Shown here in pieces: positions 1 through 41,405 of a DNA stretch of 41,405 bases. How positions within the stretch are numbered: the first letter of the stretch is position 1; every line of letters begins with the position of its first letter. The notes under the pieces were generated by a model. It saw only the letters and a program-made list of their open reading frames with translations, was not told the DNA's origin and ran no database searches. This DNA comes from Candidatus Omnitrophota bacterium (GTDB taxonomy: Bacteria; Omnitrophota; Gorgyraeia; Tantalellales; Tantalellaceae). Where the stretch lies: NCBI GenBank assembly GCA_015231405.1, contig JADGBR010000030.1, positions 480 to 41,884 on the forward strand, read 5' to 3'. The position numbers and the translations under genes are program-made.

Positions 1-1
1 G

Positions 2-637
2 GATACGGGCATCTTTAAAAAAATGGCTGATGCCTTCAGCAAAGAGTACGACGTTATCGTGTTCGATTTCCGCGGGCATGGGAAGAGCGGCGACGTTTTT
101 ACCTGGACGGCGCTCGAGCACAAGGACCTCGCGGCGATAACCGCCTACGCCAAGGAAAACAATTACACGAAGATCGGGGTGATAGGATTTTCGCTCGGCG
201 CGGCTATCGCGCTCATCGAAGCTAGCCGCCAAAGGACGATCGACAGCGTCATCGCCGTCAGCTCCCCGGCGGACTTAAGAAGCATCGATTACCATTTTTG
301 GGAAAAAGACATGTGGAAAGATATCCTCTTGGATATCGGGATCAAGGGCCGGGGCAAGGGCGTCCGTCCGGGAAGCCCGGCTTTACAGAAGACCCGTCCC
401 ATTGACATCGTCGATAAGATATCGCCGACGCCGGTACTTTTCATCCATGGCGGAAAAGACTGGATAGTCAAGCCAAGCCATAGCGAGCGGTTATTTAGAG
501 CGGCAAAGGAGCCCAAAACGATCATGACCATTAAAGACGGCGGCCACGCGGAAAGGATATTCGATATTTTTCCGGAGGAGTTCATGAAGATCTGTCTGGA
601 TAGGTTCAGCGAAACCTTAAAAGAGGCGAAACCGTGA
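2..637 (+). CDS. Alpha/beta hydrolase, 5' end outside the window
   Basis: This is the C-terminal part of a serine hydrolase of the alpha/beta fold. The frame stays open to the left edge, and the residues before the first Met at 23 (DTGIFKK) continue the fold, so the true start lies upstream. The nucleophile elbow GFSLG has its serine codon at 191-193. The acid is probably the Asp of GGKDW (codon 458-460) and the base the His of GGHAE (codon 545-547), giving a complete Ser-Asp-His triad. An RGHGKS segment, usual after the second core strand, is present. No signal peptide is visible in the part seen. The substrate cannot be told. It overlaps the next kinase gene by GTGA, so the two are probably co-transcribed. 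Confidence 0.85.
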   Translation, partial: DTGIFKKMADAFSKEYDVIVFDFRGHGKSGDVFTWTALEHKDLAAITAYAKENNYTKIGVIGFSLGAAIALIEASRQRTIDSVIAVSSPADLRSIDYHFWEKDMWKDILLDIGIKGRGKGVRPGSPALQKTRPIDIVDKISPTPVLFIHGGKDWIVKPSHSERLFRAAKEPKTIMTIKDGGHAERIFDIFPEEFMKICLDRFSETLKEAKP

Positions 638-1839
638 ATAAGAAAAAAGAGAACAGGGAATTGCTTAAGGAGATAGAGCAACGTAAAGGGACGGAGCGGG
701 TCGCCGAGGATGCCCGCAACTATGCCGAGAGCATCATCAACACCGTGCGTGAACCACTGATCACTCTGGACCGGGAATTGAGGGTGGTCTCGGTCAGCCG
801 GTCATTCTATGTAGTTTTTAAGGTAAAGCCCGAAGAGACCGTGGGACAGCTCATCTATGACCTGGGCAATAAACAGTGGGATATCCCGAAGCTCCGTGAA
901 CTTTTGGAAACCATCCTCCCGCAGAAGACGACGTTCGACAATTATGAGGTAGAACACGATTTTACGACCATCGGTAAGCGCATAATGCTTTTGAACGCCA
1001 GGCAGATCGAAAGAGCGCTAGGGAAAGAGCGTATAATCCTCCTGGCCATAGAGGATTTTACGGAGCGGAAGGAAATAGAGACAGGGCTGAAAAAGGCCCA
1101 TGAAGAGCTCGAGGGACTCGCGGTCGAGTTAAAACGAACCGCCAGGGCTAAATCCGAGTTCCTGGCCAATATGTCGCATGAGCTCAGGACGCCTCTTAAC
1201 TCCATTAACGGTTTTTCCGAGGTATTGTACGATGAGACCTTCGGGGCCCTCAACGAGAAACAGAAAAAATACGTTAATAACATACTGACCAGCGGAAAGC
1301 ATCTGCTCCTACTGATAAATCAGATACTCGATATGGCAAAGGTCGAGGCGGGAAAAATGAAGCTGGCATTATCCGCCTTACCCATGAAAGGGCTGTTAAA
1401 TGAGATCTCGCTCCTGGTAGCGGATATGGTAAGCAGGAAGAAGATCCAAATGACGCTCGAAATAGCCGATGATCTGCCGGATATCGAGGGGGATGAGCTC
1501 AAGGTGAAGGAAATACTTTATAACCTGCTTTCAAACGCGGTTAAATTCACTCCCGAAGGCGGCAAGATCGGTATGCTGGCGAAAAAGTCCGGCACATGGA
1601 TAGAAATAGTTGTCCGGGACACGGGGGTCGGTATCGCGTCCGAGAACATGGGAAAGATATTTGAGGGTTTTTTCCGCGTCGACACCCCGTATTCGAGAGT
1701 GACCGAGGGGACCGGGCTAGGACTCCCGCTCTCAAAAAAACTGGTCCTGCTGCATGGGGGGGAATTTTTCGTAGAATCCGAAGGCCTGAATAAGGGCACT
1801 GTGGTCCGGTTCACTCTGCCTATAGGAGGCGCTAGATGA
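634..1839 (+). CDS. PAS-domain sensor histidine kinase
   Basis: This 401-residue soluble kinase has an N-terminal helix, a PAS domain (about residues 30-150), a dimerisation/phosphoacceptor domain and a C-terminal HATPase domain. The H-box FLANMSHELRTPLN places the phosphorylated His at residue 182. The N-box NLLSNAVKF, G1 DTGVGI and G2 GTGLGL are all intact, so it should be catalytically competent. No transmembrane segment is seen, which suggests a cytoplasmic signal sensed through PAS. It starts with GTG, overlapping the hydrolase stop by four bases, and ends in an ATGA overlap with a receiver protein that is the obvious partner. The signal is unknown. Confidence 0.92.
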   Translation: MNKKKENRELLKEIEQRKGTERVAEDARNYAESIINTVREPLITLDRELRVVSVSRSFYVVFKVKPEETVGQLIYDLGNKQWDIPKLRELLETILPQKTTFDNYEVEHDFTTIGKRIMLLNARQIERALGKERIILLAIEDFTERKEIETGLKKAHEELEGLAVELKRTARAKSEFLANMSHELRTPLNSINGFSEVLYDETFGALNEKQKKYVNNILTSGKHLLLLINQILDMAKVEAGKMKLALSALPMKGLLNEISLLVADMVSRKKIQMTLEIADDLPDIEGDELKVKEILYNLLSNAVKFTPEGGKIGMLAKKSGTWIEIVVRDTGVGIASENMGKIFEGFFRVDTPYSRVTEGTGLGLPLSKKLVLLHGGEFFVESEGLNKGTVVRFTLPIGGAR

Positions 1840-2261
1840 GGAAAAAAGCCTTGATCATCGACGATAACGCCAATAATCTTCTTCTGGAAAAGGACCTTTT
1901 GGAGGTTGCCGGATTTCAGGTGTTCGAAGCCGAGAGTGCTTCATCCGGGATAGCCGCCGCCGGAAAAGAAAAGCCGGATATCATAATCATGGATGTGCGG
2001 CTCCCGGACATGCGAGGCTCAGAAGCAGCCAGGATATTACGGGAGAATAAAGTGACGAGCGGTATCCCCATTGTTTTTGTGACCGCGTCCGTGATGGCGG
2101 AGAACAAAGAAGAGATAAAGAACATAACGAACAGCTGGTTCATAGGCAAGCCGATAAATACGCGCACGTTCGCGAAAGAGATAAGTAAGTTTATTGATAA
2201 CCAAGGCGCATTGGCCCGTCATTGCGAGGAGGCCAGCAGGCCGACGAAGCAATCTCTATGA
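1836..2261 (+). CDS. Single-domain response regulator (CheY-like), 3' end made of a repeat
   Basis: This is a receiver domain with no output domain. It has the acidic pair D9/D10, the phospho-acceptor D53 in IIIMD, Thr at FVTAS and the conserved Lys at FIGKP. The domain proper ends near residue 123. The last 16 or so residues (beginning ARHCEEASRPTKQSL) are translated from the dispersed palindromic repeat at 2217-2306 and are not part of the fold, so the original stop codon was probably replaced when the repeat arrived. It is coupled by ATGA to the upstream kinase, its likely phosphodonor. With no effector domain it may act by protein contact or as a phosphorelay intermediate. Confidence 0.9.
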   Translation: MRKKALIIDDNANNLLLEKDLLEVAGFQVFEAESASSGIAAAGKEKPDIIIMDVRLPDMRGSEAARILRENKVTSGIPIVFVTASVMAENKEEIKNITNSWFIGKPINTRTFAKEISKFIDNQGALARHCEEASRPTKQSL

Positions 2262-2306
2262 ATGTTGAGATTGCTTCACCCCGCTTTCGCGGGGTTCGCA
2301 ATGACG
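2217..2306. repeat. Dispersed palindromic repeat, copy 1
   Basis: The ends are an 11-bp perfect inverted repeat (CGTCATTGCGA / TCGCAATGACG). Inside lies a second perfect 11-bp pair (GAAGCAATCTC / GAGATTGCTTC) and a small hairpin CCCCGCTTTCGCGGGG, so the element can fold on either strand. Related copies lie at 33548-33692, 35823-35931 and 39909-39991. This copy supplies the 3' end of the receiver gene and the spacer before the next gene. It encodes no protein of its own. Confidence 0.9.
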
Positions 2307-2318
2307 ATGGAGGTAACA

Positions 2319-3299
2319 ATGAAAGACAGATCAGTGATCCTGGTCGTTGACGATCAGGCCCGGAACAACGAGCTTCTCGAAGCGTATCTTGTTCCCGAGG
2401 GTTATGAGATCGCTAAAGCGTCGGGCGGGGAAGAAGCGCTGGAAAAAATTTCCGCGGGCGGTATCGATCTGGTCCTCCTGGACATAATGATGCCTAAGAT
2501 GTCAGGGCTGGAAGTGCTGGAAAAATTGCGCGCCGGCGAAAAAACTCGGCTTATACCGGTCGTGATGGTGACCGCGCTCACCGAGACCGAAGACAAGATA
2601 AAAGCGCTTCTTTCTGGATGCGACGATTTTATTTCCAAGCCCGTCGATAAGGTCGAGCTGTTAGCGAGAGTTAAGTCCTTATTGAAGATAAGCCGTTATT
2701 CCGCGCGGCTCGAAGAAAATGAAAAGTTCAAGGCGACGGTCGATAAAATAAGCGACGGTATCGCGGTCTGCGCCACGAATTATCTGATCAAGGATTGTAA
2801 CGCGGCGCTTTTAAAGTATCTTGAGATCACCGACCCTGAGAACGTCGATCTTGTCGAAACAGTATTCCGGAAATATTCCGTTTCAATAAAGAAAGAAGGG
2901 CTTATGGACCTCGCGGTCACCCACGGCACATTCGATATCGTCCGGGAAGAAAAAGGGACGTTAGAGGCTTTATATTTAGAGACGACTCTGGATGTGATAA
3001 AAGATGCTTCCGGAGAGCCGGTCAGCGTGGTCTTTATTTTGAGGGATGTGACCGCGGCGCGTAAAGAAGGATCCATAAAACAGGGATCTCTCGCGCTGGT
3101 TTCACATAAGTTCAGCATGCCGCTGGGCGTGATCAGCGGGAAAATAGCGTTACTACTGGACGGCGCGTACGGCCCTCTTAACGAGGAACAGAAAAAAGCG
3201 GTCGACGACGTCTCTAAACAGTCTGTTTCCCTTATATCGATCGTGGAGGAACTCAAGGGGCAACCCATAGTATGCAGCCCCTCACAGCGGAAGATATAA
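2319..3299 (+). CDS. REC-PAS-DHp signalling protein without ATPase domain
   Basis: The protein is 326 residues. It has a full receiver domain (about 1-125, phospho-Asp in LVLLDIMMP, Lys in FISKP), a PAS-like domain (about 135-245) and a HisKA-like helical hairpin with the H-box VSHKFSMPL. It stops about 60 residues later, so no HATPase N-, G1- or G2-boxes exist. The start at 2319 is chosen because GGAGG at 2309-2313 precedes it and the conserved VILVVDD strand follows at once. An upstream in-frame ATG at 2262 would translate the repeat. Family knowledge suggests it could be a phosphotransfer or dimerisation partner of the upstream kinase, or a decayed hybrid kinase. Confidence 0.82.
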   Translation: MKDRSVILVVDDQARNNELLEAYLVPEGYEIAKASGGEEALEKISAGGIDLVLLDIMMPKMSGLEVLEKLRAGEKTRLIPVVMVTALTETEDKIKALLSGCDDFISKPVDKVELLARVKSLLKISRYSARLEENEKFKATVDKISDGIAVCATNYLIKDCNAALLKYLEITDPENVDLVETVFRKYSVSIKKEGLMDLAVTHGTFDIVREEKGTLEALYLETTLDVIKDASGEPVSVVFILRDVTAARKEGSIKQGSLALVSHKFSMPLGVISGKIALLLDGAYGPLNEEQKKAVDDVSKQSVSLISIVEELKGQPIVCSPSQRKI

Positions 3300-3320
3300 G
3301 GCGGCAGGCAGGCGGAAGAT

Positions 3321-6047
3321 ATGGATAAAGATATGGTCATACATAAGAAATTTTTCGGGATCGCTTCCCGGTTCAGGGACAGGGTATGCCTTCAAATAAA
3401 GAAAGGCCCGGTCTGGGAGAGATGGACTTACGGTGAAATAGAGGATCTCGCTCTAAGGATCGGCGCGTTCCTTATTAGAGAGGGTTTTAAAAAGGGCGAT
3501 CGCGCGGCGTTATGCGTTGAAAACCGTCCGGAATGGGGGATCATCTATTTGGGCATGATGGCCGCGGGCCTTACATGCGTACCTCTGGACACTCAGCTGA
3601 CCGGAGAAGAAACTGAGAATCTCGTGAATGACTCGGGCGCGAGGATCATGTTCATCTCCCTTAAGGTTTTTCAGTCAAAAAGGATCGATAAGATAAAGGA
3701 CGGGCTGGATAGGATCATCATATTGGACAGCGACACTATTAATGGGAACATCGCGGGCTTTCCTGAGGTAAGGACTAAAGGAGCCGAAGGCGTCAAATGG
3801 CCGGAGGTCTTTCCCGAAGATATCGCTTCACTCATCTATACCTCCGGCACCACAGGGGAGCCCAAAGGGGTGATGCTCACGCATAAGAACCTTTGCTCTG
3901 ATTTTCAAAGCATCGACAAGATGAAGCTCTTTACGGATAAGGATAATTTCATATCGATATTGCCCCTGCATCACGTTTTTCCGTTCATGGTGACGCTCGT
4001 CACTCCTCTTTTCTGCCGGGCGCGTGTCACCTACGCGCTGAGCATGAGGAGCGATGATCTGCTCCTCGGTATGAGAGATGCCGGTGTGACGGTATTGGCG
4101 GGAGTCCCGCAGATCATTTATATGTTCTACACGAAGATCTCGGAAGAGCTGAAAAAAATACCGTATCTGGCCAGGATCCACGTCATGGGTATCATGGAGG
4201 TCTTGTGGCGGATAAGAAGGGCTAGCGGGATAAATCTAAGCAGACGGGTCTTTTCCTCGATACACAAGCCGTTCGGAAGGGATTTCAGGCTGTTCGCCTC
4301 AGGCGGGGCGAAATTGAACGAGGAAGCGGCGAAATTCCTGACGAAGGTCGGGTTCACGGTGCTCGAGGGCTACGGGCTTACCGAAACATCCCCGGTGGTC
4401 GCTTTTAACACACCCGAGCGGCAAAAGATCGGCTCTGTCGGAAGGGTGGTACCGGATGTGGAGCTCAGGATCGACTCACCCGACGCCTCGGGCGTCGGCG
4501 AGATCGTGATAAAAGGGCCCAATGTCATGAAAGGGTTCTTTAAACGGCCGGACGAGACAAGGAAAGTTATAACGGATGGCTGGTTCTATTCCGGAGATCT
4601 GGGGTATACGGATAAGGATGGGTACCTCTATATCACCGGAAGGAGGAAAGAGGTCATCGTCCTTAGTTCCGGCAAGAATATATATCCCGAAGAGATAGAG
4701 GCGCATTACGCTAAGAGCCCATACATCAAAGAAATATGCGTGATCGGCGTCGGATGCGGTACTCTCGAGGAGAAGCTGTCAGCCGTTGTATTGCCGGACG
4801 CCGAGTTCTGCCGCAAAAAGGGAGAGGTGAATTTTAACGCGAAGATCCGCTGGGAGCTTGAGAATCTGTCGGACGGCCTTGCCCCTTATCAAAGGATCAA
4901 GGGTTTTATCATAGTGAAGGAAGAGATACCGCGTACGCGGATGGGCAAGATACGCAGGCATGAGGTTAAAATAAAATACCTGGATGAGCTTAAAGGCTTG
5001 GGATCAAAGGGCGGTACGGAAACGAGCCCTGTTACGGACGAGGACCGAAAGCTGATCTCGTCCGGTATCGGCATGAAGGTGGTCGAGGTCCTGAATGGAC
5101 ATATAAGATCGAAAAGGATCCTCTCGCCGTCCGACCATCTCGAACTGGATCTCGGTATAGATTCGCTTGGCCGGGTGGAACTCGCGACGGCGTTAGAGAG
5201 CGCTCTCGATATGCACATATCGAACGAGCTCATGACAAGAGCATTTACCGTTAAGGAGCTTATTCTCGGGATAGAGGGCTCGGCCGCGGGCGAAGGCCTT
5301 CAAAAAGGGCCCTTGTCTCCGGCAAGGAGTAAAGATCTATGGAATGAGATCCTGAACGAGGAGCCCGCTCAGGATATGATAAAAAAGATAGATCTGTCGC
5401 CCGGCCGGGCCCGGGCCCTGGGCATGCTTCTTTTTACCGGGATATTACGGCTTATGTTCAGGGTGATCTGGCGGCTCAGGATATCGGGAGAAGCGAATAT
5501 CCCGGTAAAAGGGAAATGCGTTCTCGCGGTGAACCACGAGAGTTACCTGGACGGGTTTATCGTCGCCTCCTCGGTGCCGGCTGGGCTCAGGAAGGACCTT
5601 TTTCTTGTCGGTTTCAGGGCCTATTTCGAAGTCCCGGTGATAAGGAACATCGTTAAATTCATCAGGGTCATTCCGATCGATCAGGCCACGCGGCTTTTGG
5701 AAGCCATGCAGGCATGTGCTTATGTCCTCAAAAACGACAAGATTGTCTGTATCTTTCCCGAAGGGGAGAGAACGATCGACGGAGAGATCAAAGAATTCAA
5801 AAAAGGTGTCGGGATCCTGGCGAAAGAACTGAATATCCCGCTGGTCCCGGTGCGCATAACGGGATCGCACCGGTCCTGGCCGAGGACAAGGGCGTTCCCC
5901 CGGCCTTATCCGATATCAATAACCTTTGGCAGGCCTTTTGATCATGAAGAGCTCAAAAAAGAAGGGCTGAGGCTAGGGGCGAAAGATGATCACGAAGCGG
6001 TGTCGCTCGGGATCAGGGAAGAAGTAATGAAGCTTAAAGGAGGTTAG
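3321..6047 (+). CDS. Acyl-CoA/ACP synthetase - acyl carrier - PlsC acyltransferase fusion
   Basis: This 908-residue protein has three domains. Residues 1-560 form an AMP-binding acyl-activating enzyme (P-loop IYTSGTTGEPKG near 172, YGLTETSP, and YSGDLG before the hinge). Residues about 575-655 form an acyl carrier domain with the phosphopantetheine serine S615 in LGIDSLGRVE. Residues about 690-905 form a glycerophosphate-type acyltransferase with the HX4D motif H739-D744 (NHESYLD) and FPEGER at 812-817. Family knowledge predicts that fatty acid is activated, carried on the built-in carrier and passed to a lysolipid. The Escherichia coli enzyme Aas joins acyltransferase and ligase in the opposite order and without a carrier. 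Substrate lipid and chain length are not readable. It begins 21 bases after the signalling gene. Confidence 0.9.
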   Translation: MDKDMVIHKKFFGIASRFRDRVCLQIKKGPVWERWTYGEIEDLALRIGAFLIREGFKKGDRAALCVENRPEWGIIYLGMMAAGLTCVPLDTQLTGEETENLVNDSGARIMFISLKVFQSKRIDKIKDGLDRIIILDSDTINGNIAGFPEVRTKGAEGVKWPEVFPEDIASLIYTSGTTGEPKGVMLTHKNLCSDFQSIDKMKLFTDKDNFISILPLHHVFPFMVTLVTPLFCRARVTYALSMRSDDLLLGMRDAGVTVLAGVPQIIYMFYTKISEELKKIPYLARIHVMGIMEVLWRIRRASGINLSRRVFSSIHKPFGRDFRLFASGGAKLNEEAAKFLTKVGFTVLEGYGLTETSPVVAFNTPERQKIGSVGRVVPDVELRIDSPDASGVGEIVIKGPNVMKGFFKRPDETRKVITDGWFYSGDLGYTDKDGYLYITGRRKEVIVLSSGKNIYPEEIEAHYAKSPYIKEICVIGVGCGTLEEKLSAVVLPDAEFCRKKGEVNFNAKIRWELENLSDGLAPYQRIKGFIIVKEEIPRTRMGKIRRHEVKIKYLDELKGLGSKGGTETSPVTDEDRKLISSGIGMKVVEVLNGHIRSKRILSPSDHLELDLGIDSLGRVELATALESALDMHISNELMTRAFTVKELILGIEGSAAGEGLQKGPLSPARSKDLWNEILNEEPAQDMIKKIDLSPGRARALGMLLFTGILRLMFRVIWRLRISGEANIPVKGKCVLAVNHESYLDGFIVASSVPAGLRKDLFLVGFRAYFEVPVIRNIVKFIRVIPIDQATRLLEAMQACAYVLKNDKIVCIFPEGERTIDGEIKEFKKGVGILAKELNIPLVPVRITGSHRSWPRTRAFPRPYPISITFGRPFDHEELKKEGLRLGAKDDHEAVSLGIREEVMKLKGG

Positions 6048-6049
6048 TC

Positions 6050-6199
6050 ATGTTGTACACGATCGCTGTAGTTCTGGTTATTCTGTGGCTGTTGGGATTG
6101 GTTTCGTCATATACGATGGGAGGGTTCATCCATATTCTCCTGGTCGTAGCTATCGTCGTTATTCTTTTGCAGGTGATCGGCGGCAGGCGGGTGTTATGA
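6050..6199 (+). CDS. Small membrane protein, lmo0937/DUF5670-like
   Basis: This 49-residue protein is almost entirely hydrophobic, with two short membrane helices separated by the turn SSYTMGGFIHI. The pattern LWLLGLVSSYTMGGFIHILL closely matches the small lmo0937 family (DUF5670), whose function is not established. The start ATG at 6050 is two bases after the previous stop. It has a strong ribosome-binding site, GGAGGT at 6039-6044, that lies inside the end of the upstream gene, so translation is probably coupled. Family members are often linked to envelope stress, but nothing in this sequence proves that here. Confidence 0.85.
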   Translation: MLYTIAVVLVILWLLGLVSSYTMGGFIHILLVVAIVVILLQVIGGRRVL

Positions 6200-6229
6200 T
6201 CACGGCATAAATCAAGTGAGGAGGGTACA

Positions 6230-6463
6230 ATGGCAAATCTGGCAGGGATATTCCTTGCGCTAATGTTGCTGACCGGTTGTGTAATTACCGGAGCTTCCGG
6301 GACGAGGACCGAGTACGAGGATAAGATGAAAATAATAGAAAAAGATCTGAGCGAGCATAAAATAACCCGGGATGAGTATGCCATACAAAAGGATCGGGCG
6401 AGTCAAGAGGGGAGCGCTTCTCAGAAAAATGAGCAGGTGAACACGCTATCCTCGGAAAAATAG
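6230..6463 (+). CDS. Small lipoprotein of unknown function
   Basis: This 77-residue protein has a short signal peptide ending in the lipobox LTGC with Cys17, so it should be lipidated and anchored to a membrane facing the periplasm. The mature part is about 60 residues, polar and highly charged. A helix around residues 30-55 (YEDKMKIIEKDLSEHKITRD) loosely recalls the short SHOCT helical pair, but this is weak. A GAGGAGGG ribosome-binding site precedes the ATG. It is part of a run of small envelope genes between the fused acyltransferase and the patatin lipoprotein. No specific function can be assigned. Confidence 0.75.
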   Translation: MANLAGIFLALMLLTGCVITGASGTRTEYEDKMKIIEKDLSEHKITRDEYAIQKDRASQEGSASQKNEQVNTLSSEK

Positions 6464-6476
6464 GAAGGTGGAAGCT

Positions 6477-6701
6477 ATGAAATTCGATCCGATCGGGTAT
6501 CTGGGAACATATGGCTGTGATAAGAAAGACCTGAAGAACATTGTATTTCTTATCGTTACGCTTTTAGCCGTCTGTCTGATCATTAATAAGTTTCTGGTCA
6601 TTAATGTCAGAATAATACAGGGATCGGGAGAGCGGATAACCGTTGCCGGTTCTGTTCATACGGAAACTTCCGTCAGCGACACGGTTAAGGTAAGGTTCTG
6701 A
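6477..6701 (+). CDS. Small single-helix membrane protein, unknown
   Basis: This 74-residue protein is not one I recognise. It has a short polar N-terminus, one clear membrane helix (about residues 22-40, IVFLIVTLLAVCLIINKFL) and a C-terminal segment of about 35 residues predicted to be beta-rich. The start at 6477 is preferred because AGGAAGGTGG (6462-6471) sits at a suitable distance. An in-frame GTG at 6468 would begin inside that ribosome-binding site. It lies 13 bases after the lipoprotein gene and 11 before the patatin gene, so it is likely in the same transcript. The coding call rests on spacing, the ribosome-binding site and the hydrophobic pattern. Confidence 0.6.
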   Translation: MKFDPIGYLGTYGCDKKDLKNIVFLIVTLLAVCLIINKFLVINVRIIQGSGERITVAGSVHTETSVSDTVKVRF

Positions 6702-6712
6702 AAAGGGAAAAC

Positions 6713-7909
6713 ATGAAAAAGAAGGTAGCACTTAGGTTGTCTATAATGATCACTGGTCTTTCGGTATTATCGGGGTGCGCCCATGTTCCTAGGCGCGCCG
6801 TGCCGGAAAACCTTGTCGGGCATGCCGTCGTTGCCGGCATGCCCGATATTCGCTGCTACGCGGAAAAACCCGCTTCACTTCTTATGCGGAAGAGCCTGGC
6901 CGATTCATTCGAACAGGAAGGTAAGTCGGATTATCTGGTTGACGGTACCAAGACCTATCCCGCTCTCATTATCGGCGGCGGCGTATCGAACAGCGCTTAC
7001 GGTATAGGACTCTTGAATGGGTGGGTAGAGGCGGGGACGCGTCCGGTATTTAAAATAATCACAGGATATTCGAGCGGGTCGCTTCTCGCAATAGCCACGT
7101 TCTCGGGAAAAGAATATGAGGACCGGCTTAGGCACCTCTTTACATCGATATCCACGAAAGATGTCATGAAAGAGAAGAATATTTTCAGCGTTATTTTCGG
7201 GGATTCGGTGAACAGCTCGGAGCTGTTCGGGAAAATGATCGATGATATAGTGGATGACGCCATGATGAGGGACATCGCGCGGGAGCACTCCAAGGGGCGG
7301 AGACTTTATATCGGGACCTCGGACCTTGACGCACAGGGGTTCGTCATATGGGATATGGGGGCTCTCGCGGCCAAAGGAGAGAAAGATGCGGTAAAGATGT
7401 TCCGCAAAATAGTTCTGGCTTCATGCTCTTTCCCCGTCATGATCCCTCCGGTTTATTTTCAGGTAGAAGCCGGCGGCAAGCGGTATGACGAGATGCATGC
7501 GGACGGCGGTGTCGTCGGCGGGCTGTTTTATGTGAACCAGCTAATGGAAGGAGCCGAGAGGGCGGTAAGCCCCGAAGGTGCGCGAACGAGGCTATACGTG
7601 CTGAATTGCTGTTACATGTCGCCGCATTCGAGACAGGTCGAGGACAACCTGACGGCCATAACCTCGCGCTTGATCGAGACCAACGGTTCGTCGAAGATGA
7701 GCGGCGACACTTACAGGATGTACGCTTTCGCGAAGGAAAAAGGATGGGATTATAATTTGGCTTATATCCCGGAAGATTTTGTGCCCGCACAGAAAGAGAT
7801 GTTCGACAAACTCGAAATGAAGAGGCTCTTCAAGCGCGGCTATGACGACGCCGCCGCGGGATATAAGTGGCACAAAGCCCCCCCGGGATTGATTGAAGAA
7901 GCAAAATAG
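6713..7909 (+). CDS. Patatin-like phospholipase, lipoprotein
   Basis: This 398-residue protein has a signal peptide with lipobox LSGC (Cys22), so it is predicted to be a membrane-anchored periplasmic or outer-membrane lipoprotein. The patatin fold is shown by the glycine-rich oxyanion loop GGG at 88-90, the nucleophile elbow GYSSG with Ser120, and the second member of the Ser-Asp dyad, Asp264 in ADGGV. Patatins hydrolyse acyl esters of phospholipids or other lipids. It lies downstream of a fused acyl-activating/acyltransferase enzyme, so the pair could deacylate and reacylate envelope lipids; that link is inferred from gene order. An SD-like AAAAGGGAAA precedes the ATG. No terminator is obvious after it. 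Confidence 0.88.
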   Translation: MKKKVALRLSIMITGLSVLSGCAHVPRRAVPENLVGHAVVAGMPDIRCYAEKPASLLMRKSLADSFEQEGKSDYLVDGTKTYPALIIGGGVSNSAYGIGLLNGWVEAGTRPVFKIITGYSSGSLLAIATFSGKEYEDRLRHLFTSISTKDVMKEKNIFSVIFGDSVNSSELFGKMIDDIVDDAMMRDIAREHSKGRRLYIGTSDLDAQGFVIWDMGALAAKGEKDAVKMFRKIVLASCSFPVMIPPVYFQVEAGGKRYDEMHADGGVVGGLFYVNQLMEGAERAVSPEGARTRLYVLNCCYMSPHSRQVEDNLTAITSRLIETNGSSKMSGDTYRMYAFAKEKGWDYNLAYIPEDFVPAQKEMFDKLEMKRLFKRGYDDAAAGYKWHKAPPGLIEEAK

Positions 7910-7954
7910 CGGAAAACTCAAACGTCAGAAATGCCGCAAAAACTTGATATCGAT

Positions 7955-8116
7955 CGTTGGCGTGAAGGAGATGGGGTTCTTCGTACGGCACCTTGACTGT
8001 CCCAACGTTCGTGCTCACCTATGGCGTGGACCTTGCGAACAATACATTGAAGACCACATGACGAACTAGAAGTTTCAAGGTGCCGGTAGAAGGTTCCCAT
8101 CTCCTTCACGCCAACG
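7955..8116. repeat. Long palindromic element with 42-base arms
   Basis: The arms at 7955-7996 and 8075-8116 are imperfect reverse complements. They share CTCCTTCACGCCAACG and TCAAGGTGCCG exactly, with a few changes between. The 78-base centre contains a shorter pair (GTTCGT near 8007 and ACGAAC near 8061), so the whole can form a long branched hairpin. It sits between two co-oriented genes. Short frames read through it but show no protein features. It may be a non-autonomous mobile element or a structured RNA, and its sequence is unlike the other dispersed repeat in the window. Confidence 0.75.
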
Positions 8117-8159
8117 GTGAGGGGATCGAGTAAAAAAGCTATGTTATACCCAGGTACAA

Positions 8160-8187
8160 TTGATTAAAATTCACAATTCCTTAGAAT
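8160..8187 (+). promoter_or_regulatory. Candidate sigma-70 promoter for the orphan kinase
   Basis: TTGATT at 8160-8165 and TAGAAT at 8182-8187 are separated by 16 bases, matching the vegetative -35/-10 pattern at 4/6 and 5/6 positions. A transcript would begin near 8194, upstream of the ATG at 8210 but downstream of the alternative ATG at 8186. This is a pattern match only. Confidence 0.35.
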
Positions 8188-8209
8188 GGCACCATGGAAG
8201 GCGGTGAGC

Positions 8210-9406
8210 ATGGACCTTAAAATGAAAACCCTTGAAGAATCGGAACTCAGATACCGCAGGCTGTTCGAGTCGGCCAAGGACGGGATACTTATCCTGGATT
8301 ATGAGACGGGTATCATCCTGGATGTTAACCAGTTCCTGTTGGACCTCCTGGGATACTCAAGGGCCGATCTTTACGCGAAATATCTCTGGGAGGTCGGGGC
8401 TTTTAAGGATGTCCTGGAGTCTCAGAGCAAGTTCCTGGAATTGAAGAGAAAGGAATATGTCCGTTACGATGACCTACCGCTGGAAAAGAAGAACGGTCAA
8501 AAAGCGGCGGTCGAGTTCGTGAGCAACGTATATCTCGTAAATAACGAGAAGACCATCCAGTGCAATATCCGCGACATTACAGCGCGAAAGCACGCCGAAG
8601 AGAAACTCAAGGAAGCTAAGGCTATCGCCGAGCAGGTCACCGCCTCAAAGTCCGAATTTCTGATGAATATATCGCATGACATACGTACGCCGATGACAGT
8701 AATAAGCGGGTGCGCCGACCTTTTGATGAAAACGGCCCTCACCAAGGACCAGGCGAAGTACTGCATGATGATAAAGACTAAAGTCGGCGACCTTCTGAGT
8801 CTCGTGGAGGGCATCATCGATATCTCCGCGGTCGAAAAAGGGAAAGTCCGCATAGAAGAAAACCCGTTCAATATCCGGGACATAACGAAAGATATCAAGG
8901 AAACGTGCGAGATGCAGATAGCCGATAAAAATATCGGATTTGAATGCAACATCAAAGAAAATGTGCCCGAAAAGTTATTAGGCGACCCGATGCGTTTAAA
9001 ACAGATATTGGAGAACCTTTGCGGGAACGCCGTGAAATATACGGATGAAGGTAAAATAACGCTTACTATAAGCGCCGGAGACAAGGAGCTTGAAGGAGGA
9101 TCCCGGCTTCTCCATTTCGAGGTGGAGGATACAGGGCGCGGGATCTTAGAGGAACAGCTTCCGCATATTTTTGAGCCTTACACAAGATTTTATAAGCTGG
9201 GGCAAAAGATCAAAGGCGTCGGGCTTGGATTGCATATAGTAAAAACGCTCGTGAAAGAGATGGGCGGCGATGTCGCGGTCGGGTCCCTCTCGGGCAAGGG
9301 CAGTAAATTTTCGTTCGATATTAAAATGAGATCTCCGGGCGATAAGGCTAACGGAGATAGTGGTCCTATAGTAAGTAACTGTAAAAATGATCTAGCATCC
9401 GTGTAA
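8210..9406 (+). CDS. PAS-domain sensor histidine kinase, stand-alone
   Basis: This 398-residue soluble kinase has a PAS domain (about 10-125, with LFESAKDGILILD and DITARKHAEEKL at its ends), a phosphoacceptor domain with H156 in FLMNISHDIRTPM, and a HATPase domain with N-box NLCGNAVKYT, G1 DTGRGI and G2 GVGLGL. No transmembrane helix is seen. The start at 8210 is favoured by GGAAGGCGGTGAG just upstream. The ATG at 8186 lacks such a site. No response regulator follows it. It lies just upstream of the sigma-54-type promoter of the exopolysaccharide cluster, so it could act on an enhancer-binding regulator encoded elsewhere. That role is speculation. Confidence 0.88.
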   Translation: MDLKMKTLEESELRYRRLFESAKDGILILDYETGIILDVNQFLLDLLGYSRADLYAKYLWEVGAFKDVLESQSKFLELKRKEYVRYDDLPLEKKNGQKAAVEFVSNVYLVNNEKTIQCNIRDITARKHAEEKLKEAKAIAEQVTASKSEFLMNISHDIRTPMTVISGCADLLMKTALTKDQAKYCMMIKTKVGDLLSLVEGIIDISAVEKGKVRIEENPFNIRDITKDIKETCEMQIADKNIGFECNIKENVPEKLLGDPMRLKQILENLCGNAVKYTDEGKITLTISAGDKELEGGSRLLHFEVEDTGRGILEEQLPHIFEPYTRFYKLGQKIKGVGLGLHIVKTLVKEMGGDVAVGSLSGKGSKFSFDIKMRSPGDKANGDSGPIVSNCKNDLASV

Positions 9407-9506
9407 ACTGACTTATAAAGGTCGTTTTTTCAGTGCCTCCTCCCCCTTCCGGCCCCCCCCGGGAGGGGGATTATGGGGGTTCGTGATCGGTCCTGTAAGC
9501 TACGTT

Positions 9507-9562
9507 AGAATCCAGAATCCAGAATCCAGAATTCAGAATTCAGAATCCAGAATCCAGAATTC
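9507..9562. repeat. Eight tandem 7-bp units (AGAATYC)
   Basis: Eight consecutive 7-base units occur without interruption: five read AGAATCC and three read AGAATTC. The array lies about 180 bases upstream of the sigma-54 promoter. It is in no gene. Such short arrays are prone to slippage and could vary in copy number between strains, changing spacing to upstream sites. Confidence 0.9.
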
Positions 9563-9738
9563 GGGATTGTGGGGTGGGTGGGACAGAATATTGGACAGTT
9601 GATCCGGAATTATGGACATTGTCGCTGGTTCGGGGACGAGGAGAGGGATATGGGGTCAATTAAATCGGTCTATGCAAGAGAAGCGTTCATAACCAGTTGC
9701 GTTGTCGGTCCAGCGGATATTTCCGGGATAGCAGGATC

Positions 9739-9756
9739 TTGGCACGAATGTTGCTT
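9739..9756 (+). promoter_or_regulatory. Sigma-54 (-24/-12) promoter
   Basis: The sequence TTGGCACGAATGTTGCTT matches the RpoN consensus TGGCACG-N4-TTGCW at every position, with GG (9741-9742) and GC (9753-9754) ten bases apart. Transcription should start near 9766, giving a leader of about 75 bases to the ATG at 9841. Sigma-54 promoters need an enhancer-binding ATPase. None is encoded in this window. Known exosortase exopolysaccharide loci often carry a sigma-54-dependent regulator pair (PrsK/PrsR), which fits this placement. Confidence 0.88.
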
Positions 9757-9840
9757 GTGTAGGTAAGTGTATGCTTGACCTGGTGTGTCGTTGATAGATA
9801 GGGTTAGGGAAAAGCGGGTTCTAAAACAAGGAGACTTAAG

Positions 9841-10839
9841 ATGAACGATAGGTTAACGATCGCTGATGTAGCGGAGTCTTTGAAGGTGACGCCCCGGACG
9901 ATAATGCGGTGGGAGAAAACGGAAAAGATCAAAAGATCGAAAAGGGATTGGCGGGGCTGGAGGTTCTATAGCCGTGAAGATCTGGACGAGATAAGGAAGT
10001 TTTATGAAGGGACATATGAGAGCGGAAGGGATAGTAAAGCGGCCAACGGGAACATATTCAGGAATAAATTCTTAATGGCGGTCATATTGGCGAACATGTG
10101 TTTTTACGGTCCTATCTCTATGGACGCGGCAACGACAAATTTCGCGGCCAATCGGGGGGTGAAGGAGGCTCCGGGAATGGTAGATATTGTGCTGGCGGAC
10201 CTGCCGGCGGTCAATACACCCCAGACCGCGGTGTCCGAATCGCTCAAATATACGCTCGGGGCTAACGATGTCGTATCCATCGAGGTCAGGAGGCATCCGG
10301 AATTCGAAGGCCAGTACCAGGTTAACTCAGAGGGGAAAATAGGTTACAAATACGTCGGTGACATTATTGTTGCCGGGCTTACTAAAAACCAGCTGAAGGA
10401 CCGGCTGACCGAAGTCCTGTCGGCTTATCTGGTGAACCCCGAAGTGGATGTCCAGATCGTGGCTTATTTAAGTAAGGTCGTTTACGTGGTAGGAGATGTT
10501 ATGAACCCGGGAAAATTCTATATGCGGGGCGACACGATCCTTGTAAGGGAAGCGCTCGTGCAGGCCGGGCTCCCAACGCAGGCGGCTTCGTTACACAAAT
10601 GCCGGCTGATAACCCCTGACCAGCTCGGAGAGAACAATTTTCAGCTGGTCGACGTGCACAAGCTGCTTTACGAAGGTGACCTGAAATACAACATGGTCAT
10701 GAAGCCGGGCGATGTTCTGTATGTCCCCGCTACGCTCATAGCGTCAGTTATACGGGTTATTTCGCCTGTGACCAATGTGGTAAGCCAGGCCAGCGGTTCG
10801 GCTGTGCAGGGTGCCGCCGTTGCGGCTATGGCGCTGTAA
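9841..10839 (+). CDS. MerR-like HTH domain fused to Wza-like polysaccharide export protein
   Basis: The 332-residue protein begins with a MerR-type winged helix-turn-helix (about 5-57): IADVAESLKVTPRTIMRWEK, then a wing around RGWRFYSREDLDEI. A basic segment (R74, K76) and a hydrophobic stretch (77-92) follow and look like a signal sequence or membrane anchor. Residues 135-215 form a polysaccharide export domain (LGANDVVSIEV, SEGKIGYKYVGDI), followed by an SLBB-like domain (213-300, VVYVVGDVMNPGKF, MKPGDVLYVP). The C-terminus is hydrophobic and small-residue rich. Wza proteins form the outer-membrane export channel; a DNA-binding domain ahead of one is unusual. An internal ATG at 10075 (residue 79) could give a form without the HTH. 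It is first in the cluster, behind the sigma-54 promoter. Confidence 0.88.
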   Translation: MNDRLTIADVAESLKVTPRTIMRWEKTEKIKRSKRDWRGWRFYSREDLDEIRKFYEGTYESGRDSKAANGNIFRNKFLMAVILANMCFYGPISMDAATTNFAANRGVKEAPGMVDIVLADLPAVNTPQTAVSESLKYTLGANDVVSIEVRRHPEFEGQYQVNSEGKIGYKYVGDIIVAGLTKNQLKDRLTEVLSAYLVNPEVDVQIVAYLSKVVYVVGDVMNPGKFYMRGDTILVREALVQAGLPTQAASLHKCRLITPDQLGENNFQLVDVHKLLYEGDLKYNMVMKPGDVLYVPATLIASVIRVISPVTNVVSQASGSAVQGAAVAAMAL

Positions 10840-10870
10840 TAAGGTACTTATCGAATCCAAGGAGAATGAG

Positions 10871-12187
10871 ATGGAACAAGAAACAAAAATCCCAAAAAGC
10901 CCGATAGATTACCTGAAACTGTTCTTTCACAGAAAATGGCTGATCATAGTCCCGACGGTGATCGGTATCGTCGGGGGTCTGGCGGCCGGGAACATGCTGC
11001 CAAAACAGTACGAATCATCCACCCTTATTCTTGTTGAAGAAGGCCGGGTCATAAACCCGCTTATCGAGGGTCTGGCGGTTTCCACGAGCGTGGCCCAGCG
11101 CCTTAATGTCCTAAGGGAGCAGATCCTGGGGTGGGACAGGCTGAACCAGCTGATCAAGAAACTCGACCTCGCGAAAGGCGTTTGGGACCAGCGCGGATTT
11201 GAAGCCCTGGTCAAGAGATTGAGGAGATACATACAGGTGACGCGATACGGGCAGAACATCGTGCGTATATCATATGTCGGCAAGGACGCGACCGAATCGA
11301 TGAACATCGTTAAGACCATTACCGATATATTCATCGCCGAGAACCTGAAACAGCAGAGCGGTGAAACGGATAACGCCATATCTTTCATAAACGACCAGCT
11401 GGCGCTTTATGAGAAAAAGCTCAAACAATCCGAAATATCCGCGATGGAGGAGGTGCTCAAGAAACTTCTCGTGGATTCGACTGACGCCCATCCGATGGTC
11501 ATAGATCTGAGGGGCAAAATAAACGCGGCGAAATCCGACCTGGAACAGGGCAAATACACGATCGGGTCGGCGGATAAAACAAAGAACAGCGAGGAGATGA
11601 AAGAGCTTAAGGAAGAACTCGCGGGAATAAGAGATGAGCTTAACACTTCCAGCCTGGACGCCGATAAAGGCGGAGAGAACCGTACAAAGCTCTCGGATGC
11701 CGCGAACGGCAAGTTATACAAATTACTTCTGCTCGAGCGCGTCCAGAAGGTAACGTCCGAAGACGACGCCGGAGTTAATAAGAAATTGTACAATGCACTT
11801 CTCGAGCGGCTTGAGACCGCGAAGATCACGCAGCAGCTCGAAGCGTCAAAAGACGGGACGCGGTACACCATACTCGACCCGGCGCGCCTCCCTCTTACTC
11901 CGATAAAGCCGAATAAGCTCTATGTCCTCATATTCGGGATATTCATGGGGATGTGCGGAGGGTTCGCGCTGGTCCTGGCGGTCGAGATGCTGGACCATTC
12001 ATTTCTCGGGGTAGATGAGGCCAGGGAAAGTCTGGGGATGTATCTTCTGGGGGCTATCCCGAAGATAATCACCGAGAAGGATATTAAAGCCCAAAGGCTC
12101 AGAAAGATCAAGGTAGCCAGCGTTTCGATCCTTACCACCGGAGTGCTTCTAGTCGCTATCATATACAACGTCTTACTGGGAGGATAG
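10871..12187 (+). CDS. Wzz-type chain length determinant protein
   Basis: This 438-residue inner-membrane protein has a first helix at about 23-42, a long periplasmic coiled-coil region and a second helix at about 350-372, preceded by the proline-rich LPLTPIKPNKL typical of Wzz/GNVR proteins. A third hydrophobic segment ends the protein (420-438). Such proteins control polysaccharide chain length and pair with a cytoplasmic tyrosine kinase, which is encoded two genes on. The start at 10871 follows AAGGAGA. A longer in-frame ATG at 10811 overlaps the previous gene and adds no family sequence. Gene order (exporter, Wzz, ExeA-like ATPase, kinase) is that of exosortase-A exopolysaccharide loci. 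Confidence 0.92.
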   Translation: MEQETKIPKSPIDYLKLFFHRKWLIIVPTVIGIVGGLAAGNMLPKQYESSTLILVEEGRVINPLIEGLAVSTSVAQRLNVLREQILGWDRLNQLIKKLDLAKGVWDQRGFEALVKRLRRYIQVTRYGQNIVRISYVGKDATESMNIVKTITDIFIAENLKQQSGETDNAISFINDQLALYEKKLKQSEISAMEEVLKKLLVDSTDAHPMVIDLRGKINAAKSDLEQGKYTIGSADKTKNSEEMKELKEELAGIRDELNTSSLDADKGGENRTKLSDAANGKLYKLLLLERVQKVTSEDDAGVNKKLYNALLERLETAKITQQLEASKDGTRYTILDPARLPLTPIKPNKLYVLIFGIFMGMCGGFALVLAVEMLDHSFLGVDEARESLGMYLLGAIPKIITEKDIKAQRLRKIKVASVSILTTGVLLVAIIYNVLLGG

Positions 12188-12190
12188 AAG

Positions 12191-13027
12191 ATGTACGATA
12201 AATATTACGGCCTGGATGAAAAACCGTTCAATCTGACGCCTGATTCGAGGTATTTCTTCCATAGCTTGAAGCATGAAGAAGCCCTTAACCGCCTTTTGCT
12301 GGCGATAAGCGAAAGGAACGGTTTCGCCGTCATTACGGGTGAGATAGGCTCCGGGAAAACGACAGTCCTTAGAACCCTTCTAAGCAAGCTTAACCGGGAA
12401 ACGAAGGTGGCGCTGGTCATGAACACCTATCTCTCGAAAAAAGAACTGCTGACGACGATACTTGAGGACCTGGGCGTCGAGTACACGTCGCTATCCAAGA
12501 CGCATCTTTTGAGGGCGCTTAACGACTATCTGGTCGCGCAGGCGGCGCTCGGCGTGAATGTCGTACTTATGATCGATGAGGCCCAGAACCTGGCGCCTAC
12601 GGTCCTTGAGGAAGTGAGGATGCTTTCCAATATGGAGACCGAGGAGGAGAAACTGATACAGATAATACTTGTGGGTCAGCCCGAGCTCCGAAAGAAGCTT
12701 TTGCGCCCCGGGCTCGAGCAGTTCAGCCAAAGAGTGGTGTTCTATTATCATCTCGGGTCATTGGACTATGACGAAACGAAACGGTATATAAGCCATAGGC
12801 TGGAAAGGTCCGGGAGGAAAGGCGATGACCTGTTCTCCGAGGAAGCCATTGAGGAGATATACGCCTATTCGAACGGCATCCCGAGACTCATCAATATCGT
12901 CTGTCACAATTCGCTAATAACGGGTCTTGTCAGGGACGCGGACAGTATTACAGGGAGTATCGTCCGGGAAACGACCGGCGAGCTGATACACAATAGAAAT
13001 TCGATGCACGCGGAAAAAATATGCTAG
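12191..13027 (+). CDS. ExeA-like AAA ATPase of the exosortase exopolysaccharide locus
   Basis: This 278-residue P-loop ATPase opens with the family motif MYDKYYGLDEKPFNLTPD, has Walker A GEIGSGKT (50-57) and Walker B LMIDEAQ with D129/E130. A VGQPEL segment follows, and the C-terminal helical lid contains NGIPRLINIVC. ExeA-type ATPases of this length are a marker of XrtA/PEP-CTERM loci, where they sit between the chain-length protein and the tyrosine kinase, exactly as here. The precise role is not established in the family; energising assembly of the export complex is a common suggestion. It begins three bases after the Wzz stop. It lacks the C-terminal peptidoglycan-binding extension of longer ExeA proteins. 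Confidence 0.92.
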   Translation: MYDKYYGLDEKPFNLTPDSRYFFHSLKHEEALNRLLLAISERNGFAVITGEIGSGKTTVLRTLLSKLNRETKVALVMNTYLSKKELLTTILEDLGVEYTSLSKTHLLRALNDYLVAQAALGVNVVLMIDEAQNLAPTVLEEVRMLSNMETEEEKLIQIILVGQPELRKKLLRPGLEQFSQRVVFYYHLGSLDYDETKRYISHRLERSGRKGDDLFSEEAIEEIYAYSNGIPRLINIVCHNSLITGLVRDADSITGSIVRETTGELIHNRNSMHAEKIC

Positions 13028-13058
13028 AAGCCGGAAGGCCTAAACCGAGGAGAGTTGA

Positions 13059-13904
13059 ATGGGAAGGATAACGGAAGCTCTAAGAAAAGTATCCGACGAA
13101 CGCGTGGAAAAGATAAAAAAAAGACCGGCTCCGGCTTATGTGGCGAAAAGGTTAGACGGAGCGGCCATAGAGGAGCACGTCGTGACTTTTCACGACCCGA
13201 TGTCGCCTATATCCGAACAGTATAATATGCTCCGGACGAATATACAGCAGCTGAAAAAATCCAAGCGGCATAAAACGTTCATCATAACTAGCTCAAGGGA
13301 CGGCGAAGGGAAAACGGTCACTTCGACGAACCTGGCCATAGCTATGGCCAGGGACAGTGATAACGGTTCGGTGCTTTTAGTGGACGCGGATATGAGAAGA
13401 GGTAAAGCCGCCGAGTATCTGGGGATAGCTGCGAGCCCCGGTCTCGCCGAACTATTGTCGGGGAAAGCGGACTTAGGCGACGTCATAATAACACCGGGCG
13501 TTGCCGATCTCGAGGTCGTCGTTTCGGGGAAGACGCCGAAAAATCCATCGGAGCTCCTGAATTCGAAAAAGATGAAAGATGTTATGGCCGCTTTCAAGTC
13601 AAGGTATGACTACATCATAATCGATACGCCTCCCGTCATGTCGGTCGCGGACGCCTGTATCCTAGGGCCTATGGCCGACGGGGTCATACTTGTCGTCCAG
13701 GCCGGAAGGACCCAGCGGGACATGGTAAAGAACTCCGAAAAGAAGGTAAAGCAGGCCGGGGGGGAGATAGCGGGTTTTGTTATGACAAAAACAGAGTACC
13801 ATCTGCCGGGATACTTATCCAGGTATATGCAGCAGTACGACAGCTACTACGCTTATCACGAATACAAACGGAACGGTACAAACCACAAGGAGAGTGCGGC
13901 ATGA
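13059..13904 (+). CDS. Polysaccharide tyrosine autokinase (BY-kinase)
   Basis: This 281-residue cytoplasmic kinase of the CpsD/Wzc-C family has Walker A SSRDGEGKT with K85, Walker A' LLVDADMRR, Walker B IIIDTPPV and a C-terminal tyrosine cluster (YMQQYDSYYAYHEY, six tyrosines) for autophosphorylation. It should pair with the Wzz protein two genes upstream, which carries the membrane part, and cycle phosphorylation to tune polymer length and export. An N-terminal region of about 55 residues links it to the membrane partner. AGGAGAG precedes the ATG. Its stop overlaps the following PEP-CTERM gene by four bases. Confidence 0.93.
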   Translation: MGRITEALRKVSDERVEKIKKRPAPAYVAKRLDGAAIEEHVVTFHDPMSPISEQYNMLRTNIQQLKKSKRHKTFIITSSRDGEGKTVTSTNLAIAMARDSDNGSVLLVDADMRRGKAAEYLGIAASPGLAELLSGKADLGDVIITPGVADLEVVVSGKTPKNPSELLNSKKMKDVMAAFKSRYDYIIIDTPPVMSVADACILGPMADGVILVVQAGRTQRDMVKNSEKKVKQAGGEIAGFVMTKTEYHLPGYLSRYMQQYDSYYAYHEYKRNGTNHKESAA

Positions 13905-14167
13905 AGTACAAAATGATCCTAACTTTAACGGCGGTCGTCCTGTTGACGATCATGTCTACCGGGTGCCAGCTTGGCGGTTCAGGCGGTTCAGGCGGTTCGG
14001 GTTTCTCGGGTTCGGGAGACGGCGGTTCCGCAGGCGGGTCGGTAAGCGGCGCAGGTTCAGGCGGCATCGGGTCGTCTAACGTTCCGCACAACCCGGAGCC
14101 GGCGACTATGGCTCTTGTCGGTATAGGTGTGGCGGGATACGCCTGGTATAGGAGAAGGAAAAAATAG
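13901..14167 (+). CDS. Small Gly/Ser-rich PEP-CTERM protein with possible lipobox
   Basis: This 88-residue secreted protein has an N-terminal signal sequence ending STGC (Cys22), a Gly/Ser-rich centre built from 9-base repeats (residues 25-60), and a textbook PEP-CTERM signal: Pro65-Glu66-Pro67, a hydrophobic segment ALVGIGVAG and a terminal RRRKK. It is therefore a predicted substrate of the exosortase at 32040. STGC differs from a strict lipobox at -3, so lipidation is uncertain. If lipidated, it would carry two membrane-targeting signals. AAGGAGA precedes the ATG and it overlaps the kinase stop by ATGA. Long frames on other strands here are shadows of the repetitive Gly/Ser sequence. Confidence 0.87.
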   Translation: MKYKMILTLTAVVLLTIMSTGCQLGGSGGSGGSGFSGSGDGGSAGGSVSGAGSGGIGSSNVPHNPEPATMALVGIGVAGYAWYRRRKK

Positions 14168-14208
14168 GCGTAGGGGCAATGTCACGGTCATAAAAAATGG
14201 AGGAAAAA

Positions 14209-15207
14209 ATGCGCGGCAAAGAAAAGATCTTAATAACCGGCGGCGCGGGTTTCATAGGTTCGCATTTGGCGGACGCGCTGATAAAGGAAGGGCACAAAGT
14301 TAACGTTATAGACGACTTGTCCACGGGTAGTATGGAAAATGTCGCCGGGCTGATGGACAACGAGAACTTCAGCTTCACTCATGGAACGATCATGGACGAG
14401 CTGACGATGGAAAAGCTCGCCGAGTGGGCGGACACGATCTACCATCTCGCGGCCGCGGTAGGGGTGAAATACGTCCTGGATAATCCGCTTAAAAGCATGG
14501 AAGTGAACGTTAAAGGAACGGAGATAGTTCTGGAGCTGGCCGCGAGGAATAGAAAAAAAGTACTTCTCGCTTCCACATCCGAAGTTTATGGAAAGAACAC
14601 GAGCTCTGTTTTTACGGAGACGGCGGATATAGTACTGGGCGCGACGAAGACCACGCGCTGGAGCTACGCGTGCGCGAAAGCGCTGGATGAGTTTTTAGGG
14701 CTTGCTTACGCCCGGGAGAAAGCCCTTCCCGTGGTAATAGTCCGCTTCTTTAACACGGTCGGGCCGAGGCAGACAGGAAGATACGGTATGGTCATCCCGC
14801 GATTTGTCAGTAACGCCCTCTTTGATCTTCCGATACCTGTTCACGGGGACGGAAAACAGACACGGAGTTTTACGTATGTCGGCGACGTCGTCAGAGGGAT
14901 CATGGGCCTCGTAAATGATCCGAAAGCCGTAGGCGAAGTTTTCAACATCGGGAATCCGGAAGGAATTACGATAGAAGATCTCGCCATAAAGATCAAAAAG
15001 ATGACAGGGTCAAGATCGGATATAGTCAAAATACCTTACGCTCAGGCTTACGGGGAAGGGTTCGAGGATATGCGTTACCGCGTACCGGATATAAGTAAGA
15101 TCCATGAACTTACCGGCTTCGCGCCCAGAATTTCGCTGGATGAGATATTGGAGCGGGTAATAGAATTTGCCAGGGCCTCAATGCTTGTAGGGACGGGGAA
15201 AAAGTGA
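14209..15207 (+). CDS. NAD-dependent nucleotide-sugar epimerase/dehydratase
   Basis: This extended short-chain dehydrogenase (332 residues) has the Rossmann motif GGAGFIG near the N-terminus, a STSEVYG active-site segment, the catalytic YXXXK as YACAK, and RFFNTVGPRQ plus the IGNPE motif typical of sugar-nucleotide enzymes. The closest pattern is that of UDP-glucuronate decarboxylase, UDP-glucose 4-epimerase or dTDP-glucose dehydratase types; the substrate cannot be decided by eye. It should supply an activated sugar to the nearby transferases. The start at 14209 has GGAGG five bases upstream. An ATG at 14197 is an alternative but has no such site. It ends in a GTGA overlap with the next gene. 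Confidence 0.9.
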   Translation: MRGKEKILITGGAGFIGSHLADALIKEGHKVNVIDDLSTGSMENVAGLMDNENFSFTHGTIMDELTMEKLAEWADTIYHLAAAVGVKYVLDNPLKSMEVNVKGTEIVLELAARNRKKVLLASTSEVYGKNTSSVFTETADIVLGATKTTRWSYACAKALDEFLGLAYAREKALPVVIVRFFNTVGPRQTGRYGMVIPRFVSNALFDLPIPVHGDGKQTRSFTYVGDVVRGIMGLVNDPKAVGEVFNIGNPEGITIEDLAIKIKKMTGSRSDIVKIPYAQAYGEGFEDMRYRVPDISKIHELTGFAPRISLDEILERVIEFARASMLVGTGKK

Positions 15208-17054
15208 AGAACGCCGTTATTCTCGTGATCTTTCTGGGGATATCCGCCTCGCGAACGGCTTATTGCGGCGAGACGGAGCTGAATGTCTGGGCCGCGGGGG
15301 AAAGCCATAAGATAGACCCCGTCTCGGGCAGGGACTTCAACCCTTTCGCGGCGAAGAATATCGGCGAAAAGAACTACGTATGGGACAGGCGTTCGGGCAC
15401 AGTAACGCTCTACGGCGCAAAGAACGAATACGTATCTTTCCAGATCATCATAACGGCAAAGGACAAGGACGCCGGGAATGTCAACGTCGAGATCTCGGGT
15501 CTTAATGGCGCCGGGGTAATATCCACCGGTGAAATAGAGCTTTTCAGGGAATTTTATACTACGACATGGCACTTGAGCGACTGGCCCCAGCCGACAACGG
15601 GGCTCGGATCCTATCCGGACGCGCTTATCCCTTTTAAAACCCCGAAATTCGGAGCGCCTTTCAATATAAAGAAGAAGACGAACCAGGCGGTATGGGTAGA
15701 TATACGGGTCCCTAAGGAAGCCCCCGCCGGAGAATATACGGGCGAGATATCGGTATCGGCCGGCGGCATAACGGAGGCGAAGTTAAAACTTGTCCTTAAT
15801 GTCTGGGATTTTACCCTGCCGGATGAAAAACACCTCATGTTCTGGTCCAATTACTATATGATCGACAGAATGTACGGAGCCGAGCAGGGCTCGGAGCGTT
15901 ATACCGGGATCGAACAAAGCGTCTGGAAGATAGCGCACGAACACAGGCTTGACGCTTTATTAAGACACGCCCCGATAAGGCCGACGGGTACGGCGGATCA
16001 GTACGGACGGATCACGTTCGATTTCCGGGATTACGCGTACCGCTTAAAGCCTTATCTTAGCGGGGAGCTGTTCAGGGACAAACTGCCGCCCAAAATATTT
16101 TTACTGCCCTTGAGCGGCGGTACAGAGTATACCTGGCCGACGTCGGACGTAGACAGGGACGGGACTTTCAGTTACGCGTGTTCCGAATTCGCCGAATATT
16201 ACAGGGAAATGGGATGGGGTCTCGACAACAGGTATATCTATCTTTCAGATGAACCCGCGCCGGAAATGATACATAAGATAGTTCACGACGCGAAGCTGGT
16301 ACATGAGGCCGACAAAGACCTGAAGACGATGGTCGCGTTGCACGCGGCATTTAACGCCGATACCCTGAATAAACTTTCCGGTTCGGTGGATATGTGGCTT
16401 ATAGACGCGTCTCATTACAATAGCGGATTGCTTAAACCAAGGCAGGAGATCGGGGAAAAGATAGGATTTTATCAGCAGGGCGAACCCTGGTGCGGTAATG
16501 AGAACCTGGATTCGGACGGATTGGGTTTTACAACATGGCCTTGGATAGCTTGGAAATACGGCGTCGACTGTGTTTACCTGTACTCCATGACCGAATGGGA
16601 CGGGCTTGAAACCGGGCATACGGTCTGGGAGTACGCCCATAATAAATCCTGGAGTAATTCCCAGGGCGTCCTTGTATATCCGGGTTACTTCGTTGGTATA
16701 GAAGACGTCGTGGGGTCTATCCGCCTTAAACAGGTAAGAAGAGGCATGCAGGATTATGAGTATATGTACCTGGCGAAGTCTTTAGGGAGGTCTCCCGACG
16801 CGGTCGTCGATTCGATAGTTATCCGCGCGCTGGATGAAACGTCCAAGCCGGGAGGGACGTACGGGGAATGGTCGCATGATCCTGAAGACTGGTTCAACGC
16901 GAGGAAAGACCTGGCGCGTCTTGTCCTCGGCGAAAAGCCCCTTTTTAACAAAATAAAAGGCGTCCCCCCGGAAGGCGCGGTCCAAAGAACGGCGGCGCCC
17001 AAAACCGGTATCAAAAGCAGGATCAAGAACGCGGTAAAAAGGATCATTCAGTAG
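15204..17054 (+). CDS. Secreted GH123-like protein (DUF4091)
   Basis: This 616-residue protein starts with a signal peptide (about 1-21, ending TAYCG) and an N-terminal beta-sandwich (residues 25-205). A TIM-barrel catalytic region follows, with the adjacent acid pair D349-E350 in YLSDEPAPE. That Asp-Glu pair is the catalytic signature of glycoside hydrolase family 123 and related DUF4091 proteins, which cleave beta-linked N-acetylgalactosamine by substrate-assisted catalysis. The late motif GMQDYEYMYLAK is also characteristic. In an exopolysaccharide operon it could trim or release polymer; that is inference. It starts with GTG overlapping the epimerase stop. The C-terminus is basic, with no PEP-CTERM signal. 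Confidence 0.85.
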   Translation: MKNAVILVIFLGISASRTAYCGETELNVWAAGESHKIDPVSGRDFNPFAAKNIGEKNYVWDRRSGTVTLYGAKNEYVSFQIIITAKDKDAGNVNVEISGLNGAGVISTGEIELFREFYTTTWHLSDWPQPTTGLGSYPDALIPFKTPKFGAPFNIKKKTNQAVWVDIRVPKEAPAGEYTGEISVSAGGITEAKLKLVLNVWDFTLPDEKHLMFWSNYYMIDRMYGAEQGSERYTGIEQSVWKIAHEHRLDALLRHAPIRPTGTADQYGRITFDFRDYAYRLKPYLSGELFRDKLPPKIFLLPLSGGTEYTWPTSDVDRDGTFSYACSEFAEYYREMGWGLDNRYIYLSDEPAPEMIHKIVHDAKLVHEADKDLKTMVALHAAFNADTLNKLSGSVDMWLIDASHYNSGLLKPRQEIGEKIGFYQQGEPWCGNENLDSDGLGFTTWPWIAWKYGVDCVYLYSMTEWDGLETGHTVWEYAHNKSWSNSQGVLVYPGYFVGIEDVVGSIRLKQVRRGMQDYEYMYLAKSLGRSPDAVVDSIVIRALDETSKPGGTYGEWSHDPEDWFNARKDLARLVLGEKPLFNKIKGVPPEGAVQRTAAPKTGIKSRIKNAVKRIIQ

Positions 17055-17106
17055 GGACCGCGGGCATTAATGCCGATGACGTGTTTTTAATGAACGGAGG
17101 AGAAAG

Positions 17107-17709
17107 TTGATCAGAGCTATCATAACAAAAGTAAGAGAACTAAGGTTCAGGCGCAGCGTCAGTAACCTTGTTGCGCGCGGCATGAAAATAGGCAGGGGCG
17201 TCCATATCATGCCGGGGGCCAGGTTCGACGACGCTTACGCCTCGCTGATAAGTATCGGCGATAACTGTACGATAGCGGACGGTGTCAAGATACTCGCCCA
17301 TGACGCTTCGATATACCGGGACCTTGGATTGGCCCGGCTGGGCAGGGTTGAGATAAAGAGCAATTCTTTCATAGCGGTCAACGTGAACATTCTCCCGGGC
17401 GTGACCATCGGCCCTAACAGCATAGTCGGGGCCGGAAGCGTAGTTACGCGCGACATCCCGCCGGACAGCGTAGCTTTCGGGAACCCGGCCAAAGTGGTGG
17501 CGGCTAAAAAAGATTATCTGGAGAAACACCTGAAACGCGGCGCCGATTCACCGATCTTCAGGTATGAGGACGTTTTCAGCAAGGCGTCGCCTGGCCCGCT
17601 CGGGACGGAGATGTTCAAGAACGCGTACCTCGCCGGCGGGGAGAAGAGAACGAACCTGGAATGGCTGGACGTTAAAAGGAAAAAATGTCCCATAAAGCGA
17701 GAACATTGA
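17107..17709 (+). CDS. Left-handed beta-helix acyltransferase
   Basis: This 200-residue hexapeptide-repeat protein has the isoleucine-patch pattern ISIGDNCTIADGVKI..., a likely catalytic His in LAHDAS, the VVTRDIPPDSVAFGNPAKVV ending typical of sugar O-acetyltransferases, and a C-terminal tail of about 65 residues. It probably acetylates a sugar of the repeat unit in the cytoplasm. The start is TTG at 17107, chosen because GGAGGAGAAAG precedes it and no closer ATG fits. The gene overlaps the flippase start by 25 bases. The acyl donor and sugar are not identifiable from the sequence. Confidence 0.85.
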   Translation: MIRAIITKVRELRFRRSVSNLVARGMKIGRGVHIMPGARFDDAYASLISIGDNCTIADGVKILAHDASIYRDLGLARLGRVEIKSNSFIAVNVNILPGVTIGPNSIVGAGSVVTRDIPPDSVAFGNPAKVVAAKKDYLEKHLKRGADSPIFRYEDVFSKASPGPLGTEMFKNAYLAGGEKRTNLEWLDVKRKKCPIKREH

Positions 17710-19193
17710 CAAAAGGGTCCATCCTTCGTATGGCCGAATTTTTCTCGGTCGCGGTCGTCACGTTCCTTATGACGCCTTTTATAATAGGCTCATTGGGCGA
17801 CTCGATGTACGGTATATGGATATTTGTCGGGTCATTTCTCGGTTATTACGGGCTCATGGATTTCGGGCTGAGCTCCGCTATGCAAAGGCTGTTATCCAGG
17901 GCCGTAGGGGCAAATGATCCGGACGAGGCGAATAAGGTCATAAATACGGCTTTTCTGGTCTACTTCGTCATAGGGTTGTCCGTTTTCGTCATCTCGATAG
18001 TCGTCGCGGCGGTCGTACCTGGACTTATCAAGAACATAGGGGAAGTGGGCGTTTTTAGGAAAGTCGTGGTTATCCTTGGTCTCAGTTTCGCGATCGGGTT
18101 CCCTCTCAGGGTATTTTTCGGGATATTGGTCTCAAACCTCAGGTATGATCTGATAGTGATAGTCGAGCTTGTTAAGCTCGCCGCGAGGTCGATACTGATC
18201 ATCGTTTATCTGAAAAGCGGGCATGGGATAGTCTCGATGGCCTGGATAATGCTCGCGACCGAGATCGGGGGAAATTGCGCGAATATCCTCGCCGTCAGGC
18301 ATCTTTTTAAAAATAACGTATTTTCGGCGAGGCTCTTCGCCCCAGGCAAGGTAAGGGAGCTTTTCGGCTACAGTTTCTACACTTTCATCGCGCAGATAGC
18401 CGATCAGTTGAGGTTCAATATCGATAATCTGGTCATCATAACTTTCATAGGGCTCGGCTCCGTCACGGTATATTCGATAGCATTCCGTTTAATAAAATAT
18501 TTTATGCAGTTCATCTCGGCCGGGGTCGGCATTTTTATGCCTGTATTCAGCCAGTACGAAGCGGCCGGGGATTATGTCTCCATACGGGAAAAGCTTATCT
18601 TTACGACGAAAATAAGCGCGTATCTCTCGGTCCTCACGGGAGGGATATTGATCCTTTTCGGGAAAGCCTTCATCCATATATGGGTGGGGGCCGCGTATCT
18701 CCCGGCCTATCCCGTTTTGGTCGTATTGACGATACCTATCGTGATAGCGCTCATGCAAAACCCGTCGTTGCAGGTGATATACGGATTGTCTAAACACAGG
18801 TACGTCGCGGTAGTGAGCTCCGTAGAAGGGGTAGTGAATCTGGTCCTCTCCGTTATGCTCGTGGGGAAGATGGGGCTCATAGGCGTGGCTCTGGGAACCG
18901 CCATCCCGATGATAATAGTGAACGTGTTCATATATCCCCGTTATGTGTGCCGGTTAGTAGGGTTACCCGTGTCGAAGTACTATTATCATGTATTGGCGCC
19001 GGTCCTTGTAAAAGGGACGCTGATCGTGGCGGTTTTCGGATCGATCCTTAAGAACAGGATGATCTCCGGTTACGCCGAAATGGCCGTAATGGTCCTGGCC
19101 CTGGTAGTTGTGTTCGGCGCTTTATGTACGTGGTTAGGGTTCGATCGTCTTGAAAGAGGTCATTTCCGGAAACTGATATTCAAATATGGCTGA
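17685..19193 (+). CDS. Polysaccharide flippase (Wzx/MOP superfamily)
   Basis: This 502-residue integral membrane protein has about twelve to fourteen hydrophobic helices spread over its length and the first-helix pattern of the polysaccharide transporter family (TKGSILRMAEFFSVAVVTFL). It should move lipid-linked repeat units across the inner membrane, between the priming and transferase steps in the cytoplasm and polymerisation in the periplasm. It begins inside the end of the acyltransferase gene (25-base overlap), with an AAAAGGAAAA site. Fifteen bases separate it from the methyltransferase. Its presence, with a Wzy/WaaL-like protein and Wzz, indicates a Wzx/Wzy-type route and not an ABC-transporter route. 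Confidence 0.93.
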   Translation: MSHKARTLTKGSILRMAEFFSVAVVTFLMTPFIIGSLGDSMYGIWIFVGSFLGYYGLMDFGLSSAMQRLLSRAVGANDPDEANKVINTAFLVYFVIGLSVFVISIVVAAVVPGLIKNIGEVGVFRKVVVILGLSFAIGFPLRVFFGILVSNLRYDLIVIVELVKLAARSILIIVYLKSGHGIVSMAWIMLATEIGGNCANILAVRHLFKNNVFSARLFAPGKVRELFGYSFYTFIAQIADQLRFNIDNLVIITFIGLGSVTVYSIAFRLIKYFMQFISAGVGIFMPVFSQYEAAGDYVSIREKLIFTTKISAYLSVLTGGILILFGKAFIHIWVGAAYLPAYPVLVVLTIPIVIALMQNPSLQVIYGLSKHRYVAVVSSVEGVVNLVLSVMLVGKMGLIGVALGTAIPMIIVNVFIYPRYVCRLVGLPVSKYYYHVLAPVLVKGTLIVAVFGSILKNRMISGYAEMAVMVLALVVVFGALCTWLGFDRLERGHFRKLIFKYG

Positions 19194-19208
19194 CGCGAAA
19201 GGAGAAAA

Positions 19209-20024
19209 ATGGAGCTTCTGTTCACCGGCGAGAGGTTAGTACCGGATAAATTCTCACGCACCCACCCATTGTATGTGGAGCATATCACGCGATACATGTT
19301 CGCCGCGCCCTATGTTAAAGGCAAGAAAGTGCTCGACGCCGCCTGCGGATGCGGTTACGGCGCGGAATATCTTTCCAAAAGCGCTTCCGAGATCAAAGGG
19401 ATAGATATATCCCAGGAAGCTATCGGGTATTGTAAGGAGCATTACGGCGAAGGGAGCGTGGAGTATTACCGGATGGATTGCTGCGGCATGGATTTTCCCG
19501 ACGGCGCCTTTGACGTGGTGGTCGCGTTCGAGTTCATAGAGCATATAGCGGAACAGGCAAGCTTTCTGAACGAGGTGGCCAGAGTCCTCGCGAAAGGCGG
19601 GACGTTCATCGTCTCGACCCCGAATAAAACACGGTATTTGGAAGTCGATAACCCCTACCATGTATCCAATATGGATGTGAACGAATTCGAGAAAGTGCTG
19701 GGCTCGAATTTCGGGCAGGTAAAGATCTATGGGCAAAAGCCCACTCCGATGGCTCTCATTAGAAAAAAACTTGTTTTCATCCAGGCGGAACTGGAGGACG
19801 TGAAGTCCAAGCTGGATAACCTGCCGTTATATCTCATCAAGAAGCTCGTACCCGGAAAGGTCAAAGACACGATGAAAAAGGCAATGAACGGCGATCCGTC
19901 GAAAAATGGAACTGGAGGGCCGTTGGTTCTCTCCGACGTTTATCCGATGGCGGCCGAAGAGATAGAGATATCGGATGAACGCCTGGAAGAGTCCGACTAT
20001 CTGGTCGGCGTATGCCGAAAATAA
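19209..20024 (+). CDS. Class I SAM-dependent methyltransferase
   Basis: This 271-residue protein has the SAM-binding glycine loop VLDAACGCGYGAEYL (motif I), an acidic motif II (IKGIDIS), and FDVVVAFEFIEHI (motif post-I/IV) of the Methyltransf_11 type. The N-terminal FTGERLVPD opening is common in methyltransferases placed inside glycan gene clusters. It probably methylates a sugar or a glycan intermediate. AAAGGAGAAAA precedes the ATG. About 70 extra C-terminal residues beyond the core fold (a helical lid-like region) may set specificity. The acceptor is unknown. Confidence 0.88.
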   Translation: MELLFTGERLVPDKFSRTHPLYVEHITRYMFAAPYVKGKKVLDAACGCGYGAEYLSKSASEIKGIDISQEAIGYCKEHYGEGSVEYYRMDCCGMDFPDGAFDVVVAFEFIEHIAEQASFLNEVARVLAKGGTFIVSTPNKTRYLEVDNPYHVSNMDVNEFEKVLGSNFGQVKIYGQKPTPMALIRKKLVFIQAELEDVKSKLDNLPLYLIKKLVPGKVKDTMKKAMNGDPSKNGTGGPLVLSDVYPMAAEEIEISDERLEESDYLVGVCRK

Positions 20025-20033
20025 GGACCTGTT

Positions 20034-22220
20034 ATGGATAGCCCGAAAATAGCCGTGATCATACTTAACTGGAACAGGCTCGAGGATATTATCGAATGTC
20101 TGGGGTCTGTCCTTGAAATAGACTATCCGAAATACGAGGTTATCGTGGTTGATAACGCTTCCACCGACGGGTCCGCGGATGAAATTGCGGGTAAATTTCC
20201 GGGAGTTACGCTCGTAAGGAACGGAAGGAACCTGGGTTACGCCGAAGGGAACAATGTCGGGATCAGGTACGCTCTGGGGAACGGGTATGAATATATAGTT
20301 CTACTGAATAACGACACCGTGGTCGAGCCGTGTTTTCTGGAGAGGATGCTCTCGGAATTCACGAATAACGCCAATTTAGGGCTGCTCTCCCCCAGGATCT
20401 ATAATTTCTACCGTCCCGAGGCGCTTGAGTCGGCGGGATTGTCAATTGACATAGATACCGGGGACTCCCGGTTCAGCGGCGCCAAAGACCGGTATAACTC
20501 CCTGTCGGGCGCTGCCTTAATGATCAAAAGCCGTTATCTGGAAAAAGTGGGGTTTCTGGACGGACGGTTCTTCCTTTACTATGAAGATGCCGACCTCTGC
20601 ATGAGGTTCGCCGAAAAAGGGTATGAGATAAAGGTAGCGGAAGAGGTTTCTGTCCGGCATAAACACGGCGAAATGAAACCGAACACCCACTCCCTGACGA
20701 GTCTATATTACTCGACCAGGAATAAAAGATTGTTCTGCGAGAAGAGGAAGACAAGGGATCTCGGGTGGCTCATTAAAGACTATTTGGCGGGGAACGCGAA
20801 GGGCTATTTCCACTATTGCCGGTATAAGGAGAGGGATCAGGCGTTAGCCATACTTAGCGGCATGATCGACGGGATGCGCGGGAAGTACGGAAAGGCGCGG
20901 TACTCCGGAGGCGTGAAGGCTTTTGCCCGGGTCATTACTACGCTTTTCGTGAACATTTTCAGGTCATTGAGAAGTCTGAAACAAAAGCTTTCCCGGATCT
21001 TCCCGCGTTATGATCCTGCTTGTCCCGCCGGCGGCATTGATACTCTTTTTGTTTCGCATACATCATATCTGGGGGGATCGGAAAGGGCGCTATTGTCCGT
21101 TATGGGCGAAATGAACAAAAGGAACGCCCGGATACAAGCGGTGCTTCCGTCGGAGGGCCCGTTAAAGGATCAATGTGAAAAAAAAGGCATACGCGTAGTC
21201 ATCGTCCCCCTGAAACGGTGGATCATGTTCCCGTACGAGCATTGTTTTAAAAATACCGTCATATTCTGGGTCGGGTTGCCGGCGAGGGTAGCGTGTTTAA
21301 TGGGCGTTATAAGGAAGGACAAAGCGGCCGTCGTGTTGACAAATACCGTCACAACGATCGACGGCGCCATCGCCGCGAAACTTTCGGGTGTTCCCCATGT
21401 GTGGCATATCCATGAAATGCTCTCCGGAAATTCGCCGCTTGTATGGCGTCTGCCCGTAAAAGTGATTTGGAAGATCGTCGAAAAGTTGTCCGACGCCATA
21501 ATTGTTCCCTCGGAAACGGTCAAAGATCATATTTCAGGCTTTATCGGGAAGAATGACAAGATCAAAGTGATCTATAACGGTGTGGAAACACGGGAAGACG
21601 GTGAAAAAGAGCTGTACGATGTTCCTAAAGTCCGGGGGTGGGGCATGAGACCGTTTGAAGAGAGGCGGGTCGCGGCTATAGGTTCAATAAACGAAAGCAA
21701 AGGTTATTTCGACTTTGTTGAAGCGGCAACGCTCGTCAGCTCGCGGGTGAACGATGTTACATATTACGTAGCGGGGACGGGAAGCGACGCGACGGTCGAA
21801 AAGTTGAAGCTCCGGCTTGAAAGATCCAATATGCTCGGGAAATTCCGTTTTCTGGGGCAAATTGAGAACTCAAGGCGCCTCCTGGCGGATGTCGATCTTG
21901 TGGTGTGCCCATCATGGGAAGAGTCATTTTCGCGTGTATCCGTCGAAGCGATGATGGAAGGGAAACCCGTTGTCGCGACGAAATGCGGCGGACCCGAAGA
22001 AATAATCGTGGACGGAGAGACCGGGTACCTGGTGGCGAAGAAGTCGCCTGCCGATATCGCGAAAGCTATGGTAAAGGTCCTTTCCGATCCGGAAAGGGCG
22101 AAACAAATGGGCCTGGCGGGAAGAAAACGCGCGGTAGAATTATTCAATATGGAAAAGTGCGTTTCCAGCACCGAAAGCCTGTTGAAAAGTGTTTGTAACA
22201 AAAAAAGCGTATCCGTTTGA
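20034..22220 (+). CDS. GT2-GT4 bifunctional glycosyltransferase
   Basis: The 728-residue protein joins two transferases. Residues 3-300 are a GT2/GT-A domain: VIILNWNRLEDIIECLGSVL, VVDNASTDGS, LLNNDTVV as the metal site, and YYEDADLCMR. It resembles rhamnosyltransferase-type enzymes. Residues 334-725 are a GT4/GT-B domain: SHTSYLGGSERALLS, HIHEM, VIYNGVE, and the nucleotide-sugar-binding EESFSRVSVEAMMEGKPVV. No membrane helix separates them. Two domains in one chain could add two successive sugars. The start at 20034 lies nine bases after the methyltransferase stop. Donor sugars are not identifiable. Confidence 0.9.
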   Translation: MDSPKIAVIILNWNRLEDIIECLGSVLEIDYPKYEVIVVDNASTDGSADEIAGKFPGVTLVRNGRNLGYAEGNNVGIRYALGNGYEYIVLLNNDTVVEPCFLERMLSEFTNNANLGLLSPRIYNFYRPEALESAGLSIDIDTGDSRFSGAKDRYNSLSGAALMIKSRYLEKVGFLDGRFFLYYEDADLCMRFAEKGYEIKVAEEVSVRHKHGEMKPNTHSLTSLYYSTRNKRLFCEKRKTRDLGWLIKDYLAGNAKGYFHYCRYKERDQALAILSGMIDGMRGKYGKARYSGGVKAFARVITTLFVNIFRSLRSLKQKLSRIFPRYDPACPAGGIDTLFVSHTSYLGGSERALLSVMGEMNKRNARIQAVLPSEGPLKDQCEKKGIRVVIVPLKRWIMFPYEHCFKNTVIFWVGLPARVACLMGVIRKDKAAVVLTNTVTTIDGAIAAKLSGVPHVWHIHEMLSGNSPLVWRLPVKVIWKIVEKLSDAIIVPSETVKDHISGFIGKNDKIKVIYNGVETREDGEKELYDVPKVRGWGMRPFEERRVAAIGSINESKGYFDFVEAATLVSSRVNDVTYYVAGTGSDATVEKLKLRLERSNMLGKFRFLGQIENSRRLLADVDLVVCPSWEESFSRVSVEAMMEGKPVVATKCGGPEEIIVDGETGYLVAKKSPADIAKAMVKVLSDPERAKQMGLAGRKRAVELFNMEKCVSSTESLLKSVCNKKSVSV

Positions 22221-22235
22221 TAAAAGGGTCTGGCT

Positions 22236-23105
22236 ATGGACAAAGATAAGAAGCCCCTGGTCTCGATCGTGATCCTGACGAAGGACGGAGGCGAGACTTT
22301 AAAGGAATCGGTAAAAATGATATTTAAGCAGGAGACGCGGTTCACGTACGAGCTCATTGCCGTCGATTCAGGATCGACCGACGGTACGGTGGAATTCCTG
22401 AAAAGCAGTCAGGCCAGGGTCATCGAGATAGAACCCCGTGAATTCCGTTTCGGACCCACCAGGGACCTGGGGTTCAGCAAAGCGAACGGGGAATGCGTCG
22501 TCACGATATCGCAGGATGTGGTCCCGGCGGACAGAGGATGGCTGGAAAAAATAGCGGCTCCTATCCTCTGTAAAGAGGCGGACGTAGTACAGGGAGTCGA
22601 GGAATATCCGCGGGATAAAGACGTTTTCTACTGGATAAGGACGGGGTCCTTCTGTTTTACTTCCGAAAGGGATGAGTTCAGGAAGAAATACGGCGAGATC
22701 GGATTTTCGTGCACTAATATCGCGATCAGGCGGTCGGTCTGGGATAAGACAAGATTCGGCGACGCGCCCATGAGCGAGGACCAGGGATTGCAGAAAAAGA
22801 TCTATTCATCCGGATACCGTATCATAAAAGAAAAGAAAGCCCTCGTGTATCACGGCCATATGTACGACCTCAAGGGCCTCATGAAACGGTGCGAGAACGA
22901 AGGGTTCGGCTGGAAATATCTTGGTGAAAAATATTCGGTGAAAAAGATAGTGAAAGACCTTACAACGAAAAGATGGATATACGGCGAACTCATCCGTGGG
23001 ATCGCTCAGGGAAAAATAAGGAACATGGCGGAGCTGTTATTCGTTTTCATAAGGCCCCTGGCTATTTATAAAGGTAACAGGTTCAACGACAGGTACAAAT
23101 ACTAG
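22236..23105 (+). CDS. GT2 glycosyltransferase
   Basis: This 289-residue GT-A transferase has the opening SIVILTKDGGETLKES, AVDSGSTDGT for nucleotide binding, ISQDVVPAD in place of the usual DXD metal motif, and SEDQGLQKKI as the probable catalytic-base region. It belongs to the rhamnosyl/rhamnan-type GT2 group by this spacing. It acts in the cytoplasm on lipid-linked sugar. There is no membrane helix. It follows the fused transferase after 15 bases and precedes another GT2 after six, so the three are surely translated from one message. Its donor and acceptor are unknown. Confidence 0.9.
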   Translation: MDKDKKPLVSIVILTKDGGETLKESVKMIFKQETRFTYELIAVDSGSTDGTVEFLKSSQARVIEIEPREFRFGPTRDLGFSKANGECVVTISQDVVPADRGWLEKIAAPILCKEADVVQGVEEYPRDKDVFYWIRTGSFCFTSERDEFRKKYGEIGFSCTNIAIRRSVWDKTRFGDAPMSEDQGLQKKIYSSGYRIIKEKKALVYHGHMYDLKGLMKRCENEGFGWKYLGEKYSVKKIVKDLTTKRWIYGELIRGIAQGKIRNMAELLFVFIRPLAIYKGNRFNDRYKY

Positions 23106-23111
23106 GAAAAA

Positions 23112-24014
23112 ATGGATGACCGTAAAATAACGGTAAGCGTAATTATCCCGACATACAATAACGCCGGCTATATCGCAAGCGCGGTGACGAGCGTTCTCGT
23201 CCAGACCTGTCAGGAATATGAGATCATAGTCGTGGATGACGGGTCCACGGACGAGACAATGAAAGTGCTGGAGCCGTATATCAAAAGCCGCGCCGTAAGA
23301 TATACCTGCCAGGAAAATCAAGGGGTCTCCTGTGCCAGGAACAAAGGCATCAAAATGTCGAACGGTGAGTTAGTGGCGTTTCTTGACGCCGACGACATGT
23401 GGATGGCCAATAAGCTCGAGCTCGAGCTCGAGGCTTTCCGCGCGCATCCCGACGCCGGCATTATCCACGCCGATATACGGAAGGTATTCAGCGATAACAG
23501 TATTTCCCGCCCATGCCGGTACGGCCTGTCGGGCGATGAGGTGGGGAAGCATTCAGGGGACGTGTTCAACGATTTTCTGTCGCGCGAGATCTACATATCG
23601 TGCTCCACCGTGATGGTAAGAAAAGAGTGTTTTGATAACGTGGGCTTATTTGACGAGAACCTTTCCAGGCTGGGATTCGAGGATTTTGATATGTGGCTCA
23701 GGATACTCAGGTATTACCAGGCGTATTACATCGACGAAGCGATCGCTTTGTACAGAGTGCGCGAGAACAGCATGACGAGGGACAGGGCGAAAATGCAAAG
23801 AGGCCATGAGTATGTGATCGCGAAAATAACGGATAAGTTCGGGGTTTCGGAGGAACTTAGGCGAAAAGCGTCTAAAGCGATGATGAAGGAGTGGGGAATG
23901 GGCAGGTACGGTCTTATTAACCCCATGCATGAATCCCTCAGGCGATGCAGGTCTAAATTATTATTCGTCACGAAGCCGGGATTCGGTGCCTGGCATTCGG
24001 GGAGGGTAGGTTAG
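23112..24014 (+). CDS. GT2 glycosyltransferase
   Basis: This 300-residue GT-A transferase is a clean family member: VSVIIPTYNNAGYIASAV, IIVVDDGSTDET, ENQGVSCARNKGI and the metal site AFLDADDMW, with GFEDFDMWLRI as the catalytic-base segment. A short 6-bp repeat encodes LELELE just after the DXD site. It is about 45 residues longer at the C-terminus than the catalytic core, without a membrane helix. It lies six bases after the preceding GT2 gene, with AGGA as a weak ribosome-binding site, and one base before the ligase/polymerase gene. Confidence 0.92.
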   Translation: MDDRKITVSVIIPTYNNAGYIASAVTSVLVQTCQEYEIIVVDDGSTDETMKVLEPYIKSRAVRYTCQENQGVSCARNKGIKMSNGELVAFLDADDMWMANKLELELEAFRAHPDAGIIHADIRKVFSDNSISRPCRYGLSGDEVGKHSGDVFNDFLSREIYISCSTVMVRKECFDNVGLFDENLSRLGFEDFDMWLRILRYYQAYYIDEAIALYRVRENSMTRDRAKMQRGHEYVIAKITDKFGVSEELRRKASKAMMKEWGMGRYGLINPMHESLRRCRSKLLFVTKPGFGAWHSGRVG

Positions 24015-24015
24015 T

Positions 24016-25290
24016 ATGCTGCTTATCGTCGCGATGATCCTTCTTATTGCGAGCGCGGTGTCGCCGTTCTTCGGCCTTATCAACTATACCGCCATACTTT
24101 ATCTGAGGCCGATGGAGGTATTTCCGGCGCTCGCGGCGTATCCGATAGCGCGTATTTTCATATTGCCCGTCATCGCGGGTTTTCTCGTAAAAGCGGCGAT
24201 CGACAGGAAAAGAGCGTTCCTGAACTATGCCCAGGACAAGGTGCTCCTGGCGCTTTTGGGAGTGATAATACTTTCTTTCTCGGTCGGATGGATACCGCAA
24301 TGTCTGGTGGTTCTGGAACAGATGGCGAAGAACGTCGTGGTATACGCGCTTATCGTGGGGCTCCTCGTATCCGAGATGAGGATAAAGATCTTTTTATGGG
24401 CGGTGCTCATCATGAGCGCGGTGTTGGGATACAACGTCTACATCGAATTCAGGGCTGTCCAGGCCGCCCAGCAGGCGTACACCAGGATCGGGGGTTTCAG
24501 CGGAGGGTATTTCGGCGGCGCCGGGGATTTTGCCGTCATGATGAACGTCGCTATCCCGATAGGTTTCTACCTGGGAGTGGCCGCCCGACCCATAGTTCTT
24601 AGACCCCTGGCTTTGGCCCTTATGGCGGCATGCGCGGCCGGTATGGTATCGACCCTGGCGAGAGGCGGAGGGATGATAACTTTCGGCGCCGTATCGGCGG
24701 GCCTCGCGTATTTCGGGTTAAGGTCCAAAGGGGCGGTCAAAAAGATATTCAGCGTGGGGATCGTCATAACCGCTATCGTCATTATCGCCGTATACGCTCC
24801 TTCGGCGTTCAAAGACAAAGCCGGGTCCATAGCGAATTATTCGGGCCAGGATACGGCAGTATCCAGGATCGAATTCTGGAAGATAGGCATCAAGATGTTC
24901 ATTAAGAGTCCCATTATAGGGGTCGGGGCGGGCAATTATCCTCTCAGATACTGGGATTTCGGAGGATGGGAGCAGATGTGGCGCGTCCCGCATAACATGT
25001 ATATAGAGGCGCTGTCGGAGCTCGGGATCATGGGTTTCGGGTGTCTGGCGTCGCTGTTATTCCTTACGTTCAGGGACGGATTTATGACGGATCGGCTGTT
25101 ACGGGAAAAGAAGGGGACGAACCAATTTCTGTCGAGCGCGAACCAGGCGGCGTTATTGAGCCTTCTGGCGTACTCGGTGGGCGGCATGTTCCAGTCCCTT
25201 TTCACATATCCGATACTATACGTCATCATAGGCGTCGTTGTCGCTATTAAAAGCACCGCCGTGAAGACGGCGCAAAGAGGGACAGTATGA
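24016..25290 (+). CDS. O-antigen ligase/polymerase-like membrane protein
   Basis: This 424-residue membrane protein has about ten helices and a periplasmic loop containing VPHNMYIEALSELGIMG (His326). That is the conserved His-Asn site of the Wzy_C/WaaL family. In exosortase-A loci the homologue at this position is annotated as a putative O-glycosylation ligase. It may transfer glycan to protein, or polymerise repeat units; sequence alone cannot separate these. It starts one base after the previous stop and overlaps the next gene by ATGA. Arginines in the large loop (R341 region not examined in detail) would be needed for activity. Confidence 0.87.
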   Translation: MLLIVAMILLIASAVSPFFGLINYTAILYLRPMEVFPALAAYPIARIFILPVIAGFLVKAAIDRKRAFLNYAQDKVLLALLGVIILSFSVGWIPQCLVVLEQMAKNVVVYALIVGLLVSEMRIKIFLWAVLIMSAVLGYNVYIEFRAVQAAQQAYTRIGGFSGGYFGGAGDFAVMMNVAIPIGFYLGVAARPIVLRPLALALMAACAAGMVSTLARGGGMITFGAVSAGLAYFGLRSKGAVKKIFSVGIVITAIVIIAVYAPSAFKDKAGSIANYSGQDTAVSRIEFWKIGIKMFIKSPIIGVGAGNYPLRYWDFGGWEQMWRVPHNMYIEALSELGIMGFGCLASLLFLTFRDGFMTDRLLREKKGTNQFLSSANQAALLSLLAYSVGGMFQSLFTYPILYVIIGVVVAIKSTAVKTAQRGTV

Positions 25291-27281
25291 ACATACTTAT
25301 TCTGATGAGCCAGTTGCCGTTCAGACCCGATACCGGGGCGAAGATCAGGACGTTCAACCTTATCAGGGAACTGGCGCCAAAACACGACATAACGATCGTC
25401 GCTTACGGGCGAAAAAAGAAGGACCTTTATAAGGCTCGGGCTCTCGAGAAATTTTGCCGGGAAATAGTCATAGTGGAGAGGCATGCTGTCTTCGGTTATT
25501 TGAAACTGCTCGAGGGGTTATTCTCGCGCCTGCCGTACGGCGTTATAAGATACAGTTCCGGGGCCATGAAAAAAGCGCTTGAGAAACTCACGAGCAGTAA
25601 AAAATATGACCTGATCCATTGCGATTCTCTGCAGATGAGCCTTAACATGCGCGGCATAAAAGGTATCCCGCGGCTCCTCACGGAACACAATATAGAATCG
25701 GAAATAGTGCGCCGCCTCGCGGAAAAGGAGAAAGAGGGGCTCCGGAAAGCTTTCCTGGGTTCGCAGTATCTGAAATTAAAACGGTACGAGATCGAAGCGT
25801 GCAGATCTTTCCCGAACGTCGTTACGGTCTCCGAGCTCGACAGGGGATATCTGGCGGACCATGTGAACGGGGAAAAATTACACGTTGTACCCAACGGAGT
25901 GGACGCGGCATATTTCCGCCCGGGTCTTTCCCGGGAGGATGAGCCATCGCCGGAACGAGCGAAAGATCTCGTATTCACGGGATCGATGGATTGGCCGCCC
26001 AACGAGGATGCCGTCGTGTATTTCTCGGAACAGATACTGCCGTTAATATGGAACTGGAATCCTGAGGTGCGCTTTTCGGTGGTGGGAAGAGCACCTTCTA
26101 AAAGGGTGCTGGACCTCGGCGCCCAGGACGACCGGGTAAGGGTGACAGGCGAGGTGGACGATGTGAGGCCGTATATCGATGGCGCGTCCGTTTTTGTCGT
26201 TCCGCTCAGGGTAGGCGGGGGGACCAGGCTGAAGATACTCGAGGCAATGGCGATGGCGAGGCCCGTAGTCAGCACGCCGGTCGGGGCCGAGGGGCTTCTC
26301 GTGACGGAACGGGAGAATATAGTTATCGCTAAAACGCCGTATGAATTCGCCGGAGTAGTGCTCGAGCTCCTCTCCGACAAAGGCCGCCGTGACACGCTGG
26401 GGAAAGCCGGAAGAAAACTGGTGGAAGATAAATATGGCTGGGACCGGATAGCCCCCGAACTCGATAAAGTATGGTTCGAGGCTTCCGGCGCCGGCGAATT
26501 GCCGATCCTCCTGTATCATGATATCGCCGGCGACGATGACGATATTACCTCCGTAGACGCCCGGAGAAAACCGTATGTGCTTAAGATATCCGAGTTCGAA
26601 AGGCAGATGAAATATCTCCATGACGAAGGATTTAGGACCGTAGGGCTCGACGAGTTCCCGTCGCTGGCGGACCATCCCCAAAAAAATAAGCTTGTGGCCA
26701 TTGTTTTCGACGACGGGCTCATGAGCAACTACCGGATGGCGCTGCCGGTCCTCATGAAGTACGGGCAAAAAGCCGCTTTTTTCATCACGGCCGGGCGGGT
26801 AGGCGAGAACGGGATGATGGATTGGGACCAGATCATTCGGCTTAAGAAAGCGGGAATGACCATAGGGTCGCATAGCATGTCGCATTCCATCCCCCTCGAA
26901 CTCGATCAGGATGAACTGAGATATGAACTACGCGGGTCCAAAGAGCTGTTAGAAGAGAAACTTGACGCGAAAATAGACCTCTTTTCCTCGCCTACCGGAT
27001 ATCATGATCCGCGTTTGGCCAGGACAGCGAGGATGTGCGGATACGCGAAAATGCTAGTTTCGAAGCCGAGGCTGAACAAGCTGAAGAACAGGTTCATTCT
27101 AAGTAAGACCAGCATAAAGAGGGGATACAGTTTCGGGAAATTCATCCGGATCGTTGAACGTAAACCCGCGGAGTATGTAACGCTCTCGGCCGAACACGGA
27201 GTAAGAAAAGGGATGAGAGCTATTCTCGGATATAAGGGATACGAATTTTTGAGGGCGGGTATCCTGGGAGGAGTAAGATGA
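25287..27281 (+). CDS. GT4 glycosyltransferase fused to NodB polysaccharide deacetylase
   Basis: This 664-residue protein joins a GT4 transferase (1-405) and a polysaccharide deacetylase (410-664). The first part starts SQLPFRPDTGAKIRTFNLIR like the TIGR03087 transferases of exosortase-A loci, and has VPNGVD and LEAMAMARPVV. The second has the NodB metal triad Asp476 (FDDG), His529 and His533 (HSMSH). The usual Arg-x-Pro segment is replaced by SSPTGYHDP, so catalysis may differ. There is no signal peptide, so the deacetylase should be cytoplasmic, acting on an intermediate made by the same chain; this is unusual. ATGA overlaps occur at both ends. Confidence 0.9.
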   Translation: MNILILMSQLPFRPDTGAKIRTFNLIRELAPKHDITIVAYGRKKKDLYKARALEKFCREIVIVERHAVFGYLKLLEGLFSRLPYGVIRYSSGAMKKALEKLTSSKKYDLIHCDSLQMSLNMRGIKGIPRLLTEHNIESEIVRRLAEKEKEGLRKAFLGSQYLKLKRYEIEACRSFPNVVTVSELDRGYLADHVNGEKLHVVPNGVDAAYFRPGLSREDEPSPERAKDLVFTGSMDWPPNEDAVVYFSEQILPLIWNWNPEVRFSVVGRAPSKRVLDLGAQDDRVRVTGEVDDVRPYIDGASVFVVPLRVGGGTRLKILEAMAMARPVVSTPVGAEGLLVTERENIVIAKTPYEFAGVVLELLSDKGRRDTLGKAGRKLVEDKYGWDRIAPELDKVWFEASGAGELPILLYHDIAGDDDDITSVDARRKPYVLKISEFERQMKYLHDEGFRTVGLDEFPSLADHPQKNKLVAIVFDDGLMSNYRMALPVLMKYGQKAAFFITAGRVGENGMMDWDQIIRLKKAGMTIGSHSMSHSIPLELDQDELRYELRGSKELLEEKLDAKIDLFSSPTGYHDPRLARTARMCGYAKMLVSKPRLNKLKNRFILSKTSIKRGYSFGKFIRIVERKPAEYVTLSAEHGVRKGMRAILGYKGYEFLRAGILGGVR

Positions 27282-28414
27282 AGGTTGTTTTCTGGATATC
27301 GCTGGCGTGGGTCTTTTATTCTTACGCCGGGTACATGCTGTTCCTTTTCCTGGCCACGGCGTTCAAAAGAGAGGATGTAGCAAGGGACGGGGCTCTCCCT
27401 TTCGTGAGCATGATAATCGCCGCTTTCAACGAAAAAAAATGTATTGGGGATAAGATAAGGAACTGTTTCGGGATCGATTATCCCGCGGAAAAATTCGAGG
27501 TGATAATAGTTTCGGACTCATCGACCGACGGGACGGATGAGATCGTAACCGGGTTCGGGGATAAACGGATAAAATTTATAAGGATGAACGAAAGGAAAGG
27601 GAAGACCGCGGCCCAGAATTCCGCCGTCCGTCTCGCTAAGGGCGATATTCTAGTGTTCTCGGACGCGACAACGGTCTACAAGAATGACGCGGTAAGGATG
27701 CTCGTCGGGAATTTCGGCGACCCGAAGGTCGGGATAGCGGCCGGCGAAGAGATCCTGGTGAGGAAAAAGGGCAGTAATGTCTACAACGAGGTCAGTTTTT
27801 CGTGGAAATACGAACGGCTCTTACGGCGGCTGGAAAGCAGGTTCAATACCCTTATCGGGGTCAGCGGCTGTATTTTCGCCATCAGGAAAGAGCTCTACGA
27901 AAAGCTGGATGAAGGGCTCATAGAGGATTTCGCCTTGCCGATCCTTATCGCCGAGAAAGGGTATAAGGCGCGCCTTGAAAAAAGGGCGGTAGCCTACGAA
28001 GAACCGGTGAACGATCCCAAAGAGGAGTTCGACCGTAAGGCGAGGATAGTCAGGGGCGGGATAAACGTGCTTGTCCGGCTGAGGCGGACACTGGACCCCA
28101 GGAAAGACCCGAAACTCGCTTTTCAGCTTATTTCGCATAAGGTGTTCCGCTGGATGACCCCGTTCTTCCTGGTCACCCTGCTGGCCGCGAACGCGGCGTC
28201 GCGGGGAAAAGGGGCGGTATATGATATGGCGCTGGCAGCCCAGATAGCGATGTATCTTTTCGCCGCCCTGGGATATCTGATGAGGTACTCGAGCGCAAGG
28301 ATCAGGATATTCAATATAGCTTTTCATTTTTGCGTGCTGAACGCCGCGGCCGCGGCGGGTATTTACAAGTTCCTGAAGGGTGAACGCGAGGCGCGGTGGG
28401 AGCCGATAAGATAG
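27278..28414 (+). CDS. Membrane GT2 glycosyltransferase (cellulose synthase-like)
   Basis: This 378-residue protein has one N-terminal helix (about 3-22), a GT-A domain with SMIIAAFNEKK, IIVSDSSTDGT, VFSDATTVY and the catalytic-base region EDFALPI, and two or three C-terminal helices (about 300-365). The arrangement matches processive or lipid-linked membrane GT2 enzymes. The QXXRW motif of true cellulose synthases is not evident; KARIVRGG stands in the same region. It overlaps the fused transferase by ATGA. The product is probably one sugar linkage of the exopolysaccharide. Confidence 0.9.
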   Translation: MKVVFWISLAWVFYSYAGYMLFLFLATAFKREDVARDGALPFVSMIIAAFNEKKCIGDKIRNCFGIDYPAEKFEVIIVSDSSTDGTDEIVTGFGDKRIKFIRMNERKGKTAAQNSAVRLAKGDILVFSDATTVYKNDAVRMLVGNFGDPKVGIAAGEEILVRKKGSNVYNEVSFSWKYERLLRRLESRFNTLIGVSGCIFAIRKELYEKLDEGLIEDFALPILIAEKGYKARLEKRAVAYEEPVNDPKEEFDRKARIVRGGINVLVRLRRTLDPRKDPKLAFQLISHKVFRWMTPFFLVTLLAANAASRGKGAVYDMALAAQIAMYLFAALGYLMRYSSARIRIFNIAFHFCVLNAAAAAGIYKFLKGEREARWEPIR

Positions 28415-28431
28415 ATCGGGCGGGATAAGTC

Positions 28432-28950
28432 ATGAATAAATATATATTCGAGGTCTTAAGGTACGGGTTCTGGGTGGAGGCGGTAAAGGCCTGGGCGGCG
28501 AAATACGCGTGGTATGTCCACGACCATATCGCGCCGCTTTCGAGGATGAAGAAAGCGCCCGGGACGAGGATCCACCCGACGGCGTCGATGAGGTGCGGGG
28601 AGAATATCGAGATAGGCGAGAACTCGCATATAAACCAGTACTGCTGCGTGTGGGCGAGCCCGGGGTCAAAGATAGTGCTGGGAGCGAACCTTCTTATGGG
28701 GCCCGGGGTGAAGATCTTTTCGTCCAACCATAGCAAGGAAAGCGCTAAAGCCATGAATGAACAGGGTTGGGCGGAAAAGGGGATAGTCATCGGGAACGAC
28801 GTGTGGATCGGCGCTAACTCAGTAGTTGTGGCCGGGGTGAGGATAGCCGACGGCGCGGTGATAGCGGCGGGGGCGGTCGTCACGAAGGATATCCCAGAGT
28901 ATTCAATAGCGGCGGGCGTCCCGGCGAAAGTTATCGGGAAAAGGCGGTAA
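28432..28950 (+). CDS. Left-handed beta-helix acyltransferase
   Basis: This 172-residue protein shows hexapeptide repeats ([38 protein letters not shown]), the probable catalytic His in FSSNHSK, and the typical ending [19 protein letters not shown]. It matches the maltose/galactoside O-acetyltransferase group that acetylates sugars. Seventeen bases follow the preceding GT2 gene and one base separates it from the next gene. With the similar protein at 17107, two distinct acyltransferases occur in the cluster, so more than one O-acetylation is likely. Substrates are unknown. Confidence 0.9.
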
Positions 28951-28951
28951 A

Positions 28952-30079
28952 ATGAGAGCCGACAGACAGATCAAGGTAGCGCATGTGATAAATTCTTTGA
29001 GCGTGGGAGGTATGGAGAAAGTGGTCTCCGACATCATAAAACGCTATGACAAGCGAAGGATATTTTCAACGGTATATTGCGCCGAATCGGAAGGGGAATA
29101 CGCCGAAGGCCTTAAAGAGCAGGGCATAGAAGTTCGTCTCGTGAACAATAATAGGTACCCGCTTGAGTTCGCTTTCAGGCTTGTCGGGATATTCCAGCGG
29201 GAAAAGATCGACGTCGTGCACAGCTATAGCGGCATATACAGGGACGCGACGCTGGCCGGTGTTCTCGCGGGAGTTAAGGTGCTTATGCATACGGACCAGG
29301 GTAAATTCTATCCGGATACAAGGTGGACGCGTCTTAACCACAGGTTCTTTTCTCTGTTCAGGGACAAGATAATCGCCGTCTCGGACGAACTGAAAGAATT
29401 CCTTTCGAAAGAGGTCGGGATCGATCCGGAGAAGATAACGCGCATTTACAACGCTGTGGACGTCGGTGATTATCCTGTCGGTATAGACGCGGTCAAAAAG
29501 AAAAATGAGATCGGTATAAAGCCGGAGATCATGGTGATAGGTATGATCGCCAGGCTCGTTCCCGTGAAGGACCATCTCACGCTTTTTAAAGCGTTCAAAG
29601 AGGTGAAAAAAACGTTCCATAACGTGAAACTTCTCGTCGCGGGGGATGGCCCCTTAAGAGGGGCCCTTGAAAAGGCCGCGATACAGATGTGCGGCGCGGG
29701 GGAAATAATATTCCTCGGGAACCGCAGCGACGTGAGCGAACTTCTCCGGATAATGGATATCGTTTGTCTCAGCTCTTTAAGCGAAGGGTTATCTCTCGTC
29801 CTGGCCGAGGCGATGGCGAGCGGAGTGCCTATAGTCGCGACGAACGTGGGGGGGAACGCAGAACTCGTGGTGGACGGTTCGACAGGTTTTCTAGTCCCTC
29901 CGGGAGAGGTCGAAAGCATGGCCGAGGCGATACTGGAGCTCCTCAACGGCGAGGCGAAAAGAAAAGAAATGGGCGAGAGGGGAAGGGAACGGGTGGTCAA
30001 TGATTTCAACATACTTAATACGGTGGACTCGATCGAGCGGATATATTATGACCTGGCCGATAAAAAAGGGATAATGTGA
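28952..30079 (+). CDS. GT4 glycosyltransferase of the exosortase-A locus type
   Basis: This 375-residue GT-B transferase begins HVINSLSVGGMEKVVSDI, which matches the TIGR03088 group found in exosortase-A loci. It has IYNAVDVGDY, MIARLVPVKDH, VAGDGPLRGALE and the donor-binding SEGLSLVLAEAMASGVPIV. No membrane helix or signal peptide is present. It starts one base after the preceding stop (TAA-A-ATG) and ends in GTGA overlap with the transferase-deacetylase fusion. It should act in the cytoplasm on the growing repeat unit. The sugar is not known. Confidence 0.92.
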   Translation: MRADRQIKVAHVINSLSVGGMEKVVSDIIKRYDKRRIFSTVYCAESEGEYAEGLKEQGIEVRLVNNNRYPLEFAFRLVGIFQREKIDVVHSYSGIYRDATLAGVLAGVKVLMHTDQGKFYPDTRWTRLNHRFFSLFRDKIIAVSDELKEFLSKEVGIDPEKITRIYNAVDVGDYPVGIDAVKKKNEIGIKPEIMVIGMIARLVPVKDHLTLFKAFKEVKKTFHNVKLLVAGDGPLRGALEKAAIQMCGAGEIIFLGNRSDVSELLRIMDIVCLSSLSEGLSLVLAEAMASGVPIVATNVGGNAELVVDGSTGFLVPPGEVESMAEAILELLNGEAKRKEMGERGRERVVNDFNILNTVDSIERIYYDLADKKGIM

Positions 30080-32043
30080 GAATACTTTTCATCATATCGA
30101 GTAAGGGGTTTTACGGCGCGGAGAACGTCGTCTCGAACCTCGCGGGCGTTATGAAAAAGAACGGGGGAGAGCCGTATCTAATATGCCTGAAAAGCGCGTC
30201 GCGGAACGATCCGGAGATCCACGCGAAGGCCCTCTCTCAGGGGATAGAGAGCCGTGTCATAGTATGCAAGAGGAAATTGGACATTAAGGCGATCCTTGAA
30301 ATAAGGTCGTTCATTAAAAAAAAGAAGATAGATCTCCTGCATACGCATAATTACAAAAGCGACGTCCACGGTTTTATCGCCGCGAGGCTAGCGGGCGTCC
30401 CGGTCATGGCGACTCTGCACGGCTGGACAAGCGAGAACGGTAAGGTCAGGGTTTACGAAATGATCGACAGGTTCTTCCAGAGGCGGATGGACGCCCTGGT
30501 CGCGGTATCGCCGGAGATATTCAGCGGAGCGCGCGGGCTTGGGATAAGCCCGGATAAGATAACGCTCATCCATAACGCGGTCGATACCGTTCTGTTCGAT
30601 CCGGTTCGTGGGAATAGGTCCTTAAGGGAGAAGATAGGATTACTGGACTGTTTCGTGGCGGGTACGGCCGGCAGGCTGGCAAGGGAGAAAGGCCAGATAT
30701 ATCTCCTTAAGGCCTTCAAAGAGGTATGCCGCTCGGTGGGGAATGTCAGATTGCTGATAGCGGGCGACGGCGATCAAAGAGAAAGTTTAATGGCCCTTAC
30801 AAGCCTTTTGGGGATCAAAGACAAAGTGATCTTTTCCGGGGAACAGCGCGATATGCCTTCGGTGTATAAGTGCATGGACGTGTTTATCCTGCCTTCTCTC
30901 ACCGAAGGGGTCCCGATGGCTCTACTGGAAGCGATGAGCATGGGTCTTCCCGTGATAGCTTCAAGGGTCGGCGGGATACCTGACATAATCGATCGGGGGG
31001 GGGGCCTTTTAGTCGAACCGGGTGATGTGAAAGGGCTTACCGGGGCGATATTGACGGTCATGAAAAGAAGGGTAATGCGTTCAAGGATGGCGGCCAAGGG
31101 AAGAGAACGCGTCATAAACGAGTACTCGCTGGATAATTTTTACGCGCGTTACCGCGGCGCTTACGATAAGGCGATCGGACGCGCGCGGGTTAAGAACGTT
31201 CTATCCGTTGACGTGGAAGATTATTTTCAGGTGGAGAACTTTAAAAAGGTGGTCGGGTTCTCCGACTGGCCTAAATACGAGGCGAGGGTCGTGAACAACA
31301 CAGGAAAGATCCTGGGAATTCTCGCCAATGCCGGCGTGAGGGCGACATTTTTTGTTTTGGGATGGACCGCCGAAAGGTTCCCGGCGCTGGTCAAACTTAT
31401 ACGCTCCTCGGGGCATGAAGTGGCAAGCCACGGATACGCGCACGATCCCATATTCAACCAAACGAGAAGATCTTTCCGGTCCGATCTCGTAAGGTCGAAG
31501 AAAATACTTGAGGACATCATCGGGGAGCCAGTCCTTGGATACCGCGCGCCGACGTTTTCGCTGACGGAAAGGTCGCGCTGGGCCCTTGAGATACTGAAAG
31601 AGGAGGGGTTCAAATACGATTCGAGCGTATTGCCCGTATCGCATAAGACGAGGGGTATACCCGGCGCCCAAAGGTTCCCGTACGCGGTCCCGGGCGGAAG
31701 CGCTCCGCTTTGGGAATTCCCCGTATCGACTTTCAGGATGTTCAACAGGAACCTGTCTTTCGCGGGCGGGGGATATTTCAGGTTGTACCCTTACCGGTTC
31801 GTTAAACATTTGATCGGAGAGATGAACCGGGAGAACCATCCCGCGGTAGTATACGTGCATCCGTGGGAGCTCGACCCGTCTCAGCCGAGGATAAAGGCGG
31901 ACCGCATGAGCAGTTTTAAACATTACGTGAACCTGTCGCGAACGGAAGATAAATTAACGAGGCTTTTGGAAGATTTCGATTTCGGGCCCATAAAAGAGGT
32001 TTTCAAGGAACAGCTTGAAATAACGGGAGGAGTTGCCATATGA
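30076..32043 (+). CDS. GT4 glycosyltransferase fused to exosortase-locus polysaccharide deacetylase
   Basis: This 655-residue chain has a GT4 transferase (1-365: ISSKGFYGAENVVSNL, LIHNAVD, GDGDQRESL, TEGVPMALLEAMSMGLPVI) joined to a polysaccharide deacetylase of the XrtA type (372-655). The deacetylase has the metal site SVDVEDY (Asp382), SHGYAHD (His452, His456), YRAPTFS (Arg490) and VYVHPWELDP, so it looks fully active. In other exosortase loci this deacetylase is a separate gene. There is no signal peptide, so it should work in the cytoplasm. A run of ten G occurs in the transferase half. It starts with GTG and overlaps both neighbours. Confidence 0.92.
   Translation: MRILFIISSKGFYGAENVVSNLAGVMKKNGGEPYLICLKSASRNDPEIHAKALSQGIESRVIVCKRKLDIKAILEIRSFIKKKKIDLLHTHNYKSDVHGFIAARLAGVPVMATLHGWTSENGKVRVYEMIDRFFQRRMDALVAVSPEIFSGARGLGISPDKITLIHNAVDTVLFDPVRGNRSLREKIGLLDCFVAGTAGRLAREKGQIYLLKAFKEVCRSVGNVRLLIAGDGDQRESLMALTSLLGIKDKVIFSGEQRDMPSVYKCMDVFILPSLTEGVPMALLEAMSMGLPVIASRVGGIPDIIDRGGGLLVEPGDVKGLTGAILTVMKRRVMRSRMAAKGRERVINEYSLDNFYARYRGAYDKAIGRARVKNVLSVDVEDYFQVENFKKVVGFSDWPKYEARVVNNTGKILGILANAGVRATFFVLGWTAERFPALVKLIRSSGHEVASHGYAHDPIFNQTRRSFRSDLVRSKKILEDIIGEPVLGYRAPTFSLTERSRWALEILKEEGFKYDSSVLPVSHKTRGIPGAQRFPYAVPGGSAPLWEFPVSTFRMFNRNLSFAGGGYFRLYPYRFVKHLIGEMNRENHPAVVYVHPWELDPSQPRIKADRMSSFKHYVNLSRTEDKLTRLLEDFDFGPIKEVFKEQLEITGGVAI
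30995..31004. repeat. Run of ten G within a coding region
   Basis: Ten consecutive G lie in codons for Asp-Arg-Gly-Gly-Gly in the GT4 half of the fused transferase-deacetylase. A change of one base would truncate the protein before the donor-binding end and lose the deacetylase. It is the longest homopolymer I noticed in the window. It could also be a place for sequencing error, but the frame is intact. Confidence 0.9.
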
Positions 32044-32876
32044 ACGGCAAACAAACGGCGATATTCGGGTTCTCATTGAGCGTTGTGCTTTTAACGGTCT
32101 CCTATATACCAGCCATAAAATGGATGGTCGAGAGGTGGATGGAGCCTGAATCCTATTACAGTCATGGTTTTCTGGTGCCTGTTATCTCTCTCTTCATAGC
32201 GTGGACCCGAAGGGGGTCCTTGAAGGACGCGAAGATGGATACCGGGATAAATGGCCTTGTGATAGCCGGGGTCTTTCTTCTTATCAACATAGCGAGCGCG
32301 TCCCTCAGGATCTATTTCATATCGGGGTTCACGCTGGTTTTCGTATTATACGGGCTTGTCCTCCATTTTTTCGGGCGGGTCGTCGTGAAGAACATGTTGT
32401 TCCCGATATTCTTCCTTTTGGCGATGGTGCCTCTCCCGCTGGTACTTATAGGCAATTTAACGGTCGCTCTCAAGCTTTTTGTCGCGGACAGCTCGGTCTT
32501 TGTCCTGAACCTTATCGGGTTCCCGTCGGTTCGGGACGGGAGCATGATACGGATGCCCGGGTCTTTCATTCTTGTAGCGGCTCCGTGCAGCGGGCTTCGG
32601 TCTTTGATAGCGCTTCTCACTCTGGGCGTTGTTTTCGCCTACGCGGCAAAGATATCTTTATTCAGGAAAAGCCTGCTTTGTTTATCGGCCATACCGATAG
32701 CCCTCGCTTCGAACCTGGCCAGAATAACGGTACTGGCGATAGTGAACGATCTTTACGGACAAAAGGTGGCGATGGGGTTCTTTCACGACTTTTCCGGGTT
32801 AATGGTGTTCGTCCTGGCTTTCGTCGGACTTTTTTCCGTGAACAACCTGCTGGAAGACGGAGCTGGAAATGGATAA
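32040..32876 (+). CDS. xrtA: Exosortase (EpsH family)
   Basis: This 278-residue membrane transpeptidase has about eight helices and the invariant catalytic residues: Cys183 in AAPCSGLRS, Arg228 in NLARIT and His249 in FFHDFSG. Exosortases recognise C-terminal PEP-CTERM signals, cleave near the motif and are thought to join the protein to a lipid or glycan. Predicted substrates in the window are the proteins at 13901 and 34813. Unlike longer members, EpsI is not fused here but encoded by the next, overlapping gene. The XrtA subclass is inferred from the surrounding XrtA-type kinase, ATPase, deacetylase and transferases. ATGA overlaps the upstream gene. Confidence 0.93.
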   Translation: MNGKQTAIFGFSLSVVLLTVSYIPAIKWMVERWMEPESYYSHGFLVPVISLFIAWTRRGSLKDAKMDTGINGLVIAGVFLLINIASASLRIYFISGFTLVFVLYGLVLHFFGRVVVKNMLFPIFFLLAMVPLPLVLIGNLTVALKLFVADSSVFVLNLIGFPSVRDGSMIRMPGSFILVAAPCSGLRSLIALLTLGVVFAYAAKISLFRKSLLCLSAIPIALASNLARITVLAIVNDLYGQKVAMGFFHDFSGLMVFVLAFVGLFSVNNLLEDGAGNG

Positions 32877-33495
32877 GACGGCGATAAAACACATGGCGCT
32901 CTTTCTTGTATTATCGGTGGCGAGCCTCCTGTCGCTGGGCCTTTTTTTCAGGCAGGTCTCCGACCGGGACGTCCTTGATATCGGGGTTTTCCCGTATACG
33001 GTCGACGGCTGGGAAGGGAAGGACCTCACGATAGAGGAGTACGAGTACGACATATTGGAGACAAGAAATATAGTTTTACGCGAATATACCGATCCCGCCG
33101 GGAATAAGCTCACGCTTTTCATTATATACTCCGAGACCAACAGGTCCGTATTTCATCCTCCGGAAGTATGTCTTATAGGAAGCGGAGTGACTATAAGCGC
33201 CAAGGTCACGGACACCATAGATATCCCAGGGTCCATCCCGTTCAAGGTAAATAAACTATACATCGGGGATAAAGGCCAAAAAGAGATAGTACTCTATTGC
33301 TATAAGACAGACAGGCTTTACACCGATAATTATTACCTCCAGCAGTTCATGTTCACCATGAACCAGTTCATCGGCGGCAAAAAAGGCGGCGCGACGATCA
33401 GGGTATCGATGCAAGTATCGCGCACCGAGGGCGAGACCCTGGAGACGCTTAAGCATTTCATGCGGGAGACCGCGAAGATAGTGAACGCTCTCTAA
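32869..33495 (+). CDS. epsI: EpsI family exosortase partner
   Basis: This 208-residue protein has one N-terminal membrane helix (about 8-26) and a periplasmic domain of the EpsI/DUF3485 family. It has the conserved HPPEVCLIGSG segment with Cys, a WEGKDL strand near the start and YCYKTD in the middle. EpsI is found beside or fused to exosortases. Its exact role is not established, but the fixed association suggests a helper in processing or polymer handling. The gene overlaps the exosortase by eight bases and ends the long cluster begun at 9841. No classical terminator follows; the repeats at 33498-33692 do. Confidence 0.92.
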   Translation: MDKTAIKHMALFLVLSVASLLSLGLFFRQVSDRDVLDIGVFPYTVDGWEGKDLTIEEYEYDILETRNIVLREYTDPAGNKLTLFIIYSETNRSVFHPPEVCLIGSGVTISAKVTDTIDIPGSIPFKVNKLYIGDKGQKEIVLYCYKTDRLYTDNYYLQQFMFTMNQFIGGKKGGATIRVSMQVSRTEGETLETLKHFMRETAKIVNAL

Positions 33496-33497
33496 TT

Positions 33498-33692
33498 CCC
33501 GTCATTGCGGACCCTGAGTTACCCGTCATTGCGAACCGCGAGTTGCCCGTCATTGCGAACCCCGGAAAGCGGGGTGAAGTAATCTCGATAGAAATATATA
33601 TTTTAAGGATTGCTTCGTCGGCCTTCCGCCTTCGCCAAAACATTTCTAACTTATCTGGCTACGGCGGACAGGGCCGGCCTCCCCGCAATGAC
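33498..33692. repeat. Dispersed palindromic repeat, copy 2, with two leader units
   Basis: Two 24-base units (33498-33521 and 33522-33545), each starting CCCGTCATTGCG, run directly into a third that opens the palindromic element (33548-33692). The element has the same parts as copy 1 (CCCCGGAAAGCGGGG hairpin, GAAGTAATCTC, GGATTGCTTC) but a longer right half and a decayed end (CCCCGCAATGAC). It fills the gap after EpsI. The rest of the gap (33693-33876) shows no gene. Confidence 0.85.
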
Positions 33693-33876
33693 TGTCTCTT
33701 GTCCATAAAACTCAACATATCGCCAAAGAAATCCAAAATACGAATATCGCCAGTCATAGAATGTCAGTGAATGTCATGGACAGTCATGGGAAGGTCAAAT
33801 TATCAAGCCGTAAGTGATTTAATTACAATGCGTTATGGCCATAAATATAGTCTTGAAACGCCCGGGAAAAGTTAAG

Positions 33877-33894
33877 TTGGCATGAAATATGCTT
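33877..33894 (+). promoter_or_regulatory. Candidate sigma-54 promoter overlapping the next start codon
   Basis: TTGGCATGAAATATGCTT has GG and GC ten bases apart and matches the RpoN consensus except at two positions. It would start transcription near 33904. That is after the ATG at 33882 and just before the in-frame ATG at 33906, so either the true start is 33906 or later, or the match is accidental. The similar strong site at 9739 makes the match more credible. Confidence 0.55.
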
Positions 33895-34673
33895 CTACTG
33901 GAAGTATGGAAAGAAATAGCGGCGTGATAAAAATACTTCTGGCGGCTTTGGCGGTAATGGTCATTTTCGCGGGGGCGACATACGCTGAGGGACACAAGGC
34001 TCCGGGCGGCGCCGTTCCCGAGGTAAACAGCATGTTCCTGATATTCATGGGGATAGCGGGTGCGATAGTGAGATTCGTCAGGATAAAGTTCATACTGATA
34101 AAAAAAGCGTTCGACCTGATCTCGGCGGTTATCGGCATAGTCCTTCTCGCCCCGGTCATAGCGGTCGTCGCGGCGTATATAAAGATCGTTTCGCCGGGTC
34201 CCGTGATCTTTAAACAGGAAAGGGTCGGGAAGGACGGCAAGGTCTTCATGATGTATAAGATGAGGACCATGAGGGTCGACGCCGAAGGCTCGACCGGACC
34301 GGTTTGGGCGAAAAAGAACGATTCAAGGATGATAAAGGGCGGCAGTATCATAAGGAAGATTCACGTCGACGAATTCCCACAGCTGATAAACGTCCTTAAA
34401 GGGGATATGAGCATCATCGGGCCGCGCCCGGAAAGGCCTGTTTTTGTGGATTCGCTGAGCAAAGAGATCGTGGATTACAGGAAGAGGCTCGCGGTAAAAC
34501 CGGGGATAACGGGCCTTGCGCAGGTCTGGCATAAATATGACGAATCGATAAAAGATGTCAGGAAAAAAGTGAAATACGATATCCTCTATATCCGCAAAAT
34601 GTGTGTTTTGACGGATATGGGGATACTTCTCAGGACTTTGATAGTCGCGGCGTTAGGGAAAGGCGCGATATGA
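33882..34673 (+). CDS. Priming sugar transferase with N-terminal PEP-CTERM-like segment
   Basis: Residues 74-263 are a bacterial sugar transferase that links the first sugar phosphate to undecaprenyl phosphate: KKAFDLISAVIG membrane helix, SPGPVIFKQERVG, MYKMRTM, DEFPQLINVLKGDMSIIGPRPE and KPGITGLAQV. Before it lie a signal-like helix (about 17-30, then ATYAEG) and a segment VPEVNSMFLIFMGIAGAIVR (45-64) that has the order of a PEP-CTERM signal: Val-Pro-Glu, hydrophobic stretch, then Arg/Lys. No long PHPT-type N-terminal domain is present. The start is uncertain (33882 or 33906), because a sigma-54-like site overlaps the first ATG and no ribosome-binding site is clear. It is transcribed apart from, but next to, the main cluster. 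Confidence 0.88.
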   Translation: MKYASTGSMERNSGVIKILLAALAVMVIFAGATYAEGHKAPGGAVPEVNSMFLIFMGIAGAIVRFVRIKFILIKKAFDLISAVIGIVLLAPVIAVVAAYIKIVSPGPVIFKQERVGKDGKVFMMYKMRTMRVDAEGSTGPVWAKKNDSRMIKGGSIIRKIHVDEFPQLINVLKGDMSIIGPRPERPVFVDSLSKEIVDYRKRLAVKPGITGLAQVWHKYDESIKDVRKKVKYDILYIRKMCVLTDMGILLRTLIVAALGKGAI

Positions 34674-34783
34674 GGGTCAAGATGATATCCAAACGCAGGA
34701 GGTGGATCAACAGAAAAAAACTCAGGGAAAGCTTAGAGAAAATAGTGTTGTTATTTTTTAAATTAAGATCTAACGTTCATTGA
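34670..34783 (+). CDS. Possible 37-residue basic peptide
   Basis: This short frame starts in an ATGA overlap with the sugar transferase stop and ends just before the PEP-CTERM gene. The product would be strongly basic at its N-terminus (KRRRWINRKKLR) followed by a short hydrophobic amphipathic segment (IVLLFFKL). It is too short for confident coding prediction, and no family is recognised. The coupling overlap and the space it fills are the only support. It could instead be an unread tail of the transcript. Confidence 0.3.
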   Translation: MRVKMISKRRRWINRKKLRESLEKIVLLFFKLRSNVH

Positions 34784-34812
34784 GTAATTTGTAGTATAGG
34801 AGGTGTGTTACC

Positions 34813-35703
34813 ATGAGAAAGATCATTTTAGCGATGGCGATCCTGTCCGTCGGATTAATGATGGCGTCGTCCCAGGCATTTGCTTTCGCCCTTGTCGACC
34901 CGGTGTCGGGCGAGCAGTTCTTTGGCGATGTACAGATCAAGTACAACGACTATGATTTCGGTACCGTATACAACTTTAACGCGGGCACCGGTCAGTATGA
35001 CCCGATCAACAGTCCCGGAGGTAATAGTCTTACTCCAGGCGTTACAAATCTCGCCGTTGACGGCGTTTCGGATAGCTGGGGTATTGCGGGAGTGACCAGT
35101 ATCCTGAAAGATCCGGGGGTATCGAATCCGGCGTTTGACACTTTGTGGACGCCTTCGACAACGGAGTCGCTTGAGATAGTGTTCTACGGGTTGAACGATA
35201 TACGGATCTCGGCTGACGGGAAGACGTTGCACTCGAACGCGCAGAGTGACGCGTATTTCAGGGTATATCTTGATACCACTCCCGATATGAACCCCACGAC
35301 AGGCATGGGTGGGTTCCCGAACAATGTGGGCAATGCCGGCGACGTGCTGCTACTGGACTGCAGATGGGTTACCGGGGTGAGTTCCACGGTTCCGGAAGCC
35401 GTCTATGAGCAGGCATTAGCCGCTGCAGGCGCTAACCCCCCGTTTGGATCAGGTGAAGGTTATCTGGAAGTAGTGGGCGGTACGTTGATGGACATGTTCG
35501 ATTCGAACAAGTTCCTCGGCGGCTCGGCGGACCTGTTCCTGAAATCCAGCTTTGTTCCGGATACTTCGGGTCAGTGGACAGTTCTCAGCCACGATCCGAT
35601 GTCAGCCAGGACGACTCCCGAACCGGCGACCATGATAGGATTAAGCATGGGGTTGGCGGGTTGGTGTATGTCTAGAAGGAAAAAGCTCAGCTTTAAAAGA
35701 TAA
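34813..35703 (+). CDS. PEP-CTERM sorting domain protein
   Basis: This 296-residue secreted protein has a signal peptide ending SSQAFA (about residue 24), a beta-rich, Asn/Gly/Ser-rich body with no family I recognise, and a C-terminal sorting signal: Pro269-Glu270-Pro271, ATMIGLSMGLAG, then SRRKKLSFKR. It is a predicted exosortase substrate. Its size and placement beside the locus suggest a matrix or surface protein exported with the polysaccharide. A strong site TAGGAGGTG precedes the ATG at 34813. A clear terminator follows at 35741. The body contains two Cys in all, one in the mature part and one in the sorting helix. Confidence 0.93.
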   Translation: MRKIILAMAILSVGLMMASSQAFAFALVDPVSGEQFFGDVQIKYNDYDFGTVYNFNAGTGQYDPINSPGGNSLTPGVTNLAVDGVSDSWGIAGVTSILKDPGVSNPAFDTLWTPSTTESLEIVFYGLNDIRISADGKTLHSNAQSDAYFRVYLDTTPDMNPTTGMGGFPNNVGNAGDVLLLDCRWVTGVSSTVPEAVYEQALAAAGANPPFGSGEGYLEVVGGTLMDMFDSNKFLGGSADLFLKSSFVPDTSGQWTVLSHDPMSARTTPEPATMIGLSMGLAGWCMSRRKKLSFKR

Positions 35704-35740
35704 AGCGAGCCTTTTTCACAGATTAAGGCCTTAACATGGG

Positions 35741-35790
35741 AAAAAGGCGCTTATCTGGTTCGAAAGAACGGATAAGCGCCTTTTCTTTTC
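35741..35790. terminator. Bidirectional intrinsic terminator
   Basis: AAGGCGCTTATC (from 35744) pairs perfectly with GATAAGCGCCTT (35771-35782) around a 15-base loop, followed by TTCTTTTC on the plus strand. The minus strand also reads into a run of T after the stem. It ends the PEP-CTERM transcript and can also stop read-through from the minus-strand operon ending at 36003. Confidence 0.9.
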
Positions 35791-35796
35791 GATTAG

Positions 35797-35931
35797 CCCG
35801 TCATTCTGGACCTCGAGCAGCCCGTCATTGCGAACCCCGCGAAAGCGGGGTGACGCAATCTCTATAAAAGTAATAACTTACAGGGATTGCTTCGTCATTC
35901 GCTCCTTCGTCGCTCACTACTCGCAATGACG
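35797..35931. repeat. Dispersed palindromic repeat, copy 3, with one leader unit
   Basis: One 24-base leader unit (35797-35820) precedes an element (35823-35931) with perfect 11-bp ends CGTCATTGCGA / TCGCAATGACG, a CCCCGCGAAAGCGGGG hairpin, and the inner GCAATCTCT / AGGGATTGC pair. It lies between the converging transcription units, after the terminator. No gene is seen in 35932-36002. Confidence 0.9.
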
Positions 35932-36002
35932 AATTAAGTTGATATTCGAATTGCGACACAGTCTGAGTTTAGAGTTTGAAGTTAATGATGTCTCGGCGTT
36001 TA

Positions 36003-37229
36003 CTAGAAGAACAATTTCATTTCTGCGTAGAAGAGGTTATGGTAGGAGCCGTATTCGCTGACCGAGCCGCCTTTGAATATCTGACAGCCGACGGTAAGGT
36101 CGGCGTTCGGGACGATGTTCCATACGAATTCGGGATTGTAGCAGAAACTGCTTTCCTCTATATCATAGAACAGGTAGTTGTTCAGTTTAGTGACGCCTGT
36201 GCATTCATATTCGAGGCCCGTTGAAATGATATGTTTGGTCACGCTGAACGCCGTCCGGTTGAACTTAACGGACGAAAAAAAGAGAGGCGCGTGTATTTTC
36301 TTCGCCCCGCCGTTATAGAAGTATTCCGCTACGCCGTACAATTTCGGGGTGAAGCTCCGATCCATCCCGATAGAGGCGCGTGAGAACCTTTCGTCCCGTC
36401 TTTTGTCCGTGAATTCATCGCCCTGGCCCGTGTCGATAAAAGCGTCGCTGTTCCGGCCGTTCATAAAAGTATAAGTGTACTCGCCCCGGAGGCCGGAATC
36501 TTTGAGGTATCCATCGAACGCGAAGCCGAGGACCGCGTCACTTCTGATATCGGCCCCCATAAGAAAAATATCATAATCGCCTATCTTTCCCGAGAACCGG
36601 AGCCCGAAACTCTGCCGGTCGGTATCTATATCCGGCGCGTAGATGAGATCATATGACATGAAATCCGCCGGAAGGAGTTCGGCGGTGACCGCGTCGACTC
36701 CCATCGTCTCGTCCTTTTCGATGGACATCGGCGATACGGGATTGAAGAGGTCGAAGGGATGGTAGAACCGCATCCTAGACCAGTCGATATCCTGTTTGCC
36801 CATCGTGCATAAGAGCGCGGGTGATTCGTAGCGGACATAAGCGCGGTATAATGATTGGGTCCAGAAAATATCCCGTTCGTCTAAAAGGACATGATGCGTG
36901 TCCCAGAACGCCAGAGAACGCTGGTTGTTCTCCCTGACCAGATTAAAATCGGCCGTCCGGGAATAATCGTCGAGGAGAAGGTCGTGGTCATATATGACGT
37001 TCGCGCTCATAGTGTCGGAGAGTTTCCCGGCAAGATCGAGACGCGCCCTTTGGAGGTACGAAACATAGGGCTTGTCGTTCGAGACAGTCCTTGATGTCGT
37101 GAAAATATCCTTGTAATAGCCCCCGAGTTCTGCACCTTCGGCCGCGGCGGCCCACGCGCCGGGCGAAGAGAAGGAAAGAGAAGCGCATAATACTCCAGAA
37201 AGAAGCGCGCGGTAAACCGGATCATCCAT
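36003..37229 (-). CDS. Outer-membrane beta-barrel protein, unknown
   Basis: This 408-residue protein has an N-terminal signal peptide ending PGAWA (about residue 27) and an alternating-hydrophobicity body rich in aromatic residues. It ends YAEMKLFF, with the C-terminal Phe that barrel proteins use for outer-membrane insertion. Segments such as LYRAYVRYESPALLCTMGKQDIDW resemble alginate-export/DUF1302-type barrels. I do not recognise a closer family. It overlaps the ATPase gene by eight bases and is the last gene of a minus-strand operon with Lol-like transport parts, so it may be the outer-membrane end of that transport path. Confidence 0.82.
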   Translation of the reverse strand: MDDPVYRALLSGVLCASLSFSSPGAWAAAAEGAELGGYYKDIFTTSRTVSNDKPYVSYLQRARLDLAGKLSDTMSANVIYDHDLLLDDYSRTADFNLVRENNQRSLAFWDTHHVLLDERDIFWTQSLYRAYVRYESPALLCTMGKQDIDWSRMRFYHPFDLFNPVSPMSIEKDETMGVDAVTAELLPADFMSYDLIYAPDIDTDRQSFGLRFSGKIGDYDIFLMGADIRSDAVLGFAFDGYLKDSGLRGEYTYTFMNGRNSDAFIDTGQGDEFTDKRRDERFSRASIGMDRSFTPKLYGVAEYFYNGGAKKIHAPLFFSSVKFNRTAFSVTKHIISTGLEYECTGVTKLNNYLFYDIEESSFCYNPEFVWNIVPNADLTVGCQIFKGGSVSEYGSYHNLFYAEMKLFF

Positions 37230-37899
37230 TGAGTATTTTTCCGTCCTTTAAGAGGACCAGCCTCGTCGCTTTATCCATCACTATCTTGTCATGCGTTGAA
37301 AAAATAAAGGTCACGTTCTTCTCGATATTCAATTCGCGCATCAGGTCTATGAGGTTCGCCGCGGTGCGCGAATCGAGATTAGCCGTCGGCTCGTCGGCCA
37401 GTATCACTTTCGGTCCGGAGGCGAGGGCCCTCGCTACCGCGACGCGCTGCTGCTCTCCTCCGCTCAGGCGGTTGACCTGTTTATCTCCGTGAGCAGACAG
37501 GCCGACGCGTTCCAGAAGGGCCTTCGCGGTCTTCCGGGCCTCGAAAGGCGGCTTCGCCTGCAGTACCATTATATATTCGATATTCTCTATCGCGGTCAAG
37601 GTGTTGAAGAGGTTATATGCCTGGAACACGAACCCGACTTTCTTGAGGCGGAGATCCGCGAGGCGCGCCGTGGGAGTATTGCCGATATCAATGCCGTCGA
37701 AAAGGACCGTGCCGGAAGTCGGACTGTCAAGCGCCCCTATTATATTGAGGAGCGTGGTCTTCCCGGAACCGGACGGTCCGGCTATCGAAAGGAAATCGCC
37801 CTCGTTGACGGTAAGGTCGATGCCCCGGAGCGCCTCGGTACGGACGCCGCTTTTTTCAATATGAGTTTTAGTTATGCCTCGTATCTCGATGAGCGCCAT
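37222..37899 (-). CDS. ABC transporter ATPase, LolD/MacB type
   Basis: This 225-residue ATPase has Walker A GPSGSGKTT (41-49), Q-loop FVFQAYNL, signature LSGGEQQ (145-151) and Walker B VILADEP with Glu170, followed by the H-loop FIFSTHD. Length and sequence place it with LolD, MacB and FtsE-like ATPases, which drive permeases of the FtsX fold to extract lipoproteins or lipids from the inner membrane, or to remodel the envelope. Its permease is the gene just upstream (37912), twelve bases away. The barrel gene overlaps its stop. Confidence 0.95.
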   Translation of the reverse strand: MALIEIRGITKTHIEKSGVRTEALRGIDLTVNEGDFLSIAGPSGSGKTTLLNIIGALDSPTSGTVLFDGIDIGNTPTARLADLRLKKVGFVFQAYNLFNTLTAIENIEYIMVLQAKPPFEARKTAKALLERVGLSAHGDKQVNRLSGGEQQRVAVARALASGPKVILADEPTANLDSRTAANLIDLMRELNIEKNVTFIFSTHDKIVMDKATRLVLLKDGKILNG

Positions 37900-37911
37900 T
37901 TGAACCCCGCG

Positions 37912-39129
37912 TTATCCCCGTATCGCTTCCACCGGATTAAGGCGCGCCGCGCGCCAGGCCGGATATATCGAAACTATAAGGCTTGTTATTAAGACGATCG
38001 TCCCGTAAATAACGGGGTAGCCGTAAGATATCCTCGGATATATGACCGAGCCCGTGTAATACTCGTCGAGCGCGGCCGAAAAAGAAGAAAGGTTAATGCC
38101 GTGGACCGCGAAATATCCGGATGAACCCGCTCCAAGGGCGAATCCGGCCGCTATCCCCGCGAGTCCCAGTATCAGCGACTCAATGCCTATCATGAGGACG
38201 ATCTGTCTTCTTTTCGTCCCGAGCGCCAGCATTATGCCGAATTCCCTGACGCGTTCAAGTATGCCCATAAGGAGAGTGTTCAGTATACCGGCGGCGACCA
38301 CGAGCAGTATGACCAGAAGCAAAAAGTCGCTGAAAGCCACGTCGAACTGTATCCACTGGAGAAGGCTCGGAGAGATCTCTTTCCAGGAGAGGACTTCGTA
38401 TTTAAGCGGATCGAGTGAACGCTTGATCGACGCGGTTATCTTATCGGTCTTTTCGAGCGAGCCGGCCCTTACGGCGAATTCAGACACCTTGCCGTCCAGT
38501 ACGAACAACTGATCGGCCGCCCTGAGTGTGACGATCGCTAAGCCTTTATCCATCTCTTCCGCGCCCGTATCCAGGAGGCCGCATATCCTGTAGGACTCGC
38601 TCGCGAGGCTTCCGTCGAAAGCCTGCGCCACAACGACGATCTTGTCGTTAATGCCGACAGAGAGGGACCTGGCGAGGGTCTTGCCTATGACGATCTGTCC
38701 GTCCGTAGAAACGAACTTGCCGCTCCTGATGTGTTTATGGAGGGATGTGACATTGACCTCTTGTTCCGGATCGACGCCCATGAGGAGCGCTCCCCCTGAA
38801 TTCTCCGCGGAACTGATGAGAACGTATTCCTTGACGCGCGGGGAGACCGCGGTTATGCCGGACGCTTTAACGAGGGCGCCGGTTACCTCAAGCGGCGAGC
38901 GTATGCTTTTCTTTAAGCCCGGATTATCCTGGAACCCTTTACTGTGTATCTGGATGTGCCCGGAGATAAGTCCCGTATAGTTCTCGACCATCTGGTGGTC
39001 CGCGCCGTCGATAAACGACCTTATGAAAAAGAGGCTGGCGAACCCTATGCCTATGGAGGATATGGTTATGACCGAACGGTAGAAGTTCCTCCGGATGTTC
39101 CGCCAAGCTATTTTAATGAAAATAAGCAT
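37912..39129 (-). CDS. ABC transporter permease, LolC/E-like (FtsX fold)
   Basis: This 405-residue protein has one N-terminal helix (about 15-36), a large periplasmic MacB-type core domain (about 40-255) and three C-terminal helices (FtsX domain, about 265-400) ending PAWRAARLNPVEAIRG, a hallmark of the family. A single permease gene is present, so a homodimer is likely, as in LolF-type systems, unless a second permease lies elsewhere. It follows the LolA-like gene with a one-base TAATG overlap. The cargo may be a lipoprotein or a lipid. Confidence 0.93.
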   Translation of the reverse strand: MLIFIKIAWRNIRRNFYRSVITISSIGIGFASLFFIRSFIDGADHQMVENYTGLISGHIQIHSKGFQDNPGLKKSIRSPLEVTGALVKASGITAVSPRVKEYVLISSAENSGGALLMGVDPEQEVNVTSLHKHIRSGKFVSTDGQIVIGKTLARSLSVGINDKIVVVAQAFDGSLASESYRICGLLDTGAEEMDKGLAIVTLRAADQLFVLDGKVSEFAVRAGSLEKTDKITASIKRSLDPLKYEVLSWKEISPSLLQWIQFDVAFSDFLLLVILLVVAAGILNTLLMGILERVREFGIMLALGTKRRQIVLMIGIESLILGLAGIAAGFALGAGSSGYFAVHGINLSSFSAALDEYYTGSVIYPRISYGYPVIYGTIVLITSLIVSIYPAWRAARLNPVEAIRG

Positions 39130-39887
39130 TATGTTCTCTTCAGGTTGGACAATGTGAAAATATCCTTATCGAGCGGGCAATTATATACAATTTCAAGCAC
39201 CTCGATGGTCGTGGAACACCCCGGTTTCGTTACGGGCGTTATTACCCAGATCGTCGGGATCTCGCGGTCCGACATTTTTTTGATAGCCGAATATTCGAGG
39301 ACCTTTATGAGTTTATTATGCTCGTCATAAAACTCCTGCTTCAGGGGGCATGAGTCGCTTTTACGGACCCATAGTATCAGCTTTCCCCAGGTGACGGCGG
39401 CGCCCGGTTTGGGGATAAGTTCGATGCAAAGGGCCGGGAAAGTATCCACGATCTCTTCGCCGGATGCCGTATGGGTATAGTCGTTGACGAGGCTCGACTC
39501 CTTGACCATATCGTCATTCGCGAAATCGCTGCCCATCCATTGCTGGAACATCATCGAAGGAGCGATCTTTATGGTGCGCTCCACTTTAGGGAGGAAGTTC
39601 CACATGTTATTCTCGACGCGGAGTGTCGAGACGCCTTTTTCTTTCTGCGGCGAAAGGATGCGGATGAAGGTCTTATCGCGGCCGGAAGAATAGGCGTCAA
39701 GTTCCAGCGTTCTTTTCCAGTCGGGGGTGGCGACGGTCATCCTGTAAGTCCCGTGGGACGTGTCGCCGCGCATCAGGTCGTCCGAGCGTTTCACCATCTC
39801 TTTCGCGTCGGGCTCCCCGGCCCGGGCGTCATGAGAGGGAAAGGAAGTTAACAGGAGATATAGAAAAAAAATGACTCGCTTTATCAT
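39129..39887 (-). CDS. LolA-like outer membrane lipoprotein-sorting protein
   Basis: The 252-residue product has a signal peptide (MIKRVIFFLYLLLTSFPSHD, cleaved near ARA-G) and the beta half-barrel of the LolA-like family, marked by WNFLPKVERTIKI and MGSDFANDDM. Such proteins are usually annotated as outer membrane lipoprotein-sorting proteins and are often encoded with LolC/E- or RND-type transporters. The start at 39887 is chosen because the signal peptide begins there. A longer frame to 40031 would read the palindromic repeat at 39909-39991. It lies between the adenylate-forming enzyme and the permease. Confidence 0.88.
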   Translation of the reverse strand: MIKRVIFFLYLLLTSFPSHDARAGEPDAKEMVKRSDDLMRGDTSHGTYRMTVATPDWKRTLELDAYSSGRDKTFIRILSPQKEKGVSTLRVENNMWNFLPKVERTIKIAPSMMFQQWMGSDFANDDMVKESSLVNDYTHTASGEEIVDTFPALCIELIPKPGAAVTWGKLILWVRKSDSCPLKQEFYDEHNKLIKVLEYSAIKKMSDREIPTIWVITPVTKPGCSTTIEVLEIVYNCPLDKDIFTLSNLKRT

Positions 39888-39908
39888 TGTGAACCCCGCA
39901 AAAAGTCC

Positions 39909-39991
39909 GTCATTGCGAGGAGGCCAGAAGGCCGACGAAGCAATCCCTATATTATGGATCGCTTCGTCGCTATCGCTCCTCGCGATGACGG
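39909..39991. repeat. Dispersed palindromic repeat, copy 4
   Basis: The arms CGTCATTGCGAGGAG and CTCCTCGCGATGACG are complementary over 15 bases with one mismatch, and the GAAGCAATCC / GGATCGCTTC pair is inside. It lies upstream of the LolA-like gene, within its leader, and extends that gene's frame by 48 codons of repeat-derived sequence. It is most like copy 1 in having the GAGGCCAGAAGGCC segment. Confidence 0.9.
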
Positions 39992-40005
39992 CGTTACTAC
40001 ACGTA

Positions 40006-41349
40006 TCAAATATACCTGAACTTCTTCTCATAATCGAGCTCCATGGCGTAAGGAAATGACCCGTACGGGTAGAGGGTCATTTCGGGTTCCGTTCGGACGC
40101 GGGCTTTAACGGCGCTTTTAAATCTATTGATGAGGGTGACCGGCTCGGGCGCGTCATCTTTCAGCTGCAGCTCGACGGACAAGGCCTCGTCTTTCTTTTT
40201 CATGCGGAAATATCCGGTAGTAAGGTCCGCGAGCGAGCGGTCGGAAAAGATCGCGTCTTTTACGAGGTCGGGGTATATTCTTTCGCCGCCTATCGTAAGG
40301 AACTCGGCGCGGCCCTTTAACGCTACGAGAGGGAGCCCGTAGTCCGGGAGACATTTCGAGAGGCCATGGTCGAGTAAGACCGCTTTCGCTTTGTCATAGG
40401 GTATGATCGCTCCTTCGTCACCGGTCGAGTAGCGGATAACGGGCAGGCGCGCTCCTCCGGCGAGGTCCGTAAAAAGGAGCATGCCGTCCTGTGCCTCGAC
40501 GTACATCCCGAACGGATAGTATTGCATAAAGACCGGGGAAACGCGTTCGGTCTTCCCGACGAGGTCCGAGATCAGCCCGGGGTCCAGAGCGGCTTTTCTT
40601 CGGATAAGAACGCTTTTCCGCGTCTCGCTCATTACGTTGAGCCCTGACTCGGCGAACCCGAATGAGGCGCCAACGAGGAGATCCGGCCTCGGGCCCAGGA
40701 AGCTTTCCAGATAAGTCCTGTAACTTTCGGGAAAGCTCTCGCCGCCGAAAATGACGTGGATATTTATGTCGGGCCAGGCGAGACCGGTCTTTTCGCCTTC
40801 TTCGACGGTCTTTTTAATGAACGCGTTCTCGCCTATCAGGATGAATTGGTCAAAGTACGCTCCGAAAGTCCGGAGAACGGAAATAACGATATCGCTCCGT
40901 AACCCGGTATTCACGGTCACAACTTTAGGTACCGTCATAGAGATACCCATACTGAGCGCGTTAATGAGAAGCGTTCTTTTTGAGGAAATGCCGAAGACAA
41001 AATTAAGCGCCTTGTAAAGTCTCTTTCCCTGGGCCTTAGTCGAGCCTTTTCTCAAAAGTCCGAAAGAAAATTTTCCCGAAAATCCGGAACTGGGGAATAT
41101 CGCCTCACACGCGGAAAAACTATTCCCTGAGATTATCCGGCCGATTTCATGGAGATTTTCCGTGAAAAGTCTGTTCTTGTCGAGTATCGGCGCCCGGCCG
41201 GTGAAATCGCGGAGATCCCGGACACGAGTGGGATCCACGGCAAGGCCGCGTAGAAGGTTTTTGTAGTAAGGAACGGTCCTTGCAGCGGCGCAAAACGTCC
41301 GGATCACCAGTTTTTCCTGTATCTTTTGTATATTGTGAGCAAGGGTCAT
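40006..41349 (-). CDS. PaaK/CapK-like adenylate-forming enzyme
   Basis: This 447-residue protein belongs to the phenylacetate-CoA ligase/coenzyme F390 synthetase group: the N-terminal TVPYYKNLLRG and VRDLRDFTGRAPILDKNRL, then a central PSSGFSGKFSFG in place of the usual Ser/Thr/Gly-rich phosphate loop, and the later RYSTGDEG motif near residue 305. Members activate an acid with ATP. CapK-type relatives sit in polysaccharide and envelope loci. It is the first gene of the minus-strand operon. The upstream 56 bases to the window edge contain no clear promoter. A weak ribosome-binding site leaves the start slightly uncertain. The substrate is unknown. Confidence 0.85.
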   Translation of the reverse strand: MTLAHNIQKIQEKLVIRTFCAAARTVPYYKNLLRGLAVDPTRVRDLRDFTGRAPILDKNRLFTENLHEIGRIISGNSFSACEAIFPSSGFSGKFSFGLLRKGSTKAQGKRLYKALNFVFGISSKRTLLINALSMGISMTVPKVVTVNTGLRSDIVISVLRTFGAYFDQFILIGENAFIKKTVEEGEKTGLAWPDINIHVIFGGESFPESYRTYLESFLGPRPDLLVGASFGFAESGLNVMSETRKSVLIRRKAALDPGLISDLVGKTERVSPVFMQYYPFGMYVEAQDGMLLFTDLAGGARLPVIRYSTGDEGAIIPYDKAKAVLLDHGLSKCLPDYGLPLVALKGRAEFLTIGGERIYPDLVKDAIFSDRSLADLTTGYFRMKKKDEALSVELQLKDDAPEPVTLINRFKSAVKARVRTEPEMTLYPYGSFPYAMELDYEKKFRYI

Positions 41350-41405
41350 TTTTTGATCTTTTGCCGGTCAAAACTAAATTATTTACTTGATTTTGCCTAG
41401 CCATG

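Follow-up and report, generated by a model that had tools for sequence, protein, structure and literature searches.

Does an open reading frame at the head of a polysaccharide operon in Candidatus Omnitrophota truly join a DNA-binding domain to a Wza-like exporter, and what might a protein built in this way do? We addressed this question in a stretch of 41,405 nucleotides (hereafter the window) from contig 23 of a 3.66-Mb genome. Positions 9841-10839 encode a single protein of 332 amino acids with an ATG start, in which a MerR/BldC-type winged helix-turn-helix (HTH) is followed by a hydrophobic segment and a Wza-like (OPX) export part:

9841-10839, + strand: HTH-exporter fusion gene, 332 aa (open reading frame, Pfam domains, AlphaFold2)
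9841-10020, + strand: MerR/BldC-like winged HTH, residues 1-60, signature RDWRGWR (MerR_1, PDB, AlphaFold2, Foldseek)
10066-10122, + strand: hydrophobic segment, residues 76-94, former signal peptide, now internal (hydropathy, internal-start analysis, alignment)
10243-10458, + strand: Poly_export (PES) domain, residues 135-206 (PF02563, 6.8e-20; Wza 2j58, 5e-31 by sequence search against the PDB)
10474-10725, + strand: SLBB domain, residues 212-295 (PF22461, SLBB_2, 4.7e-7)
10735-10833, + strand: C-terminal helix, residues 299-331, possible outer-membrane helix (AlphaFold2)

Searched alone against Pfam, the N-terminal 76 residues matched MerR_1 (1.1e-9; 38.7 bits, cut-off 21.6), and the same reading frame matched Poly_export at 71.5 bits (cut-off 28) and SLBB_2 at 30.3 bits (cut-off 27); an OmpR-type domain was not among the Pfam matches of the fusion. 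Sequence searches against the PDB linked the HTH profile to 3qao (1.6e-8) and to the BldC-DNA complexes 6amk/6ama (3e-6). An AlphaFold2 model built with 96 aligned sequences contained a confident winged HTH at residues 1-62 (block pLDDT mostly 88-97), a short helix at residues 76-88 and an export fold with pLDDT mostly 93-98, and Foldseek matched the export part to Wza/OPX (3.5e-16) and the HTH to RacA/BldC/MerR, with RacA as the top fold match. The HTH ends near residue 60 and passes into the linker and membrane segment, with no C-terminal dimerisation helix or effector domain. These results bear out an earlier note on this DNA, which had read the frame as an N-terminal MerR-type winged HTH followed by export and SLBB-like domains, and confirm that the window carries a true HTH-exporter gene fusion.

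We found no published description of such a fusion in the literature, and the term 'helix-turn-helix' is not mentioned in a survey of OPX proteins (PMC9603273). The relatives that we compared, mostly Candidatus Omnitrophota, came from 384 genomes of the class, in which RDWRGWR-type HTHs were counted at E < 1e-23. The HTH was present in 84 genomes and fused in 11, in frames of 325-370 aa; the earlier note's suggestion to look for the same fusion in other Omnitrophota thus yielded full-length fusions in 10 further genomes, and its concern that the HTH might be absent from all homologues fell away. Most HTH genes stand alone, at about 60-130 aa, directly upstream of an export gene, which followed in nearly all of 80 named loci (at two the contig ends first; at L065 and L084 it is weaker or further away). 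The gap in these split pairs had a median of 26 nt, with 17 of 72 export genes overlapping the HTH stop by 4-23 nt, and a strong ribosome-binding site and Sec signal peptide of their own were found in all 72 stand-alone export genes scored by a procedure that picked the best Shine-Dalgarno sequence and hydrophobic N-terminus and is biased towards finding both. Lipoprotein export was rejected, the one lipobox regex match among the 72 split export genes being judged spurious.

In a FastTree phylogeny of the HTH and export domain, ten fusions formed a single clade (support 0.997) with split pairs as its sister group; the fusion of genome G141, in which the roughly 20-residue linker of the main fused clade is missing, was placed among split genes (support 0.986). 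Fusion therefore arose at least twice independently, from a probable ancestral state in which HTH and exporter were adjacent, often overlapping and normally separate genes. Among MerR relatives, the HTH itself is of the effector-less BldC/RacA-like kind, and it normally has a small separate gene beside that of the exporter. An assembly frameshift as the cause of fusion was ruled out by the 11 genomes, the two origins and the varied in-frame linkers. An HTH of similar strength is missing from the other sampled members of the window's own family, a hint of horizontal acquisition or repeated loss.

Within the ten-member clade the HTH is the best-conserved part (mean pairwise identity 77%, compared with 70% for PES, 66% for SLBB and 27% for the linker and membrane segment), and its pN/pS was 0.03-0.23 in five pairs, a rough range given that synonymous sites are near saturation. 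Taken with the lack of a second RDWRGWR HTH in the window's genome, these values indicate that the HTH is kept under selection in the fusion, which would most simply be selection for DNA binding.

The fusion gene heads a same-strand run of XrtA/PEP-CTERM polysaccharide genes, which also includes glycosyltransferases, an XrtA deacetylase and a sugar transferase:

10871-12187, + strand: polysaccharide chain-length determinant, Wzz-like, XrtA type (TIGR03007, 9.9e-76)
12191-13027, + strand: XrtA/PEP-CTERM-associated ATPase (TIGR03015, 4.8e-91)
13059-13904, + strand: BY-kinase, a tyrosine autokinase (TIGR01007, 7.5e-53)
13901-14167, + strand: 88-aa PEP-CTERM protein (PF07589, 2.4e-7)
32040-33495, + strand: exosortase and EpsI (TIGR02602, 160 bits; TIGR02914, 76 bits; both above cut-off)

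This is an exosortase/PEP-CTERM exopolysaccharide locus. Because AAGGAG precedes the ATG at 10871, the chain-length gene probably starts there rather than at the GTG listed at 10811. A GH123-type glycoside hydrolase is also encoded within the polysaccharide biosynthesis run (15204-17054). The fusion resembles Wza/OPX proteins of the XrtA type in its PES domain, SLBB domain and C-terminal helix and in heading an operon with a chain-length protein, kinase and exosortase, but it has the HTH in front of the signal-peptide-like segment, which is therefore internal, and carries no N-terminal signal peptide or lipobox; against the XrtA-type model TIGR03027 it scored 94.4 bits (cut-off 180).

The earlier note had also placed the fusion gene first after a promoter, as we found. 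The operon appears to start at a sigma-54 promoter, new in this analysis, which lies between two sets of repeat-like elements upstream of the gene:

9581-9618, + strand: GGACA motif in three copies, spaced by 12 and 21, some 120-160 bp before the promoter (sequence)
9740-9756, + strand: sigma-54 (-24/-12) promoter TGGCACGAATGTTGCTT of the operon (unique exact match in the genome; homologous upstream regions)
9775-9797, + strand: candidate operator-like element TTGACCTGGTGTGTCGTTGATAG, diverged, immediately after the promoter (alignment with TGTCATAGTGTTTCATRGACA)
9828-9833, + strand: Shine-Dalgarno sequence AAGGAG of the fusion gene (sequence; duplex energy -8.5)

The promoter is the only exact TGGCACN5TTGCTT match in the genome, and sigma-54-like sites were found in 62 of 80 homologous upstream regions compared with 0.25 in shuffles. 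Beside this promoter, relatives carry direct repeats of the unit GGACATACTA with a period of exactly 10 bp: 71 RGACA pairs had this spacing in 46 of the 80 regions, against 0.05 in shuffles, with neighbouring periods near zero, and conservation of GGACATACTA extends beyond the selected letters to the TACTA part, which was not selected for. Two placements of the repeats were seen: in direct orientation immediately after the promoter, and, mostly in reverse orientation, about 110-165 bp upstream of it. Genome-wide, the pattern of promoter followed by two repeats occurred in 22 of the 384 genomes, once in each (backward control, 0), and at each of the 22 sites an HTH gene, in one case the G141 fusion, begins no more than about 270 bp downstream; the upstream form matched in 13 genomes, in 11 of them at the HTH gene. 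Given that promoter and repeats always lie by the HTH gene and that BldC binds head-to-tail direct repeats at the site CAATTCGGACAATTCGGACA, which includes GGACA (PMC5859096), the most likely role of the HTH is to regulate the operon that encodes it. The direct regulation of the cluster proposed by the earlier note is thus probable, as something we infer from promoter and repeat genomics, by which it is well supported.

The window itself combines a perfect promoter with a diverged operator. Its GGACA motifs are weak because their 12/21 spacing differs from the 10-bp period of the relatives, and TTGACCTGGTGTGTCGTTGATAG, likewise weak, corresponds in alignment to TGTCATAGTGTTTCATRGACA, which fused-clade relatives carry at this position. 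The equivalent of BldC Arg30 is kept in 80 of 81 HTHs, whereas that of Lys26 is Lys in 70 and Arg in 10, the latter being the ten proteins of the fused clade, whose operator has changed to TGTCATAGTGTTTCATRGACA; as the two changes coincide in one clade only, they amount to a single evolutionary event and are only suggestive. A regulon search with three repeats gave a co-occurrence with the HTH of 26/84 versus 11/300, which we did not use as evidence because most matches away from the HTH begin TGTCAAYRGGACA, like mobile-element ends, and such arrays were rejected as regulon members. At L174, L176-L178, L182 and L184-L187, all in HTH-bearing genomes, arrays of three GGACA repeats that begin (TG)TCAAYRGGACA share the 10-bp period and likewise resemble the ends of mobile elements. 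At L175 (G225:C57:12459), repeats lie 115 bp upstream of a sigma-54 promoter before a gene that encodes a PEP-CTERM protein of 110 aa and may be a second HTH target.

The family resembles Streptomyces BldC, by sequence and fold, as a small winged HTH without effector or dimerisation domain, and further in its retained Lys26/Arg30 equivalents and in direct-repeat sites containing GGACA (PMC5859096); tandem operators of the BldC type near target promoters characterise the family at large, with only weak elements in the window. BldC, however, is a free protein of 68 residues that uses 9-bp repeats, whereas the family described here has a 10-bp period and the signature RDWRGWR, and the window copy, fused to an exporter, scored 24.8 bits against NCBIfam HTH_BldC (NF033787; cut-off 77).

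The explanation that we favor, and consider probable though well short of secure, is that a BldC/MerR-like autoregulator has been fused to the neighbouring Wza-like exporter, such that the HTH tunes the operon at a dose tied to exporter synthesis. The ancestral gene pair would come first in an Omnitrophota XrtA/PEP-CTERM polysaccharide operon driven by sigma-54; the HTH would most likely bind the repeats beside the promoter and tune, probably repress, its own operon, and the exporter's signal peptide would serve the fusion as a membrane anchor. With each exporter molecule made, one HTH module would then arrive, its N-terminus inside, at the inner membrane, where in most relatives signal peptidase would free the exporter and leave a membrane-tethered HTH, while the window protein possibly stays whole; cleaved or whole, the dose and position of the regulator would be tied to exporter synthesis. 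Speaking against this explanation, the repeats could belong to another regulator, those of the window itself are weak, as described above, and a signal peptide behind a folded domain of 75 residues may work poorly. If the fused HTH does control the operon that encodes it, a single polypeptide, in place of a kinase relay, would give the cell a direct measure of exporter synthesis, a slime-coat secretion machine may carry its own gene switch, BldC-like regulators would extend from free to membrane-tethered proteins, and a mode of regulation would be suggested for exosortase/PEP-CTERM polysaccharide loci in a large uncultured phylum.

The fate of the hydrophobic segment bears directly on the alternatives. 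The earlier note had described a hydrophobic anchor, and a segment is indeed present at residues 76-94, but it descends from the exporter's ancestral Sec signal peptide, and a signal-peptidase I motif (A-X-A-like, small residues at -3/-1), judged by the (-3,-1) rule rather than SignalP, follows it in 10 of the 11 fusions. In many fusions, therefore, the HTH may be severed from the exporter and stay behind in the inner membrane; the poor site of the window (SMDA|ATT) means that its own protein may stay whole. A one-component regulator resembling ToxR or CadC, in which the intact protein senses the secretion machine through its periplasmic export domain and the HTH alters transcription, would agree with that poor site, with the predicted cytoplasmic HTH, single membrane span and periplasmic domain, and with five fusions, described below, in which the fused form is obligatory. 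It accords less well with the cleavage motif of the other fusions and with the fold, which is Wza-like with a long C-terminal helix even though a protein that is not cleaved would stay fixed to the inner membrane. ToxR and CadC also differ in their OmpR-type winged HTH, where the fusion has a MerR/BldC-type domain, a transport component as its periplasmic part and a span derived from a possibly cleaved signal peptide. We regard such a regulator as possible though unlikely: of the ToxR-like link drawn by the earlier note, the joining of HTH, hydrophobic segment and exporter stands, whereas a permanent link is not the default. Transmembrane sensing by the exporter is likewise possible, not preferred, and it is doubtful that an uncleaved trans-envelope protein uses the exporter as sensor, with ring assembly clustering up to eight HTHs under the inner membrane; were this so, completion or blockage of export would directly set transcription of the export operon.

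A different possibility is that the stop between two neighbouring genes was lost by drift, leaving a working HTH, a membrane attachment devoid of regulatory meaning and a normally cleaved exporter. The overlaps of 4-23 nt in 17 of the 72 split pairs imply that a single indel suffices for fusion, cleavage motifs are kept, and in five fusions (G266, G219, G251, G075 and G094) a strong in-frame internal Shine-Dalgarno sequence and ATG (duplex energies -8.8 to -13.0) stand just before the signal peptide and would give a normal exporter, so one reading frame may yield both fusion and plain exporter. Strong internal starts within the fused clade lie at loci L043, L044, L045, L046 and L135. Drift is nevertheless an unlikely explanation, since two independent fusions were retained, one clade spans several families, the HTH is under strong purifying selection and obligate fusions exist: G032, G038, G245, G092 and G141 have no usable internal start, and that of the window is weak. 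Since internal starts are kept in some fusions and missing in others, a single phylum contains split, dual-start and obligate-fusion states, and the steps by which two neighbouring genes may have become a membrane regulator can be tested directly.

The genome encodes a single RpoN and, about 2 kb away in the adjacent position on contig 21, a single strong enhancer-binding protein, with other PF00158 matches weak. In this only strong sigma-54 activator (L200:1042-2412), beside rpoN, the N-terminus resembles a receiver domain but seems degenerate. Sigma-54 promoter control of exosortase/PEP-CTERM genes is known from PrsK/PrsR/PrsT (Haft 2006, PMC1569441), where the motif for the activator spans 17 nt, ends in TTTACA and was found in Proteobacteria only; here, by difference, a BldC-like HTH gene is accompanied by GGACATACTA repeats. 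Promoter and repeats might belong to a PrsR-like enhancer-binding protein, with the HTH anchoring the chromosome in the manner of RacA, its top fold match, or binding elsewhere, and the strong enhancer-binding protein does resemble the PrsR model TIGR02915, at 327 bits and below the cut-off of 502.6. We consider this improbable, as a separate palindrome, TGTTYA-N6-TAAACA, present in 14 of the 80 upstream regions (0.25 in shuffles) about 120-150 bp upstream of the promoter and adjoining the upstream repeat form, appears to suit a Fis-type enhancer-binding protein better. If the palindrome belongs to that protein, the direct repeats would fall to the HTH, as with BldC; tandem direct repeats fit a BldC-like monomer, and they often lie downstream of the start site.

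Finally, the earlier note had allowed for translation from 10075 alone, in which case the HTH would never be made; an ATG is present there, but such an artefact is so improbable as to be ruled out as the sole start, given that the Shine-Dalgarno sequence is strong at 9841 and weak at 10075 (duplex energy -4.3) and that the HTH is conserved and under purifying selection in the 10 other fusions.

Upstream of the operon, the window encodes a histidine kinase of the PAS type (8186-9406) and a response-regulator receiver protein (2262-3299), and a patatin-like phospholipase (6713-7909) adjoins the kinase gene. A short tandem repeat of AGAATCC/AGAATTC, recognised by eye at 9505-9561, is probably simple-sequence DNA.
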